A stretch of 64,000 bases of DNA from positions 1-64,000 of the forward strand of contig JANXRZ010000240.1 in NCBI GenBank assembly GCA_025352885.1. The letters run 5' to 3'. Source of the DNA: Pseudomonadota bacterium. Lineage in GTDB: Bacteria; Pseudomonadota; Gammaproteobacteria; Burkholderiales; SG8-39. How positions within the stretch are numbered: the stretch's first letter is position 1; every line of letters begins with the position of its first letter. Positions 1 to 64,000 of the stretch are shown here, piece after piece. Position numbers and translations under genes: made by a program. The notes under the pieces are model-generated. The model had not been told where the DNA came from, did not search any database, and saw only the letters and a list, made by a program, of their open reading frames with translations.

Positions 1-2
1 CG

Positions 3-1610
3 TCGTCGAACCCGAGGACTTACTTCTTCGATGGCCCGATTGGCGTGTACACCCTCGATTCGAACAAGGACGGCAAGCTCGGCCTGACGAATTGCGCAGC
101 GGGCACGTCGATCGACTGCACTTCGAACGGCGACAAGGTGCAGCTGTTCGTCGGGATGCGCCGGGGCGGCCGCACGATCTACGCCCTGGACGTGACTGAC
201 CCCACTACGCCCAAGCTGTTGTGGAAGAAAGGCTGTCCTAACCTGGGAAACAACACCGGATGCGACACGGGCTACAGCGAACTCGGCCAGACCTGGTCGG
301 AGCCGAAGCTCGGCTACCTACGCGCTTTCCCCAACAAGCTCGTGCTCATGTTCTCGGCCGGGTATGACCCGACGGTGGAGGACTTCCAGCCTTGCGTGAT
401 TACAGCCTGGGATACGACGTCCGTCACCGGCATCAAGAACGTGGTGTTTCCGCAGCCGATGAATTCGACGAATTGCCCGCCGGCGGGAACGGGGACGCAG
501 GTGAACCGCAGCATGGGTCGAGGCATCTTCATCGTCGACGCCGCCGATGGCACGGTGCTGTGGCGCGCAGGCTCCGATGCGGCTGCTGCCACCGACGGGA
601 AGCTCGTGAGTGGCATGACGTACTCGATGCCAGCGGACCTGGCCGTGCTGCGCAACCGCTCGAATACGGCGAACCGGGTCAATACTGTGACCGGGACAGA
701 GAACGTGCCGACCGGCTTCCTCGACCGCATCTATGCAAGCGACACGGGTGGCCAGGTGTGGCGGATAGACGTGGCGAACGCGAATACGGCGCAGTGGACG
801 GTAACCAAGCTCGCGTCCATTGCATCGACCACCGGCACACCGTCGGCAACCAACATGCGCAAGCTCATGTTCCCGCCCGACGTGGTGTACACGAGTGACG
901 GGATCGGGGATTTCGATGCCGTAGTGCTGGGGAGCGGCGACCGGGAGCACCCGTTCGACCAGGTTGTGCAGAACCGCTTCTACATGTTCAAGGACCGGTA
1001 CACGACCACTATCACGCCTGCGATGTTGCTCGTGCCAGCCACGACGCCTTCCACCATCGGCGACAACAGCACCGACCTCTATGACGTGACGACCAACTAC
1101 CTCTGCCTGCTTGCGAGTTCCACCTGTACCGCCGTACAAAAGACCGCCGCAAGTGCCGGCTTGCTCGCAGCAAACGGCTGGAAGACCGTGCTCAGCAGCA
1201 CGGGAGAGAAAACGATCGCTCCGGCGACCACGGCGGCTGGGTCGGTGATCTTCAATACCAACGAGCCAAAGCAGGACACGGTCACCGGCGTTGCGCAGAA
1301 CGTGGGGGCGAACGCGGGTAATTCCTGCGTATCGGACCTGGGCACTGCCCGGCAGTACGGGATCAGCTTCAAGGACGGAACGCCAACCTATATCTTCAAC
1401 ACGCTGCCCAGCCAGTACGTGCCGACTTCGGGCGGTGGGCGCTTTGCAACCTTCGCCGGCGGCGGATTTCTGCCGACCCCGGTCCCGGTCGTGGTGCAAA
1501 TTGGCGGGAAGTACTACCAGTCGGTTATTTCGGGGGTCACGACGACCAACCCAGGCGGGCTCAAGCTGCAGACGCGGGTACGCACCTACTGGTACAAGAA
1601 AGTCGATTGA
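3..1610 (+). CDS. pilY1: PilY1-type pilus assembly/adhesion protein, C-terminal part (5' end outside window)
   Basis: The frame is already open at base 3, so this is the C-terminal part of a longer gene; the first GTG at 45 is internal. The text matches the PilY1 C-terminal beta-propeller: YFFDGPIGVYTLD at the start, RIYASDTGGQVWRID in the middle and VVLGSGDREHPFD later. PilY1 primes type IV pilus assembly and sits at the pilus tip or outer membrane. An EF-hand-like stretch (DSNKDGKLG) lies near bases 57-83. The calcium loop usual just before the DRIY motif looks replaced by a stretch without acidic residues (about 691-720). In Pseudomonas the minor-pilin/pilY1 operon also lies next to ispH-lspA-ileS-ribF, which supports the call. 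Confidence 0.85.
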   Translation, partial: SSNPRTYFFDGPIGVYTLDSNKDGKLGLTNCAAGTSIDCTSNGDKVQLFVGMRRGGRTIYALDVTDPTTPKLLWKKGCPNLGNNTGCDTGYSELGQTWSEPKLGYLRAFPNKLVLMFSAGYDPTVEDFQPCVITAWDTTSVTGIKNVVFPQPMNSTNCPPAGTGTQVNRSMGRGIFIVDAADGTVLWRAGSDAAAATDGKLVSGMTYSMPADLAVLRNRSNTANRVNTVTGTENVPTGFLDRIYASDTGGQVWRIDVANANTAQWTVTKLASIASTTGTPSATNMRKLMFPPDVVYTSDGIGDFDAVVLGSGDREHPFDQVVQNRFYMFKDRYTTTITPAMLLVPATTPSTIGDNSTDLYDVTTNYLCLLASSTCTAVQKTAASAGLLAANGWKTVLSSTGEKTIAPATTAAGSVIFNTNEPKQDTVTGVAQNVGANAGNSCVSDLGTARQYGISFKDGTPTYIFNTLPSQYVPTSGGGRFATFAGGGFLPTPVPVVVQIGGKYYQSVISGVTTTNPGGLKLQTRVRTYWYKKVD

Positions 1611-1621
1611 CCGGCAAAGCT

Positions 1622-1645
1622 CCCGGATTCCGAAAGGAATCCGGG
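1622..1645. terminator. Perfect 10-bp hairpin with GAAA tetraloop between convergent genes
   Basis: CCCGGATTCC, loop GAAA, GGAATCCGGG. It fills the 36-bp gap between the PilY1 stop and the stop of the convergent DUF4124 gene. Neither side has a clear T tract, so it may work as an RNA-stabilising or Rho-assisted end rather than a classical intrinsic terminator. Confidence 0.55.
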
Positions 1646-1646
1646 G

Positions 1647-2207
1647 TTATCGCGCCTTGGAGGCCTCTGTCGGCGCGGCCGGCGGCGACGCCTGGTCGGC
1701 CGGGGGCTTAGGCACTTCCGGAGCGGGCTGGCTCCTGGGCTTGAGCGCGCCGATCTTCGGATAACCGGCCGAGTCGAGGGCCGCATTGTAAGCGCGCTCT
1801 TCGAAGCCTTTCTGCACGGCGGATCCAACCAGCATCACCGGCACGCCCGTGCCCCCTGAAACGCTTTTAAGTTCTTCCATCTGCTTGGCGTTGGTAATGC
1901 TGATTTCGCCGAACGGGATGCCGCGGTCATTCAGCAGTTTGCGCGCCTCCTGGCATCCCGGGCAGTCCGGGGAGGTATACAGCTTGACGGGCCCAGCTTT
2001 GCGCGCGACTTGCAGCGCATAGGGCTCGACCCCATCGGTTTTCGCGGCGTTGAGGTTTTTCTTCTGCACCCCCTTTGCACTCGCGGGCGGAGGCGTGTCG
2101 GTGTATTGCACACGTCCCTTCTCATCGGTCCATCGGTATTGCTGCGCGTGCGCCTGGAAGGCAATAAGCAATAGGAGCGCAAGGATTTTCTTCGGGTGCC
2201 GCGGCAT
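1647..2207 (-). CDS. Exported DUF4124/glutaredoxin-like protein
   Basis: 186 aa. A signal peptide (MPRHPKKILALLLLIAFQAHA) is followed by a DUF4124 segment (YRWTDEKGRVQYTDTPPP). A glutaredoxin-like fold follows, with a CPGC redox motif (LYTSPDCPGCQEARKLL) and the cis-Pro GVPVM motif. The tail is rich in Pro and Ala. The start at 2207 is preferred over the in-frame ATG at 2243 because it gives a clean signal peptide and has GGAG nine bases upstream. It is probably a periplasmic thiol-disulfide protein; its substrate is unknown. Its place beside pilY1 could mean a role in folding disulfide-bonded pilus proteins, but that is inference. Confidence 0.8.
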   Translation of the reverse strand: MPRHPKKILALLLLIAFQAHAQQYRWTDEKGRVQYTDTPPPASAKGVQKKNLNAAKTDGVEPYALQVARKAGPVKLYTSPDCPGCQEARKLLNDRGIPFGEISITNAKQMEELKSVSGGTGVPVMLVGSAVQKGFEERAYNAALDSAGYPKIGALKPRSQPAPEVPKPPADQASPPAAPTEASKAR

Positions 2208-2244
2208 GGTTGTCTCCGCCGGTCTTAAGGTTGAAAAAATCATG

Positions 2245-3234
2245 TCACTGGCCCGCTTCGCCCGAGGCCCCTGGAGTCCTTGCCACGGAAGCGAGCTTCC
2301 GGGGAAGCGAGAACACCACGTCCTCCTGGATGCCGATGAGCGACGTAACCCGTTTCGCGCCGAGTTCTTTCAGCCGCGCGACGACGGCATCGACCAGCAC
2401 TTCAGGCGCCGAGGCGCCCGCCGTCACGCCTATGCGTTTCTTGCCGTCGAGCCATTCGGCGCGCAATTCCGTTGCGTTGTCGACCATGTGCGCTTCCGTC
2501 CCGCGGCTTTGCGCCACTTCGCGCAGGCGATTGGAGTTTGAGCTGTTCGGCGAGCCCACGACGATGACAAGGTCGCATTGCGGCGCCATGAACTTGACTG
2601 CGTCCTGGCGGTTCTGCGTTGCATAGCAGATGTCGTCCTTCTTCGGCCCGACGATCGCAGGAAACCGCTGGCGGAGCGCGGCGACGATGACCTGCGCATC
2701 ATCGACGGACAGCGTCGTCTGGGTCACATAGGCGAGCTTGGCGGGATCGCGCACTTCGAGCCGCGCCACGTCCTCGAGCGACTCGACGAGGTACATCCCG
2801 CCTTCGGCCTGGCCCATCGTGCCCTCGGCCTCCGGGTGGCCGCGATGGCCGATCATGATGATCTCCATGCCCTGCTTGAGCAGCTTTGCGACCTGCACGT
2901 GGACTTTGGTGACCAGCGGGCAAGTGGCGTCGAACACGTTCAGGCCGCGCATCTCAGCCTCGCGCCGCACTTCCTGGGCAACGCCGTGCGCGCTGAAGAT
3001 GACCGTGTTGCCGGCCGGAACCTCGGCCAGCTCCTCGACGAAGACCGCACCCTTGCGTCGCAGGTCGTCCACCACGAACTTGTTGTGCACGATTTCGTGC
3101 CGGACGTAGATCGGGCGGCCGTACTGGGCCAGGGCGCGCTCGACGATCTCGATCGCCCTTTCCACGCCCGCGCAAAATCCTCGCGGGTTGGCGAGCAATA
3201 CCTCAGTTTGCCCTGCTTCGGTCAATGGATCCAT
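2245..3234 (-). CDS. ispH: 4-hydroxy-3-methylbut-2-enyl diphosphate reductase
   Basis: 329 aa. Last step of the MEP isoprenoid pathway: reduces HMBPP to IPP and DMAPP with a [4Fe-4S] cluster. The three cluster cysteines are C21 (RGFCAGV), C105 (DATCPLV) and C203 (DICYATQ). The catalytic HPE of [11 protein letters not shown] (H133, E135) is present. It is the last gene of the ribF-ileS-lspA-fkpB-ispH run, 29 bp after fkpB. The window also holds dxs and ispA, so the first step of the MEP pathway, this last step and prenyl elongation are all here. Confidence 0.97.
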
Positions 3235-3263
3235 ATGCGCTTATCTTGCCACGGTTGGCGGTT

Positions 3264-3695
3264 TTACAAGACCGCGATGACTTCGACTTCGAACCGGATG
3301 GGGCGCCCTGCCAGCGGATGGTTGAAATCGACGAGCGCTTCGCCGGCGGCCAATTCCTTCACCAATCCGGGGAGGCGCGTGCCATCCGCCCCGGCAAATT
3401 CGATCACCTGCCCCGCTTCGACATGCAAGGTGTCGGGAAATGCGCCTGAGGGAACGCGCTTGAGCAGTTCGTCGCGATAGGCGCCGAACGCCTGCCCCGG
3501 CTGCAGCAGGAAGGCGCGACTGTCGCCGGTCTCCAGTCCAACGAGGCAGCTCTCGAGCGCAGGCGCAAGCTCGCCGCTGCCAAGGACGAGGGTCGCCGGA
3601 TGCCCGCCGAAAGTAGAAAGCACTTCCGCGTGAGGCGGCTCCCCGAGCGCGATCCGGTAATGGAGCGTGAGGTGGCTGGACGATTGCGCTTTCAA
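3264..3695 (-). CDS. fkpB: FKBP-type peptidyl-prolyl cis-trans isomerase (SlpA/FkpB type)
   Basis: 143 aa. The open frame runs back to 4358, but only the C-terminal part is FKBP-like: a short FKBP domain with the inserted flap typical of SlpA, including LVLGSGELAPALE and FNHPLAGRPIRFEVEV. No ATG or GTG occurs near the domain. A TTG at 3695 overlaps the lspA stop (TTGA), giving a family-length protein and translational coupling. It sits between lspA and ispH as in many proteobacteria. Cytoplasmic prolyl isomerase/chaperone activity is expected. Confidence 0.88.
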   Translation of the reverse strand: MKAQSSSHLTLHYRIALGEPPHAEVLSTFGGHPATLVLGSGELAPALESCLVGLETGDSRAFLLQPGQAFGAYRDELLKRVPSGAFPDTLHVEAGQVIEFAGADGTRLPGLVKELAAGEALVDFNHPLAGRPIRFEVEVIAVL

Positions 3696-4192
3696 GCGCC
3701 GTCTCGTACGGGCTTCTGTGCCATGAAGCTCTCGATTATCAGGATCGCGGCGCCGACCGTGATCGCGGAATCCGCAAGATTGAACGCCGGGTAGGTCCAG
3801 CCGTAGGCATGAAACAGGAGGAAATCGACGACCTTCCCGTAGGCGATCCGGTCGATGAGGTTGCCCACCGCCCCTCCGAGGATCAATGCGAGCCCCGAAT
3901 TCAACAGGACGCGTGACGGATGCCGCCATAGCATCCAGCTCACGATTGCGATTGCCCCAAGCGCAATGACCACCAGCAAGGGCGTCTGCCAACCGTCCGC
4001 GCCGGCCAGGAAACTGAACGCGGCGCCCTTGTTGTAGACCAGCACGAGGTCGAAGAAGCCCGTGACCCGAAGCGATTCGTTCAATGCGAAGCGCGAGAGG
4101 ACAAGCAGCTTGGTGGCCTGGTCGAGCACGACGACGACGGCGGCGATCGCGAGCCACGGCAGCATGCGTCGAATCGAGGACGAGGCTCCCAT
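3692..4192 (-). CDS. lspA: Prolipoprotein signal peptidase II
   Basis: 166 aa inner-membrane aspartic protease that cleaves the signal peptide of diacylglyceryl-modified prolipoproteins. Four membrane segments are visible. The two catalytic aspartates are in VVDF (D123) and FNLADSAI (D141), with the conserved GNLIDR motif before them. Its ATG shares one base with the ileS stop (TGATG), and its stop overlaps the TTG start of fkpB, so all three should be co-translated. Confidence 0.97.
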   Translation of the reverse strand: MGASSSIRRMLPWLAIAAVVVVLDQATKLLVLSRFALNESLRVTGFFDLVLVYNKGAAFSFLAGADGWQTPLLVVIALGAIAIVSWMLWRHPSRVLLNSGLALILGGAVGNLIDRIAYGKVVDFLLFHAYGWTYPAFNLADSAITVGAAILIIESFMAQKPVRDGA

Positions 4193-6993
4193 CAGGCGTG
4201 CACCCTCTTTTCATCGGCGCCGGCGAGGTTGCCCGCACACCGCCCGCAGATCGTCGGATGCTCGGCATTCGCGCCAACGTCTGCGCGAAAGTGCCAGCAC
4301 CGCTCGCATTTCGGATGTGGGCTGGGCACGACGCGGGATTGGTCTTCGGGGGCGGCATGGACGCGCGCGTCCGAAGTCAGCAGCACGAAACGCAGGTCGT
4401 CACCGAAGCTGCGCAGGAAAGCCGCCCTGTCCGCGCGGGCGTCGAAATCGATTTCCGCAGCAAGGGAGGAGCCGATCTTGCCGGCCGTCCTCAATTCTTC
4501 GAGCTGCCTGCGCACGTCCGCCCGGATGGCGCGCATCTTGTCCCAACGCTCGAGGAGCGCGGGAGCCTCCGGGACCTCTGGGAGCGCATGGAGCGTGTGA
4601 AAGAAAATGCTGTCGTCCTCTTTCTTGTTGAACACCGCCCACAACTCCTCGGCCGTAAACGAAAGGATGGGCGCCATCAGGCGCACAAGGCTCGAGATGA
4701 TGTGCCACAAGGCCGTTTGCGCGGACCGGCGCGCATGCGAACCGGGCGCCGTCGTATAGAGGCGGTCCTTGAGAATGTCCAAATAGAACGCGCCGAGGTC
4801 TTCGGAGCAGAAGTTCTGTAGGCGCTGGGCGACCAGGTGGAACTGGTAGCGCGCATAGTCGGCTGCCATCTCCGCCTGCAGCTTGGCCATGAGGGCAATC
4901 GCGTAGCGGTCGATTTCGACGAGCTCCGTCACGGGAACCGCGTTCGTTGCAATGTCGAAGTCCGACGTGTTTGCAAGCAGGAACCGCAGCGTGTTGCGGA
5001 TCCTCCGGTAACTTTCCACTACGCGCTTAAGGATTTCCGGCGAGATGGAGAGCTCGCCTGAGTAGTCGGTGCTCGCGACCCATAGCCTCAGGATTTCGGC
5101 GCCGAGGCTGCCTGACACCTCTTGGGGGACGACGGTGTTGCCCTTGGACTTGGACATCTTCTTGCCTTGCCCGTCGACGGCGAACCCATGCGTCAGCAGA
5201 GCCTTGTAAGGTGGGATGCCGTTCATCATGCAGGAGACGAGCAGCGACGAATGAAACCACCCCCGGTGCTGGTCCGAGCCTTCGAGGTACAAGTCGGCCG
5301 GGAACGTGCTCTCGCTTGCGTGCGAGCGCTTGAGGACCGTGAAGTGCGTCGAGCCGGAATCGAACCACACGTCCAGCGTATCCCGGCTTTTCTCATAGTG
5401 CGCCGCCTCGGCACCCAGCAAGTCTTCTGTGCTGATGGCCTGCCATGCTTCGATACCTTCAACCTCCACGCGCTTGGCAACCGCTTCGAGAAGTTCGAGC
5501 GTCCGCGGATGCAGCTGACCCGTTTCCTTGTGGATGAAGAACGGCATGGGCACGCCCCATTGACGCTGGCGCGACAGCGTCCAGTCCGGCCGGTTGGCGA
5601 TCATGCCGTGCAGGCGAGCCTGGCCCCATGACGGGAAGAACTGCGTGTTCTCGACTCCGCGCAACGCGGTTGCGCGAAGCGGCTCGGCCGGTCGGGCGCC
5701 GTGCCATCCCGGCACCTGCTCCATTCCAGCGAACCACTGGATCGTGGCGCGCAGGATTACGGGCGTCTTGTGGCGCCAGCAATGCATGTAGCTGTGCACG
5801 TAGGCTTCGGCAGCGAACAGGGCCCCGCGCGACGCGAGTTCTTCCACGATCTTCGGGTTCGCCTTCCAGATCATCATTCCGCCGAAGAGCGGCAACGCCG
5901 GGACATATTTGCCGTCGCCCATCACAGGCGTGAGGATCTCGTCGTCCTTCAGGCCATTGCGCCGGCAGGACTCGAAGTCCTCCACGCCATAAGCCGGCGA
6001 CGAATGCACGATGCCGGTGCCCGTATCGAGCGTCACGTAGTCGCCGAGATACACAGGCGATGTCCGATCGTAAAACGGGTGTCGGAATGCAATGTGGTCG
6101 AGCGCAGCCCCTTTGCAGGTCGCAAGCGTGGTGCCGGAAAGCTTGTAGCGGGCCAAGCACACCGCCTGCAACTCCGCGGCAAGGATCAGCAGTCCCCTAT
6201 CGGTATCGACCAGGGTGTAGTCGATCTCCGGGTGGACGTTTAGCGCCTGGTTGGCCGGAAGGGTCCACGGAGTCGTAGTCCAAATGACCGCGAATCCGGG
6301 CTTCTCGGGCAACGCGGGCAGGCCGAAGGCGGCGGCCAGTTTCTGCGGTTCCGCGAAGCCAAAGCCGACGTCCACTGCAATGTCCTTGCGATCTTCATAT
6401 TCGACCTCTGCCTCTGCAAGCGCAGAGCCGCAGTCGAAGCACCAGTTCACCGGTTTCAAGCCGCGAAAGACATAGCCTTTCTGCAGCAGCACGCCCAGGG
6501 TACGGATCTCGTCGGCCTCGTTTCCGGGCGCCATGGTGAGGTAAGGGTTGTCCCAATCGCCGAGCAGGCCCAAGCGCTGGAAATCCTTTTTCTGCCGCTC
6601 GACCTGCTCGGTGGCATAGGTGCGACAAAGGCGCAGCGTCTCGGCGGTCGGCAGGTTGCGGCCGTGCAGCTTCTCGATCTGGGCTTCGATGGGCATGCCG
6701 TGGCAATCCCATCCCGGCACATAAGGCGCGTCGAACCCGGCGATCAGTTTCGACTTTACGATCGTGTCCTTGAGGATCTTGTTGACCGCATGGCCGATGT
6801 GGATGTCGCCGTTCGCATAGGGCGGGCCGTCATGCAGGACGAAACGCGGACGACCGCTCACGACAGCCCTCAGGCGCTTGTAGAGGCCTTTGTCCTGCCA
6901 CGCCTTGACCCATTGCGGCTCGCGCCGGGCGAGGTCGCCTTTCATCGGGAAAGCGGTGTCCGGCAGGTTCAGCGTTTTCTTGTAGTCAGCCAT
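4192..6993 (-). CDS. ileS: Isoleucyl-tRNA synthetase
   Basis: 933 aa, cytoplasmic class I aminoacyl-tRNA synthetase with a CP1 editing domain. HIGH is at residues 65-68 ([11 protein letters not shown]) and KMSKS lies about two thirds along ([10 protein letters not shown]). The C-terminal zinc finger has C896, C899, C916 and C919. The start at 6993 ([19 protein letters not shown]) matches the family N-terminus; an upstream in-frame ATG at 7047 only adds a stretch overlapping ribF. It overlaps the ribF stop by 8 bp and the lspA start by 1 bp. The zinc-finger-bearing form is the usual bacterial one. Confidence 0.98.
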
Positions 6994-7966
6994 GGCTCTT
7001 CGCAGCAAAAAAATCGCGCGCATTCGCGGCATCCCGCGCAATCGCATCCTTGAGCGTTTCGAGATCGGGATACTTCTCCTCGTCGCGCAGCTTGTGCAAA
7101 AACTTCACTTCAATCCGCCTGCCGTACAGGTCCCCATCGAACTCGAGGAGGTGCGCTTCAAGCAACGGCACGCCGCTTTCCATTACGGTCGGCCGCACGC
7201 CTATGCTCGCCACCGCGCGCTGCGGGATTGCTTCAACCGAAGGCACGCCAAGCACCTCCACGACGAAGATGCCCGCAAGGGGCGGCGGATGCGGCAGCCG
7301 GATGTTCGCGGTTGCAAATCCCAGTTCGCGCCCGAGCTTGTCGCCATGGGCCACCCGCCCTGCAATCGAATAGGGACGGCCCAACAAAGCGGCGGCCTGT
7401 TCCAGGTCACCTCGCTGGAGCGCCGAGCGCACCGCCGAGCTCGAGATTCGTTCGCCGGCATTGCAGACTTCAGGCATCGCCTCCAGCTCGAAGCCGTGGA
7501 GCCGTGCCGCCTGCTCAAGCTGCGCGTAATCGCCTGCGCGCTTTGCGCCAAACCGGAAATCACGTCCGACCAGGAGCCACGTGCATCCCAGTCCCTTCAC
7601 CAGCACGTCTTCGATGAACCGCGCAGGCGATTGCGACGCGAAGTTCGCGTTGAAGCGCGCCACGTGGACTCGGTCGATCCCGGCATCGCGAAGGACGTGA
7701 AGTTTGGCCGACAGGCGAGTGAGCCTTGCCGGCGCGGCCTGGGGGGTGAAAAACTCCCTCGGATGCGGCTCGAAAGTCAGTACGCAGGATGGCACGCCCA
7801 ACTCGGAGGCCTTGCGCTTCAGGCGTTCGAGCATTGCCCGATGGCCGCGGTGCACGCCGTCGAAATTGCCGACCGTAACCGCCAGCCGGCCGGTTCCCGC
7901 CGCCGTCGCAAGCGGGGAGCGTGATGCCGCGGTTATGCCCTGAAGGGATCCATGCGTGACGAGCAT
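6986..7966 (-). CDS. ribF: Bifunctional riboflavin kinase/FAD synthetase
   Basis: 326 aa. The N-terminal FMN adenylyltransferase domain has [14 protein letters not shown] (about residues 33-46) and [12 protein letters not shown]. The C-terminal flavokinase domain has [14 protein letters not shown] and the ending [12 protein letters not shown]. It makes FMN and then FAD in the cytoplasm. It is the first gene of the reverse-strand run to ispH, and a TATAAT hexamer sits 24-29 bases upstream of its ATG. Confidence 0.96.
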
Positions 7967-7989
7967 TCAAAGGCGCTGTAAAATTTTGA

Positions 7990-7995
7990 ATTATA
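7990..7995 (-). promoter_or_regulatory. Candidate -10 element for ribF-ileS-lspA-fkpB-ispH
   Basis: Reads TATAAT on the reverse strand, 24 bases before the ribF start. No convincing -35 hexamer is visible at 16-18 bp. The same AT-rich island lies 45-50 bases before the forward DUF962 gene and may serve both directions. Confidence 0.4.
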
Positions 7996-8040
7996 GCGGA
8001 ATTCACCTCTCTGACCGCCCGGCTCCCGAGGAGGAAAAGC

Positions 8041-8574
8041 GTGAAAACACTTGAAGACCAGATGGCTTTTTACGCGGCCTATCACCAGGACACGCGCAAC
8101 AAGATCACGCACTTCGTCGGCGTGCCCGCAATCGTGCTCGCGGTGATGGTTGGATTGGGGTGGCTGCGCATCGAGGCCGCCGGTGCCACGATAAGCGGTG
8201 CCATGGTCATCACGGCACTGATCATCGCTTATTACGTGCTGCTGGACCTGCCCCTTGGACTGGCTATGACGGTGGTGCTGGGCGGGTTGCTTTACTGCGC
8301 CGAGGCGATTGCCGTCTTGCCGCTCAAAGAAAGTGTGGCGTGGTTCATGGCACTGTTCGTGGGCGGCTGGATCGTGCAACTGGTCGGCCACGTTTTCGAA
8401 GGCCGGAAGCCGGCCCTTGCAGATAACCTTTTCCAGATTTTTGTCGCGCCGATCTTCTTGTGCGCGGAGGTATTTTTTGCGCTGGGCTACAAACCCTCCG
8501 TGCATGCGGCGGTGCAAAAGCGCGCCCTCGAAATGCGCGCTCAAGCCGGCGTAGGGCACGCCACCGTCGCTTGA
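8041..8574 (+). CDS. DUF962/Mpo1-like membrane protein
   Basis: 177 aa with four or so membrane segments. The N-terminus (YAAYHQDTRNKITHFVGVP) and the later GWIVQLVGHVFEGRKPAL are signatures of the DUF962/YGL010w family. Both carry the conserved His residues that in yeast Mpo1 bind iron for alpha-oxidation of 2-hydroxy fatty acids. The start is GTG with a strong AGGAGG-like site (CGAGGAGGAAAAGC) directly before it. Dioxygenase activity in this bacterium is inference. It is convergent with the SirB1-like gene, only 9 bp away. Confidence 0.82.
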   Translation: MKTLEDQMAFYAAYHQDTRNKITHFVGVPAIVLAVMVGLGWLRIEAAGATISGAMVITALIIAYYVLLDLPLGLAMTVVLGGLLYCAEAIAVLPLKESVAWFMALFVGGWIVQLVGHVFEGRKPALADNLFQIFVAPIFLCAEVFFALGYKPSVHAAVQKRALEMRAQAGVGHATVA

Positions 8575-8583
8575 ATCATCCGG

Positions 8584-9447
8584 TCAGTTGAGCTTGGCGC
8601 ACCGCAAAGTCAAATCGATCACCCGTGCGCGAATCTCGTCCGCGTCGGCAGCTTCCGGCTCGCGTTCGAGATAGTCGGTCAGGTCTTTGAGGGCGGCGCG
8701 AAAAGCCTCGAGCTTCTGAAAGGCCAGTCCACGATCGCGCAGTTCCTGATGAGCATCGGGCTGCACCATCAGGAGACGGTTCAGGACCTGCAACACTCGT
8801 TGCGGCTCATCTTTTTCCCGATAGATGTTCTTCAGGTTGCGCAGCACCCGCGCAAGGACCTGGCGGTGGCTGGCCGGCTCGAGGAACTGGTCGAGTGGCA
8901 GCTCGGCGGCAACTTCGTCCGGTGAACGCAACCCCGCCTGGCCGCTTCCCGCGATCACGCGCTTCAGCAGCTTGCGAAGGTCGTGCTCGGAGACCGGCTC
9001 CCCGCCTGAAAATGGGTCGAGGACCAGCGTGCTTCCCCGCAAGGCCAGGCGGACAAGGAAGTGGCCGGGGAAGGAAATGCCTTCGAGCGGCAATCCGATC
9101 TTCCTGCCGATCTCCATGTACAGGATCGAAAGGGAGATGGGGATGCCGCGCCGGCGCTCGAGCACTTCGTTCAGGTAGCTGTTGCGCGGGTCGTAATAAT
9201 CCTCCGCGTTGCCGGTAAAGCCCAGGTCCTCGAAGAGGAACTGGTTCAGGCCGATGACCTTCGCTTGCGCATCCGCCTGGAGCAGGCGACCACGCAACCG
9301 CGCGGCCATCCTCTCGATCTCGGCCAGGTAATGGTTGACGTCGAGATTCTCGTAGGCGTCTTCGGCAATCAGCAGGCACGCCTCGGCCAGGCTGAAACGG
9401 TCCGTGCCATGGGACAGCAACTCGGCCAACCGACCGCCCTCCGCCAT
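8584..9447 (-). CDS. SirB1-family transglutaminase-like/TPR protein
   Basis: 287 aa. The N-terminal two thirds match the SirB1 transglutaminase-like core (RNSYLNEVLERRRGIPISLS, then LPLEGISFPGHFLVR and LDPFSGG). The C-terminus is a tetratricopeptide-like helical region. The family is widespread in proteobacteria; its biochemical role is not established. It begins 3 bp after the murJ stop, so the two are probably one transcription unit. Confidence 0.82.
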   Translation of the reverse strand: MAEGGRLAELLSHGTDRFSLAEACLLIAEDAYENLDVNHYLAEIERMAARLRGRLLQADAQAKVIGLNQFLFEDLGFTGNAEDYYDPRNSYLNEVLERRRGIPISLSILYMEIGRKIGLPLEGISFPGHFLVRLALRGSTLVLDPFSGGEPVSEHDLRKLLKRVIAGSGQAGLRSPDEVAAELPLDQFLEPASHRQVLARVLRNLKNIYREKDEPQRVLQVLNRLLMVQPDAHQELRDRGLAFQKLEAFRAALKDLTDYLEREPEAADADEIRARVIDLTLRCAKLN

Positions 9448-9450
9448 TGG

Positions 9451-10989
9451 CTACTCAGCCCCCCTGCGCGAAAAGTCCTGCGGACGGAATCCCAATGCGA
9501 GCAGGCATACCGAATACACGGCAGCGCCAAGCACAACCAATCCGCCCAGTGCAGGCAGGCGCATTTTCCAGCCGACCGCGAGCCACCAGTCCGAAGGACC
9601 CATCGCAAGCCACAGGGCGCCCGCCATTGCACTGACTGCGATCACAATGCGAAGCGCGAAGGCGCCCCAGCCAGGCTGCGGCGAATAGATTCGATGCTGC
9701 CGGAGCTTCGCGTAAAGCAGGCCGGCGTTGAGGCAGGCACCCAGGCCGATCGCGAGAGCGAGTCCTGCGTGCTTGAGGGGCCAGACGAAAGCCAGGTTCA
9801 TCAGTTGTGTAGCCACCAGCGTGAACACGCCGATTTTGACTGGCGTGATGACATTTTGCCGCGCGTAAAAGCCCGGCGCGAGAATTTTCACCAGGATCAT
9901 GCCGACCAGGCCGATGCTGTAAGCAACCAGGGCGTCCCGGGTCTGCCACGCATCGCCGGCGCTGAAGCGCCCGTAGTGGAACAGCGATGCGATAAGTGGA
10001 ATCGCGAGGACGGCCAGGGCCGCCGCTGCCGGTAGCGCCAGCATCAGGGTCAGGCGCAAGCCCCAATCGAGCAGCTTTGAATATTCGGCCGTATTCGCGT
10101 CGGCGTGATATTTGGACAGGCTTGGCAGCAGAATGGTGCCAAGCGCGACGCCCAGCATGCCTGCCGGGAACTCCATGAGGCGGTCCGCGTAGTAGAGCCA
10201 CGACACGCTTCCGGTAATGAGGAACGAGGCGAAGATCGTGTTGATCACCAGCGAAATCTGGCTGATCGATACCCCGAACAGCGCCGGCAGCATGAGCTTG
10301 AGGACGCGCTTCAGGCCCGGATGGTGGAGATTCAACTTCCAGCGGGGCAACAAGCCTATGCGGGCGAGAAAGGGCACCTGAAAGGCAAGCTGGAGCACAC
10401 CCCCGGCGAACACGGCCCATCCAAGCACCATCACCGGCGGATCGAAGTACGGCGCAAGGAACGCCGCGCAGACGATGAAGGAGACGTTCAGCAGGACGGG
10501 GGTGAAGGCCGGCACCGCAAACCGGTTGTGCGTATTCAGGATCCCCGCGGCAAGCGCAACCAGGGAGATAAAAAAGAGGTATGGAAAAGTGATCCGCAGC
10601 AGGTCTACGGTTATCGCGAATTTCGCCGGGTCGGACGCAAAGCCCGGGGCGGAGATGTAGACGACCACAGGGGCGAGCGCCACGCCGAGCGCGGTCACGA
10701 CGACGAGTGCAATGCCGAGCAGCGTCGCCACACAGTCGACCAGTTCGCGGGTTTCCTGCGGGGAATGGCGGTTCTTGTACTCGGAGAGAATCGGGACGAA
10801 AGCCTGTGAGAAGGCGCCTTCCGCAAACATTCGGCGAAACAGGTTCGGCAGGCGAAAAGCCACGAAGAAAGCGTCGGTTGCAGCGGCCGCTCCGAACGTG
10901 AGCGCGATGATCGCGTCCCTCACGTAGCCAAGGATGCGCGAAATGAACGTCATCCCGCTGACCGTGGCCAGCGCGCGAAGCAGGTTCAT
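9451..10989 (-). CDS. murJ: Lipid II flippase MurJ
   Basis: 512 aa MOP-superfamily membrane protein with about 14 transmembrane helices. It flips lipid II across the inner membrane for peptidoglycan synthesis. The N-terminal region has the family text SRILGYVRDAIIA and FRLPNLFRRMFAEGAFSQAF with its conserved arginines. The start at 10989 (MNLLRALATVSGMT) matches the family; the frame extends 14 codons further upstream without support. It is divergent from rpsT, as in many gamma- and betaproteobacteria. Confidence 0.97.
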   Translation of the reverse strand: MNLLRALATVSGMTFISRILGYVRDAIIALTFGAAAATDAFFVAFRLPNLFRRMFAEGAFSQAFVPILSEYKNRHSPQETRELVDCVATLLGIALVVVTALGVALAPVVVYISAPGFASDPAKFAITVDLLRITFPYLFFISLVALAAGILNTHNRFAVPAFTPVLLNVSFIVCAAFLAPYFDPPVMVLGWAVFAGGVLQLAFQVPFLARIGLLPRWKLNLHHPGLKRVLKLMLPALFGVSISQISLVINTIFASFLITGSVSWLYYADRLMEFPAGMLGVALGTILLPSLSKYHADANTAEYSKLLDWGLRLTLMLALPAAAALAVLAIPLIASLFHYGRFSAGDAWQTRDALVAYSIGLVGMILVKILAPGFYARQNVITPVKIGVFTLVATQLMNLAFVWPLKHAGLALAIGLGACLNAGLLYAKLRQHRIYSPQPGWGAFALRIVIAVSAMAGALWLAMGPSDWWLAVGWKMRLPALGGLVVLGAAVYSVCLLALGFRPQDFSRRGAE

Positions 10990-11049
10990 GGCGCCGTCGC
11001 CCGCCGCCCGAGCGCCGTTGGGCGGCTCCACAGCATGGCCTGAAATGCC

Positions 11050-11078
11050 TTGCCCGTCCGGGGCTTAACCGCTAGAAT
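11050..11078 (+). promoter_or_regulatory. Candidate sigma-70 promoter of rpsT
   Basis: TTGCCC at 11050-11055 and TAGAAT at 11073-11078, separated by exactly 17 bp and ending 30 bases before the rpsT ATG. It lies in the 119-bp gap between divergent murJ and rpsT. Confidence 0.6.
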
Positions 11079-11108
11079 GCGCGCCTTTTCCGACACCGGT
11101 CCGAGTCC

Positions 11109-11375
11109 ATGGCCAATACCGCTTCCTCGCGCAAAAGCGCACGCACCTCCGAAATTCGCCGCCAGCGAAACGCGAGCCTGTCCTCGACCATGCGCACGGC
11201 GATCAAGAACGTCAAGAAAGCCGTCGCCAGCGGCGACAAGGCCGCTGCGGCCGCAGCCCTGAACGCCTCGGTCAGCAAGATCGACCGCACAGCGTCTAAA
11301 GGCGTGATCCACAGGAATGCCGCCGCGCGCCACAAGTCGCGCCTCGCCCAGGCCGTCAAGTCCCTGGAAAAGTAA
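11109..11375 (+). CDS. rpsT: 30S ribosomal protein S20
   Basis: 88 aa, strongly basic, with the family N-terminus [21 protein letters not shown] and the C-terminal [13 protein letters not shown]. It binds 16S rRNA early in 30S assembly. It is a single gene divergent from murJ with its own promoter-like sequence. The short palindrome GCCCGCGGGC follows its stop but lacks a T tract. Confidence 0.98.
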
Positions 11376-11388
11376 GCCCGCGGGCCGG

Positions 11389-11718
11389 CTAGGCATCCGC
11401 GCCGGCGCCCCGCTCCAGTTCCGCAAGTTTCGTCCTTTCAGGCGGCCGGCCCGGCCGTACCCTGAGATCGTTGTCCTTGGCGAAGCTGAGCAGGAACCGG
11501 AAGGCCATCGGCTCGACACCTTCGAGCCGCATGTCGACGACGACACACCGGATACCGTTAGACGTGATCGGGTGAACGTAAGGCGAATACGCAAGGTGCT
11601 GGTCGCTGCCGAATGCGGCCATCACGCCGCAGAGCCGCTCGGCCCAATCGCTCGGCCGAAACGACTTGCCTTCCTCGGTGGTGCCCTGGATGACGAACTC
11701 GACGGGGATGTCGGGCAT
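11389..11718 (-). CDS. DUF3579 protein
   Basis: 109 aa. Text such as EFVIQGTTEEGKSFRPSDWAERLCG and YSPYVHPITSNGIRCVVVD matches DUF3579, a family found mainly in betaproteobacteria. No signal peptide or membrane segment is seen. The function is unknown. It lies between rpsT and argD, facing rpsT, with a TATAAT 29-34 bases upstream of its ATG. Confidence 0.85.
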   Translation of the reverse strand: MPDIPVEFVIQGTTEEGKSFRPSDWAERLCGVMAAFGSDQHLAYSPYVHPITSNGIRCVVVDMRLEGVEPMAFRFLLSFAKDNDLRVRPGRPPERTKLAELERGAGADA

Positions 11719-11746
11719 GGCGCTAAACCGCGGGGAAGTAAGCGAA

Positions 11747-11754
11747 ATTATACT
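11747..11754. promoter_or_regulatory. Overlapping back-to-back -10 elements (DUF3579 / argD)
   Basis: ATTATACT reads TATAAT on the reverse strand (11752-11747, toward DUF3579) and TATACT on the forward strand (11749-11754, toward argD). Neither has a good -35 hexamer. The shared TATA core would make the two promoters mutually exclusive. Confidence 0.4.
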
Positions 11755-11769
11755 GTGATAACATCATTT

Positions 11770-11793
11770 AAACGGCGGCCACCCCCGCCGTTT
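11770..11793. terminator. GC-rich hairpin with T tract in the argD leader
   Basis: AAACGGCGG, loop CCACCC, CCGCCGTTT, continuing into TT (five T in all). It has the form of an intrinsic terminator on the forward strand but ends only 22 bases before the argD ATG. It could stop read-through coming across the antisense of DUF3579, or form a stabilising 5' hairpin on argD mRNA. Confidence 0.55.
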
Positions 11794-11815
11794 TTGCATT
11801 TGGGGAGGGTTATTC

Positions 11816-13024
11816 ATGTCCCACGTTATGAACACGTACGCCCGCCTGCCGGTGGCCTTCGTCCGCGGCGAGGGGGTCTGGCTCTGGGACCAGTCCGGCA
11901 AGAAATACCTCGACGGCCTTGCAGGCATCGCCGTGAACACGCTCGGGTACGGCCATCCGGCCCTTGTGAAGGCGCTCACTGAGCGTATCGCAAGCGGGAT
12001 CACGCATACCTCCAACCTCTTCAACATCCCGGACCAGGAAGCCGCCGCCGACCGCATTGCCGAAATCACCGGCCTGGATGAAGTGTTCTTCTGCAATTCG
12101 GGATGCGAAGCGAATGAGGCCGCCATCAAGGTGGCGCGACTGTATGGGCACAAGCGCGGCGTGGAGCGCCCCGAAATTATCGTGTTCGAGCACGCCTTTC
12201 ACGGGCGCACGCTTGCTACGCTGTCGGCAACCGGCAGTCGCAAGGTCCAGGCGGGCTTCGAGCCGCTCGTGTCCGGCTTCGTGCGGGTCCAACTCGATGA
12301 CCTCGATGCGGTTCGCGCAGTGGCCGAGCGCAACAAGAACGTCGTCGCCGTCCTGATCGAGCCCATCCAGGGAGAGGGCGGCATCCATGTGCCGCGCATG
12401 GAGTACCTGCGCGGCCTCAAGGACATCTGTGACCAGCACGAGTGGCTATTCATGGCGGACGAGGTGCAATGCGGGCTTGGACGGACCGGCCAATGGTTCG
12501 TCTACCAGCATGCCGGCTTCCAGCCCGATGTGCTGCCGCTGGCCAAAGGCCTGGGAGGCGGCGTAGCTGTGGGCGCATGCGTGACCGGCAATCGCGCGAA
12601 AGGCATCTTCACGCCCGGCAAGCACGGCTCGACGTTCGGCGGCAATCCTCTCGCGTGCACCGCCGTCGTTGCAACCCTCGACGCGATGAAGAAAGAAAAT
12701 CTCCTTGGCAATGCGACCGCCGTTGGCAGGACGATCCGCGATGGATTAGTCGAAGCGCTCAAGGGCACGGCCGGTGTCGTGGAGGTGCGCGGCATGGGCC
12801 TCATGATCGGGATCGAGCTCGACCGCCCCTGTGCCGAGATCGTTTCCATGGCGCTCGAAAACGGCCTCGTCCTGAACGTCACGGCAGACAGCGTCATCCG
12901 CCTGCTGCCCCCGCTTGTCATGACCGAAGCCGAAGGTCGCCAGCTGGTGGACATCCTTGCGCCAGTCATCAAGGTATTCCTCGCCAGGCCGGTGGCGGCC
13001 GCCCCGTCCGCCAAGGCCGGGTAA
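11816..13024 (+). CDS. argD: Acetylornithine aminotransferase
   Basis: 402 aa class III PLP aminotransferase, arginine biosynthesis. The PLP lysine is K244 in PLAKGLGGG. The substrate and cofactor motifs NSGCEANEAAIK, EPIQGEGG and DEVQCGLGRTG are present. A GAGGG ribosome site precedes the ATG. argF follows 2 bp after its stop, so argD-argF are one operon, followed by argG. Confidence 0.95.
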   Translation: MSHVMNTYARLPVAFVRGEGVWLWDQSGKKYLDGLAGIAVNTLGYGHPALVKALTERIASGITHTSNLFNIPDQEAAADRIAEITGLDEVFFCNSGCEANEAAIKVARLYGHKRGVERPEIIVFEHAFHGRTLATLSATGSRKVQAGFEPLVSGFVRVQLDDLDAVRAVAERNKNVVAVLIEPIQGEGGIHVPRMEYLRGLKDICDQHEWLFMADEVQCGLGRTGQWFVYQHAGFQPDVLPLAKGLGGGVAVGACVTGNRAKGIFTPGKHGSTFGGNPLACTAVVATLDAMKKENLLGNATAVGRTIRDGLVEALKGTAGVVEVRGMGLMIGIELDRPCAEIVSMALENGLVLNVTADSVIRLLPPLVMTEAEGRQLVDILAPVIKVFLARPVAAAPSAKAG

Positions 13025-13026
13025 GC

Positions 13027-13956
13027 ATGTCGATCCGCCACTTCCTGCAGATCAGGGACCTGTCGCGCGACGAGATGCACCACCTCTTCCAGCGCACGCG
13101 CTGGATCAAGGACAAGTTCAAGCGCTACGAGCGGTTCTGGCCGCTCGAGGACCGCACGCTGGTCATGATCTTCGAGAAGCAATCGACGCGCACCCGGCTT
13201 TCGTTCGAGGCGGGGATGCACCAACTCGGCGGCGCCGCGATCTTCCTGTCCACCCGGGATTCGCAGCTTGGGCGGGGCGAGCCGGTGGAGGACGCCGCGC
13301 AGGTGATCTCGCGCATGTGCGACATCGTGATGATCCGTACATTCGAGCAGGAAATCGTCGAGCGCTTCGCGGCCAACTCCCGGGTCCCGGTGATCAATGG
13401 GCTCACGAACGAATATCATCCCTGCCAGATCCTCGCGGACATCTACACCTACATCGAGCAACGCGGCGACATTCGGGGCAAGACGGTGGCCTGGATCGGC
13501 GATTCGAACAATGTGTGCAATACGTGGCTGCAGGCGGCCGAGGTGCTCGACTTCAATGTCCACGTCTCGACGCCTCCGGGATACGAAGTGGAGCCGGAAC
13601 GCGCCAACCTGTACGGCACCGGGCATTACGAGGAATTCACCGACCCGATGGAAGCGGCCAAAGGTGCTGATCTCGTTACGACGGACGTGTGGACCAGCAT
13701 GGGCTTCGAAGCCGAGAACGAGGCGCGCAAGAAAGATTTCGAAGACTGGCAAGTCGATGCCGACATGATGCGGATCGCAGCGAAAGAGGCCGTCTTCATG
13801 CACTGCCTGCCCGCCCATCGCGGAGAGGAAGTCTCGGCCGAGGTCATCGACGGCCCGTGGAGCGTTGTGTGGGAAGAGGCCGAGAACCGGCTCCACTCGC
13901 AGAAAGCCCTCATGGAATTCCTCCTGCTCGGCGGCAACAAGGGCAACCTGATCTGA
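13027..13956 (+). CDS. argF: Ornithine carbamoyltransferase
   Basis: 309 aa. Condenses ornithine and carbamoyl phosphate to citrulline. The carbamoyl-phosphate site STRTR is at residues 53-57. HPCQ follows near residue 133, and the ornithine-site HCLPAH starts at H259. The start is the ATG at 13027 just after the argD stop; longer in-frame extensions run inside argD and are not supported. Confidence 0.97.
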   Translation: MSIRHFLQIRDLSRDEMHHLFQRTRWIKDKFKRYERFWPLEDRTLVMIFEKQSTRTRLSFEAGMHQLGGAAIFLSTRDSQLGRGEPVEDAAQVISRMCDIVMIRTFEQEIVERFAANSRVPVINGLTNEYHPCQILADIYTYIEQRGDIRGKTVAWIGDSNNVCNTWLQAAEVLDFNVHVSTPPGYEVEPERANLYGTGHYEEFTDPMEAAKGADLVTTDVWTSMGFEAENEARKKDFEDWQVDADMMRIAAKEAVFMHCLPAHRGEEVSAEVIDGPWSVVWEEAENRLHSQKALMEFLLLGGNKGNLI

Positions 13957-14004
13957 TTTGACCGGCAAGCCGGTTACGCGAATAACGACACATAGGCGTT
14001 TTAC

Positions 14005-15273
14005 ATGGCAAAGAAAGATAGCAAGGTCTCCAAGGTCGTCCTCGCCTACTCGGGCGGGCTCGACACTTCGGTCATTCTCAAGTGGCTCCAGGATGTGTAT
14101 GGCTGCGAGGTCGTCACGTTCACAGCGGACATCGGCCAGGGCGGGGAAGTCGCGCCCGCGCGCGCCAAGGCCCTCAAGATGGGCATCCGCAAGGAGAACA
14201 TCTTCATCGAGGACCTGCGCGAGGAGTTCGTGCGGGACTTCGTGTTCCCGATGTTCCGCGCCAACACGCTTTATGAAGGCGAATACCTCCTTGGCACCTC
14301 GATTGCCAGGCCGCTGATCGCCAAGCAGCTCGTGGCAATCGCCAAAAAGACCGGCGCCGATGCGATCTCGCATGGCGCGACCGGCAAGGGGAACGACCAG
14401 GTGCGTTTCGAACTCGGCGCCTATGCGCTCATGCCGGACGTCAAGATCATTGCGCCGTGGCGCGAATGGGACCTGCTCTCGCGCGAGAAGCTGCTCGCCT
14501 ATGCGGACAAGCACGCGATTCCCGTCGACTTCAAGAAGCGCGCATCTAATAAACGCGGCGGAGGCGCGCCTTATTCGATGGACGCCAACCTGCTGCACAT
14601 CTCCTACGAAGGCGGCATTCTCGAAGACCCCAACTATGCGCCCGAGGAGTCGATGTGGCGCCTGACGGTGTCGCCGGAGAAAGCGCCGAACAAGCCCGAG
14701 GTCATCGAGCTCACCTTCGAACGGGGCGACATCGTCGCGCTGAACGGTCGCAAGCTCTCGCCGGCGGCCGCGCTCACGGAACTCAACCGCATCGGCGGCA
14801 AGCACGGCATCGGGCGTCTTGACCTCGTAGAGAACCGCTACGTCGGCATGAAGTCCCGCGGCTGCTACGAAACGCCCGGCGGGACCATCATGTGGAAGGC
14901 GCATCGGGCAATCGAGTCGATCACGATGGATCGCGAAGTGCTCGCGCTCAAGGACGACCTCATGCCGCGGTACGCGCGGCTCATCTATAACGGCTACTGG
15001 TTCTCCCCCGAGAGAAAACTCCTGCAGGTGCTGATCGACGACTCGCAGAAGACCGTCAATGGCAAAGTGCGCATCAAGCTCTATAAGGGCACGATGATGG
15101 TGGTCGGACGCGAATCGCCGGGCGACTCCTTGTTCGACATGAAAATCTCGACCTTCGACGACGATGGCGGCGCCTACAACCAGGCCGATGCCGGCGGGTT
15201 CATCAAGCTGAACGCCCTGCGCCTGAGGATTGCCGCCAATCTCGCATCGGGCAAGAAGAGGGGCAAACGCTAG
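14005..15273 (+). CDS. argG: Argininosuccinate synthase
   Basis: 422 aa. ATP-dependent joining of citrulline and aspartate. The N-type ATP pyrophosphatase P-loop (AYSGGLDTS) is at residues 14-22. The family motifs [15 protein letters not shown] and [15 protein letters not shown] follow. It lies 48 bp after argF. The small dyad ACCGGC-AA-GCCGGT in that gap has only a 2-base loop and is unlikely to act as a terminator. Confidence 0.97.
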
Positions 15274-15275
15274 CC

Positions 15276-15965
15276 ATGCGGCGCGGGCTCTCTGCGATCT
15301 TGCTTGCAGGCGCCCTCCTCTTTAACTGCGCGCTCTCGGGCGCTGCGCCGTTCACCGTCCAGCTGGGGCAGGACCGGGTCACGTTCGACACGCCACCGGG
15401 CTTTGCCGATACCGCGGCGTTCGGCTCGCCACGCCTCACGGAACTAGCCGAAAACCTTGCCGACCCGAGCAGCCGGGTGCTCGTCTTTGCGCTGTCCGAT
15501 TCGGATGCCCGGCGCTTTTCCGGGGGCGATGCGCTGGACCTGCGCCGGTACCTGCTGGCGGTCACCCCGCGCGCCAAGGAACGCGAGCGCATGAGCGCCG
15601 CGGAATTCGGCAAGCTCGTGGACGAAATCGAGCGCAACTTCGACCCCGCCTTCGCCTCGCCGGAAGACTACCGGGTGTATATGAAAGGCCGCCAGGCAGG
15701 GCAAAGCCACCTGCTCGACAAACTGCGGCGCGAACCGCAGATCATCAGCCTGTTGTACGGCACCCAGATTCCGCAGCCCCCGTCGAGCTTCTGGCGCGAG
15801 GAAAAGCCGCCGGCCTATAAGCTCTCCACCACGACGCTCGCGCTGGTCGGTGGACGTGCGCTCTACCTCTTCGCTTTCAGCGCCTACGATTCGCCCGCGG
15901 ACGTTTTCTGGATCCGCGCGATCACCCAAAGCTGGGTGGAGCAGCTGCAGCACCTGAACAAGTAG
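15276..15965 (+). CDS. Exported protein of unknown function
   Basis: 229 aa. A signal peptide is clear (MRRGLSAILLAGALLFNCALSGA, cleavage near SGA|AP). The mature part has a beta-strand-like start (FTVQLGQDRVTFDTPPGF), a charged helical middle, and an aromatic C-terminal region (VGGRALYLFAFSAYDSPADVFW). I do not recognise the family. Its ATG lies 2 bp after the argG stop, so it should be co-transcribed with arginine genes without obvious reason. Confidence 0.75.
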   Translation: MRRGLSAILLAGALLFNCALSGAAPFTVQLGQDRVTFDTPPGFADTAAFGSPRLTELAENLADPSSRVLVFALSDSDARRFSGGDALDLRRYLLAVTPRAKERERMSAAEFGKLVDEIERNFDPAFASPEDYRVYMKGRQAGQSHLLDKLRREPQIISLLYGTQIPQPPSSFWREEKPPAYKLSTTTLALVGGRALYLFAFSAYDSPADVFWIRAITQSWVEQLQHLNK

Positions 15966-15988
15966 GCGCCGCCTTCCGAGACGGCAGT

Positions 15989-16957
15989 TCAGTCGATCGA
16001 GATTTTGGCCTTCTTGACGATCGCGGCGTACTTCTCGACGTCCTTGCGCCAGATCGCCGTGAATTCCTCCGGCGCCATTGGCCTGGGCTCAAGGCCGCGG
16101 GACAACATCTGCTCCTGCACTTTCGGGTCCCTGAGCGCCTTCACGAACTCCGCGTTGAGCGAATTGATGATGGGCTTGGGCGTTGCAGCGGGGGCAAACA
16201 TCGCAAACCAGGCGAGGACTTCAAAGCCCGGGAGGCCCGCCTCGTTCAGCGTCGGCACATCCGGCAGGGGCGTTGAGCGGGTCATCGATGTGACCGCAAT
16301 CGGACGCAGGCGACCCGCCTTCACGTTCGGGACGGCGGCCGAGATGTTCTCGAAAAGGATCTGGACTTCACCACCGAGCACGGCGGTCATGGACGGCCCG
16401 CTGCCTTTGAACGGCACATGCAGCAGGTCGATGCCGGCCGCATCCTTGAACATCTCGCCCGAGATGTGCACGGAGGTTCCCGTGCCGGGGGAGGAGAAGT
16501 TGAGCTTTCCCGGATTGGCCTTGGCGTACGCGATCAATTCCTTCACGTTCGTGGCGGGCACCGCCGGATTTACCGCGATGATGTTGGCCGTCGCCCCGAG
16601 CATCGTGATGCCCGCAAAGTCGCGAAGCACGTCGTAGGGCAGCTTCTTGAAGACGCTCGGCTGTATCGCGTGCGTGGAGCTTGGCCCCAACACCAGCGTG
16701 TAGCCGTCCGGCGCGGATTTCGCCACGAAATCGCTTCCGATCTGGCCGTCGGCGCCCGGCTTCGTTTCGATGACCAGTTTCCAGCCGGTGTTCTCCATGA
16801 TCTTCTGGGCGACCACGCGGCCGACGAAATCGGAGGTACCGCCGGGCGCAAACGGGCTGACGATGATGATCGGCTTGGACGGATATTGCTGGGCACCGGC
16901 CAGGCCGGAGACCGCAACAAGGCAAGCCGAAACGAGAAGCTTTAAACGAGTTTTCAT
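15989..16957 (-). CDS. Bug/TctC-type periplasmic solute-binding protein (1 of 4)
   Basis: 322 aa. Signal peptide (MKTRLKLLVSACLVAVSGLAGA) followed by YPSKPIIIVSPFAPGGTSD, the hallmark start of the Bug (TTT receptor) family. The later AKSAPDGYTLVLG and VPFKGSGPSMTAVLGGEV are the usual ligand-loop motifs. These receptors bind carboxylates or related anions. No TctA/TctB membrane genes are in the window. It is divergent from an acyl-CoA synthetase/enoyl-CoA hydratase pair, so its ligand may be the acid those enzymes activate (inference). Confidence 0.93.
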   Translation of the reverse strand: MKTRLKLLVSACLVAVSGLAGAQQYPSKPIIIVSPFAPGGTSDFVGRVVAQKIMENTGWKLVIETKPGADGQIGSDFVAKSAPDGYTLVLGPSSTHAIQPSVFKKLPYDVLRDFAGITMLGATANIIAVNPAVPATNVKELIAYAKANPGKLNFSSPGTGTSVHISGEMFKDAAGIDLLHVPFKGSGPSMTAVLGGEVQILFENISAAVPNVKAGRLRPIAVTSMTRSTPLPDVPTLNEAGLPGFEVLAWFAMFAPAATPKPIINSLNAEFVKALRDPKVQEQMLSRGLEPRPMAPEEFTAIWRKDVEKYAAIVKKAKISID

Positions 16958-16998
16958 TTTTCCCTCTGTTCGCAGAATGAATTCGCGATTGATTCACT

Positions 16999-17015
16999 GT
17001 AGGCGGGGCGCCTAC
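16999..17015. promoter_or_regulatory. Inverted repeat, candidate operator
   Basis: GTAGGCG, GGG, CGCCTAC: a perfect 7-bp dyad centred between the divergent Bug receptor and acyl-CoA synthetase starts. Position and symmetry suit a dimeric regulator controlling both. No regulator gene is adjacent. Confidence 0.4.
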
Positions 17016-17070
17016 TATCAGTCAAGCAATCCATATACCATCCCCGGTCGCCTTTTCACTCTGCCGTTTT

Positions 17071-19203
17071 ATGAATTCGCATGCGCTCACACCGCTGATG
17101 CATCCCGGCTCGATCGCCGTCCTCGGTGCTTCTCCTCGGCCAAACACACTTGGCAACAATGCGGTCGCCAACCTGCTCCGATTCGGCTATGGCGGCAGCA
17201 TCTTCCCGGTGCATCCGACGGCCTCTGAAGTCGCGGGACTCAAAGCCTATGCGAATCTTGCATCGCTGCCGAAGGCGCCCGACTGCGCGGTGATTGCGCT
17301 CTCATACGACAAGGTATTGCCTGCGCTCATCGACGCCGCTGCCAAAGGCGTGCGGTCGGCCGTGGTGTTCGCGAGCGGCTTTGCCGAAACCGACGATGCA
17401 GGTAAAGCCCTCCAGAACGAACTCCAGGCGGCGTGCTTGCGAACGGGCATGGTCATCTGCGGGCCGAATTGCCTCGGTCTGGTGAACGTAACGAAACGCA
17501 TCTCGCTTTACAGCTCGTCGGTGCCGGAAGGCTTGCGCGCAGGCGGGCTCGCCGTCGTGTCGCACTCGGGCTCGGGCTGCATTGCGCTGTCCACGCTCGG
17601 ACGCTTCGGCATGTCTTATTTGGTGTCTGCGGGAAACGCGGCGGTCGTCGACATGGCCGAGTACCTGGAGTTTCTTGCCGAGGACGAGGCCACGCGCGTG
17701 GCGGCCCTGTTCATGGAACAGATGCGCGACCCGGCCCGCTTTGCCCAGGCGATGGCGGCGATGCATCGCGCAGGCAAACCCGTGATCGTGCTGAAGGTGG
17801 GCCGATCGACCAAAGGCGCGGCTGCATCGGCCGCGCACACCGGTTCGCTTGCCGGATCGGCCGAGGCTTACGCGGATTTTTTCCGCCGAACGGGCGCCAT
17901 CGCGGTCGATGACCTCGACGAGATGGCCGAGAGCATTGCGTTGATGCTCGCGGTCCGGAAACTTCCACGAGGCGATGGGCTCGGCATGATTTCGGTGAGT
18001 GGCGGCGAGACGGCGATGCTCTGCGACGTGGCGGACCGCACCGGCGTGAAGCTGCCCGACCCTGTCGATGAGACGAAAGCCCGATTGCGCAGCGCCCTGC
18101 CCGGATTCGGCACGGCTTCGAACCCGCTGGACGCCACCGGCAACGCGGTCTACGACGTATCCGTGTACGGGGCGTGCATGGAGGCGCTCGCATCGGACCC
18201 CGGCATTTCGCTCGTCGCTGTCGCCCAGGACTGCTCGCCCGGCCTGTCCAAGCTCGGCTCGGAAAACTACCGCCGCATTGCCGACAAGGTCGCCGCCGTC
18301 GCGGCGCGTCTGGACAAACCGGTCGTCTTCTTCAACCCGACCGCCGGCGCCGTGCATCCGCATGTGATCGAGCCATTTGCCGATACCGAGGTGGCGGTCC
18401 TGCAGGGAACCCGCGGCAGCCTGCTCGCCATTCGCCGGTTGTTCGAATACGCGAAGGCGCGCCAGAAGGCGCCTCCGCTAACGCCGCCCGAGGCAGTGGC
18501 GGATCAGGCCTGGCGCGCGCGCCTTCAGTCGGGCAGTCCCTTCACCGAGCGGGAAGCAAAGCAGTTCCTCTCCGCATGCGGCGTCCCGGTCACCCGGGAA
18601 ACGCTCGCGCGCTCCGAAACAGAAGCGGTCGCGGCCGCAACGAAGCTCGGCTACCCGGTCGTAATGAAGATCGAGTCGGCCGACATCCAGCACAAGACCG
18701 AAGTCGGTGGTGTAAAGGTCGGCCTTGCGAACGCCGAGGCCGTGGCGGAGGCCTACCGCGCCATCCTGGCCTCCGTGAAGGACAAAGCGCCCAAGGCTTC
18801 GATCACCGGCGTCGTCGTGCAGGAAATGGTGGCGGGCGGGATCGAGATGATCGTTGGCGTCACCCAGTGCCCGCCGTTCGGAATGGGCATCGTTACCGGC
18901 ACGGGCGGCATCCTGGTCGAGTTGGTGAAAGACGCCTCACTCAGGCTCGCGCCCCTTGATCATGAAAGCGCGCTCGAACTCATTGCCTCCACGCGCGCAA
19001 GCACGCTGCTCGCCGGATTTCGCGGCCGACCGCCTGCAGACGTGGACGCGCTGGCGATCCTGCTCGTCACCCTTTCGTCGGTCGCCGTGACCTACGGCGA
19101 TCTCCTCGAAGCAATCGACCTCAACCCGGTCGCCGTGCTGCCTTCCGGCGGCGGCGTGCGCGTGCTGGATGCGCTGGTCATCCCGAAAAAGCCTTCCCAC
19201 TGA
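17071..19203 (+). CDS. Acetate-CoA ligase family protein (ADP-forming acyl-CoA synthetase, fused alpha-beta)
   Basis: 710 aa. The N-terminal CoA-binding domain (SIAVLGASPRPNTLGN) is followed by succinyl-CoA-ligase-like domains. These contain GPNCLGLVN, VVSHSGSG and the phospho-His motif AAHTGSLAGS. The C-terminal ATP-grasp domain starts near residue 490 (FTEREAKQFLSACGVPVTRE). Family members form acyl-CoA from an acid, ATP and CoA, giving ADP. The substrate cannot be read from sequence. An enoyl-CoA hydratase gene follows 11 bp later, and a Bug receptor is divergent. Confidence 0.9.
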   Translation: MNSHALTPLMHPGSIAVLGASPRPNTLGNNAVANLLRFGYGGSIFPVHPTASEVAGLKAYANLASLPKAPDCAVIALSYDKVLPALIDAAAKGVRSAVVFASGFAETDDAGKALQNELQAACLRTGMVICGPNCLGLVNVTKRISLYSSSVPEGLRAGGLAVVSHSGSGCIALSTLGRFGMSYLVSAGNAAVVDMAEYLEFLAEDEATRVAALFMEQMRDPARFAQAMAAMHRAGKPVIVLKVGRSTKGAAASAAHTGSLAGSAEAYADFFRRTGAIAVDDLDEMAESIALMLAVRKLPRGDGLGMISVSGGETAMLCDVADRTGVKLPDPVDETKARLRSALPGFGTASNPLDATGNAVYDVSVYGACMEALASDPGISLVAVAQDCSPGLSKLGSENYRRIADKVAAVAARLDKPVVFFNPTAGAVHPHVIEPFADTEVAVLQGTRGSLLAIRRLFEYAKARQKAPPLTPPEAVADQAWRARLQSGSPFTEREAKQFLSACGVPVTRETLARSETEAVAAATKLGYPVVMKIESADIQHKTEVGGVKVGLANAEAVAEAYRAILASVKDKAPKASITGVVVQEMVAGGIEMIVGVTQCPPFGMGIVTGTGGILVELVKDASLRLAPLDHESALELIASTRASTLLAGFRGRPPADVDALAILLVTLSSVAVTYGDLLEAIDLNPVAVLPSGGGVRVLDALVIPKKPSH

Positions 19204-19214
19204 AAGGATCTCCC

Positions 19215-20021
19215 ATGGCCGCCTACTCCACGGTCACGCTCGAGCGTGACGGCATCGTTGCGGTGCTCACCCTGAACCGCCCCGACAAGATGAACTCGCT
19301 CTCCGACCAGCTGCTTTCCGACTTCCGCGGCGCGATGGCAGAGCTCGAGGCCGACGAATCGGTGCGCGCGCTGATCGTCACGGGCAACGGCCGCGCTTTC
19401 AGCGCGGGCTTTGACATCAGCCCGAAGGAAAAGCCGCGCACGACCGTGCAGGACTGGCGGGACCACGCCAAGGACGGTAACGAGACCTGGCTTAAGGTCT
19501 GGAGGTCGCGGCTGCCGGTCGTTGCGGCAATCAACGGCTACTGCCTGGGCGGAGGCTGCGACCTTTCGATGACCTGCGACTACACCGTATCGGCCGATAC
19601 GGCGACGTTCGGCGAGCCGGAAATCGAGTTCTGCTCGGCGCCCCCCTTCATGATCATGCCGTGGGTGCTCGGCATGAAGCACGCCAAGGAACTGCTGCTC
19701 CTCGGCGAGCGCGTGAGCGCCCAGGAGGCGTACCGCATGGGGCTCGTGAACAAGGTCGTGCCGGCCGCCGACCTCATGGCCGAGGCAAAGAAGGTTGCCC
19801 TGCGCATGGCGCGCCTGCCGGCGATCGCGATGAAACAGAACAAGGAGATGCTCAACCGGGGCTACGACATGCGCGGGTTCATCGCCAACCTCGAGTATGG
19901 CCAGGAGATGTTCTGCCTGACCTCTATGGCGCCCTCCCCCGAAGGCGCGGAGTTCCGCAAGGTGGCGAAGGAGCAGGGCCTCAAGGCGGCGATCAAGTGG
20001 CGCGACGAGAAATTCAAGTGA
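19215..20021 (+). CDS. Enoyl-CoA hydratase/isomerase family protein
   Basis: 268 aa crotonase fold. The oxyanion-hole motifs are visible: GRAFSAGFDIS in the first half and INGYCLGGGCDLSMTCDY in the second. The acidic residues usual for hydratases are not clearly placed, so dehydration, isomerisation or hydrolysis are all possible. It directly follows the ADP-forming acyl-CoA synthetase and probably acts on the same CoA ester. Confidence 0.9.
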   Translation: MAAYSTVTLERDGIVAVLTLNRPDKMNSLSDQLLSDFRGAMAELEADESVRALIVTGNGRAFSAGFDISPKEKPRTTVQDWRDHAKDGNETWLKVWRSRLPVVAAINGYCLGGGCDLSMTCDYTVSADTATFGEPEIEFCSAPPFMIMPWVLGMKHAKELLLLGERVSAQEAYRMGLVNKVVPAADLMAEAKKVALRMARLPAIAMKQNKEMLNRGYDMRGFIANLEYGQEMFCLTSMAPSPEGAEFRKVAKEQGLKAAIKWRDEKFK

Positions 20022-20064
20022 AAAGATAAAATAGCCGCCCGCTAGACCCGTAAAAGGAGTCGCC

Positions 20065-20550
20065 ATGCCCTCGTTCGATATCGTTTCAGAACCGAACACG
20101 CAGGAAGTGAAGAACGCCATCGAGCAGACCAACAAGGAGGTCTCCACGCGCTTCGACTTCAAGGGCACCGACGCGCGCGTGGACCAGAAGGACCTCGAGC
20201 TCACGGCGTATGCGGACAGCGAACCCAGGCTCGACCAGGTGCTCGAAGTCATGCGCATCAAGCTCGCCAAGCGCGGCGTCGACATCCGCTACTTGGAGAT
20301 GGACGACCCGGAGAAAATCGGCGGCGACAGGGTGAAGCGCGTGATCACCGTGAAGACTGGGCTGCCGACGGAGAAATCCAAGGCCATCGCCAAGCTGATC
20401 AAGGAAGCCAAGATCAAGGTGACGACCAGCATCCAGGGCGACGCATTGCGGGTGCAGGGCGCAAAGAAGGACACGCTCCAGGAGGCGATCCAGCTGGTGC
20501 GCTCGAAGGTCGAGGACATCCCCCTGCAGTTCACCAATTTCAGGGATTAG
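20065..20550 (+). CDS. yajQ: YajQ-family nucleotide/c-di-GMP-binding protein
   Basis: 161 aa. MPSFDIVSEPNTQEVKNAIEQ is the diagnostic N-terminus, with STRFDFKGTDA and VRSKVEDIPLQFTNFRD at the end. The fold is two ferredoxin-like domains. In Xanthomonas a homologue binds cyclic di-GMP and partners a LysR regulator; that role here is inference. AAAGGAG lies nine bases upstream of the ATG. Confidence 0.95.
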   Translation: MPSFDIVSEPNTQEVKNAIEQTNKEVSTRFDFKGTDARVDQKDLELTAYADSEPRLDQVLEVMRIKLAKRGVDIRYLEMDDPEKIGGDRVKRVITVKTGLPTEKSKAIAKLIKEAKIKVTTSIQGDALRVQGAKKDTLQEAIQLVRSKVEDIPLQFTNFRD

Positions 20551-20593
20551 GGTTTCGACCTCCAGGCGGCGACTGCCTCTCCTGCCAATTCTC

Positions 20594-20609
20594 GTACCGG
20601 TACCGGTAC
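20594..20609. repeat. 16-bp perfect palindrome built from GTACCG units
   Basis: GTACCGGTACCGGTAC equals its own reverse complement and is also 2.7 tandem copies of GTACCG. It lies in the 71-bp gap between convergent yajQ and the glutamine amidotransferase gene. No T tract follows. Confidence 0.6.
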
Positions 20610-20621
20610 ATTAAAGGGGTA

Positions 20622-21329
20622 CTACGATTTGGACAGACCCGCGGTCCACTTGTCGTAGAGGCGGTCGGCCACGTGATGCAGGTTGACGATCCGCACGTCG
20701 ATGTCGACCTCCATCTCTTCCGGCTTCTGCACCGCCGGGCTCCTTGCGGCATCGATTTCCTCCCGCCCGCCGGTGTACCAGGTCCTGATCATTTCCGGGG
20801 TCATCTCGATGTGACACTGCAGGCCAAGGTGTCGGCCGATCACGAATCCCTGGTTCACGCAGTGGGTCGAGGCCGCGATGCGGGTGCCGCCCGGCGGGAT
20901 CGTGAAGGTCTCGCCGTGCCACTGGAACGAAAGGAACGGTTCCACGTCGCCGAACCACTCGCGCGCGAGCGCATTGTCGGCGACACGCACTTCGGTCCAG
21001 CCGATCTCCTTCACGGGATTGACGCTCACGCTGCCGCCGAGCGCCTTGGACATCAGCTGCCCGCCCAGGCAGTGCCCGATCACGGGGACGTCTTTCCTCA
21101 CCGCCTCGCGAATGAATTCGAGAGTCGGGTCCACCCAAGGGAGCGGGTCATTGACGCTCATCGGCCCGCCCATGAATGCGATGCCCGCGAAGTCCCGCGC
21201 ATTGCGCGGCACGGGCTCCCCGCTGTCGAGGGCAACGAGCTTCCAGGGCAGCGATTTGCGCTCGAGGTATGTGGCAAAATAACCCGGGCCCTCGCTGCTG
21301 GAATGTCTAAAAATGGCAATCGGTTTCAT
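20622..21329 (-). CDS. Type 1 glutamine amidotransferase (GATase-1 domain protein)
   Basis: 235 aa, GMP-synthase-like class I GATase standing alone. The catalytic triad is C87 in GHCLGGQ and H173/E175 in LQCHIEMTPEM. MGGPMSVND is the usual oxyanion region. Substrate unknown; related stand-alone proteins act on gamma-glutamyl compounds. The start at 21329 (MKPIAIFRHS) fits the family; the frame runs on to 21704 without support. Its 5' end overlaps the start of the divergent protease gene. Confidence 0.88.
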   Translation of the reverse strand: MKPIAIFRHSSSEGPGYFATYLERKSLPWKLVALDSGEPVPRNARDFAGIAFMGGPMSVNDPLPWVDPTLEFIREAVRKDVPVIGHCLGGQLMSKALGGSVSVNPVKEIGWTEVRVADNALAREWFGDVEPFLSFQWHGETFTIPPGGTRIAASTHCVNQGFVIGRHLGLQCHIEMTPEMIRTWYTGGREEIDAARSPAVQKPEEMEVDIDVRIVNLHHVADRLYDKWTAGLSKS

Positions 21330-22008
21330 GCGCTTCTCGGCCTTCTTCCGGTTCCCAGATTGTAAAGGGCGCAATGCGGCCGCAGTAGCCATGCTCGGCG
21401 CTTTTTCACTGGCCGCCCAGGCCGCGGACGTCACCCTGATTGGCGTGTTCGGCGAACGCGGCGCGGTCGTCGTGGTCGATGCGGGCTCGCCCCAGACGGT
21501 TCGCATCGGCCAGAAAATCGGCGGCGTAACGCTGGTCTCCGTCGACAAATCGAGCGCCGTCATCGACGAGGGCGGCCGCCGCCGGACCCTCGCCCTCGGA
21601 CAGCACCTCACCACAGGCGCCGCCGCGCGCGGGCGAGCCCAGCAGGCCACGCTGACGGCGGACGCACGCGGCCAATTCATGACCCAGAGCACGGTCAACG
21701 GCACTTCGATGCGGTTCCTCGTCGATACTGGCGCGACGATGGTGTCGATCCCCGGCCTCGACGCGCGCCGGCTCGGAATCGACTTCGCGAAAGGCGTGAA
21801 GGGCTTTGCGCAAACCGCGAACGGCCCGGCGCCGGTCTACCAGGTCAAGCTCGACAGCGTGAAGGTCGGTGAGATCGAGCTGTTGAACGTCGATGCGCTC
21901 GTGCTGGACGGCGGCGGGTTGACGCAACCGCTGCTCGGCATGAGCTTTCTCAACCGGGTTGAGATGCTGCGGAACGGCGACTCGATGACGCTTAAGCGGC
22001 GGTTTTAG
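21313..22008 (+). CDS. Periplasmic retropepsin-like aspartic protease (clan AA, TIGR02281 type)
   Basis: 231 aa from the ATG at 21313; an ATG at 21328 is an equally good start. A hydrophobic export segment (AAAVAMLGAFSLAAQA) precedes a small beta domain. The retropepsin-like domain follows, with FLVDTGATMVSIPG (Asp138) and a second half LLGMSFLN. Such proteins are single-domain, dimeric, periplasmic or membrane-anchored aspartic proteases. Both possible starts overlap the 5' end of the divergent amidotransferase gene. Confidence 0.85.
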   Translation: MAIGFMRFSAFFRFPDCKGRNAAAVAMLGAFSLAAQAADVTLIGVFGERGAVVVVDAGSPQTVRIGQKIGGVTLVSVDKSSAVIDEGGRRRTLALGQHLTTGAAARGRAQQATLTADARGQFMTQSTVNGTSMRFLVDTGATMVSIPGLDARRLGIDFAKGVKGFAQTANGPAPVYQVKLDSVKVGEIELLNVDALVLDGGGLTQPLLGMSFLNRVEMLRNGDSMTLKRRF

Positions 22009-22030
22009 CCAGCGCGCTTAGTACGTTCGC

Positions 22031-22843
22031 TCAAGCTCGCTTATCGCGCTCGATCAACGCGTAGGCCGAGTGGTTGTGGATGGATTCGAAGTTTTCCGAT
22101 TCCACCACGTAAGCGTCGATCCGGTCGTCCACGTTCAGGATCGCTGCGACATCGCGCACCATGTCCTCGACGAACTTGGGATTGTCGTAGGCCCGCTCGG
22201 TCACGAACTTTTCGTCCGTGCGCTTGAGCAGGCCATAGAGCTCGCAGGACGCCTGCTTTTCCACGACGGCGACGATCTCCTCGATCCACACGAATTCGTT
22301 CGTGCTTGCAGTCACCGTGACATGCGAACGTTGGTTATGCGCGCCGTAGTCCGAGATCTCCTTTGAGCACGGGCACAGGCTCGTCACCGGCACGAGGACC
22401 TTCATCGAGAATTGCGTCTTCCCCCGGCGAATCTCGCAGGTGAAGGTGACCTCGTAATCCATGAGGCTGCGCACGCCCGAAACCGGCGCCGACTTGTCGA
22501 TGAAGTAAGGGAAGGTCATCTCGATATGACCTTCCTGCGCCTCGAGCTTCTCGACCATCTCCTTCAGCATCGCCTGGAAGGACTTCACGGTGATTTCGCG
22601 CTCGTGGGCGTTGAGGATGGCCACGAAGCGGGACATGTGGGTGCCCTTGAAGTGCTGCGGCAGCCGAACAGACATGTTGAACATCGCGATGGTGTGCTGC
22701 ACGCCCCCGCCCTGCTCCTGGATCTTGACCGGGTGGCGGATCGACTTGATGCCAACGCGATCGATCGCAAGCCGTCGGGTGTCGGCCAGTCCCTGAACGT
22801 CCGCGATGGAAGTGTCGGTGAGGCTTGGGTCGCGCGTGTTCAT
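22031..22843 (-). CDS. folE2: GTP cyclohydrolase FolE2 (type IB)
   Basis: 270 aa. Makes dihydroneopterin triphosphate from GTP for folate and queuosine. FolE2 motifs include [35 protein letters not shown] and NHSAYA. The metal-binding Cys is in [10 protein letters not shown], and this isozyme can work with metals other than zinc. It follows dxs on the same strand after 26 bp. queG at 29-30 kb, the last queuosine step, uses the downstream product. Confidence 0.96.
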
Positions 22844-22869
22844 AGGGAAAAGTATAACATCCGACTAGA

Positions 22870-24795
22870 TTACTCGGATATTACGGCCCGGATCGATTTC
22901 ACTATTCCGTCACCATCGAGACCCACCGATGCGAGCAGTTTTGCGCTGTCGCCATGATCGATGAACCGGTCGGGCAGGCCGAGCAGCAGCACGCGTCGCT
23001 CCTCGTTCATGGCAGCGAGCGCTTCGCAAACCGCGCTGCCGGCGCCGCCCTGGATTCCGTGCTCTTCAATGGTCACGAGGATCTCGTGCTCAGCTGCGAG
23101 GGACCGGACCAACTCGATATCGAGCGGCTTCACGAACCGCATGTTCGCTACCGTCGCATCCAGCACTTCGGCGGCTTTCAATGCGGGCGTCACCATTGAG
23201 CCGAACGCAAGGATCGCGATTTTCTTGCCGCGCCTGCGCACTTCGCCCTTGCCGACCGGCAGGCCTGTAAGCGGCTTGGTAACCGAAGCGCCGGGGCCGC
23301 TGCCGCGCGGGTATCGAACCGAGGACGGGCCCGGCAGGTTGAAGCCCGTGTGCAGCATCTGGCGGCACTCGTCTTCATCGGCCGGCGCCATGACGGTCAT
23401 GTTCGGGATGCAGCGCATGAACGCGTAGTCGAAAGCGCCGTTGTGCGTGGCCCCGTCGCCGCCGACCACGCCGCCGCGATCGAGCGCGAACAGGACAGGC
23501 AGGTTCTGGATGGCCACGTCGTGGATGAGCTGGTCGTACCCGCGCTGGAGGAACGTCGAATAGATCGCCACGACCGGCCGCAATCCCTCGCACGCCAGGC
23601 CCGCAGCAAAGGTGACGGCATGCTGCTCGGCGATACCCACATCGTAGTAGCGCTCGGGGAAGAGCTCGGAGAACTTCACCATGCCCGAGCCTTCGCGCAT
23701 CGCGGGCGTGATCGCCACCATGCGCTTGTCCGTTGCCGCAACCTCGCACAGCCAGTCGCCGAACACCTGGCTGTAGGTGGGCTTCGCGCCGGTGGATTTC
23801 TTGATGCCCTCCGCGGGATTGAACTTGCCCGGGCCGTGATAAAGCACCGGGTCGTCCTCCGCTAGCTTGTACCCCTGGCCCTTGCGCGTGATGACATGCA
23901 GGAACTGCGGGCCTTTGAGCTTTTTGATGTTGGTGAGCGTGGGCAGCAGCGCGTCCAGGTCGTGCCCGTCGATCGGGCCGATGTAATTGAAGCCGAATTC
24001 CTCGAACAGCGTGCTCGGCGTGACCATGCCCTTGACGTGTTCTTCGGCCCGCTTGGCCAGTTCCCACATCGCCGGGAGGCGCTTGAGCACGTGCTCGCTG
24101 TAACGCTTGGCGGTGTCGTACATGCGGCCTGACATCAGGCGCGCAAGGTAATTCGTGAGCGCCCCGACCGGCGGCGAGATCGACATCTCATTGTCGTTCA
24201 GCACGACCAGCAGCTCGACGTCCATCGTGCCGGCATTGTTCATGGCCTCGAACGCCATGCCTGCGGACATCGCGCCATCGCCGATCACCGCGATCGCATG
24301 GCGCTTCTCGCCCTTGAGCTTGGCGGCTGCGGCCATGCCGAGCGCAGCCGAGATCGACGTGGACGAATGCGCGGTGCCAAACGAGTCGTACTGCGATTCG
24401 CTTCGCTTTGGAAATCCCGAGATGCCGTCCTGCATCCTCAGCGTCGGCATGGCTTCCCGGCGGCCGGTGAGGATCTTGTGCGCGTAAGTCTGGTGGCCCA
24501 CATCCCAGACGATCCGGTCCTCCGGCGTGTTGAAAACGTAATGCAGCGCGATCGTGAGCTCGACCGTGCCCAGGTTCGACGACAGGTGCCCGCCGGTCTT
24601 GGAAACCGAATCGAGCACGTAGGCGCGCAGTTCATCGACGAGTTGCGCGAGCTGTTTTCGATCGAGCTTGCGCAGGTCGGCCGGGTCGCCGAGGGTCTTC
24701 AGCAATTCATACATTGCCGGATTGTAGTCTTTGGCCGCCTCGGCCCTGCCGGCGTCTTTGGGCAGGTCACCCGGAAGGCCGATCGTGGCGGTCAT
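22870..24795 (-). CDS. dxs: 1-deoxy-D-xylulose-5-phosphate synthase
   Basis: 641 aa thiamine-diphosphate enzyme, first MEP-pathway step. [13 protein letters not shown], the ThDP/Mg motif [16 protein letters not shown] and [15 protein letters not shown] are clear. Many relatives start at MYELLKTL (24714 here). The ATG at 24795 is chosen because GAGGAAG sits 7 bases upstream and it lies one base after the ispA stop (TGACATG), which favours coupling. Confidence 0.97.
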
Positions 24796-24796
24796 G

Positions 24797-25699
24797 TCAG
24801 AACTTCCTCAGCACGATGAAATCGGCCAGTTGGGCGAGGCGCGCCGCACGCTCGCCGAAGGGCTCGAGCGCCGCGTGCGCCTGGCGGCGAAGGTCTTCGG
24901 CCAGCTCTTTCGCCCGCGAAAGGCCCATCGCCGAAACGTAAGTCGCCTTGCCCTGCATCGCGTCCTTGCCCGCGGTTTTGCCGAGCGTCGCCGTGCTGCC
25001 GTCACTGTCGAGGACATCGTCGACGACCTGGAAGGCCAGGCCCACGCACTTGGCGTAGCGATCGAGGTGTGAGGTGGCCGGCCCGTCGAGCGCCTCGCCG
25101 CATTGCGCACCTATCACGACAGCGGCGCGGATCAACGCCCCCGTCTTGAAGATGTGCATGAGCTCGAGTTCCGGCAGGGTGAGGGGCTTGCCCGTCGACT
25201 CGAGGTCGATGGCTTGCCCGCCGGCCATGCCGCGCGAGCCGGACGCAAGGGCAAGCGCCTTCACCATCTCCAGCTGTGCCGCGCTCGAGCGCGCGAGCTC
25301 GGGTTCGCAGAGCAACTGGAAAGCGAGGGACTGCAACGCGTCCCCCACCAGCAGTGCCGTGGCCTGGTCGAATTCGACATGCACGGTGGGCTTGCCACGC
25401 CTGAGCACATCGTCGTCCATGCAGGGCATGTCGTCGTGAACGAGCGAATACGCGTGAATCATCTCCACGGCGGCCGCCGCAATCTCGAGCCGTTCTTCCG
25501 GCGCGCCGACGAGCTCGCCGGCTGCGAAAGTCAACAATGGCCGCACGCGTTTGCCGCCTTCGAGCACCGCATAGCGCATCGCCTCGTGCAGGCGCGCAGG
25601 CACAACAGCCGGTGAAGGCAGGAGCCGCTCGAGCGCAGATTCCATGCGTGCCTGTACCGCGCCCATCCAGGCCTGGAAATCGAGTGCTTCAATCGTCAC
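24797..25699 (-). CDS. ispA: Farnesyl diphosphate synthase
   Basis: 300 aa short-chain trans-prenyltransferase. The first Asp-rich motif is DDMPCMD (D89, D90, D95), the second VDDVLD, with GGKRVRP upstream. It makes FPP from IPP and DMAPP. The GTG start overlaps the xseB stop by 11 bp, and the dxs ATG lies one base after the ispA stop: the classical xseB-ispA-dxs operon. Confidence 0.96.
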
Positions 25700-25970
25700 T
25701 GGGTTCGCCGGTCCGGGCGGTCGAAAGATTCTTGAGGACCTCGCCTTCGAGAACGCGCACCTGCTGCTGCGCCGACTCGAGCTTCTCCTGGCAAAACCGC
25801 GCGAGCTCGAGGCCGCGCTTATGGGCCGAAAGGGACTCTTCGAGGGACAACTCGCCGCCTTCCATACGCCCCACGAGCTTCTCGAGCTCGTCGAGCGCGT
25901 CTTCGAAAGTGGGTGCGGGGGCGGCCGGAGTTGGATCGTCAGGGGAACTCTGACGCGTGGAACGACTCAT
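25689..25970 (-). CDS. xseB: Exodeoxyribonuclease VII small subunit
   Basis: 93 aa. The core FEDALDELEKLVGRMEGGELS followed by LEESLSAHKRGLELARFCQ is the XseB signature; the short acidic helical protein binds XseA. The start at 25970 is preferred over the ATG at 25997 because it gives the family length. The large subunit xseA lies at the far end of this window. Confidence 0.93.
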   Translation of the reverse strand: MSRSTRQSSPDDPTPAAPAPTFEDALDELEKLVGRMEGGELSLEESLSAHKRGLELARFCQEKLESAQQQVRVLEGEVLKNLSTARTGEPSDD

Positions 25971-26110
25971 AGAAGCGAACCTTAGCCGAGGCACCAAGCT
26001 CGGTCAATGCGGTGGTCCCTGTCAGCCCCTCAGTCGTGGATTCGCCGATGGGCTAAAATCTTCTTCCGAATCATCTGTACGCGCATTTGCTTCAAGGGGG
26101 GATCAGCACC

Positions 26111-27226
26111 ATGTCCGATATTGCGAGCCTCGGGCGCCTCAAACCATCGAGTGCCCAACTACCGGTCTCCTGGTATCTCGACCCGGAAATCTTCGCCCTC
26201 GAGAAGAAACTCCTGTTCAACGCCGGCCCGAATTACGTAGGCCATGAGTTGGCCGTGCCGAAGCCGGGCGACTACCAAAGCCTCGCCTGGATGGACCATG
26301 CGAAGGTGCTGGTTCGCAATTCGATGGACGAAACGCGCGGGGTCGAGTTGCTGTCCAACATTTGCCGGCATCGGCAATCGATCATGCTCGAAGGCCGCGG
26401 CAACGTCGAAAACATCGTCTGTCCCCTGCACCGGTGGACGTATGACCTCAAGGGCGGCCTGCTGGGCGCCCCGCACTTTGCCGAGAATCCCTGCGTCCGC
26501 CTGAATTCAACGCCGGTGACGAACTGGAAGGGCATGCTGTTTGCCGGTCCGCGCAACCCGCATCGCGACCTCGCGAGCCTTTCGCTCGCCGCCGACTTCG
26601 ACTTTTCGGGGTATGTGCTCGACCGCGTCAAGGTCGACGACTACCCGATCAACTGGAAGACATTCATAGAGGTCTACCTCGAGGTCTATCACGTCGACCC
26701 GTTCCACCCGGGTCTCGGCAATTTCACGGACTGCAATAACTTCTACCTCGAATCCGATGAGCGGTACTCCTTGCAGGTCGTGGCCGCGAAGGCCGGCCTT
26801 GGACGGCCCGGCACGCCGGTCTACAAGCGTTGGCACGACGCCTGCCTCGGGTATCTCGAGGGCAAGCAGCCGAAATACGGCGCCTTGTGGCTGACTTACT
26901 TCCCGGGCCTCATGCTCGAGTGGTACCCGAACGTGCTCGTCGTATCGCAGCTGATCCCGCGCTCGCCGACGCTCACGACCAACATCGTGGAGTTCTACTA
27001 CCCGGAAGACATCGCGCTCTTCGAGCGGGAATTCGTCGAGGCCGAGCAGGCCGCGTATATCGAGACGGCGCTCGAGGACGGCGAAATCTGCACGCGCATG
27101 GATCGCGGGCGCCGGGCGCTTCACGCACAGGGCATCAGCGAAGCGGGACCGTACCAGTCGCCGATGGAGGATGCGCTCGTTCACTTCCACGAGTACCTGA
27201 GGCGCGAGCTCGACCGTCCCGCATAG
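26111..27226 (+). CDS. Rieske non-heme iron oxygenase, alpha subunit
   Basis: 371 aa. The Rieske [2Fe-2S] ligands are C85/H87 (NICRHRQ) and C104/H107 (VCPLHRW). The mononuclear iron ligands include H194 and H199 in EVYHVDPFH, inside the NWKTFIEVYLEVYH helix. It hydroxylates or demethylates an unidentified substrate. No beta subunit, ferredoxin or reductase gene is adjacent, so electrons must come from elsewhere. A GGGGGG run precedes the ATG. The sulfurtransferase gene follows after 23 bp. Confidence 0.9.
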   Translation: MSDIASLGRLKPSSAQLPVSWYLDPEIFALEKKLLFNAGPNYVGHELAVPKPGDYQSLAWMDHAKVLVRNSMDETRGVELLSNICRHRQSIMLEGRGNVENIVCPLHRWTYDLKGGLLGAPHFAENPCVRLNSTPVTNWKGMLFAGPRNPHRDLASLSLAADFDFSGYVLDRVKVDDYPINWKTFIEVYLEVYHVDPFHPGLGNFTDCNNFYLESDERYSLQVVAAKAGLGRPGTPVYKRWHDACLGYLEGKQPKYGALWLTYFPGLMLEWYPNVLVVSQLIPRSPTLTTNIVEFYYPEDIALFEREFVEAEQAAYIETALEDGEICTRMDRGRRALHAQGISEAGPYQSPMEDALVHFHEYLRRELDRPA

Positions 27227-27249
27227 CGCCGCTCCTGTAAAATTGCGGC

Positions 27250-28098
27250 ATGGCCTACCGCACACTCATCGACACAGCAACGCTCGCGAAGAATCTCGAC
27301 GCCTCCGACTGGCGGATCTTCGACTTGCGTCACGATCTCGCCCAACCTGAACTCGGACGGCAGCAGTATGCCGAGGGTCATATCCCGGGCGCGACCTTCG
27401 TCAGCCTCGACACGCAGCTCTCCGGGGAAAAAACCGGGCGCAACGGGCGACACCCCTTGCCGGACGCAGCCGACTTCATGGCCGCGCTCGGCGAATGGGG
27501 CATCACGCCCGGCCAGCAGATCGTCGTCTACGACGCCTCCGGCGGGACATTTGCCGGAAGGCTGTGGTGGATGCTGCGCTGGATGGGTCATTACAGCGTC
27601 GCGCTGCTCGACGGCGGATTCGCCAAGTGGGAAAAAGAGGGCCGCCCGGTTACGGCAGAAGTGCCGCACTACTCCCCGACCACCTATCGAGGCGCCCCGC
27701 GCACGATGCATGTCGATGCCGCCTTTGTCGCAGCGAACCTCGGTAAGTCGGAAGTCACGGTCGTGGACGCGCGAGCCGCCGGCCGCTTCGCCGGTGCAGG
27801 CGAGACGATCGACCCCGTAGGCGGCCATATCCCCGGCGCGATCAACCGGCCCTACAACCAGAATCTCGCCAAGGACGGAACCTTCAAGTCCCCACAGGTG
27901 CTTGCAAAGGAGTTTGCCGAGTTGCTTGGCAACCGCTCGCCCAAGCAGATCGTCCATCAGTGCGGCTCGGGCGTTTCTGCGTGCCACAACATCCTCGCGA
28001 TGGAGATCGCAGGACTCGCAGGATCCCGTTTGTATCCGGGTTCGTGGAGCGAATGGTGCGCCGATCCCAAGCGGCCGATTGCTACGGGCGACGAGTAG
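27250..28098 (+). CDS. Sulfurtransferase (3-mercaptopyruvate/thiosulfate type, two rhodanese domains)
   Basis: 282 aa, tandem rhodanese domains; the first is inactive and the second carries C238 in QCGSGVSACHN. A CGSGV(T/S) loop is typical of 3-mercaptopyruvate sulfurtransferases rather than thiosulfate-specific rhodaneses, so the SseA-like role is favoured. GRHPLPDA and GGHIPGAIN are family motifs. It lies close behind the Rieske gene but may have its own promoter (TAAAAT at about 27238). Confidence 0.9.
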   Translation: MAYRTLIDTATLAKNLDASDWRIFDLRHDLAQPELGRQQYAEGHIPGATFVSLDTQLSGEKTGRNGRHPLPDAADFMAALGEWGITPGQQIVVYDASGGTFAGRLWWMLRWMGHYSVALLDGGFAKWEKEGRPVTAEVPHYSPTTYRGAPRTMHVDAAFVAANLGKSEVTVVDARAAGRFAGAGETIDPVGGHIPGAINRPYNQNLAKDGTFKSPQVLAKEFAELLGNRSPKQIVHQCGSGVSACHNILAMEIAGLAGSRLYPGSWSEWCADPKRPIATGDE

Positions 28099-28106
28099 GC
28101 GCGGAA

Positions 28107-29036
28107 CTAAGCCTTCTGCAGTTGCGTTTTTTCGAGCCAGGCAAAAAGCGCGTCGAGTACCCGGTCCCTGATCGGCGGTCTTGAAAGCACCAGGTCGTGG
28201 AGCGCGCCGGGGAACTGTTCCACGGTCACCGCCTTGCCCAGCTTGGGGCTCCATTTCACGATCGACCGCCAGCCGAGCACGATGTCGGCTTCATCCGAAT
28301 GCATGACCAGGACCGGGCAGGCGATCGACAAGCCTGCATGCACCTTGGCGTGGGCGGCAAGGACGGCGCCCACCCAGCCGAAGAAGAGCGGAAAGCCATC
28401 GAGCGGCTTCAGGCGCAGGTCGAACATCCACTCGCCACCGTAGTCCTTGTGCAGGCTCTTTGCGTAATCGCGCGGCAATCGCTTGGGGTCAGTGAGGAAA
28501 GGAAACAGCAGCCCGGTGGCCGCCGCAATCCCAAGCTTGAAGCGGTCGGCGGCCGGCACATTGAAATCGAAAAACGGGCTGTTCAGCCAGAGCGCGGAAA
28601 TCCGGTCCTTGCTCTCGCCGGCGTTCGCGTAGAGCGAAGCGACCAGCCCGCCGGTCGAGTGGCCTGCAAGCAGCAAGGGACCCTGCGTCTCGCGCGACAC
28701 GATGCCGATGGCGGCGGTAATGTCGGCGAAGTACTCCTCGATGCGCTTGCAGAAGCACGGATGCTGATCCGGTAGCAGCGAGCGGCCGTGCTTCCTCAAG
28801 TCGAGCGCATAGAAGGCCCAGCCTTCCGCCTCGAAGCGCTCGGCCATGTGCGCCTGGAAAAAATAATCGATGAATCCGTGGATGTAGAGCACCGCGCGCC
28901 TATGCGATGACCCGCCCGACTTGCGCACTAGCGTCGCAATGACCGGGCCGTCGTAGTCCGGGGAGAAGGTGAGCGTTGTGCTTTCAAAGCCCGCCATCAG
29001 GCTGTCTGCCGACCATGCAACCGGGTGCTGCTTCAT
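28107..29036 (-). CDS. Alpha/beta hydrolase (serine aminopeptidase S33/monoacylglycerol-lipase-like)
   Basis: 309 aa. The nucleophile elbow is GHSTGG (S127), with YIHGFIDYFFQAHMAERF and YALDLRKHGRS before it, as in lysophospholipase/monoglyceride-lipase-like proteins. The late HSDEADIVLGW and GALHDLVLS supply the acid and His. No signal peptide is seen. The ATG overlaps the queG stop (ATGA), so the two are translated from one message. Substrate unknown. Confidence 0.85.
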   Translation of the reverse strand: MKQHPVAWSADSLMAGFESTTLTFSPDYDGPVIATLVRKSGGSSHRRAVLYIHGFIDYFFQAHMAERFEAEGWAFYALDLRKHGRSLLPDQHPCFCKRIEEYFADITAAIGIVSRETQGPLLLAGHSTGGLVASLYANAGESKDRISALWLNSPFFDFNVPAADRFKLGIAAATGLLFPFLTDPKRLPRDYAKSLHKDYGGEWMFDLRLKPLDGFPLFFGWVGAVLAAHAKVHAGLSIACPVLVMHSDEADIVLGWRSIVKWSPKLGKAVTVEQFPGALHDLVLSRPPIRDRVLDALFAWLEKTQLQKA

Positions 29037-30088
29037 GCGTGCCTCTCCAGTGCCCAAGCTACGTGCTCGCGAACAAGCGGTGATGGATCGTCGGCGCGGG
29101 CTCGAAGCGCCGAAACTGTTTTCTCGGAGGTGTCGGCGTTTCCGAGCCCGACCGCAAGATTGCGCAGCCACCGCTCATGGCCTATGCGCCGGATTGCAGA
29201 CCCCGCCATGCGCTCGCCGAACTCCACCTCGCCCCAGGCAAACAATTCGACCAGGCTTGCCGAATCGAGGCCGTTGCGCACGGCAAAATCCGGCTCGGGC
29301 GTAATTTGCGCGAAGCTGTTCCAGGGGCAGGCCAGCTGGCAATCGTCGCAGCCGTACACGCGATTGCCGATAAGCGCGCGCAACTCGACCGGGATCGAGC
29401 CTTTCAGCTCGATGGTCAGGTACGAGATGCACCGGCGGGCGTCGAGGCTGTATGGACCGCGGATCGCCTGCGTCGGGCAGACGTCGATGCATTTCGTGCA
29501 GGTGCCGCAATGGGCCTCAACTGGCGCATCGATCGGCAGCGGCAAGTCGGTATAAATCTCGCCGAGGAAAAAGTACGAGCCGGCGTCCCTCGACAAAAGC
29601 AGCGTGTGCTTGCCGCGCCAACCGAGTCCGGCCTTGGCCGCCAGTTCCACTTCCATGACCGGCGCCGAATCGGTGAACACGCGGTAGCCGAATTCGCCGA
29701 CCTCGTGTCCCACCCGGTCGGCGAGTTGTTGCAGGCGGCCTCTCAGGACCTTGTGATAGTCGCGGCCGCGCGCGTACTTGGCAATGTATGCATGCTTTTG
29801 GTCAGCCAGTTCGGCCCATCCATCGCCGTCCTGCGGCAGGTAGTTCATCCGGCAAGCGATCACGCGAACCGTGCCGGGGATCAGGTCCGCCGGTCGCGAG
29901 CGGCGCTCGCCATGGCGTGCCATATAATCCATGTCCCCATGCCAGCCCCGTTCGAGCCATTCGGCCAGGCGCGGCTCGGCGCTCGAGAGGTCGGTATCTG
30001 CAATGCCCACGCTTTGGAATCCGAGTTCCCGGCCCCAGGCCTTGATGGAGAGCGCAAGGCTCGCGACGTCGTAACCGGTTTTCGGCAT
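29033..30088 (-). CDS. queG: Epoxyqueuosine reductase
   Basis: 351 aa, cobalamin-dependent last step of queuosine synthesis on tRNA. The two [4Fe-4S] motifs are CGTCTKCIDVCPTQAI and CDDCQLACPWN; the active-site region is FTDSAPVMEVELAAKAGLG. A HEAT-like C-terminus (VREHVAWALERH) closes the protein. It is divergent from tsaE with 17 bp between, so the two tRNA-modification genes share a tight promoter region. Confidence 0.96.
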   Translation of the reverse strand: MPKTGYDVASLALSIKAWGRELGFQSVGIADTDLSSAEPRLAEWLERGWHGDMDYMARHGERRSRPADLIPGTVRVIACRMNYLPQDGDGWAELADQKHAYIAKYARGRDYHKVLRGRLQQLADRVGHEVGEFGYRVFTDSAPVMEVELAAKAGLGWRGKHTLLLSRDAGSYFFLGEIYTDLPLPIDAPVEAHCGTCTKCIDVCPTQAIRGPYSLDARRCISYLTIELKGSIPVELRALIGNRVYGCDDCQLACPWNSFAQITPEPDFAVRNGLDSASLVELFAWGEVEFGERMAGSAIRRIGHERWLRNLAVGLGNADTSEKTVSALRARADDPSPLVREHVAWALERHA

Positions 30089-30105
30089 CGCCCGATCTTA
30101 GCAAC

Positions 30106-30588
30106 ATGACTGCAAGCGCCCCGCAGCTTCCCCTTGCGTCCGAAGACGCCACCCTCGCCTTGGGCGCGGCCCTCGCAAAGGGCGCGTCGCCCGGTCTCGT
30201 CCTCTTCCTCTCGGGCGATCTCGGGGCCGGCAAAACCACACTCGTGCGCGGACTCCTGCGGGCGCTCGGGTGGACCGGTCGCGTGAAAAGCCCGACGTAC
30301 GCACTGGTTGAGCATTACACCGCTTCTAGGTTAGACTTGTATCACTTTGATTTTTATCGGTTCAAGGACCGCGAGGAATGGGTGAACTCGGGTTTCCGGG
30401 AGCACTTCAACCCGGAGTCTTTGTGTGTGGTCGAATGGCCCGAAAAGGCCGGCGACCTGCTGCCCCTTCCCGATCTGCACCTGACCCTCGAAGTGTCCCC
30501 GCCCGGCCGTCGCGCCGCCTTCGAAACGCATTCGGACGCGGGACGCGCCTGGCGGCGTTCTGCACTGGCTTCCTTGCTGCGTTCCTGA
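30106..30588 (+). CDS. tsaE: tRNA threonylcarbamoyladenosine (t6A) synthesis ATPase TsaE
   Basis: 160 aa. Walker A GDLGAGKTT is at residues 37-45, then RVKSPTYALVEHY and LYHFDFYRF, all TsaE signatures. It partners TsaB/TsaD in making t6A37 on ANN-decoding tRNAs. The last 154 bases overlap, in another frame, the start of amiC. The C-terminal about 35 residues are Arg- and Ala-rich. Confidence 0.95.
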   Translation: MTASAPQLPLASEDATLALGAALAKGASPGLVLFLSGDLGAGKTTLVRGLLRALGWTGRVKSPTYALVEHYTASRLDLYHFDFYRFKDREEWVNSGFREHFNPESLCVVEWPEKAGDLLPLPDLHLTLEVSPPGRRAAFETHSDAGRAWRRSALASLLRS

Positions 30589-31799
30589 CCGTTGGCCCCG
30601 CGTGCGCCGCGGACCAGATTGTTTCCACGCGCATCTGGCCGGCCAAGGACTACACCCGGGTCACGCTCGAATCGCGCAATGAAATCCGGTACTCGCTCTT
30701 CTCGGTCGTGAACCCGGACCGGCTCGTGCTTGACCTCGAAGGCGTGGAGATGAGCGCCGTGTTGAACGAGCTCAACAACAAGGTCACGCCTGACGACCCG
30801 TATATCCAGAAACTTCGGGTGGCCCTGAACCGGCCCGGCGTCACCCGGGTCGTGCTCGACCTCAAGACGGTGGTCAAGGCGCAAGCTTTCACTCTCAAGC
30901 CGGTCGCCGACTACCGGCACCGGCTCGTGCTCGACATCTACCCCTCGGACCCGCCGGACCCGTTGCTGGTCTTGCTGCAGGAAGAGGCCGCCAAGCAGTC
31001 CACCCCGGTGCCGGCCCCTGTGCCGCAAGCGCAGCCGGCGGCCCCGCAATCCTTGCCGCCCCTTCCCAAAGACAAGGTCACCCGCCTTGCCACGATCGTG
31101 ATCGATCCCGGCCATGGCGGCGAAGATCCGGGCGCGCTCGGCCGCGGCGGCAGCCAGGAAAAATACGTCACGCTCGTCATCGCCAAACGCCTCAAGACCA
31201 TGATCGAGCAGGAGCCGGGCCTTCGCGTTGTCCTGACCCGCGATGCGGACTACTACCTGCCTCTCGCCACGCGGGTAGAAAAAGCGCGCAAGGTGAAGGC
31301 GGACCTCTTCGTGTCGATCCATGCCGATGCGTTCGTCAAGCCGCATGCGCGCGGCTCGTCGGTGTTTGCGCTATCTGAGCGCCGCGCCACCTCAGAAGCG
31401 GCTCGGTGGCTGGCGAAAAAGGAGAACGAGGCCGACCTCATCGGCGGGGTGAACCTCGACGTGAAGGACCGGTATCTCGCGCAGACGCTGCTCGACCTCT
31501 CGCAGACTGCAACGATCAGCGACAGCCTCAAGCTCGGCCGCCATGTGCTGCTGGAACTCGGCGCGATCAACACACTGCACAAGGCGCAGGTCGAGCAGGC
31601 AAGCTTTGCAGTGCTGAAGTCCCCGGACGTCCCGTCGATCCTGGTCGAGACCGCCTTCATCAGCAACCCGGACGAGGAACGGCGGCTGAACGACGACGCC
31701 TACCAGGACAAACTCGCCCGCGCGATCCTGAACGGCATCAAGCGCTATTTCGCGAAGAATCCGCCGCGGCCGCAGAGCCCGCTGGCTTTCAAGAACTAG
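30435..31799 (+). CDS. amiC: N-acetylmuramoyl-L-alanine amidase AmiC
   Basis: 454 aa from the ATG at 30435, the most downstream ATG before the signal segment. A long basic leader with PSRRLRNAF and a hydrophobic core ending GPACA|ADQ resembles a Tat signal, as in E. coli AmiA and AmiC. An AMIN domain (about residues 60-165) follows and a Pro/Ala linker. The Amidase_3 domain has the zinc ligand H227 (DPGHGGEDPGA), FVSIHADAF and catalytic E in LVETAFISN. It splits septal peptidoglycan. The whole signal peptide is encoded over the tsaE 3' end. Confidence 0.93.
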   Translation: MARKGRRPAAPSRSAPDPRSVPARPSRRLRNAFGRGTRLAAFCTGFLAAFLTVGPACAADQIVSTRIWPAKDYTRVTLESRNEIRYSLFSVVNPDRLVLDLEGVEMSAVLNELNNKVTPDDPYIQKLRVALNRPGVTRVVLDLKTVVKAQAFTLKPVADYRHRLVLDIYPSDPPDPLLVLLQEEAAKQSTPVPAPVPQAQPAAPQSLPPLPKDKVTRLATIVIDPGHGGEDPGALGRGGSQEKYVTLVIAKRLKTMIEQEPGLRVVLTRDADYYLPLATRVEKARKVKADLFVSIHADAFVKPHARGSSVFALSERRATSEAARWLAKKENEADLIGGVNLDVKDRYLAQTLLDLSQTATISDSLKLGRHVLLELGAINTLHKAQVEQASFAVLKSPDVPSILVETAFISNPDEERRLNDDAYQDKLARAILNGIKRYFAKNPPRPQSPLAFKN

Positions 31800-32212
31800 G
31801 CCTGCGGGTACTCGGACACCTCGACGAGGTTGCCGTCCGGATCGCGAAAGTACACCGAGCGGATCGGGCCCAGCGCGCCCCGGCGCTCCACCGGCCCCGA
31901 TTCGATTGCAACGTTTTCCGCCTTGAGGTGCGCAATTACTTGTGCCAGGGGCACCGCCGCGATCAGGCAGAAATCGCCCGAACCATAGGTCGGCACCTTT
32001 GCCTTGGTCGGCGTCTCGGTCGCACGATCCTGCAGGTTGATCTTCTGGCGTCCGAACTTGAGCGCATGACGCGCCTGCCCCTCGGGCCCACGGAAAAACT
32101 CCCGCTCGAAGCCGAGCACCCGCTCGTAGAACTGCGTGGTGGCTTCAATGTCGGCGACGGTCAGGACGAGATGGTCGACACGGTCGATCAGGGGGACGGC
32201 AGGCACGTTCAA
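31796..32212 (-). CDS. VOC-superfamily (glyoxalase-like) protein
   Basis: 138 aa with paired beta-alpha-beta-beta-beta units: LIDRVDHLVLTVADIEATTQFY at the start and VYFRDPDGNLVEVSEY at the end. The His, Gln/His and Glu typical of metal-binding VOC proteins are present. Substrate unknown. Its stop and the amiC stop are both TAG and share the palindrome CTAG at 31796-31799. Confidence 0.85.
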   Translation of the reverse strand: MNVPAVPLIDRVDHLVLTVADIEATTQFYERVLGFEREFFRGPEGQARHALKFGRQKINLQDRATETPTKAKVPTYGSGDFCLIAAVPLAQVIAHLKAENVAIESGPVERRGALGPIRSVYFRDPDGNLVEVSEYPQA

Positions 32213-32233
32213 TTCCTTTTCCGAGAAAGACGT

Positions 32234-32749
32234 TTAATTGCGGACCGGCTCGACGACTGCTTTCCAGGCGTCGCGCTTTTGTTCGAACTTGAGGGAGGCG
32301 TGCGCCGGGCTCGTCGAAGGCAGCCTGCGGTATTCCAGGCTCGGTAACACCGCTCCACGCGCCCCAAGGACGTATCGGCGGTAGGTCGTCTCGGCCTTGG
32401 TGCCGTTGAAGAATACCTTTTCGACTCTCGGATGGGTGAGGTAGAACGACTCGAAATCGTTCACCACGATCGAGTCCTCCTCGATGGCCGTGTCGAGGCT
32501 TCCCTCGCGCACGCACGACTCGAGCACATCCCAGAGCGCAATGCCGTTCGATTTCAACAGGCGGACCCTCGCGGCATACGAGAGGCCCGGATCCGCGCCC
32601 AGCAGGTCGCCCATAATCCGCCAGAAAAGGTTCTGCGGGTGCGCGTAATACTGGGACGCGCGAAGCGACGCGCCGCCGGGCATGCTGCCGAGGATGAGCA
32701 CGCGGGCGCGCGTGTTCTCAATCGGCGGGAAACTGCGAACGCGAAGCAC
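32234..32749 (-). CDS. Hypoxanthine/deoxyinosine-DNA glycosylase (UDG family 6)
   Basis: 171 aa. VLILGSMPGGASL, an NLFW helix, FFNGTKA and the closing LPSTSPAHA are the motifs of the HDG branch of the uracil-DNA glycosylase superfamily. It removes hypoxanthine from deaminated adenine. It overlaps the dedA 3' end by 32 bp and lies close to mutL. Confidence 0.88.
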   Translation of the reverse strand: MLRVRSFPPIENTRARVLILGSMPGGASLRASQYYAHPQNLFWRIMGDLLGADPGLSYAARVRLLKSNGIALWDVLESCVREGSLDTAIEEDSIVVNDFESFYLTHPRVEKVFFNGTKAETTYRRYVLGARGAVLPSLEYRRLPSTSPAHASLKFEQKRDAWKAVVEPVRN

Positions 32750-33377
32750 GCCGGGCTTTCAGGTATTCGTAGACCATGGGCAGGAGCGACACCCCGATGA
32801 TGCCGAAGATGACCACGGTCAGGTTTTTCTTCACCACCGGGATGTTCCCGAAGAAGTAACCGAGCATCGTCAGCGACACCACCCAGAGGATAGCGCCGCC
32901 GATGCAGAAGCCGATGTAGCGCAGGTACGGCATGCGGCCGATGCCCGCCACGAAGGGCGCAAACGTGCGCACGAAAGGCATGAAGCGCGCGATGACGATC
33001 GTCTTGCCGCCATGCTTGTCATAGAAGGCCTGCGTGCGATCCAGGTGCTTGCGATTGAAGAAGACCGAGTCTTCCCAGCGAAACACTTTGGGGCCCAGCC
33101 AGCGCCCCGCCCAGTAATTCGTGTTGTCCCCGAGCAAGGCCGCCGCAATCAAGACCCCGATCACCAGGCCGATGGACAGCCCGCCGGTCGCGGCGAGTGC
33201 ACCGACGACGAACAGGAGCGAGTCGCCGGGCAGGAACGGGATCACGACGAGCCCCGTTTCGCAGAAGATTATGAGAAAGAGCAGTGCATATACCCAGGTG
33301 CCGTACTGTGCGAGGAAGGAAGCGATGTGCGCATCGAGATGGACGAGAAAATCCCACGCAAAGGCCACGAGTTCCAT
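32718..33377 (-). CDS. DedA-family membrane protein
   Basis: 219 aa. Family motifs: FCETGLVVIPFLPGDSLLF, a GDNTNYWAGRWLG segment and the RFMPFVRTFAPFVAGIGRM motif with its conserved Arg residues. DedA proteins support membrane-potential homeostasis and lipid flipping. The start at 33377 (MELVAFAWDFLVHLD) is chosen; the frame runs on to 33782 inside divergent mutL. It appears to head a dedA-glycosylase-VOC unit. Confidence 0.92.
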   Translation of the reverse strand: MELVAFAWDFLVHLDAHIASFLAQYGTWVYALLFLIIFCETGLVVIPFLPGDSLLFVVGALAATGGLSIGLVIGVLIAAALLGDNTNYWAGRWLGPKVFRWEDSVFFNRKHLDRTQAFYDKHGGKTIVIARFMPFVRTFAPFVAGIGRMPYLRYIGFCIGGAILWVVSLTMLGYFFGNIPVVKKNLTVVIFGIIGVSLLPMVYEYLKARRASRSQFPAD

Positions 33378-33438
33378 GGGCCGATTGTAAGGCGTAAGCG
33401 CGAGGCGACCGCGAGGCCTCCCCGTTATACTTCGCTTC

Positions 33439-35220
33439 ATGAGCGCCATCCAGGTGTTGCCCGACCTGCTGATCAGCCAGATCGCGGCCGGTGAAGTCGT
33501 CGAAAGGCCGGCCTCCGTCCTCAAGGAACTGCTCGAGAACAGCCTGGATTCGGGCGCGACCGAAGTGCAGGTCCTGCTCGACGCCGGCGGCATTTCGCGC
33601 ATCCAGGTGGAAGACGATGGGGGCGGAATTTCACGTGAGGACTTCGCGCTTGCCCTTGCGCGCCATGCCACGAGCAAGATCCGGTCACTCGAAGACCTCG
33701 AAGCGGTCGGGTCGCTCGGGTTTCGCGGCGAAGCGCTTGCCTCCATCGCTTCAGTCGCGCGCGTCACGCTGACTTCACGCACCGGCGGCTCGGCCCATGC
33801 TCACTCCGTGAATTCGGAGGGCCCAACAACGGGGCCCGTTGAGCCGGCGGCACGCCAGCCCGGCACCACCGTTACCGTTGCCGACCTTTATTTCAACACG
33901 CCCGCGCGGCGTAAGTTCCTTCGCACGGAGGCAACCGAATTTGGCCACTGCGAAGGGGTGTTCAACCGCATCGCCCTTGCCCGCCCCGACGTCGCCTTCC
34001 TTCTCAAGCACACCGGCCGGGTCAGCGCGCATTACCGCGCACACTCCGTCGGCGAACGCGTAGCCGCGATCCTCGGCGCAGAGTTCTCCGCGGCGAGCCT
34101 GCCGGTCGAAGTGGAGGCCGGAACCCTGTCGCTGCGTGGATTCGCCGGCGCGCCGCAGGCCGCGCGCAATCGCGCGGACCAGCAGTTCTTCTTCGTCAAC
34201 GGCCGCTTCGTTCGCGACCGGCTGCTCTCGCACGCGGTTCGCGAGGCTTACAGCGATGTGTTGCATGGCGGAAGGCAGCCGGCCTATGCGCTCTTCCTCG
34301 AGCTCGATCCCCGCGGCGTCGACGTAAACGTCCATCCTGCGAAGACCGAAGTGCGCTTCCGCGATTCGCGCTCGATTCACCAATTCGTTTTCCATGCGGT
34401 GAAGCGCGCGCTCGCCCCGGGCGCAGGACAGGCGCCGGTGGCTTACGCCCAGATGGACCAGGGCGCAGGCGCGCTTGCAGGGTCGATCGCCCCCAGGCCG
34501 GCTTACCGTCCGTACCAGCCGGGGCTGGGCGTGCAGCAGCCGGTCGCCGCTTATCACGCGCTGATGGCGGATGTTTCGACAGGCACGGCCGACGTGGCCA
34601 TCGCGCCGCCGCTCCCGCAGTCGTTGCGGCCGGACTCCCTGCCGCTCGGTTACGCGATCGCGCAATTGCACGGCGTCTACATCTTCGCGCAAAACGACGC
34701 AGGGCTGGTGCTGGTCGACATGCACGCCGCGCATGAGCGCATCGTCTACGAAAAAATGCGGCGCTCGCTGGACGCCGGAGTCCTGCAGCGCCAGGCGTTG
34801 CTTGTCCCGGCCATGTTCCAAGCCGATTCGGTCGAAGTGGCGACGGCCGAAGAACAGCAGGCGGCCCTGGATGCTCTCGGCTTCGAGATCGGCGTGGCCT
34901 CGCCCACGACGCTCGCGGTTCGCGCGGTGCCCGCGTCGCTCGCGGGCGGGGACCTGCCGGCCCTCGCACGCAGCGTGCTCGCCGACCTGCGCGAGTTCGG
35001 CGCAACCGAGGCGCTGGCCACGCGCCGGGACGAATTGCTCTCCACGATGGCCTGCCATGCGGCCGTGCGCGCCAATCGCATGTTGTCGTTGCCTGAAATG
35101 AACGCGCTCCTGCGCGAGATGGAAGACACAGAGCGCTCGGGCAGTTGCAATCATGGCCGCCCGACCTGGTACCAGATGTCGATGGGCGACCTCGACCGCC
35201 TATTCCTGCGTGGGCGCTGA
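33439..35220 (+). CDS. mutL: DNA mismatch repair protein MutL (endonuclease-type C-terminus)
   Basis: 593 aa. The GHKL ATPase domain has [12 protein letters not shown] (from residue 30), EDDGGGIS and [10 protein letters not shown]. The C-terminal domain carries the metal-endonuclease set. This is [12 protein letters not shown] (residues 427-438, with Met for the usual Gln), [14 protein letters not shown] and a terminal FLR. E. coli MutL lacks these, so this protein probably nicks DNA itself and would not need MutH. miaA starts inside its 3' end. Confidence 0.96.
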
Positions 35221-36139
35221 ACAAACGGCCGTCTGCCTGCTCGGGCCGACGGCGAGCGGGAAATCGCGGCTCGCCATTGAGCTTGCCACTCGCCTTCCCG
35301 TGGAAATCACCAGCGTCGATTCCGGCCAGGTCTATCGCGGCATGGACATCGGCACGGCCAAGCCGACGGCGCTTGAGCGCGCGGCCGTCCCGCATCACCT
35401 GATCGACCTGGTCGAGCCGACCGAGAGCTATTCGGCGGGCCGCTTTCGCACCGATGCCGTCAAGGCGGTCCAGGAAATCTTTGCTCGCGGAAAGCTGCCG
35501 TTGCTCGTCGGCGGAACGATGCTGTATTACCGGTCCCTGACGCAGGGGCTGGATGAGCTTCCGCCGGCCGACGCGGCCGTGCGCTCAGCACTCGATGCAG
35601 AAGCGCTTGTCAATGGATGGCCCGCGCTGCACGCAGAGCTTGCGAAAGTGGATCCCATGACTGCGGCGCGCCTGGCCCCGAACGACGCCCATCGCATCCA
35701 GCGCGCGCTCGAAGTCTTCAGGACAACCGGTACGCCGATCTCGGCGCTGCGAACCGCGCCCAAGGCCACGTTGCCCTTCCGGCTCAAGGCGTTCGCGCTG
35801 TTGCCCGCCGATCGCGCTGTGCTGCACGCGCGCATCGCCGCTCGTTTCGACGCGATGCTTGCAGCCGGCCTTGTCGACGAGCTTGCCGCGCTTCGAAAGC
35901 AGCATGCATTGAATGCCGCCCTGCCTTACATGCGCTGCGTCGGTTATCGGCAGGCGTGGCAGTACCTCGACGGCACGATCGACCGGACGGCGCTGCGGGA
36001 AACAGGCATCGCCGCTACACGACAGCTTGCCAAGCGCCAGCTCACCTGGCTGCGCAGCCTGCCGGACCTCGAGCCGCTGGACTCCGAGGACCGCGGCGCG
36101 GCGCAAAAAATCGAATCAGCTTTCAACCTGGAGTCGTAA
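35210..36139 (+). CDS. miaA: tRNA dimethylallyltransferase
   Basis: 309 aa from the GTG at 35210, overlapping the mutL stop by 11 bp. P-loop GPTASGKS is at residues 12-19, then [18 protein letters not shown] and the Y-M-R-C-V-G-Y-R-Q motif. It transfers a dimethylallyl group to A37 of UNN-decoding tRNAs, using DMAPP made by the MEP pathway. An in-frame ATG at 35153 would add 19 residues unlike the family. mutL-miaA order is common in proteobacteria, but hfq does not follow here. Confidence 0.94.
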
Positions 36140-37095
36140 TGAAGCTCATAAAAGCCCTGGCCACGGCCGCCCTGTGTACCGCCGCACTGAGTGCCTTCGC
36201 CGCCTTTCCCGAGAAGCCGATCCGCGTTGTCGTCCCCTGGCCTGCGGGCGGTCCCTCCGACAGCCTTGCGCGCATCGTGACCGGCAAGCTCGGCGAATTG
36301 CTCGGGCAGACGCTCGTGGTGGACAACAAGGTCGGCGCCAGCGGCGTAATTGGCGCCGAATATGTCGCGAAGGCCGCACCTGACGGCTACACGCTGCTCT
36401 GGGTCATCAGCAACCACACGACCAATCACCTGCTGTTCAAGGTGAGCTATGACCCGATCAAGGATTTCGCGCCGGTGTCCATGGTGGCGAACACTTCGTA
36501 CATGCTCGTTGCGAGCAGCGGATTCGCGCCGGCCACGCTGAAGGAGTTCGTCGACTATGTGAAGGCCCGACCCGGCAAGGTGGCGTACGCTTCGGCCGGC
36601 AACGGCACGCTCCAGCACTTCGGCATGGAAACTTTCAAAGGCACCGCGGGCCTGGACATGGTGCACATCCCCTACAAAGGCAGCGCCCCGGCGATTACCG
36701 ACCTGCTCGGCGGCCAGGTGCCGGTTACTTTCGAAGCGACCTCGGCCATCGCAAGCGCGATCCGCTCGGGTCGAGCGCGGCCCCTGGGCGTAGCTTCGCT
36801 CAAACGCCTCGCGCTCTTTCCGGACGTGCCGACCATCGCGGAGTCCGGCTACCCGGGATTCGAGATCGTCGGCTTCACGGGCGCAGTCGCCCCCGCGGGT
36901 ACCCCGCCCGAAGTCCTCGCAAAGCTGAATGCCGAGATCAACCGTGCGCTCGCCGATCCGGACACTCGGGCAAAAATGGTAACGCTCGGCGTCGAACCTG
37001 CGGGCTCTACTGCAGCGGAATTTCGCAGCTACATCCAGGCGCAGATACCGCGCTACGCGAAAATCCTGAAGGACTCGGGCGCGACCGTCGACTGA
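36139..37095 (+). CDS. Bug/TctC-type periplasmic solute-binding protein (2 of 4)
   Basis: 318 aa. Signal peptide [19 protein letters not shown] then FPEKPIRVVVPWPAGGPSDS. AKAAPDGYTLLW and IPYKGSAPAITDLLGGQV complete the family pattern. The ATG shares one base with the miaA stop (TAATG), so an uptake receptor is translationally joined to a tRNA-modification gene. The ligand is unknown; no membrane components are nearby. Confidence 0.94.
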   Translation: MKLIKALATAALCTAALSAFAAFPEKPIRVVVPWPAGGPSDSLARIVTGKLGELLGQTLVVDNKVGASGVIGAEYVAKAAPDGYTLLWVISNHTTNHLLFKVSYDPIKDFAPVSMVANTSYMLVASSGFAPATLKEFVDYVKARPGKVAYASAGNGTLQHFGMETFKGTAGLDMVHIPYKGSAPAITDLLGGQVPVTFEATSAIASAIRSGRARPLGVASLKRLALFPDVPTIAESGYPGFEIVGFTGAVAPAGTPPEVLAKLNAEINRALADPDTRAKMVTLGVEPAGSTAAEFRSYIQAQIPRYAKILKDSGATVD

Positions 37096-37104
37096 TCGAC
37101 CGCC

Positions 37105-37641
37105 TCAGGGCTCATTCCGAATCAGCGCGAGCAGATCGGTCACCCCGACATCCTGTCCCGCCTGGAAGAGCAGCGTCGTCGCCTGCCCCCGGTGATGAGT
37201 CTGGTGGTTGAAGAAGTGCATGACCAGGTTCGCCATGCGCTTCTGCGATTTCACGCCCTTGGTGTTCGAGTAGTGGAGCACGTGGTCGAGGTCCGCCTGC
37301 GTGAGGCCGGCCGCCCACCCATTGATGGCTTGGTCGAGCACGACCCGACGCGCCTTCAACTCTCCGAGGTCGGTGAACAGCACCTCGTTCAATGCCGCCG
37401 GGTGCGCGAGCCCGCGCACGGGTTCGAGGGCAGCAGGCCGCGACGGATGCGCTGCGAACCGCTTGAGCCAGATGGTGTCCCCGACCACGAGATGGTTGAG
37501 CGTGCCGATGATCGAGCCGAAGAAGGCGCCCCGATTTTCCAGCAGCGCGGCGACGGGAAGCCGACCGGCCGCTTCGTAGAGCTTCGCGTTCATCCACTCG
37601 TTGTACGCCGCCATCAGCACGGCATTTGCAGGACTGCTCAT
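37105..37641 (-). CDS. DinB-family metal-binding protein
   Basis: 178 aa four-helix DinB/YfiT-like fold. The metal triad is a first His in GTLNHLVVGD and the pair in HFFNHQTHHRGQATTLL. Members include thiol transferases and damage-induced proteins; the exact role is unknown. The start overlaps the transporter stop (ATGA), and the 3' end faces the Bug gene 10 bp away. Confidence 0.88.
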   Translation of the reverse strand: MSSPANAVLMAAYNEWMNAKLYEAAGRLPVAALLENRGAFFGSIIGTLNHLVVGDTIWLKRFAAHPSRPAALEPVRGLAHPAALNEVLFTDLGELKARRVVLDQAINGWAAGLTQADLDHVLHYSNTKGVKSQKRMANLVMHFFNHQTHHRGQATTLLFQAGQDVGVTDLLALIRNEP

Positions 37642-38636
37642 GGGAGGCCCTTCTTAGTGACCAGCTCCGGTGGGACGCATTTTGCCGTAACCCGGCGCAC
37701 CAGGGGGCCGAGCAATTGGGGCGAGAAGTAGATCGGGAATTGCGCGAGGCCGAAGTAAAACCATGTGAACTCGGGCAGCACACCGCTCACTGCCGCGACC
37801 ATCAGGCCGGTGTTGCGCTGGGAGGCCATGAACCCGAGCGCGAGCGCACGGTCCCGGCCGGCAAAAGAGAACAGCGCGACGGTCAGGCCGAGCACGAGGA
37901 AGAACTGGACGAAGACCAGGAGCGTGAGGCCTGCGGCGAGCAACGGTTCGACGATGAAGCGCGCGGCCACGCTTTCCATGAGCGCGCCCACGAAAACGAA
38001 GAGCACCACGATGTTGAATCCGTTGATGCGCTCGCTGTGCCGCTCGATTGCCCCGGGGCCTGCGATCCGCCGGAGCGTGACCCCCACCAGCGCGGAGCCC
38101 GCCAGCATTGCGAACAGCTTGAGCCCGAGTGCCACTGATGAGATCTGCAGCGCCGGGCCGATGAACAGCTCCGCAAAAACGGCGGCCGTGACCGGGATCA
38201 GGGCGGTCGTCGTCACGAGCGTCGCCAGCACGAGGGTCGCGTCAAGGCCCATGAGCGCCGCGAGCGCAGGCGCCGCCATCATGGGCGAGGCGATCGCCTG
38301 CAGCATCAGCGCAAGGTGGAGATCCGGCGCCGTCTTATCCAGGCCAAGCGCCAGGCACCCGAGCCCGGTAAGGGTGGGCACGGCAATCGAGGTCCACGCC
38401 GTCGCGGCGAGGACGACCCCCGGGCGCCGGATGTACCGGCGAAGCGCCTCCGCATCCACCCGGAGGAAAGAGATGCAGAGCAGGACGAAGATCGCCTCGG
38501 CCACGAAAGGCTTCATGAGCGCGCCGAGCCAGGGGAGCGCAATACCGATCACAACCAGCGCCGCGACCGCCCGGGCGCCCTGGCGGCCGATCCAGGCCAG
38601 GAGCGCCAGCGGACCGTCGATGAAAGCTGCCCTCAC
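37638..38636 (-). CDS. Bile acid:sodium symporter-like (SBF/BASS) membrane transporter
   Basis: 332 aa with nine or ten hydrophobic segments. The repeats APALAALMGLDATLVLATL and FMASQRNTGLMVAAVSG resemble the crossover helices of the BASS/SBF superfamily. The substrate is not evident. It overlaps the dinB-like gene by 4 bp and precedes it. The family assignment is by overall pattern, not by a unique motif. Confidence 0.72.
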   Translation of the reverse strand: MRAAFIDGPLALLAWIGRQGARAVAALVVIGIALPWLGALMKPFVAEAIFVLLCISFLRVDAEALRRYIRRPGVVLAATAWTSIAVPTLTGLGCLALGLDKTAPDLHLALMLQAIASPMMAAPALAALMGLDATLVLATLVTTTALIPVTAAVFAELFIGPALQISSVALGLKLFAMLAGSALVGVTLRRIAGPGAIERHSERINGFNIVVLFVFVGALMESVAARFIVEPLLAAGLTLLVFVQFFLVLGLTVALFSFAGRDRALALGFMASQRNTGLMVAAVSGVLPEFTWFYFGLAQFPIYFSPQLLGPLVRRVTAKCVPPELVTKKGLP

Positions 38637-38738
38637 TTATTTGTCATTTTTGGAAAACGAATAGGCATGAAGGCCGCATGGAAATTAGATCCGAAGAAAT
38701 GAATGTTCACCTTTCTTGCATCCGGTAAACTGGCGCGC

Positions 38739-39665
38739 ATGACCCCATTCATCAGCGTTTCCCGCCTCTCGAAGACTTACGCCACCGGGTTCAAGGCCCT
38801 CGCCGAGGTCGACCTCGGCATCGAGCGTGGCGAGATTCTGGCACTTCTCGGCCCTAACGGCGCCGGCAAGACGACCCTGATCAGCATCGTCTGCGGCCTC
38901 GTCACGCCGAGCAGCGGCACGGTCACGGTCGACGGCCACGACATCATCACCGACTATCGCAAGACCCGCTCCATGATTGGCCTCGTCCCGCAGGAGCTGA
39001 CCACCGATGCGTTCGAAACGGTTTGGGACACCGTGTCCTTCAGCCGGGGGCTCTTCGGCTACGCCCCCAACCCTGCGCACATCGAAAAAATCCTGCGAGA
39101 CCTGTCGCTCTGGGACAAGAAGGGTTCGCGCATCAAGGAGCTCTCCGGCGGCATGAAGCGGCGCGTCATGATCGCCAAGGCGCTGTCCCACGAGCCCAAG
39201 GTGCTGTTCCTCGATGAGCCGACCGCCGGCGTCGACGTGAACTTGAGGAAGGACATGTGGGACCTCATCCGCGCGCTGCGCGAATCCGGCGTGACGATCA
39301 TCCTGACGACGCACTACATCGAAGAGGCCGAATCGATCGCCGACCGGATCGGCGTCATCAACAAGGGCCGCATCGTCTTGGTCGAGGACAAGGCCGTGCT
39401 CATGCAGAAGCTCGGCACCAAGCAGTTGATCATGGACCTCCAGCACCCGCTTGCCGCCATCCCGCCGGCGCTCAGCGCCTATGACCTCTCGCTCGCCTCC
39501 AACGGCGCCCAGCTCGTCTACACCTACGATGCCGGCAAGGAGACCACAGGGATTACCGAATTGCTGGCCGACCTCGGCCGGGCCGGCATCCAGTTCAAGG
39601 ACTTGAAGACCGACCAGAGCTCGCTCGAGGACATCTTCGTGACGCTCGTGAAGGAGCCGGCATGA
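38739..39665 (+). CDS. ABC transporter ATP-binding protein (ABC-2/DrrA type)
   Basis: 308 aa. Walker [10 protein letters not shown], signature LSGGMKRR, Walker B VLFLDEP and the switch TTHYIEEAE are all intact. The C-terminal about 80 residues are the DrrA-like extension ending [12 protein letters not shown]. The start at 38739 ([14 protein letters not shown]) is preferred to the upstream ATG at 38703. It is coupled to the permease by ATGA. The substrate is unknown; the pair resembles YadG/YadH exporters. Confidence 0.92.
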
Positions 39666-40423
39666 ATTTCCATGCCGTGAAGGCGATCTACCGCTTCGAG
39701 ATGGCGCGCACGTGGCGGACGCTTTTCCAGAGCATCGTGTCGCCGGTCATCTCGACGTCGCTCTACTTCGTGGTCTTCGGCTCGGCGATCGGCTCGCGCA
39801 TCCCGCAGATCGAGGGCATCGGCTATGGCTCGTTCATCGTACCCGGGCTCATCATGCTGTCCCTCCTCACCCAGAGCGTGTCGAACGCTTCCTTCGGGAT
39901 TTTCTTCCCAAAATTCACCGGCACGATCTACGAGCTGCTCTCCGCGCCCATCTCGTTCGTGGAGATCGCGCTGGGGTACGTGGGCGCGGCGGCAACCAAG
40001 TCGATCCTCCTTGGGCTCATCATCCTCGCCACGGCGGCGCTCTTCGTGCCCTTTCATATCGCGCATCCGCTGGCGATGGTGGCTTTCCTCGTGCTGACGG
40101 CGGTCACCTTCAGCCTGTTCGGCTTCATCATCGGCGTCTGGGCGGACAACTTCGAGAAGCTGCAGATCATCCCGCTGCTCGTGATCACGCCGCTCGTCTT
40201 TCTGGGCGGCAGCTTCTACTCCGTGAGCATGCTGCCGCCGTTCTGGCAGACGGTGTCGATGGCCAACCCTGTGCTGTACCTCGTGAGCGGCTTTCGCTGG
40301 AGCTTTTATGAGGTGGCGGACGTGAGCATCGCGTTAAGCGCGGGGATGATCGGCTTTTTCCTCGTGGCTTGCCTGGCGGTCGTGTGGTGGATCTTCAAAA
40401 CCGGGTACCACGTCAAGAACTGA
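39662..40423 (+). CDS. ABC-2 type exporter permease
   Basis: 253 aa, six membrane segments, with the ABC-2 signature around [19 protein letters not shown]. It follows the ATPase gene with a 4-bp overlap and forms a YadH-like exporter with it. The Bug receptor downstream begins on its stop codon (TGATG), although import receptors of that family do not serve ABC-2 exporters. Confidence 0.92.
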
Positions 40424-41391
40424 TGAAACCTTTCCTGCTTCTGTTCTGGTCGGCGATCGCCGTCCTGTTCGTCGCGCCTTCCGCTCTAGCGCAGGTCTAC
40501 CCGTCGAAGCCGGTGCGTGCCGTCATCCCGTGGCCGCCGGGCGGCACCAACGACGTCGTCGGGCGCATCGTGCTGCAGAAGGTCTCGGAGAACACCGGGC
40601 AGACTTTCGTCGTGGAGAACCGCGGCGGCGCGGGCGGCACGATCGGCGCCGATCTCGTGGCCAAGGCCGAGCCCGACGGCTACACGATCATGATCCATTC
40701 GGCCACCCACCTTGCCAACCAGCACCTGTACGCGCGGCTGCCGTATGACACGCTGCGCGACTTCACAGGCGTGACGACGCTGGCGCGGCAGGCCGGAATG
40801 CTCGCCGTGAACCCGTCCATGCAGGTCAGGAACGTGAACGAACTCCTGGCGCTTGCACGCGCGCGTCCGGGGCAGATCAACTTCGCGACTTCGGGCAACG
40901 GCAGCTACATGCACCTGGGCATGCAGATGCTGATGACCATGACCGGCGTCTCGTTCAACAACGTGTCCTACAAGGGCGGCGGCCCGGCCGCGGTGTCGGT
41001 GGCCAGCGGAGAGACGCAGGCCATCCTGGCTGATCTCGGCGCAGTCGTAAGCCTTGCCAAGTCCGGGCGCATACGGCCGGTAGCCGTGACGTCCGAATCG
41101 CGGCTCAAGCAGTTCCCCGATGTGCCGACCATGATCGAGTCGGGCGTGCCGGGTTACGAGTTCACCGCGTGGGTGGGCGCTTTCGTGCCGGCTCGGACGC
41201 CGGCGACTATCGTCAACCGCCTCAACGCCGAGTTTCGCAAGGCGCTGGCCGATCCGGTCGTCGCTGAGAAGCTCGAGTCGCAGACACTCGACCCGATGCC
41301 GATGTCACCCGCAGAATTTGCGGAGCGGCTTAAGTCTGACTCAGATAAATACGCGCGGCTGGTGAAGGAAAGCGGCGCGAAGGTCGAGTGA
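40423..41391 (+). CDS. Bug/TctC-type periplasmic solute-binding protein (3 of 4)
   Basis: 322 aa. Signal peptide ending PSALA|QVYPSKP, then VIPWPPGGTNDVVGRIV, AKAEPDGYTIMIH and VSYKGGGPAAVSVASGE. The ATG overlaps the ABC permease stop by one base. It is convergent with the SDR gene, the stops being 1 bp apart. The ligand is unknown. Confidence 0.94.
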   Translation: MKPFLLLFWSAIAVLFVAPSALAQVYPSKPVRAVIPWPPGGTNDVVGRIVLQKVSENTGQTFVVENRGGAGGTIGADLVAKAEPDGYTIMIHSATHLANQHLYARLPYDTLRDFTGVTTLARQAGMLAVNPSMQVRNVNELLALARARPGQINFATSGNGSYMHLGMQMLMTMTGVSFNNVSYKGGGPAAVSVASGETQAILADLGAVVSLAKSGRIRPVAVTSESRLKQFPDVPTMIESGVPGYEFTAWVGAFVPARTPATIVNRLNAEFRKALADPVVAEKLESQTLDPMPMSPAEFAERLKSDSDKYARLVKESGAKVE

Positions 41392-41392
41392 G

Positions 41393-42178
41393 CTAGGTGC
41401 GCGGCTCGAGGTTCTTCACGCGCAGCCCGGCGATGGTGAATCCGCCGTCGACCGCGATAGTCTGCCCGGTCACGTAGCTCGCGTCGTCGGAGGCGAGGAA
41501 CGCCGCCACCGAGGCCACCTCTTCAGGCTCGCCGATCCGCGCCAATGGCACCGCGCGCAGCCACGCCTGGCTGCGCTCCTCGTTGTGCTGCTTGCGGATG
41601 CGCGGCGTGTCGATCGGGCCCGGCGCAATCGAATTCACGCGGATGCCGAATTGCGCGAGGTCCACGGCCATCACGCGCGTCATCGCGTCGATGCCCCCCT
41701 TGGAGGCCGCGTACGCCGAGCGACCGGTGCTGCCGAGAAGGCTCGAGTGGGAAGACACGTTCACGATCGCCCCGCGACCGAGCTTGGCCATCTCGCGCGC
41801 CGCTTCCTGCGCGCACATGAAGGTGCCCTTCACGTTCACTTCCAGCATCGTATCCAGCATCTCGAGCGGCGTTTCGAGGAAATGCTTCTGCGATCCCACG
41901 CCGGCATTGTTCACGAGGATCTCCGCCGGCCCGAAGGTCTTGGCGGCGAAGGCGAGCATCGCCTGGATCTCCTTGAGGCTACTGATGTCAGTGCGGATCG
42001 CAGCCGCCTTACCGCCCTTGGCGACGATCTCCTCGCAGACTGCCTGCACGTTGGCTTCATCCTTGTCCGCGAGGATGAGCGTCGCACCTTCCTTCGAGAA
42101 GCGCCGGGCGGTCGCCGCGCCGATGCCGTCACCGCCGCCGGTGATGATGGCGATCCTTCCTGCGAGTCTTTCGGTCAT
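41393..42178 (-). CDS. Short-chain dehydrogenase/reductase
   Basis: 261 aa classical SDR. Cofactor motif ITGGGDGIGAATA, NNAGVGS, and the Ser-Tyr-Lys set in SSHSSLLGSTGRSAYAASKGG. An acidic residue (ADKDE) after the second strand suggests NAD rather than NADP. The substrate is unknown; relatives act on hydroxyacids, sugars or 3-oxoacyl groups. Confidence 0.92.
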   Translation of the reverse strand: MTERLAGRIAIITGGGDGIGAATARRFSKEGATLILADKDEANVQAVCEEIVAKGGKAAAIRTDISSLKEIQAMLAFAAKTFGPAEILVNNAGVGSQKHFLETPLEMLDTMLEVNVKGTFMCAQEAAREMAKLGRGAIVNVSSHSSLLGSTGRSAYAASKGGIDAMTRVMAVDLAQFGIRVNSIAPGPIDTPRIRKQHNEERSQAWLRAVPLARIGEPEEVASVAAFLASDDASYVTGQTIAVDGGFTIAGLRVKNLEPRT

Positions 42179-42196
42179 TTTGAATGATGGGATTCG

Positions 42197-42511
42197 TTAT
42201 TTTCCGGCTACAGCAAGCAATGCCTTGGGATTCGTCTGCGCAATAGTAAGCAACGTCCGCGCGGCCCCGCTGGGTTGCTTGCGGCCCTGTTCCCACCCTT
42301 GAAGCGTGCGAACCGAAACACCGAGCAGCCTGGCGAATTGCGATTGAGACAACCCGGTACGTTCGCGCGCCTCAGTTGCGGGGGAAAGAACGACCCGGGT
42401 CTTTCCAGCTTTGATTTGCTGCACTGACTCCATCAATTCCGCAGCCAGGTCGCGCTTGGCCTCATAGGCCCGCAACTTTGCGCCTGTAAGCGTTTTAGTC
42501 TTCGAGGACAC
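42197..42511 (-). CDS. XRE-type helix-turn-helix antitoxin (NadS/HigA-like), orphan
   Basis: 104 aa. The C-terminal HTH has RTGLSQSQFARLLGVSVRTL and the next helix WEQGRKQPSGAARTLL, as in antitoxins of RelE/HigB-type modules. The GTG start lies inside the end of the preceding toxin remnant (overlap of 17 bp), the layout of toxin-first operons. Its partner is broken, so the gene may survive only as a DNA-binding repressor or as a defence against similar toxins. Confidence 0.85.
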   Translation of the reverse strand: MSSKTKTLTGAKLRAYEAKRDLAAELMESVQQIKAGKTRVVLSPATEARERTGLSQSQFARLLGVSVRTLQGWEQGRKQPSGAARTLLTIAQTNPKALLAVAGK

Positions 42512-42660
42512 GGCGAATCTCCTTGAGTCTTGAGCCAGTTATGGTGTCTGACTTCGCTTTCGAATAATAAGCAGAAGAACGATTTCCTGTTCGGGTGTAC
42601 GCACAAAGTAGATGACGCGAACACCGCCTTATTTGCCCGTGCCGGCGCGCCGCCAGCGGA
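42495..42660 (-). pseudogene. RelE/HigB-family toxin remnant (stop codon, frameshift, lost N-terminus)
   Basis: Reading the reverse strand gives VRWRRAGTGK, a TAA, then GGVRVIYFVRTPEQEIVLLL. After a frame change it continues YSKAKSDTITGSRLKEIRR and VLED before a stop inside the antitoxin start. Joined, this is the C-terminal half of a RelE/HigB toxin (GKRGGVRVIYF and LLxIYxKxxxDxI are typical). The Arg of GKRGG is replaced by the stop, the next break falls at about 42566, and no N-terminal half is recognisable upstream. Confidence 0.8.
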
Positions 42661-42733
42661 CCCTTTCATGGGCGACTGTACGCCTGGGGCGTATACATGT
42701 CCAGGGGGCTGACGCAGCCTTCAGATCAAGCGA

Positions 42734-43912
42734 TTACCCGTCGTAGCCATACAACCAGGCGCTCTGCCTGAGCGGATCCGCCTGGGCGAAGTTTTCGTCC
42801 CTTCTCTGCTGCTCCGGCCCATCGTGCAAATGGTTCTGCACTTCGCGCCCACGGCTCATGAGCTGCACCTTGCTCGCGCGCGGCAGGCGAATCTGCTCGT
42901 AGCGCTTCAACGCCTCCTCCACCGAATCAGACCCCACGCCAGCCAAACAAGCACCGAGCGCCTCTGCGTCCTCGATTGCCTGCGCGGCACCCTGCCCGAA
43001 GAACGGCAACATCGCGTGCGCCGCATCGCCTAAAAGCGCAACACGCCCCTGTGCCCAAGCATCGAGCGGCTCGCGGTCATACAGCGCCCAGCGCTTGGTA
43101 TGGGTCGCCGAGGCGATCAACTGCGTCACGCGCGCATCCCAGCCCTCGAACTCGCGCATGAGGTCGTCCACACTGCCCTCGGCATTCCATGACTCGGTTC
43201 GCCACTCGCGCGCCGGTGCCATGGCGACGACGTTGACGAGGCGCCCGGCCGAGATCGGGTAATGCACGAAGTGGTGGTCAGGGCCGAGCCACAGGGTCTG
43301 CACCGGACGCAGCGCCATCTCCGGCGCGGCAGCGGCGGGCACGAGGCAGCGAAAAGCGCACAGGCCGGAGAAGCGCGGCTCCGTTGAGGCCGGCGCAACC
43401 AAGGTGCGCAAAGAGGAATGGATGCCGTCGGCGCCGATCAACGCGTCGACAGTGACTTCGGACCGCTCGCCGGCATGACTCGAGAACGTCAGATCAACGG
43501 CGTCTTCTCGTTGGCTGACATCTACACAGCGCTGGTCCAACCGCAGCACTCCGGCCGGGAGCGCCCGTTGCAGCACCGCCATGAGGTCGGCGCGATGCGC
43601 TACGTAGCAATGCGCCCCATAGAGCTCATGACAAGCCTCGCCCATGGCCTGCACCGAGAGGACGCGGCCATCCTGCCAGCGCCGGAATTCCCAAGCGGCT
43701 TCCAGGCGCACCGCGCACGCTTCGAGCTCGGCGAGCAATCCTAGCCGCTCGAGCGGCCGCACCATGTTTGGCGAAACGACGATCCCCGCGCCGACTTCGC
43801 GCACTTCCCGGGACTGCTCGTAAACCGTGACGTCGACCCCGGCCTTCCTGAGAAAGAGCGCCGTGGCGATCCCGCCCAAGCCCGCACCGACGATGGCTAC
43901 CCGCAGGGTCAT
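42734..43912 (-). CDS. FAD-dependent aromatic hydroxylase (salicylate/3-hydroxybenzoate hydroxylase-like)
   Basis: 392 aa group A flavoprotein monooxygenase. The FAD motif VGAGLGG is at residues 8-14. The DG motif is ALIGADGIHSSLR and the GD motif LLGDAAHAMLPFFGQGAAQ, followed by AIEDAEALG. Typical substrates are hydroxybenzoates; the real one is unknown. It follows the methyltransferase gene on the same strand after 73 bp, so oxidation and methylation may act on one compound. Confidence 0.88.
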   Translation of the reverse strand: MTLRVAIVGAGLGGIATALFLRKAGVDVTVYEQSREVREVGAGIVVSPNMVRPLERLGLLAELEACAVRLEAAWEFRRWQDGRVLSVQAMGEACHELYGAHCYVAHRADLMAVLQRALPAGVLRLDQRCVDVSQREDAVDLTFSSHAGERSEVTVDALIGADGIHSSLRTLVAPASTEPRFSGLCAFRCLVPAAAAPEMALRPVQTLWLGPDHHFVHYPISAGRLVNVVAMAPAREWRTESWNAEGSVDDLMREFEGWDARVTQLIASATHTKRWALYDREPLDAWAQGRVALLGDAAHAMLPFFGQGAAQAIEDAEALGACLAGVGSDSVEEALKRYEQIRLPRASKVQLMSRGREVQNHLHDGPEQQRRDENFAQADPLRQSAWLYGYDG

Positions 43913-43969
43913 TTGTCAAATACGGAAAGTAAACTCGGCTGAAAGCCGCTTGGCTACTAGGTCTAACTA

Positions 43970-43990
43970 AATGAAAGTTAGACTTTCATT
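43970..43990. repeat. AT-rich inverted repeat at the methyltransferase 3' end
   Basis: AATGAAAG, TTAGA, CTTTCATT: a perfect 8-bp stem spanning the methyltransferase stop codon. An alternative stem, TCTAAC (43962-43967) with GTTAGA (43977-43982), overlaps it by one base, so the two are mutually exclusive. It may modulate passage into the FAD monooxygenase gene. Confidence 0.45.
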
Positions 43991-44873
43991 GCCCGAACTG
44001 CTGCAGCAGGTACCGCTTGTCCCGCGCAAACACCTTGGGGTCGAGCGCATCGAGTCTGACGCGCGCGCGCCGCGCCGCATATTCTTCGCCGAGCAGGTAG
44101 TCGAGCACCGGGTGCCTGGAGAGGAAGCGCCCCGCCGCATAATCGACCGTCGGCAGCGCCACCCGCGAAGCCCATGCATGCATGAAGCCAAGCGACGGCG
44201 TGGTGTTGTCGGTCACGTCGATCTCCTCGGTCATGCGAAAGCCGTGCCTGGCCACCGTGTCCCGGAACATTTGCAAGGGGTGCCCCGAGCGGTTGTATGC
44301 GGGAATGCGCGTACGGTAGTAATCGATGATCACCCACTTGCCGCCGGGTTTCAGCACCTCGCGCACGTTCTTCACGCCCACTTCGAGCGGCACATTGTGG
44401 AAGGACTCAGAGCAGATCACGACGTCAAACGATCCACGGTATTTCGCCATGTCGAGCGCCTCGAACCCGCTCACGATCACCTCGACGCCCGGCTGCGCCT
44501 TGCGGATGTGCTCGGCATGGCCGGGATTCGGCGTGAGGCCCACGGGCTCAGCGCCCGCGGCCTTGAGCATGGCGAGCAGCCCGCCGGTTCCGCATCCGAG
44601 GTCGAGCACCCGTTGGCCCGGCGTGACGCGTGCCACCAGCAAGCGTGCGTAAGCTTCCGTCGATTCTCGCAGCGACTGGAAGCTGATTGTCTCGGGGTCG
44701 GGAATCGGGTCGAAGTACCCCGAGTGCAGGAAATCGTTGCGGAAGATCTGCGTGTACAAGTCGAGCTCCGGGTCGGTGCTGCCATCGACCCGGGCGCGCT
44801 TTACCTTGTCTACATGAGCCAGCAGCGCCGGGACGTTGAGCAGGCGCTTGAAGACCGTCCAGGCGAGGCTCAC
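43986..44873 (-). CDS. SAM-dependent methyltransferase (class I)
   Basis: 295 aa. SAM motif VLDLGCGTGG is near residue 90, with an FDVVICSESFHNV motif and KPGGKWVIIDYYR. The N-terminus (PELDLYTQIFRNDFLHSGYFD) resembles cyclopropane-fatty-acid/tocopherol-type methyltransferases that act on lipophilic substrates. The substrate is unknown. It lies between a Bug receptor (10 bp upstream on the same strand) and the FAD monooxygenase. Confidence 0.87.
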   Translation of the reverse strand: MSLAWTVFKRLLNVPALLAHVDKVKRARVDGSTDPELDLYTQIFRNDFLHSGYFDPIPDPETISFQSLRESTEAYARLLVARVTPGQRVLDLGCGTGGLLAMLKAAGAEPVGLTPNPGHAEHIRKAQPGVEVIVSGFEALDMAKYRGSFDVVICSESFHNVPLEVGVKNVREVLKPGGKWVIIDYYRTRIPAYNRSGHPLQMFRDTVARHGFRMTEEIDVTDNTTPSLGFMHAWASRVALPTVDYAAGRFLSRHPVLDYLLGEEYAARRARVRLDALDPKVFARDKRYLLQQFGQ

Positions 44874-44883
44874 GCCGTCCCGA

Positions 44884-45846
44884 TCATTCGGGCTGCATCC
44901 CGGAGGCGCGCGTGATGCGCCGGTACTCGTCGATCTGCTCTCTGGTGAAGGCGGCCAGCTCTTCGGGCGTGGACGGGTTCATGATGAACGCCTGCTTGTC
45001 CATCCCGGCAATGACGTCCGGGCGCTTCATGGCCGCGACGAATTCCTTGTTGATCCGGTCAGTGAGGTCCTTTGGCATCTTGCCCGGCCCGTACAGCGCA
45101 GCCCAGGACAAGATGGAGAATTTGGGCAGCCCGGCCTCCGCTATGGTGGGAACGTCGGGCAGGATCGGCGAGCGCTGCTTGAGCGAGGTGACCAGCGCCC
45201 GCAGCTTGCCTTCCTTGACATACGCAAGACCCGTGGTCGGCGTCGCCCAGATGAGCTGCACGCGCCCCCCGATGAGGTCGGTGACCGCGGCCGGCTCGCC
45301 TTTGTAGGGCACGTGCAGCATCTGCACGCCGGCGAGCGCGTTCATTTGCGCGAAGGAAACGATGCCCGTGGTATTGCCCGTGGCATAGGCCAGCTTCCCG
45401 GGGTTCGCCTTCGCGTAGGCAATCAGCTCGCCGAACGTCTTTGCAGGGACGCCCGCATTGGCGAAGAGGAAGAACGTGTAGCGGCCCACATCGGTGATCG
45501 GCGTGAAATCGACGACCGGATCGTAGGGCGGCGCCTTGCGCATTGCCGGCACGACTGCGATCGGGCTGTTGGTCGCCATCAGAAGCGTGTAGCCATCGGG
45601 CAGCGCCTTGGCCACCTCGGCGCCGGCAATCGCGCCGTCGGCACCCGCCTTGTTTTCGACCACGACCGTCTGGCCGACGGCCTGCGAGACCGAGTTGCCG
45701 AGGATGCGGCTGATCGTATCTGTCGCCGACCCCGCGGGAAACGGGACGATCAGCTTGATCGGCTTGTTCGGCCATTGCCCTTGCGCCGCGGCCGACGCGG
45801 CAACTGCAGACAGCGCGAGCGCCGCCACAATGCACGTGAATCTCAT
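44884..45846 (-). CDS. Bug/TctC-type periplasmic solute-binding protein (4 of 4)
   Basis: 320 aa. Signal peptide ending ASAAA|QGQWPNKP, then LIVPFPAGSATDTISRIL, AKALPDGYTLLMATN and VPYKGEPAAVTDLIGGRV. It heads a unit with the methyltransferase and FAD monooxygenase genes, which might process the imported compound. It is divergent from gnd, with 56 bp between. Confidence 0.93.
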   Translation of the reverse strand: MRFTCIVAALALSAVAASAAAQGQWPNKPIKLIVPFPAGSATDTISRILGNSVSQAVGQTVVVENKAGADGAIAGAEVAKALPDGYTLLMATNSPIAVVPAMRKAPPYDPVVDFTPITDVGRYTFFLFANAGVPAKTFGELIAYAKANPGKLAYATGNTTGIVSFAQMNALAGVQMLHVPYKGEPAAVTDLIGGRVQLIWATPTTGLAYVKEGKLRALVTSLKQRSPILPDVPTIAEAGLPKFSILSWAALYGPGKMPKDLTDRINKEFVAAMKRPDVIAGMDKQAFIMNPSTPEELAAFTREQIDEYRRITRASGMQPE

Positions 45847-45902
45847 ATGTTCCTCCTTTAATTGTGCGCGGATTATAGAATGGGTTTCACTCTGGAGGCA
45901 GC

Positions 45903-46811
45903 ATGGAAATCGGAATCGTAGGACTGGGACGCATGGGCGCGAACATGGCGCGTCGCCTGGCGCGCGGCGGTGTGCGAGTGGTGGCGTGGGACCGTGAAAA
46001 ATCGCAGTGCGACGAGATTGCGAAAGAACCGGGCGTGGAGGCCGCGGAAGGTCTCGCAGACCTCGCGGTCAAGCTCGCCGGCGAGCGCGTGATCATCATC
46101 ATGGTGCCCTCGGGCGCGCCGACACAGAGCGCGATCGACAACCTGCTGCCGCTGATTTCCAACAACGACACGCTGGTCGACGGGGGCAACTCGTTCTACA
46201 AGGACTCGATGAACCGCGCGCTCACGCTCTCGCAGCGCGGCGTGCGCTACGTCGATGCAGGCGTTTCCGGCGGCATACACGGCCTGGCCAACGGCTACTG
46301 CCTCATGCTCGGCGGAACGCCGAAGGCCATCGAGAACTTTGCGCCGTTCGCGCGCATCCTTGCGCCCGGACCGGAAACAGGGTGGCTGCATTGCGGGCAG
46401 AGCGGCTCGGGGCACTTTGCGAAAATGATCCACAACGGCATCGAGTACGGAATGATGCAGGCGCTCGGCGAAGGCTTCGCGCTCCTCGCGGGCCGCAAGG
46501 ACTTCGACATCGACCTCGCGCGGCTTGCCGAGACGTGGCGCCATGGCAGCGTCGTGCGCTCGTGGCTGCTCGACCTCACGAGCGAAGCGCTGGCCGAAGA
46601 AGAGAATCTCGCGGGCATCGCGCCTGTGGTGGCCGATTCGGGCGAAGGCCGCTGGACCGCTCTCGAAGCCATCGAACAGGGCACGCCGGCCCCGGTCATG
46701 ACGCTGGCGCTTATGAGCCGGTTCTCGAGCCAAGGCAAGGGCGGCTTCTCCGACAAGCTCCTCGCGATGATGCGCGCCAAGTTCGGAGGCCACGCGGTCA
46801 AGCGCCTCTAG
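45903..46811 (+). CDS. gnd: 6-phosphogluconate dehydrogenase, decarboxylating (short, NAD-preferring type)
   Basis: 302 aa, shorter than the 468-aa E. coli Gnd and like the YqeC/GndA class. GLGRMGANMARRLARGG binds the cofactor, GNSFYKDS and VDAGVSGGIHGLANGY form the substrate loop, and K in GHFAKMIHNGIEYGMM is catalytic. GGAGG precedes the ATG. With gntK next, gluconate would be phosphorylated and then oxidised and decarboxylated to ribulose 5-phosphate. Confidence 0.93.
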   Translation: MEIGIVGLGRMGANMARRLARGGVRVVAWDREKSQCDEIAKEPGVEAAEGLADLAVKLAGERVIIIMVPSGAPTQSAIDNLLPLISNNDTLVDGGNSFYKDSMNRALTLSQRGVRYVDAGVSGGIHGLANGYCLMLGGTPKAIENFAPFARILAPGPETGWLHCGQSGSGHFAKMIHNGIEYGMMQALGEGFALLAGRKDFDIDLARLAETWRHGSVVRSWLLDLTSEALAEEENLAGIAPVVADSGEGRWTALEAIEQGTPAPVMTLALMSRFSSQGKGGFSDKLLAMMRAKFGGHAVKRL

Positions 46812-46824
46812 CCGCTCGCATGAA

Positions 46825-46857
46825 CGTCAGCGCATGATCGTCAGCGCATGATCGTCA
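46825..46857 (+). repeat. 14-bp tandem duplication carrying the gntK start codon
   Basis: CGTCAGCGCATGAT occurs at 46825-46838 and again at 46839-46852, followed by a partial third copy (CGTCA). Each unit contains an ATGA. Reading from ATG 46820 gives MNVSA-stop, the stop overlapping ATG 46834. That gives MIVSA-stop, the stop overlapping ATG 46848, the gntK start. Confidence 0.8.
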
Positions 46858-47327
46858 TCGTGATGGGCGTGTCCGGCGCCGGCAAAACGACGGTCGGCGC
46901 TGCCCTTGCCAAAGCGTTGGCCGCGGCCTTCCTCGACGCAGACGATTTTCACCCGCCGGAGAACGTCGCCAAAATGGCCTCGGGCATTCCCCTTACAGAT
47001 GAGGATCGCTGGCCTTGGCTGGATGGCCTGAACGGCGAACTGCGAAAGCATGAGGCGGAAAGTGAGGACGCCGTGCTGGCGTGCTCGGCGCTCAAGGCCG
47101 TTTACCGATCGCGACTCATCGAAGGGCTGCCTGGAGCGCGGCTGGTTTACCTAAGCGCTTCGTACGAATCGATTTCCGAGCGGGTGGCCACGCGAAAGCA
47201 CAAATACATGCCCGCTTCGCTCTTGGAGAGCCAGTTCAGGACCCTGGAGCCGCCATCCAACGCACGCGAAATCGACGCCACGCTGCCCGTGGACGAAGTG
47301 GTTCGACGGATCGTCGCGGGTCTCTAG
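46848..47327 (+). CDS. gntK: Gluconokinase
   Basis: 159 aa, typical length. P-loop GVSGAGKTT is at residues 7-15; DADDFHPPENVAKMASGIPL and TDEDRWPWL are GntK-specific. Phosphorylates gluconate to 6-phosphogluconate, the substrate of the adjacent gnd product. Two five-codon reading frames with overlapping stop/start ATGA lie directly before it. Its TAG stop shares CTAG with the convergent DUF2237 gene. Confidence 0.95.
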   Translation: MIVIVMGVSGAGKTTVGAALAKALAAAFLDADDFHPPENVAKMASGIPLTDEDRWPWLDGLNGELRKHEAESEDAVLACSALKAVYRSRLIEGLPGARLVYLSASYESISERVATRKHKYMPASLLESQFRTLEPPSNAREIDATLPVDEVVRRIVAGL

Positions 47328-47695
47328 GAGAGGTCGAGCGCGTAGGCCTTGAGCGCTTCGAGCGGCACGAACTCGAGCACTTTGGCGTGCGTCCCTGCGA
47401 GCTTGACCGGCGGCGCCATGCCGTCGGCCAGCGCTTCCTTCCAGCGCTCGGCGCACAGGCACCAGCAGTCCCCCGGCTTCAATCCCGGGAAGCCGTAGGC
47501 CGGCATCGGCGTGGAAAGGTCGTTGCCGCGCGAGCGCGAATACTCGAGGAACTCGGCCGTCATGCTGGCGCACACCGCGTGTACGCCTAGATCCTCGGCG
47601 CCGGTTTCACAGCTCCCGCTGCGATAGAAACCGGTCAGCGGACGCGAGCAGCATTCGCTCAGCGGCTCGCCGTATACGTTCAGTTGGCTCGGCAT
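47324..47695 (-). CDS. DUF2237 protein
   Basis: 123 aa, rich in Cys and Trp. NVYGEPLSECCSRPLTGFYR, EDLGVHAVCASMTAEFLEY and FPGLKPGDCWCLCAERWKEA are the DUF2237 pattern. The function is unknown. The start at 47695 (MPSQLNVYGEPL) with GGAGAGG upstream is preferred over 47797, which would run into the ggt 3' end. The ggt gene lies just upstream on the same strand. Confidence 0.87.
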   Translation of the reverse strand: MPSQLNVYGEPLSECCSRPLTGFYRSGSCETGAEDLGVHAVCASMTAEFLEYSRSRGNDLSTPMPAYGFPGLKPGDCWCLCAERWKEALADGMAPPVKLAGTHAKVLEFVPLEALKAYALDLS

Positions 47696-47720
47696 GTCCT
47701 CTCCATGGGTAAACGGTTGT

Positions 47721-49451
47721 TCATTCGCCTCGCGCCACGCCTTCGCGACGCGGGTCGGCTCCGCCGCGCCATCCTTCTCTGGTGCGCTCGATGCCATGCA
47801 ATCCGCTGGTCTGCGGCGAAAAATTCAGTGTATGACCGCGCTTTTCGAGCGCGTCGGCCAGGTCCTCGTAGGCCGACCCCCGCTCGATGAAGGTCGGGCC
47901 ATAGGCTGCGCCAAAATTCGGCAGCGCGATCGCCGCCTGCATGTCGAGCCGCCAGTCGAGCAGTCCCACCAGTGTCTTGGCCACGTAGTTGATGATCGCG
48001 GGACCGCCGGGCGAGCCGACCACCGCCTGCAACCGTCCCTCGCGATCGAACACGAACGTCGGCGCCATCGAACTGCGCGGGCGCTTGCCCGGCTCGACGC
48101 GATTTGCTGCGGGGCGGCCTTCGAACTCGGGCGAAAAAGCAAAATCCGTCATTTGGTTGTTGAGCAGGAAGCCGCGCACCATGATGCGGCTGCCGAACTG
48201 GCTTTCGATGGTCGTGGTCAGGGCCACTGCATTGCCTTGGCCGTCGACGATGGAGACATGGCTGGTGCCTGCGACCTCGGTATCGGGCGCGTCCGCCCAG
48301 GCAACGGCGCCGTGCGGCTCCCCCGCACGCGCAGCGCCCATCGTGCGTTCGCCGATCAGGGCAGCCCGCCCGTTCAGGTAGGCAGGATCGAGGAGGCCCG
48401 CGACCGGCTGGGGCACGAAGTCTGGATCGGCGATGTAGCGCAGGCGGTCGGCATAAGCGAGCCGCCCGGCTTCTGCGAAGAGGTGCACGGCGAGCTCCGA
48501 GCCCGGTGCCGCGCGCTCGAACCCGACCCTCTCCAACGTGCCGAGCAGCTCGAGCACCGACACGCTGCCCGAGCTTGGCGGCCCCATGCCACAGATGCGG
48601 ACCTCGCGATAGCCGCCGCATACCGGCGCCCTTTCCTTTGCCTCGTAGCGTGCGAGGTCCTCGATCGAAAGGTCGCCGGGGCGCACATGCCCACGTACGG
48701 CAGCAACGATTTCCGCCGCGATCGGGCCGCGATAAAACGCCTCGGCGCCGCCGGATGCGATCTGCGCGAGGGTCTTGGCGTACTCGAGGTTCACGAGGAT
48801 CGCGCCCGGCTTCCTGGCTTTGCCCGACGCATCGTAAAAAAGCGCGCGCGCTGCGGGATCCTTCGCAAGGCTCGATTCGCCTGCGAGCAGGAGGCCCAGC
48901 CTGCGCGGCATCGGGAACCCGTTGGTCGCGAGGCGAAGCGCCGGCTCGAAAAGGCGCGGCCAGGCCAGCCGCCCATGCCGGCGATGCGTTAGCTCGAGCG
49001 CCCGCAACGCGCCCGGCGTGCCGACCGCAAGCCCGCTCGCCACGGCGGAATAGCGATCGAGCGGCCGTCCAGCGGGATCGACGAAGCGAACGGGCTTCGC
49101 GGCCTGTGGTGCCGTTTCGCGCCCGTCATACGAGCGCACGACGCGCTCCTTCGCATCCCAGTGCAGCAAGAACAGGCCGCCGCCGATCCCGGAAGATTGC
49201 GGCTCCACCAATCCGAGCACCAGTTGAACCGCAATCGCCGCATCGACCGCGCTGCCGCCCGCGCGGAGGATCTCGACACCAGCGTCGACCGCAAGCGGGT
49301 TCGCTGCCACGACCATGAAGCGCTTCGTGACGACCGCCTTTTTCGCCTCGAAACCGGTTGCCCCTTCGGGCTGAAGCAAGCCTTGCGCGAGCGCGCACGG
49401 CGCCAGCATTAAAAGCAGTCCGGCAACGATCCCGTTTTTGAGCGCCCTCAT
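47721..49451 (-). CDS. ggt: Gamma-glutamyltransferase
   Basis: 576 aa, periplasmic N-terminal-nucleophile hydrolase. Signal peptide GIVAGLLLMLAPCALA. Large subunit with GIGGGLFLLHW; cleavage before T396 in AGTSHVSIVDGQGNAVALT frees the catalytic Thr of the small subunit. MGPPSSG and FLLNNQMTDF are family motifs. It hydrolyses or transfers gamma-glutamyl groups, as from glutathione. Its ATG overlaps the stop of the MFS gene (ATGA). Extension of the frame to 50306 is out-of-frame noise over that gene. Confidence 0.94.
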   Translation of the reverse strand: MRALKNGIVAGLLLMLAPCALAQGLLQPEGATGFEAKKAVVTKRFMVVAANPLAVDAGVEILRAGGSAVDAAIAVQLVLGLVEPQSSGIGGGLFLLHWDAKERVVRSYDGRETAPQAAKPVRFVDPAGRPLDRYSAVASGLAVGTPGALRALELTHRRHGRLAWPRLFEPALRLATNGFPMPRRLGLLLAGESSLAKDPAARALFYDASGKARKPGAILVNLEYAKTLAQIASGGAEAFYRGPIAAEIVAAVRGHVRPGDLSIEDLARYEAKERAPVCGGYREVRICGMGPPSSGSVSVLELLGTLERVGFERAAPGSELAVHLFAEAGRLAYADRLRYIADPDFVPQPVAGLLDPAYLNGRAALIGERTMGAARAGEPHGAVAWADAPDTEVAGTSHVSIVDGQGNAVALTTTIESQFGSRIMVRGFLLNNQMTDFAFSPEFEGRPAANRVEPGKRPRSSMAPTFVFDREGRLQAVVGSPGGPAIINYVAKTLVGLLDWRLDMQAAIALPNFGAAYGPTFIERGSAYEDLADALEKRGHTLNFSPQTSGLHGIERTREGWRGGADPRREGVARGE

Positions 49452-50572
49452 CGCTCGATTATCCACAATGCGGCGCCCCCTGCGGCCAGCGCGGCGGCCG
49501 CAACCACAAGCGAAGGGCCGAATCCGCCAAGCCATACGACCAGGTAACCGGCGAACGGCGGCCCGATCAATTGCCCGAACCCGAACGAAGCGGTGAGCGC
49601 ACCCATCAGGGGCGCCGCGCTCGTGCGCATCTGTCCGGCCAGGGCGCGCGCACGGTGAAGCGTGAGAAGGGTGATTGCGACGAAGGCCAGACCCAGCAGC
49701 AGGCTTCCGATTGCAAGGCCGATCGCATTGGGAACCACGACCGGCACGATGACGCCCAGCGCTTCGACGAAAAAACAGCCGATCAGCGCGCCCGATGCGC
49801 TCGTGCCCGTAAACCGGCCGAGAAGAAGGGTGCCGGCCAGTGCCGCTGCGCCGAACATCGGCCAGAACCACCCCGATGCGAACGCTCCGCCCAGCAGGTC
49901 GCGCGCAATCACCGGCATGAACGTACCTGGAATGATGTAGCCGAAGCCGTAGAGCCCGTAAGCAACGATCAGCGTCCAGGCGGCACGGTTCCAACGACGG
50001 CTGGTGGTCTCGCCTCCAGGCGCCAAGGTCGCGTCGTGCGCCGGGCCGAACGCCTTCCAGCACAGCGCCGTCGCGATAAGGCTTGCGCTGCCGAACGCTA
50101 TCCAGATCGAGGACGAGTCCATCCCCGCAGCGGTCAGCGCAAGGCACGCAAGGCCGGTGGCGATGATGCCGCACCCCACTCCGCCGAACACGATGCCGAA
50201 GAGCCGCGGGGAACCGGCGCGAGTCAGGCGCTCCAGGCTGATCGCAGCTGCGTAGACGAGCACCCACGCGCTCGCGACGCCGCTTGCAAAGCGCAGCACC
50301 CACCACAGTGCAAATCCGCTCACCAGGCCAACGGCAAGCGTGAGGACACCGGTCGCGACAAGACCAGAGCGGACCATGAGCGACGGTCGCGCCGTCACCC
50401 AGATCGTGGCGAGCGCGCCGACGAGATACCCGAGGTAATTGGCGAAGGCCAGCCAGCTGCCTTCGGTGAGCGTCAGTCCGGAATCGGCCTGCATGAGCGG
50501 CAGGAGCGGCGTAAACGCAAACCGCCCGACACCCATGGCGACGGCGAGGGCCACCAGCCCGGAAAGCGCCAC
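49448..50572 (-). CDS. MFS transporter, YbfB/YjiJ family
   Basis: 374 aa with eleven or twelve membrane segments. The N-terminus (AMGVGRFAFTPLLPLMQ) and LAFANYLGYLVGALA are the YbfB/YjiJ signature; GFGQLIGPPFAGYL comes near the end. The start is GTG. Translational coupling to ggt suggests the transporter handles a product or substrate of the gamma-glutamyltransferase, such as an amino acid or peptide (inference). Confidence 0.88.
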   Translation of the reverse strand: MALSGLVALAVAMGVGRFAFTPLLPLMQADSGLTLTEGSWLAFANYLGYLVGALATIWVTARPSLMVRSGLVATGVLTLAVGLVSGFALWWVLRFASGVASAWVLVYAAAISLERLTRAGSPRLFGIVFGGVGCGIIATGLACLALTAAGMDSSSIWIAFGSASLIATALCWKAFGPAHDATLAPGGETTSRRWNRAAWTLIVAYGLYGFGYIIPGTFMPVIARDLLGGAFASGWFWPMFGAAALAGTLLLGRFTGTSASGALIGCFFVEALGVIVPVVVPNAIGLAIGSLLLGLAFVAITLLTLHRARALAGQMRTSAAPLMGALTASFGFGQLIGPPFAGYLVVWLGGFGPSLVVAAAALAAGGAALWIIER

Positions 50573-50600
50573 CCGTCGAGGAGACGCCTCCCGAGCGGAA

Positions 50601-51500
50601 CTAGGCGGGCGCGGCCTGTTCAGCGTCGTCGACCGGCTGGCGCCGGCGCTCGTCGCCGATCAGCCGCTCGCGCAGGATCTTCGACAGGTAGTCGATGGCG
50701 TAGACCGTCACGATCACCACCATGATGATGAGGCAGGCCTCCTGCAGTTCATAGGCACGCAGCCGGTCGGCGAGGAGGAACCCGATCCCGCCCGCCCCGA
50801 CGATGCCGAGGATAGAAGCCGAGCGCACGTTGTGCTCGAACATGTAGAGCGTGTTCGACAGCATCATCGGCAGCACCTGCGGCAGCACGCCGAAGCGTAT
50901 GCGCTGCAACCCGTTGCCGCCCGCTGCGACAATGCCGTCGACCTGCTTTTTCTCGAGGTTCTCGATCGCCTCGGAATACAGCTTGATGAACGTCCCGGTC
51001 TCCACGATTGCGATGGCCATGATTCCCGCGAGCGGACCCAGGCCGATCGCGCGAACGAAGATCAATGCCCAGATGAGGTAGTCGAAGGAGCGCAGCAGGT
51101 CGGCAAACCGGCGGGTGCCGAACTGCACGGGCCGCGAGCGCATCATGTTTTTCGCGGCGAAAAAGCTCAAGGGGAAGGCGATCAGCGCCCCCGTCAGGGT
51201 GCCGAGGAAAGCCATGGCAATCGTCTCACCCATGACTTTCAGGATCATCGGCAGGCTATCCCAGCCGGTGGGCGGAAAGAGCTGCGCGACGACCACGGAG
51301 GCGAACTTCGTCAGGCCGTGGAGGAAATTCGTCGAAAGGAAGCCGAACCGGTACAGGCAGTACACCGTCAGCGCGGCGGCACATGCGCCGAGCAGCCATT
51401 GGCGCACCCGCTCGGCCGGATCGGGCGAGAAGGCACCCGGCAGGCGTTCGCGCTCGGCGGCGATGTCGGCCGGGGTAAGGTCGGCGAGGCGCACGGTCAT
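50601..51500 (-). CDS. phnE: Phosphonate-type ABC transporter permease (second PhnE)
   Basis: 299 aa, six membrane segments. The EAA loop is AAGGNGLQRIRFGVLPQVLPM, with VRSASILGIVGAGGIGFLL, as in PhnE. The start at 51500 (MTVRLADLTPADI) leaves 7 bp after the first permease gene. The two PhnE copies probably form a heterodimeric channel. Confidence 0.93.
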   Translation of the reverse strand: MTVRLADLTPADIAAERERLPGAFSPDPAERVRQWLLGACAAALTVYCLYRFGFLSTNFLHGLTKFASVVVAQLFPPTGWDSLPMILKVMGETIAMAFLGTLTGALIAFPLSFFAAKNMMRSRPVQFGTRRFADLLRSFDYLIWALIFVRAIGLGPLAGIMAIAIVETGTFIKLYSEAIENLEKKQVDGIVAAGGNGLQRIRFGVLPQVLPMMLSNTLYMFEHNVRSASILGIVGAGGIGFLLADRLRAYELQEACLIIMVVIVTVYAIDYLSKILRERLIGDERRRQPVDDAEQAAPA

Positions 51501-51507
51501 TGCGCGG

Positions 51508-52389
51508 TCATCGCGAAAAGCTCGCCTTTCCGATCGCACTGTGGCGGAACTTTTCGCTCAGCATGTCGATGGCCATGATGGTGGCGACGATGATCAGCAG
51601 GATCGCCCCCGCATCGGAAAAATAAAGCAGCTGCACGGAGGTGAAGAGGTCGTGTCCGATGCCGCCCGCCCCGACGAACCCGACGATCGTCGCGCTGCGC
51701 ACGTTCAGCTCCATGCGCCAGAACGTGTACGACATGTAATTGGGGATCACCTGCGGCAGCACGGCGAAGCGGATCTCCTGCCACCACGTGCCGCCGGCTG
51801 CGCGGATCCCGTCTATCGGCAGGGGGCTGATGTTCTCGTTCACCTCGGCGAAGAGCTTGCCCTGCGCGCCGATCGTGTGGACCATGATCGCAAGCACGCC
51901 GGCCAGCGGCCCGATCCCGAACGCGATGATGAAGAGGAGCGCCCAGACGATGTCCGGCACCGTGCGCGCGATTTCGAGGACCCGGCGCGTCGTCCAGTAG
52001 GTCAGGTAGCTGCCGGCGAGATTACGGGCGGCAAAGAAGCTGAGCAGGCCGCCAATCGTCGTGCCAAGGATGGTCGCGAGCCATGCCATCAGCAGCGTGT
52101 TCAGGAGGCTGTCCATCCACTTGCCGATGTCCCAGTACCACTCCGCGAGGTCTTTGCCGAATGTCGCATAGCCGATCGGCGGGATGAGCTTGGCAAGGAA
52201 ATCCGTCGTTCGCGGCAGGCCCTCGACCAACCGGCCGATGTCGAACTTGGCCGTGATGCCGGCGGCCACGAGGCAGGCGATGAACGCCACGGCGAACACC
52301 GAAGCGTAGACCCGCTTCGTGCGCCGGTAAGCGGCATACTCTTCGGAAAAACGCGCGGCCGCGCCGCGCGGGATTGCGACTGCGCTCAC
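51508..52389 (-). CDS. phnE: Phosphonate-type ABC transporter permease (first PhnE)
   Basis: 293 aa. The EAA loop lies in AAGGTWWQEIRFAVLPQVIP, followed by VRSATIVGFVGAGGIGHDL. The GTG start overlaps the phnD stop (GTGA). It resembles its neighbour across the core but differs at the N-terminus, in keeping with an old duplication. Confidence 0.93.
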   Translation of the reverse strand: MSAVAIPRGAAARFSEEYAAYRRTKRVYASVFAVAFIACLVAAGITAKFDIGRLVEGLPRTTDFLAKLIPPIGYATFGKDLAEWYWDIGKWMDSLLNTLLMAWLATILGTTIGGLLSFFAARNLAGSYLTYWTTRRVLEIARTVPDIVWALLFIIAFGIGPLAGVLAIMVHTIGAQGKLFAEVNENISPLPIDGIRAAGGTWWQEIRFAVLPQVIPNYMSYTFWRMELNVRSATIVGFVGAGGIGHDLFTSVQLLYFSDAGAILLIIVATIMAIDMLSEKFRHSAIGKASFSR

Positions 52390-53318
52390 CGGGCCTTGCG
52401 TTTGCGCGCTTCGCGGTCGTCCACCGCAGCCTGGCAGATCAAAGCGTAGTCCTTGTGCGACACGGGCACCATGCCGCCGGTCTTGCCTTGGGCAACGGCC
52501 TCGGCGAGGCTCATGTCGACGGCTTTCAGGCCGGTGAACAATTTGAGAATGTCCGCCCGCATTTCGGGAGGGACGTCCTTGCGGATCACGACAGGCGGCG
52601 AAGGCAGCGGGTCGGAGGTCCAGATGACCCGGATGTCGTCGCGCTTGAGCAGGCCCTTGGTCATCATTTGCCGCAGGTTGCCGAAGTCGTCGTTCTTGGA
52701 CGTCCAGGTGAACGCGGCGTCATAGGTGCCCTTCAGCACCCCGAGCACGCTCTGCGGGTGGCCGCCCGAGAGCGGGCTTTTGAAATACTCGTCCACGGGC
52801 TTCCCCATGGCGCGAAAAGCCGCGGTCGGGATCAGGTATCCCGAGCCCGACAACGGGTCGGTGCGCGCAACGACCTTGCCCTTGAGGTCTTCTATCGTCT
52901 TGTAGGGACTGTCGGTTCGCACAACGATGATTGCGTTGTAGCCCATCGTGCCGTCAGGGAGCGACGCAGCCACCAGCGGTTCCACCGCGCCCTTGCTGTC
53001 CGATGCCGTCTGGCAATAACTGAACCCCGAAAGCCATGCAAGGTTGATCTGGCCGGCAATCAGCGCGTTCATGACGCCCGAATAATCCGTTGCCTGGTAA
53101 AGCTCCCATTTCACGCCGGTCTGCTTTTCGGCGTGGTGCAGGAAGCCGTCCATGGTCTTGGTGGTCGAGGTTTGCGTCTCGACCGGGATGACGCCGTATT
53201 TCACGACGGGGTATTTTTTCTGCCATTGTGCGAGGGCACTGCCGGCCTGCGCCAACGAGACCAGCATGGCGGCCAACAGGAACGCGGAGGGAAGTCTGCG
53301 CACAGGTGAGTCGTTCAT
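52386..53318 (-). CDS. phnD: Phosphate/phosphite/phosphonate-type ABC transporter substrate-binding protein
   Basis: 310 aa. Signal peptide PSAFLLAAMLVSLAQAGSALA. YGVIPVETQTSTTK, GQINLAWLSGFSYCQ and the anion-binding loop DPLSGSGYLIPTAAF fit the PhnD/PtxB-like fold. The loop has Gly where phosphonate-binding relatives carry a second hydroxyl (S-T-S), so the ligand may not be a simple phosphonate (inference). It lies 15 bp after phnC. Confidence 0.9.
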   Translation of the reverse strand: MNDSPVRRLPSAFLLAAMLVSLAQAGSALAQWQKKYPVVKYGVIPVETQTSTTKTMDGFLHHAEKQTGVKWELYQATDYSGVMNALIAGQINLAWLSGFSYCQTASDSKGAVEPLVAASLPDGTMGYNAIIVVRTDSPYKTIEDLKGKVVARTDPLSGSGYLIPTAAFRAMGKPVDEYFKSPLSGGHPQSVLGVLKGTYDAAFTWTSKNDDFGNLRQMMTKGLLKRDDIRVIWTSDPLPSPPVVIRKDVPPEMRADILKLFTGLKAVDMSLAEAVAQGKTGGMVPVSHKDYALICQAAVDDREARKRKAR

Positions 53319-53333
53319 TTCGGGTGTCTCCTT

Positions 53334-54143
53334 CTAATGCGCGGTTGAGGTGGCGGAAAGCGCGAGCTCGACTTCTTCTTCGTTTCCCTGCCCCCCGCTC
53401 CCATAGAGCTCTCGGGCGGTAGCCTCGGTCAAGGCCGACGGCGGGCCGTCGAACACGATTGCGCCTTTGCGCATGCCGATGATCCGGTCGCAGTAGTCGC
53501 GAGCGGTCTGCAGCAGGTGCAGGTTGGAGATGACCGTGATGCCGTCCTCCTGGTTGATCCTGCGCAGGGAATCCATGACGATGGTCGCGTTGCGCAGGTC
53601 GAGCGAGGCAATCGGCTCGTCGGCCAGCAGGATCCTGGGCTCCTGCACGAGGGCTCGGGCAATCGCTACCCGCTGCTGTTGGCCTCCCGACAATTCGTCC
53701 GCGCGGTGCAGGCCGTGCGACACCATGTCGAGCCGCTGCAAGGCGCGGATAGCGAGCGCGCGGTCCGCGTCCGAAAATCGCATGAGGAGCGTAGTGAGCG
53801 TCGAGTGATAGCTGATGCGGCCCATCAGCACGTTGCTGATCACTGCGAGCCGCGGCACGAGGTTGAACTGCTGGAACACCATCGCGCACCGCGCACGCCA
53901 CTGTCTCACCCTGCGTCCCGTGAGAGCGCAGACATCGACTTCTTCCCCCTCGAAGACGTCGTCGCAGAGAATGCGCCCGGACGAGGCGTCCGCGAGCCGG
54001 TTGATCATGCGCAACAGCGTGGACTTGCCCGCGCCCGAGCGGCCGATGATGCCGACCATCTGGCCGCGAGGCACCTCGAACGACACGTTGTCGACGGCAA
54101 CCAGCGACCCGAACGTCTTTGTCAACCGCTCGACCTTGAGCAC
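53334..54143 (-). CDS. phnC: Phosphonate-type ABC transporter ATP-binding protein
   Basis: 269 aa. Walker [11 protein letters not shown]-loop [11 protein letters not shown], signature LSGGQQQR and Walker B ILLADEP are intact. The start is GTG with GGGGAGG just upstream. It is the first gene of a phnC-D-E-E operon and is divergent from a nucleotidyltransferase gene, with 164 bp between that hold a T7 run (54162-54168) but no clear promoter. No C-P lyase genes are in the window. Confidence 0.93.
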
Positions 54144-54307
54144 CCAGCCTCCCCTCGCATTCTTTTTTTGGCGGGCAAAGGTTGGCGAAGAGCGCAGGCA
54201 CTGTCAAGGAGATCGTTGCGGCCGGCGCGTTTCCTCCCGGTTTGATTTTCCGCCGCCTTTGCCCGATGATCGCGCGCAGCCAAAAAGACACGGAGCAACC
54301 GGGCACT

Positions 54308-55075
54308 ATGCGCGCAATCATCATCGGGGCCGGAAGGGGACAACGGCTCATGCCGACGACCGAGAATGCGCCCAAGTGTTTCGCGGAGATCAGGGGCAAG
54401 CGGATCCTCGACTGGACCGTTGAGGCGCTGAAGGCGGGCGGCGTCGACGACATCTGCTTTGTGGGCGGTTACCGGATGGATTCGGTCGAGCGGGAGTATC
54501 CGCACTTCACGTTCCGCCACAATCCCGAGTGGGAAAGGAACAACATCCTCGTGTCGCTGATGTACGCCGAGGACCTCATGGACCGGCCCTTCATCACGAC
54601 CTACTCGGACATCCTCTTCACGCGAACGATCGTTTCGGACCTCATCGCCTCGCCCGCGGACATCGCCCTGGGCCTGGACACGGATTGGCGCGAGCACTAT
54701 CGCCCGCGCAGCCAGCACCCTCCGCATGACGCCGAGAAGGCGATCGCGCGCAATGGCGTGGTTGAACGCGTGTATCGCACCATCCCTTATGACGATGCGA
54801 CCAGCGAATTCATAGGTGTCGCCAAGTTCAGCCGGCGAGGCGGCGAGTTGCTGCGCGAGCACTATCACGCGCGGCGCCGAGAATTCTGGGACAAGCCCTA
54901 CCGCGAGGCGGCGCTGTTCCAGAAGGCGTACCTCATCCACCTCTTCCAGGACATGATCGAGCAGGGAGTTCCCTTCGGTCATGCCGACACGCATGGGCAC
55001 TACCGCGAGATCGACACGCAGCAGGACATGGACCTCGCGCAAAAGGGCTGGGCCCCGCCGGAGGTGCGCGCATGA
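54308..55075 (+). CDS. Sugar-phosphate/phosphocholine-type nucleotidyltransferase (LicC/RfbA-like)
   Basis: 255 aa. MRAIIIGAGRGQRLMPTTEN, then PKCFAEIRGKRILDWTVEAL, is the G-x-G-x-R-x(2)-P-x-T...P-K signature of NTP transferases. The catalytic YSDI replaces the usual metal Asp motif, and HYREIDTQQDMDLA sits at the end as in LicC-type phosphocholine cytidylyltransferases. It probably activates a small phosphorylated compound with CTP or another NTP. It overlaps the MetE-like gene by 4 bp and is divergent from phnC. An ATG at 54266 is a possible longer start. Confidence 0.83.
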   Translation: MRAIIIGAGRGQRLMPTTENAPKCFAEIRGKRILDWTVEALKAGGVDDICFVGGYRMDSVEREYPHFTFRHNPEWERNNILVSLMYAEDLMDRPFITTYSDILFTRTIVSDLIASPADIALGLDTDWREHYRPRSQHPPHDAEKAIARNGVVERVYRTIPYDDATSEFIGVAKFSRRGGELLREHYHARRREFWDKPYREAALFQKAYLIHLFQDMIEQGVPFGHADTHGHYREIDTQQDMDLAQKGWAPPEVRA

Positions 55076-56133
55076 GCGCCCTGCCCCTGTTCCCGGCCTC
55101 GGTCGTCGGCTCGATTCCGCGCCCGCTTCACGTCCGGGAGCTGATCGACAAGCCGGCGTGGGACGCAGACGACGAGCGCACGATGGACGCGGCTGTCCGT
55201 TACGTCATCAGCATGCAGGAAATGGCCGGGCTCGACGTGGTCACCGATGGCGAATGGCGCCGGAGGTCCTATATCGGCGTCATTGCCGAGCTCGCGCACG
55301 GCTTCACGCTGGAACTCAATCCCTCGGACGGCCGGCCGTGGACCATCGTCACGGAGAAGCTCTCTGCCAAGCCGCCGGGCTTCATCGCAGGTGAGGCGAA
55401 ATTCCTTAAAAGCGTGGCCACCGTGGCCACCAAAATAACCCTGCCCGCGCCAGCCCTCCTTGGCGAGCGGCTGTGGCACCCGCAGCGCTCCAGGAAGGCC
55501 TACCCCAAGCGCGACGACTTCGTGCGCGACTGCGTGGCGCCCCTTCGCGCCGAGATCGAGTTGATTCGCAAGCTCGGCGTGGACATCGTGCAGATCGACG
55601 ACCCGCACCTGTGCCTCTTTGTCGATCCGGACGTGCGCCGGGGATTCGAGGATCCGGACCGCGCGGCGGATTTCGCCGTCGACATGATCAACGCGCTCGT
55701 GGATGGGTTCGAAGGGATCCGGTTTGCCGTCCACCTCTGCCGCCGTGCGGGCGCGAGAGTCAGAGGCGAGAAGCACCATGCGGGCACCTATGGCCCGATC
55801 CTCCCCCAGCTGAATCGGCTGAACGTGCAGCACCTCACCATGGAATTCACCGCCGCCGGTGCCGACGACCTGGAAAGCCTGGTACGACTGCGAAACGATT
55901 TCGAGCTGGGCCTGGGCGTGGTCGATGTGACGCCGGGTGAAGTCGATACCGTAGAGGTGATCGTCGCGCGCGTAGAGCGCGCGCTGGGCCGCGTCGCCGC
56001 CGAGCGCATCACGCTCAATCCGGACTGCGGCTTCGCCCCCGGCTCGGCGGCAAACGTCGACATCGACGAGGTTTATCGCAAGCTTTGCGCGGAGGCACAG
56101 GCGGCCCGGTTGCTGCGCGAGCGGCATCACTGA
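55072..56133 (+). CDS. MetE-like zinc methyltransferase domain protein (cobalamin-independent methionine synthase family)
   Basis: 353 aa, only the C-terminal catalytic-barrel half of MetE. VGSIPRPLH, VTDGEWRR, IDDPHLCLF and TLNPDCGF are family motifs. The zinc ligands H221, C223, E258 and C319 (HLC, MEF, DCG) are all present, so it is probably active. Lacking the folate-binding N-terminal domain, it must take methyl groups from another donor. Its coupling to a nucleotidyltransferase and nearness to a phosphonate-type importer suggest a dedicated pathway. Confidence 0.87.
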   Translation: MSALPLFPASVVGSIPRPLHVRELIDKPAWDADDERTMDAAVRYVISMQEMAGLDVVTDGEWRRRSYIGVIAELAHGFTLELNPSDGRPWTIVTEKLSAKPPGFIAGEAKFLKSVATVATKITLPAPALLGERLWHPQRSRKAYPKRDDFVRDCVAPLRAEIELIRKLGVDIVQIDDPHLCLFVDPDVRRGFEDPDRAADFAVDMINALVDGFEGIRFAVHLCRRAGARVRGEKHHAGTYGPILPQLNRLNVQHLTMEFTAAGADDLESLVRLRNDFELGLGVVDVTPGEVDTVEVIVARVERALGRVAAERITLNPDCGFAPGSAANVDIDEVYRKLCAEAQAARLLRERHH

Positions 56134-56152
56134 CATAGCGATGCGGAAAATA

Positions 56153-56181
56153 AAAAAGGGCGACTGACCGTCGCCCTTTTT
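56153..56181. terminator. Bidirectional intrinsic terminator
   Basis: AAAAAGGGCGAC, loop TGACC, GTCGCCCTTTTT: a 12-bp stem with A and T tracts on both sides. It lies between the convergent MetE-like gene and hppA, and should stop transcription in both directions. Confidence 0.92.
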
Positions 56182-56199
56182 CTTTGGGGCAGACTGCTT

Positions 56200-58275
56200 C
56201 TAGAGCAACGGCACCAGCAGCAGCGCGACGATGTTGATGATCTTGATCAGCGGGTTGATCGCAGGGCCGGCCGTGTCCTTGTAAGGGTCGCCGACCGTGT
56301 CGCCGGTGACCGCGGCCTTGTGCGCTTCGGACCCTTTTCCGCCGAAGTTGCCTTCCTCGATGTACTTCTTCGCGTTGTCCCAGGCGCCGCCGCCGGTACA
56401 CATCGAGATTGCAACGAAGAGGCCGGTGACGATGGTGCCCATCAGCATGCCGCCGATGGCCATGCGCGCCGCTTCGGCGCCCATCAGGAAGCGCATCACC
56501 AGCGCAAGCACCACGGGAGTGAGCACGGGCAGCAACGATGGGATCATCATTTCCTTGATCGCGGCCTTGGTGAGCATGTCGACCGCGGTGCCGTATTCGG
56601 GCTTGGAGGTGCCGGCCATGATGCCGGGGATCTCCTTGAACTGGCGGCGCACTTCGACCACGACCGAGCCGGCTGCGCGGCCCACGGCTTCCATGGCCAT
56701 TGCGCCGAAGAGGAACGGGATCAGGCCTCCGATGAAGAGACCGATGATGACCGCGGGCTCGGACAAGCTGAACGCCGTGGTCTTGCCCGCATGATCGAGC
56801 GCGTGCGTGAAGTCTGCGAAGAGCACCAGCGCCGCGAGTCCGGCCGAGCCGATTGCATAGCCCTTGGTGACGGCCTTCGTCGTGTTGCCGACCGCATCGA
56901 GCGGATCGGTCACAGCTCGCACGGACTCAGGCAGGTTCGACATCTCGGCGATGCCGCCGGCGTTGTCGGTGATCGGGCCGTAGGCGTCGAGGGCGACGAT
57001 GATGCCGGCCATCGAGAGCATTGAGGTTGCAGCAACTGCGATGCCGTACAAGCCACCGAGCGTGTAGGACGCGTAGATCGCCGCGCAGACGAAAAGCACC
57101 GGCCATGCCGTCGAGCGCATGGAGACGGCCAGTCCCGCGATGATGTTCGTGCCATGCCCCGTGGTCGAGGCCTGCGCCACATAGCGCACGGGGCCGTACT
57201 CGGTGCCCGTGTAGAACTCGGTGATCCACACGAGCGCGCCGGTCAGGACCAGGCCCACGACCGCCGACAGGTAAAGCTTCATTACCCCGCCTTGCGCTGC
57301 GAAATCCGTGCCGCCGAACACCCACATCGTGAGCGGGTAGAAGCAGATCAGCGCGAGCACGCCGGCCACGATGAGGCCGCGGTAAAGCGCGTTCATGATT
57401 TTCGCGCCTTCCTTGTGCTTGACCATGTAGCACCCGACGATCGAAGCGACGATCGAGAAGCCGCCGAGCACCATCGGGTACAACACCGCCTGCATCTCCG
57501 CGCCTTTGACCATCAGCGCGCCGAGCAGCATGGTCGCGATAAGCGTGACGGCATAAGTTTCGAACAGGTCGGCCGCCATGCCTGCGCAGTCGCCGACGTT
57601 GTCGCCGACGTTGTCCGCGATCACGGCGGGGTTGCGCGGATCGTCCTCGGGAATGCCCGCTTCGACTTTACCGACGAGGTCCGCGCCGACATCGGCGCCC
57701 TTGGTGAAGATGCCCCCGCCAAGTCGCGCGAAGATCGAGATGAGCGAGGAACCGAACGCGAGGCCGATGAGCGGCTGCAGGACCGTGTGCAGGTCCACCG
57801 TCCTGCCCATGCCGTGCGGTGCCGAGTTGATGAGCACGGCGAAGAAGCCCGCCACGCCGAGAAGGCCCAGGCCGACCACGAGCATGCCGGTTATGGCACC
57901 GCCCCGGAACGCAACGTTAAGCGCTGCATCGATCCCCTGGGTCGCGGCCTGCGCGGTGCGCACGTTCGCGCGGACCGACACGTTCATGCCGATGTAGCCC
58001 GCGCCGCCTGACAGGATCGCGCCAATCGCGAACCCCACGGCCGTCGACCAGCCCAGCCCGGGCACGAATCCGATCACGAGGAACAGGACCACGCCTGCGA
58101 TCGCGATCGTCCTGTACTGGCGGTTCAGGTAGGCCTTGGCCCCCTGCTGGATGGCCGCCGCGATCTCCTGCATGCGCGCGTTGCCTGCGGGCAGCGACAC
58201 GATCCATTTCGCGGAGATAGCGCCGTATCCAATGGCAATTGCCGCGCAGACAAGCGCGAAGACGATCTGTTCCAT
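56200..58275 (-). CDS. hppA: Membrane-bound proton-pumping pyrophosphatase (K+-independent type)
   Basis: 691 aa, about 16 membrane helices. [23 protein letters not shown] splits across the substrate-binding loop, followed by [19 protein letters not shown]. PPi hydrolysis drives proton export. The subtype residue in GNTTKA is Lys (K467); K+-dependent enzymes have Ala there, so this one is predicted K+-independent. It is a single gene between the bidirectional terminator and a 126-bp gap. Confidence 0.96.
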
Positions 58276-58401
58276 TGCTCACTCCCCTTTTGCTGACAGG
58301 TTTGCAGGCTGGGAGGCCCGCAAGAAAGTCGCGAATTCTAGCAGAAAATCATCGACTTCAGCGTCGACAGGCGAACCTCGCAACGCGCTTTTGCAGCGCG
58401 G

Positions 58402-59091
<690 letters not shown>

Positions 59092-59110
59092 TTATTATTA
59101 TGTCGCCCGG

Positions 59111-59881
59111 TCAAGGGCGCACTGCGAGTTTACGCACTTTCTCGAGATCCCCGGGAGTATCCACCCCTGGGGGCGCTTCGGTTTCGCTGATCGCTACCGC
59201 AATGCGATAGCCGTGCCAGAGCACGCGCAGCTGCTCCAGGGCCTCGAAGTTCTCGATCGGGCTGGGGGCGAGTTGCGCGTACCGCTTGAGAAAGCCCGCG
59301 CGATAGGCGTAGAGACCGATGTGCCGGTAGCAGGGCAATCCCTCCGGCGCGCCCTGCCTGCCTGAGGGACTGGCCCATGCATCGCGAGCGAAGGGAACAG
59401 GCGCGCGGCTGAAGTACAACGCGAAGCCGCGCGCATCGAGGACGACCTTCACGACACTCGGGCTGAAGATCTCTTCGGGCGACCGGATCAAATGGCATGC
59501 GGTGGAAACTTCGGCCTCCGGCGACTTCTCGAGGGCTGCGGCCACGCTCGCGATCAGCGCCGGATCGATGAGCGGCTCGTCACCCTGCACGTTCACGACG
59601 ATGGCGTCGTCCTCGAGGGCCAGTTTCTTCGCCGCCTCGGCAATCCGGTCGGTTCCCGTGGCATGCGCGCTTCCGGTCATGATCGACGGGAACCCGTGCG
59701 CGCGCGCGGCCTCTTCGATTCGCGCATCATCGGTGGCGACGTACACCGCTTTCGCCCCGCTTGCCCTGGCGCGCTCGGCAACGCGCACGACCATGGGCTT
59801 GCCGGCGATGTCGGCCAACGCCTTGCCTGGAAACCGGGTGGACGCATAACGCGCCGGGATTACAACGCTGAATGCGGTCAC
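59111..59881 (-). CDS. kdsB: 3-deoxy-manno-octulosonate (Kdo) cytidylyltransferase
   Basis: 256 aa. [21 protein letters not shown] is the CMP-Kdo synthetase start, with [12 protein letters not shown] and KHIGLYAYR-like RHIGLYAYR. It activates Kdo with CTP for the LPS inner core. The GTG start overlaps the Trm112-like stop (GTGA), and lpxK-Trm112-kdsB form one unit. Confidence 0.96.
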
Positions 59882-60060
59882 GCGACCTCTTCCAGCGGGT
59901 CGAGCTTGCGCGCATCCTCCTCGAGCATCACCGGGATGCCGTCCTTGACCGGGTAGGCCAAGCGGTCAGCCTTGCAGATGAGTTCCTTCGCCTCCCTGCG
60001 ATGCACGAGCGGCCCCTTGCAGATCGGGCAGACCAGGATTTCAAGCAGCTTGGGATCCAC
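59878..60060 (-). CDS. Trm112-family small zinc-ribbon-like protein (YcaR type)
   Basis: 60 aa. [14 protein letters not shown], then [17 protein letters not shown], is the UPF0434/Trm112 pattern, with one CxxC in front and a single Cys (LICKA) where a second pair usually lies. It adjoins lpxK (stop and start next to each other) and kdsB, the standard arrangement. Its bacterial role is uncertain. Confidence 0.93.
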
Positions 60061-61197
60061 TCAGTGTCCTTGCGGTTTTGCGTTGCGCAGTTTTTCTACG
60101 ATCGTCGCGCCGAGCGCGGAGTCGACCACCGCACGCACCGGCAGCATCCAGAAGCCCGGCTGGGCGGCGCTCGCCAGACGACGGCATTTTACCGCGTCCT
60201 TTTCCGTCATCACGACGGCAAGCCCATCGCTGAATTGAAGGTCGCTCGCAACGAACGCATGGTGATCGGGGAAGGCATGGGGGACCACTTCCAGCCCGAG
60301 GCTTTCGAGGTGCCGGAAGAAGCGCGGCGGCGAGCCGATCCCGGCAACGGCATGCACGCGCTTCGGGACAAGGTCGGCTGCGTCCATGACCCGGCCCGAT
60401 CCCCCAAGGCTGGCCAGCGTGCGGCCCTCCATGCGCATCGCATGGCCCTTGACCTCCGAAGGCCCGTTGCAAACGACTGCGTCCACTTCGTCCAGGCGCG
60501 AGCGGAGCTCGCGCAGCGGGCCGGCCGGGAAGAGATGGCCGTTCCCGAAGCCGCGGGCGTCCACGACTGCGATCTCGAAGTCGCGCTGCAAACGGTAATG
60601 CTGCAATCCGTCATCGAGGACGAGGACATCGCATTCAGGATGCGCGTCCCGTAGGGCGTGGCAGGCCGCCACGCGGTCAGCGCCGACCCAGACCGGGCAG
60701 TCCGAGCGGCTCGCGAGCAGGACGGGCTCGTCTCCCACCAACGCCGGATCCGAGTCGGGTCTCACGCCACAGGGACCTTTGCCGGATCCGGCAAGGCTGC
60801 CGCCGTAGCCCCGGCTGACGATGCCCGGGTGCCATCCCAATCCAATGAGGTACTCCACGATCCACAGGACGAGAGGCGTCTTGCCGCTGCCCCCGGCGGT
60901 GATGTTGCCGACCACGATGACCGGGACGCCGACGTGTGTCTGCGGCAGCAGGTGCCATCTGAAGAGCGCGCGTCGAAACCAGACGATCGCCGCGAAGACA
61001 ATCGCTAAAGGCGCGAGCAGCCGGGTGAGGGGCGTCGTGCGGTACCAGTGGCGAGCGAGGGATTCGAAGGCGATGACCGCGGACCTAGTCAGGAAGCGCG
61101 CGCGGATGCGCTGGTGCTGCCTACTTCCCGGCGGCCTGGGTCGTGAACGTGATCTGCGCGTACCCGGCCAGGCGCGAGGCTTCCATGACACGCACAA
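60061..61197 (-). CDS. lpxK: Tetraacyldisaccharide 4'-kinase (lipid A synthesis)
   Basis: LpxK phosphorylates the 4' position of the lipid A precursor at the inner membrane. P-loop GNITAGGSGKTPLV, GIVSRGYGG, DDGLQHYRLQRD and a late VMTEKDAVKCRRL are diagnostic. The start is a problem: no ATG, GTG or TTG occurs between the exbD stop and the conserved IAFESLARHWYRTTPL. The only canonical upstream start is ATG 61197, inside exbD. The family-length start would be at an ATC codon (61074), giving about 337 aa. The first 41 residues given here are therefore doubtful. Confidence 0.9.
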   Translation of the reverse strand: MCVSWKPRAWPGTRRSRSRPRPPGSRQHQRIRARFLTRSAVIAFESLARHWYRTTPLTRLLAPLAIVFAAIVWFRRALFRWHLLPQTHVGVPVIVVGNITAGGSGKTPLVLWIVEYLIGLGWHPGIVSRGYGGSLAGSGKGPCGVRPDSDPALVGDEPVLLASRSDCPVWVGADRVAACHALRDAHPECDVLVLDDGLQHYRLQRDFEIAVVDARGFGNGHLFPAGPLRELRSRLDEVDAVVCNGPSEVKGHAMRMEGRTLASLGGSGRVMDAADLVPKRVHAVAGIGSPPRFFRHLESLGLEVVPHAFPDHHAFVASDLQFSDGLAVVMTEKDAVKCRRLASAAQPGFWMLPVRAVVDSALGATIVEKLRNAKPQGH

Positions 61198-61540
61198 CCG
61201 ATTGGTGCGAAGCGAGCGCGTCCGCGCTGATCACGATGACCGGGTCCTTGCGCTCGCCTCCCGCCTGCCGCAATGCATCGGACAGCGCGGCAACGTTAGT
61301 GAACTTGACTGGCGTCTTGCCGATGACGTACTGGCCGGCGGCATTCACCAGCACCGAAATCTCGTTGGGACGCTCGAGCTGCTTTTCGGCGTCCGCCGTC
61401 GGCAGGTTGATCTGCAGCTCGGTGTACTTGGAATAAGTCGTCGTGATCATGAGGAAGATCAGGATCACCATCATGACGTCGATCAGTGGAACCAGGTTGA
61501 TCTCCGGCTCCTCCCTGACCCGGCCCGGGCGGAATTTCAT
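61121..61540 (-). CDS. exbD: Biopolymer transport protein ExbD/TolR
   Basis: 139 aa. One N-terminal membrane helix with the proton-pathway Asp (INLVPLIDVMMVILIFLMI) and a periplasmic C-terminal domain. It works with ExbB to energise TonB or Tol-type outer-membrane processes. The ATG overlaps the exbB stop (ATGA). The 3' end overlaps the extended lpxK frame. Confidence 0.95.
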   Translation of the reverse strand: MKFRPGRVREEPEINLVPLIDVMMVILIFLMITTTYSKYTELQINLPTADAEKQLERPNEISVLVNAAGQYVIGKTPVKFTNVAALSDALRQAGGERKDPVIVISADALASHQSVVRVMEASRLAGYAQITFTTQAAGK

Positions 61541-62166
61541 TTGGCCGGGGCGGCCTTGAAGTCGGCGCGCGCGCCATGGACGATATCGACCAGGCGAGCG
61601 GCCGCGCGTTCCATATCGACGACGAACCCGTCGACCTTGCTCCGGAAATGGCGGTAGAAAATCAGCGAGGGGACCGCAATGCCGATGCCGAACGCCGTGT
61701 TGTAGAGCGCGATGGAAATGCCCTGGGCGAGCTGCTGCGGGTTGGTGCCCGTCGGTCCTTGCGAACCGAAGATCTCGATCATCCCGATCACCGTGCCGAA
61801 CAGTCCGAGCAGCGGCGATGCGGAGGCAATTGTGCCGAGCGTAGTCAGGAAGCGCTCGAGATCGTGTGCGGCGCTGCCGCCGGCCTCCTCGATGGCCTCC
61901 TTCATCACTTCGCGGGGACTGTTCACGTTGCGTAACCCCGCCGAGAGCACCTGCCCGAGCGGGGAGTCCTGCGAAAGCTTGTCGAGGACGTCCGGCGTCA
62001 CGCCCTGCCGTTGATAGACCGTCACGACTTCGTTCAGGAGCGTCGGCGGCACGATCCGGTTCCTGCGCAGGCTGACCGAACGCTCGATGATGAGGGCGAC
62101 CGCGATGATCGAGGCGAGCAGCAGCGGGTAAATCGGCCAGCCGGCGGCCTGGATCATGGCGAACAA
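61537..62166 (-). CDS. exbB: MotA/TolQ/ExbB proton channel family protein
   Basis: 209 aa with three membrane helices. GTIASASPLLGLFGTVIGMIE contains the conserved TolQ/ExbB motif, and GISIALYNTAFGIGIAVPSL the third helix with its conserved Thr. It forms the proton channel with ExbD. No tonB is adjacent, so the partner could be a distant TonB or a Tol-like system. It heads the exbB-exbD-lpxK-Trm112-kdsB unit and lies 499 bp from divergent xseA. Confidence 0.95.
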   Translation of the reverse strand: MFAMIQAAGWPIYPLLLASIIAVALIIERSVSLRRNRIVPPTLLNEVVTVYQRQGVTPDVLDKLSQDSPLGQVLSAGLRNVNSPREVMKEAIEEAGGSAAHDLERFLTTLGTIASASPLLGLFGTVIGMIEIFGSQGPTGTNPQQLAQGISIALYNTAFGIGIAVPSLIFYRHFRSKVDGFVVDMERAAARLVDIVHGARADFKAAPAK

Positions 62167-62665
62167 ATCGGTTCTCCCTGTTGGCTTCTGGACGCTCGGC
62201 GCATGCCGGCGTCAGGGGCGCACTTTAGCCAATGCCACCCTGCCCGGCAACATGCTGCGCTGCTTCAAAGGCGTAGGCCGAGTGTCTCAGATCGGACCCT
62301 CCACGTGCGCCAAAATTGCCGGCGCGAGGCGCGCAAAATGCGGGCCAAGGCTGTTATCCACAAAACCTGTGGATAAGTTTGTGGATTGTGCTTGTACAGT
62401 TGCCCTTTTACCTGCCAAGCGGCGCGCACCAATCGGCGTGATTAAAATTTCACCGCCAAATATTTGCCTCTAAACAAGCTGTTGTGACTAAGAATGGGCC
62501 TCCGCGGGCGACGCACAGTCATTGTGTGCGCCCGGCCTCAAAAGTGTGGATTAGTCAAGCGCCGGCAATCGAAAAGCGGTTGAAAAATGCGGGCTTATGT
62601 GAGTGTGCGGACTACACGTGTAAGCAGGGGCGTGGGATAGACTCCGGGCGCTTGGAACGCCTGCC
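62167..62665. other. 499-bp gene-free region between divergent exbB and xseA
   Basis: No supportable gene lies here; short open frames have no family signature. The region is richer in A+T than its surroundings, especially about 62441-62475 (GATTAAAATTTCACC, CCAAATATTTGCC). It contains four DnaA-box-like 9-mers. Both exbB and xseA promoters must also lie here; no strong -35/-10 pair is seen by eye. Confidence 0.7.
62354..62388. promoter_or_regulatory. Cluster of DnaA-box sequences
   Basis: TTATCCACA (62354-62362) and TGTGGATAA (62368-62376) are two perfect consensus DnaA boxes in inverted orientation, 5 bp apart. TGTGGATTG (62380-62388) follows, and TGTGGATTA lies further on at 62545-62553. 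Binding by DnaA is inferred from sequence only. Confidence 0.65.
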
Positions 62666-63940
62666 GTGAGTACTCGACCAACCATGTTCGATCCACCCAT
62701 CCTGACCGTTTCGGAACTCGCCCGCGGCGTGCGCGACCTCCTCGAGCGGCGCTTTCCGCTCGGATGGGTCGCCGGCGAAATCTCCAACTTCAAGCGCTAT
62801 GACTCCGGGCACTGCTATTTCACCCTGAAGGACGCCGGCGCCCAGGTGCGCTGCGTCATGTTCCGCAGCCGGTCCCAGTACATGGACTGGCAACCAAAGG
62901 AGGGCATGCAGGTCGAGGTCCGCGCCCTGGTCACCCTTTACGAGCCGCGCGGCGACTTCCAGCTGAACGTCGAGACCATGCGGCGGGCCGGGTTGGGACC
63001 GCTCTACGAGCGCTTCCTCCGGACGCGGGACGCGCTGGAACGCGAAGGCCTCTTCGACCCCGCCTCCAAGCGCGCAATCCCGCTCTTCCCAAAGACGGTG
63101 GGCCTCGTCACTTCGCTTGCCGCGGCGGCCCTCCAGGACATGCTCACGACATTGAGTCGCCGCAATCCCTCGATCAAAGTCGTCGTATACCCGGTTCCCG
63201 TGCAAGGCGAAGGCGCTGCGGCGCGCATTGCCGCCATGCTTGCAACGGCCAGCCGACGCAACGAGTGTGAAGTCCTGCTCCTCGCCCGAGGCGGCGGATC
63301 CATCGAGGACCTCTGGCAGTTCAACGAGGAAGTAGTTGCGCGCGCGATCCGCGCATGCGGCATTCCCGTGGTCACCGGGGTCGGGCATGAGACCGACTTC
63401 ACGATCGCCGATTTCGCTGCGGACCTGCGCGCGCCGACGCCTACCGCCGCAGCCGAGGCAGTGAGCCCTTCACGCGATGCGCTTTTCGCGCGTCTCGGGG
63501 AATTGGTCGAGCGTTCAACGCGAGCTGCGTTGCGCCGGATCGAAACCGAACTTCAGCGCGTCGACGGATACGGGCGGCGCCTCGTGCACCCGAAGGCGCG
63601 GCTGGCCGCGAGCGGCCGCTTCCTCGAGCAGCTGCGCGCACGCCTGGCCGCTGCCCGGCCGGACCTGCGAGCACTCGAGCGGGAGCGCTCCGAGCTTCTT
63701 CGGCGCCTCGACTTCGCCGTCCGTCGCAATCTCGAGCGACCGGCCCAGCGCTTACATACCTTGAGAGCAAGCCTGGCGAGCCTCGATCCCACTGCAGTCC
63801 TTGCGCGCGGCTACAGCCTTACGCGCAACGCGAAAGGCGAAGTGATCCGCGATGCCACGACGCTCGTCACCGGCGAGACCTTGACCACGCATTTTTCTCG
63901 CGGGCGCGCAACGAGCGAGGTCAAGACGCTAGGCGAGTGA
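62666..63940 (+). CDS. xseA: Exodeoxyribonuclease VII large subunit
   Basis: 424 aa. The N-terminal OB domain (LTVSELARGVRDLLERRFPLG, then WVAGEISNFKR and GHCYFTLKD) is followed by the catalytic region (VGLVTS, LLLARGGGSIEDLWQFNEE, VTGVGHETDFTIADFAAD) and a helical C-terminus. With XseB it degrades single-stranded DNA. The start is GTG 62666; ATG 62684 is possible. In Burkholderiales sodB usually lies on the far side, just outside this window. Confidence 0.96.
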   Translation: MSTRPTMFDPPILTVSELARGVRDLLERRFPLGWVAGEISNFKRYDSGHCYFTLKDAGAQVRCVMFRSRSQYMDWQPKEGMQVEVRALVTLYEPRGDFQLNVETMRRAGLGPLYERFLRTRDALEREGLFDPASKRAIPLFPKTVGLVTSLAAAALQDMLTTLSRRNPSIKVVVYPVPVQGEGAAARIAAMLATASRRNECEVLLLARGGGSIEDLWQFNEEVVARAIRACGIPVVTGVGHETDFTIADFAADLRAPTPTAAAEAVSPSRDALFARLGELVERSTRAALRRIETELQRVDGYGRRLVHPKARLAASGRFLEQLRARLAAARPDLRALERERSELLRRLDFAVRRNLERPAQRLHTLRASLASLDPTAVLARGYSLTRNAKGEVIRDATTLVTGETLTTHFSRGRATSEVKTLGE

Positions 63941-63965
63941 CCGCGGGAGACTGCGGACGCGCGGC

Positions 63966-63971
63966 TATAAT
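63966..63971 (+). promoter_or_regulatory. Candidate -10 element after xseA
   Basis: TATAAT, 26-31 bases after the xseA stop; no good -35 is visible. It may drive the gene beyond the right edge. Confidence 0.3.
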
Positions 63972-64000
63972 TCCAGCCCTGCTCCAGGACCTCTCGCTCA

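Follow-up and report, generated by a model that had tools for sequence, protein, structure and literature searches.

Among the described systems, those that stand closest to the element considered here are the DnaA-reactivating sites of E. coli, DARS1 and DARS2, whose primary description reportedly dates from 2009. According to the cited passages of PMC5742627, the spacing of DnaA boxes I to III is identical at the two sites, box I opposes boxes II and III, and the head-to-head contacts between DnaA molecules on boxes I and II are the prominent DARS feature. A passage of PMC8682772 agrees on the opposing boxes, and ChIP-seq in E. coli, as excerpted from PMC11317965, indicates that DnaA prefers tandem boxes 2-3 bp apart. 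On the distribution of such sites, an excerpt of PMC10380432 states, citing another paper, that DARS1- and DARS2-like sequences are conserved in many proteobacteria, and PMC5742627 refers in the part cited to E. coli-proximal beta or gamma species. The excerpt of PMC4245941 describes the DARS2 core plus Fis as a specific property of E. coli-related gamma species, a statement that counts against the DARS reading developed below, and the portions of PMC12371093 and PMC13220808 cited here treat DARS in E. coli.

The three boxes of the E. coli DARS1 stretch (bioD-uvrB) read TTATCCACT-5-TGTGGATAA-3-TGTGTATTA, the numbers being spacers in bp. At DARS2, where the core was located through the deletion primers printed in the part of PMC4585315 cited, they read TTATTCACC-5-TGTGGATAG-3-TGTGAAGAA. 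We scanned five E. coli stretches for this geometry, allowing at most three summed mismatches in boxes I and II and requiring TGTG at box III, and the scan matched exactly DARS1 and DARS2. No core was found by the same scan in the other three, the E. coli datA (6 kb), oriC and priA stretches, nor at the two dnaA loci of the assembly that contains our element.

A DnaA-box module between exbB and xseA

The element lies near the end of a 64,000-nt stretch of DNA, hereafter the window, in which a sequence-only reading had pointed out two perfect inward-facing DnaA boxes 5 bp apart (62354-62376), two near-matches (62380-62388 and 62545-62553) and an AT-rich stretch beside them. All of these are real, and the AT-rich stretch contains a Fis-like and an IHF-like site. 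The window carries every part of what we call the module, namely the three-box core, the Fis-like site, the IHF-like site and box IV, and together they take up the whole span that the reading had marked (62354-62553, about 200 bp). The features are as follows, with offsets counted from the start of box I:

62354..62362, + strand: DnaA box I, TTATCCACA, perfect
62368..62376, - strand: DnaA box II, TTATCCACA, perfect, facing box I across 5 bp
62380..62388, - strand: DnaA box III, CAATCCACA on the - strand, two mismatches, tandem to box II across 3 bp
62440..62454, no strand assigned: predicted Fis-like 15-mer, GATTAAAATTTCACC, at +86
62472..62484, + strand: predicted IHF-like site, AAACAAGCTGTTG, one mismatch to WATCARNNNNTTR, at +118
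62545..62553, - strand: DnaA box IV, TAATCCACA, one mismatch, tandem to boxes II and III, at +191
62167..62665, no strand assigned: exbB-xseA intergenic region with the module, 499 bp
62666..63940, + strand: xseA, exodeoxyribonuclease VII large subunit, the downstream neighbour (NCBIfam TIGR00237, 455 bits, cut-off 180)
61537..62166, - strand: ExbB/TolQ-family proton channel gene, the divergent neighbour (matches to the NCBIfam models tolQ and exbB, short of the cut-off of each)

Fis and IHF sites were scored against general consensus strings, one of which, WATCAAnnnnTTR, is also printed in the part of PMC10380432 cited. Read on the + strand of the window, box III is TGTGGATTG, 3 bp past box II, and box IV is TGTGGATTA; the layout of 62354-62388 is TTATCCACA / 5 bp / TGTGGATAA / 3 bp / TGTGGATTG.

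Eight DnaA-box matches with at most one mismatch occur in the window, against a mean of 2.8 and a largest value of 7 in 100 shuffles. The only other perfect box of the window stands isolated at 49459-49467. Across the 4.88-Mb, 294-contig assembly the genome-wide box count that the sequence-only reading had proposed gave only 10 perfect single boxes (7 for the reversed-pattern control), so that 62354-62388 appears as a special place rather than as a by-product of a box-rich genome. An inward box pair with a spacer of 0-12 bp is found a single time in the assembly, and the three-box pattern CACA-N5-TGTGGATAA-N3-TGTG is likewise single-copy, even when two mismatches are allowed.

The exbB-xseA interval had also been called the longest gene-free region of the window, a description that holds at the level of a crude codon-usage gene call: three gaps exceed 499 bp, but long ORFs occupy two of them and a 104-aa ORF reduces the third to 225 bp, the ORFs being judged by eye. 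Rfam models found nothing in the window at their gathering scores. A BLASTN comparison of 61500-63900 with plasmid records was set aside; the best 20 of its 24 matches fall on the xseA or the exbB part of the query.

The element shares with DARS1 an intergenic position, a box I that opposes boxes II and III, and the 5-bp and 3-bp spacers. DARS1 also has a relaxed Fis-like 15-mer at +86, one of four within 260 bp, and, at +203, a tandem box with a single mismatch; these matches may be due to chance or may be the trace of a common plan. It differs in that no IHF consensus with at most one mismatch lies within 260 bp of its core start, and in that it adjoins uvrB. DARS2, in the rppH-mutH region, has the same core spacing and, downstream of the core, IHF and Fis sites and further boxes. 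Its order is core-IHF-Fis, near mutH, as deduced from site-shift experiments in the cited passages, including those of PMC4245941, whereas the window element, with its non-coding three-box core and predicted Fis and IHF sites given by consensus at fixed offsets, runs core-Fis-IHF-box IV and lies next to xseA. IHF-like sites stand at +93 and +109 in DARS2, Fis-like sites at +145 (strict) and from +186 (relaxed), and a perfect box at +211 is oriented opposite to the box IV found at +191 in the window. By eye, the DARS2 region also contains a degenerate second 5/3 unit, TTATCCCAG, TGTGGATAA, GGTGTAAGA (L036:1452-1486).

Conservation upstream of xseA

Conservation of the boxes in relatives, another check that the sequence-only reading had proposed, was followed in a sample built from the XseA matches in 57 of 61 genomes of the window's family and in 143 of 150 genomes drawn evenly over its order, which together make 195 distinct genomes. 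A core was counted at xseA when it lay within 700 bp upstream with at most two summed mismatches against TTWTNCACA, and the upstream stretches of all 195 were read, one of them (L146) being too short upstream for testing. Such a core is present in 134 of the 195 genomes and in 39 of 49 families: 49 of 57 genomes in the window's own family and 85 of 138 in other families, or 89 of 143 when the order draw is taken by itself. Drawing genomes evenly over families only softens the effect of relatedness. The spacer between boxes I and II is 5 bp in 134 of 195 loci and 17 bp, the distance from box I to box III, in 93, and any other value from 0 to 30 occurs in at most 14; in the reversed sequences of the first 176 loci no spacer occurs more than once. 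Of the 134 core loci, 123 have TGTG at the offset of box III. Under the mismatch limit 61 of the 195 xseA loci lack a core (the one too short among them), including every locus of 10 of the 49 families, although in two of these ten (f2 and f40) some loci have the exact three-box pattern with a poorer box I.

Genome-wide, CACA-N5-TGTGGATAA-N3-TGTG was found in 107 of 150 order genomes, against none of 150 for the reversed control. The 126 of these 150 genomes whose xseA loci were read first hold 162 three-box cores; 71 sit no more than 1.3 kb upstream of xseA, all in one orientation, and 17 further order genomes added seven more near xseA in the same single orientation. The exbB-core-xseA layout also occurs in Sulfuritalea, Propionivibrio, Nitrosomonas ureae and a Rhodocyclaceae MAG, which suggests that the order sampled corresponds to the Betaproteobacteria-like Burkholderiales of GTDB. 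One genome carries three successive three-box cores within 1 kb upstream of xseA (L224, G056:C1:249540-250477).

Two other search patterns were discarded. A TAAG motif tied to boxes II-III was badly chosen and gave no match in 41 family genomes. The perfect palindrome alone was found in 40 of 300 order genomes, and since it also catches sites without box III (for example L008-L010) the three-box pattern was adopted afterwards. The latter sites, in small genomes of family f31 (L008, L009 and L010), are perfect 23-bp DnaA-box palindromes that lack box III and, by eye, lie near an apparent tRNA end; the three f31 loci read are coreless at xseA.

When the loci are aligned on the core, conserved columns extend to about +130. 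A G..C 15-mer with an AT centre stands at +85/+86 in 112 of the 134 xseA core loci. The shuffle controls, which control for composition and not for ancestry, were done on the first 128 of these 134 loci (the core loci among the first 177 xseA loci), and in them the Fis-like 15-mer at +85/+86 was found 107 times, against a shuffle mean of 3.75 and a maximum of 7 in 60 shuffles; a stricter Fis consensus was found 59 times against a mean of 0.37. The exact IHF consensus lies at +117..122 in 28 of the first 128 (shuffle mean 0.02) and in 29 of the full 134. With at most one mismatch allowed, the IHF consensus is present at this place in 96 of 134 loci; for the first 128 the count is 92, the shuffles giving 0.98 on average and 4 at most. 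Box IV, in tandem with boxes II and III, lies at +188..197 in 76 of the 124 loci that are sufficiently long, and in 72 of the first 119 testable loci against a shuffle mean of 2.1 and a maximum of 5. All three extra parts are present in 58 of 119 xseA loci, and two or more in 99 of 119.

A second address at priA

A scan of named genomes with the pattern TTATCCACA-N5-TGTGGATAA-N3-TGTGNAT gave at least 118 stretches, and among those listed a PriA match was found in 50, an XseA match in 8 and neither in 60. The groups rest on a tblastn match within the fetched stretch, which is not always the adjacent gene. Pfam confirmed the identity of PriA for four representatives, and NCBIfam did so for three. 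Among the matches listed, 27 loci, including seven from the window's order, have a PriA-cluster protein as the adjacent gene on the box-I side. Modules upstream of priA are found in Gammaproteobacteria and some Betaproteobacteria (e.g. L246, L261, L264, L297, L223 and L234). A few stretches labelled Alphaproteobacteria or Actinobacteria (for example L277, L300, L303, L311 and L351), in which the core may reflect chance or mislabelling, were kept in the remaining, 'other' group.

The priA module resembles the xseA module in its core, its Fis-like site at +85/86, its IHF-like site at +117-122 and its fourth tandem box. Among the matches listed that were usable for each test, the Fis-like site is present in 40 of 48 priA loci (shuffle mean 1.15) and the IHF-like site with at most one mismatch in 37 of 48 (0.40), at the same offsets; in the 'other' loci listed the figures are 30 of 59 (1.68) and 29 of 59 (0.73). 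The priA module is unlike the xseA module in two respects. In 43 of 48 priA loci among the matches listed, box IV is found at +200..206, mostly at +203-205; this is 12 bp, roughly one helical turn, farther out than at xseA (+191-195). The other respect is that priA lies on the box-I side of the module, whereas xseA lies on the box-IV side. A box at either box-IV place is found in 29 of 59 'other' loci, and all three extra parts are found in 33 of 48 priA loci and 17 of 59 'other' loci, again among the matches listed.

At three priA loci from the order (L223, L234 and L236) the gene opposite priA belongs to one cluster, identified as HemE by Pfam on L223. In six named loci (L252, L276, L281, L288, L307 and L324) the core adjoins a single protein family, radical SAM and HemW-like by Pfam and NCBIfam on L252, and the HemW-like neighbour is possibly a third recurrent address.

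Proposed DnaA reactivation and the competing readings

The sequence suggests that the element is probably a DARS-type DnaA-reactivating site upstream of xseA, and on the best reading its layout, core-Fis-IHF-box IV, would be a new DARS-type arrangement that differs from E. coli DARS2. The sequence-only reading had offered a datA- or DARS-like site as one option, and of this the DARS half is supported because the 5/3 spacing is common to DARS1 and DARS2 and because the module is widely conserved. By analogy with the E. coli sites we infer protein binding, release of ADP and a role in the cell cycle. Two ADP-DnaA molecules would bind head-to-head on boxes I and II and a third DnaA on box III; IHF, bending the DNA at about +118-130, Fis at +86 and a DnaA on box IV would hold together a complex from which ADP is lost, and the resulting apo-DnaA would then take up ATP, giving more initiation-competent ATP-DnaA before the next round at a distant oriC. 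The assembly encodes components for such a scheme: hda scores 205 bits when both pieces are counted (cut-off 194.8), and a 79-aa frame that matches HTH_8 with 50.7 bits (cut-off 22) is Fis-like and adjoins what by eye is a PurH-like frame. Against the DARS reading stand the single mismatch of the window's IHF-like site, the two mismatches of its box III, a Fis-IHF order unlike that of DARS2 and the 61 of 195 xseA loci in which no core was counted.

The steady xseA address within the order also counts against the DARS reading, for it could reflect transcriptional control. The boxes, Fis and IHF would then form a promoter-regulatory complex through which DnaA controls xseA (or exbB) and ties exonuclease VII to replication, an option that the sequence-only reading had raised and that we regard as rather unlikely. 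Box IV lies a median of 57 bp before the estimated xseA start at the xseA sites, and 15 of the 128 core loci keep the core beside xseA with no exbB detected in the stretch read, both of which favour such control. The proposal is weakened by the occurrence of the module with priA (a PriA match in 50 of the 118 stretches listed), where the box-I end faces the gene, and at other loci in Beta- and Gammaproteobacteria, which makes a mere xseA promoter unlikely. The parts hold their distances at unrelated genes, with priA on one side and xseA on the other, so that a self-contained nucleoprotein site is likelier than a promoter. Promoter and terminator scans over 62100-62760 found neither, and the absence of a sigma-70-like promoter from this crude scan argues in the same direction.

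A datA-like site, which would titrate or inactivate DnaA by binding it together with IHF and so lower ATP-DnaA, is unlikely. In its favour, intergenic DnaA boxes and an IHF site are ingredients of datA as well in the cited passage of PMC5742627. However, the 6-kb E. coli datA stretch lacks the I-5-II-3-III core that DARS1 and DARS2 possess, and four boxes are few for titration; this half of the datA-or-DARS proposal finds no support in the comparison of cores.

The sequence-only reading had correctly placed dnaA away from the window. The gene was found on contig C267; a perfect box precedes its likely start, and what by eye is a dnaN-like frame follows it. A second dnaA-like frame, 88.9% identical to that on C267 and cut at a contig end (G000:C218:18701-19193, L002), perhaps reflects a strain mixture or contamination, the contamination of the assembly being 5.21%. 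The window's own genome is fragmented; in 24 relatives assembled in one to three contigs, a set that includes genomes without a core at xseA, the distance from xseA to dnaA is 0.083-0.495 of the replicon, with a median of 0.325. A chromosomal replication origin separate from dnaA, the remaining option, is suggested by the AT-rich stretch that adjoins the box cluster and is nonetheless very improbable, because dnaA has its own upstream box on another contig, xseA and dnaA lie far apart in each of the 24 relatives measured, the core is absent from the E. coli oriC stretch, the element has no origin-marker neighbours, and the skew does not switch near 62 kb or anywhere from there to the end of the window (with only 1.4 kb following, this test is weak).

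Among the papers listed in a literature search, no title or opening of an abstract describes a DARS-type site at xseA or priA or a core-Fis-IHF-box IV layout, which is no proof of absence. The regeneration of ATP-DnaA has so far been described, in the parts of the literature cited here, for E. coli and its near relatives. A broader proposal, on which our judgement is evenly balanced, is that the four-part module (core, Fis at +86, IHF at about +119, box IV at +192 or +204) may serve generally to recharge DnaA in Beta- and many Gammaproteobacteria, with xseA as its address in one order and priA as the more widespread one. On this view E. coli DARS1 and DARS2 would be rearranged relatives of it, and DnaA reactivation would long predate the E. 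coli group and extend far beyond it. The offsets would set sequence constraints on the reactivating complex, namely a 5/3 core, a Fis-like site at +86, an IHF-like site at about +119 and box IV at +192 or +204. With the module at known addresses, xseA and priA, in well over 100 genomes, the idea of DnaA reactivation as a general cell-cycle device of proteobacteria becomes directly testable.
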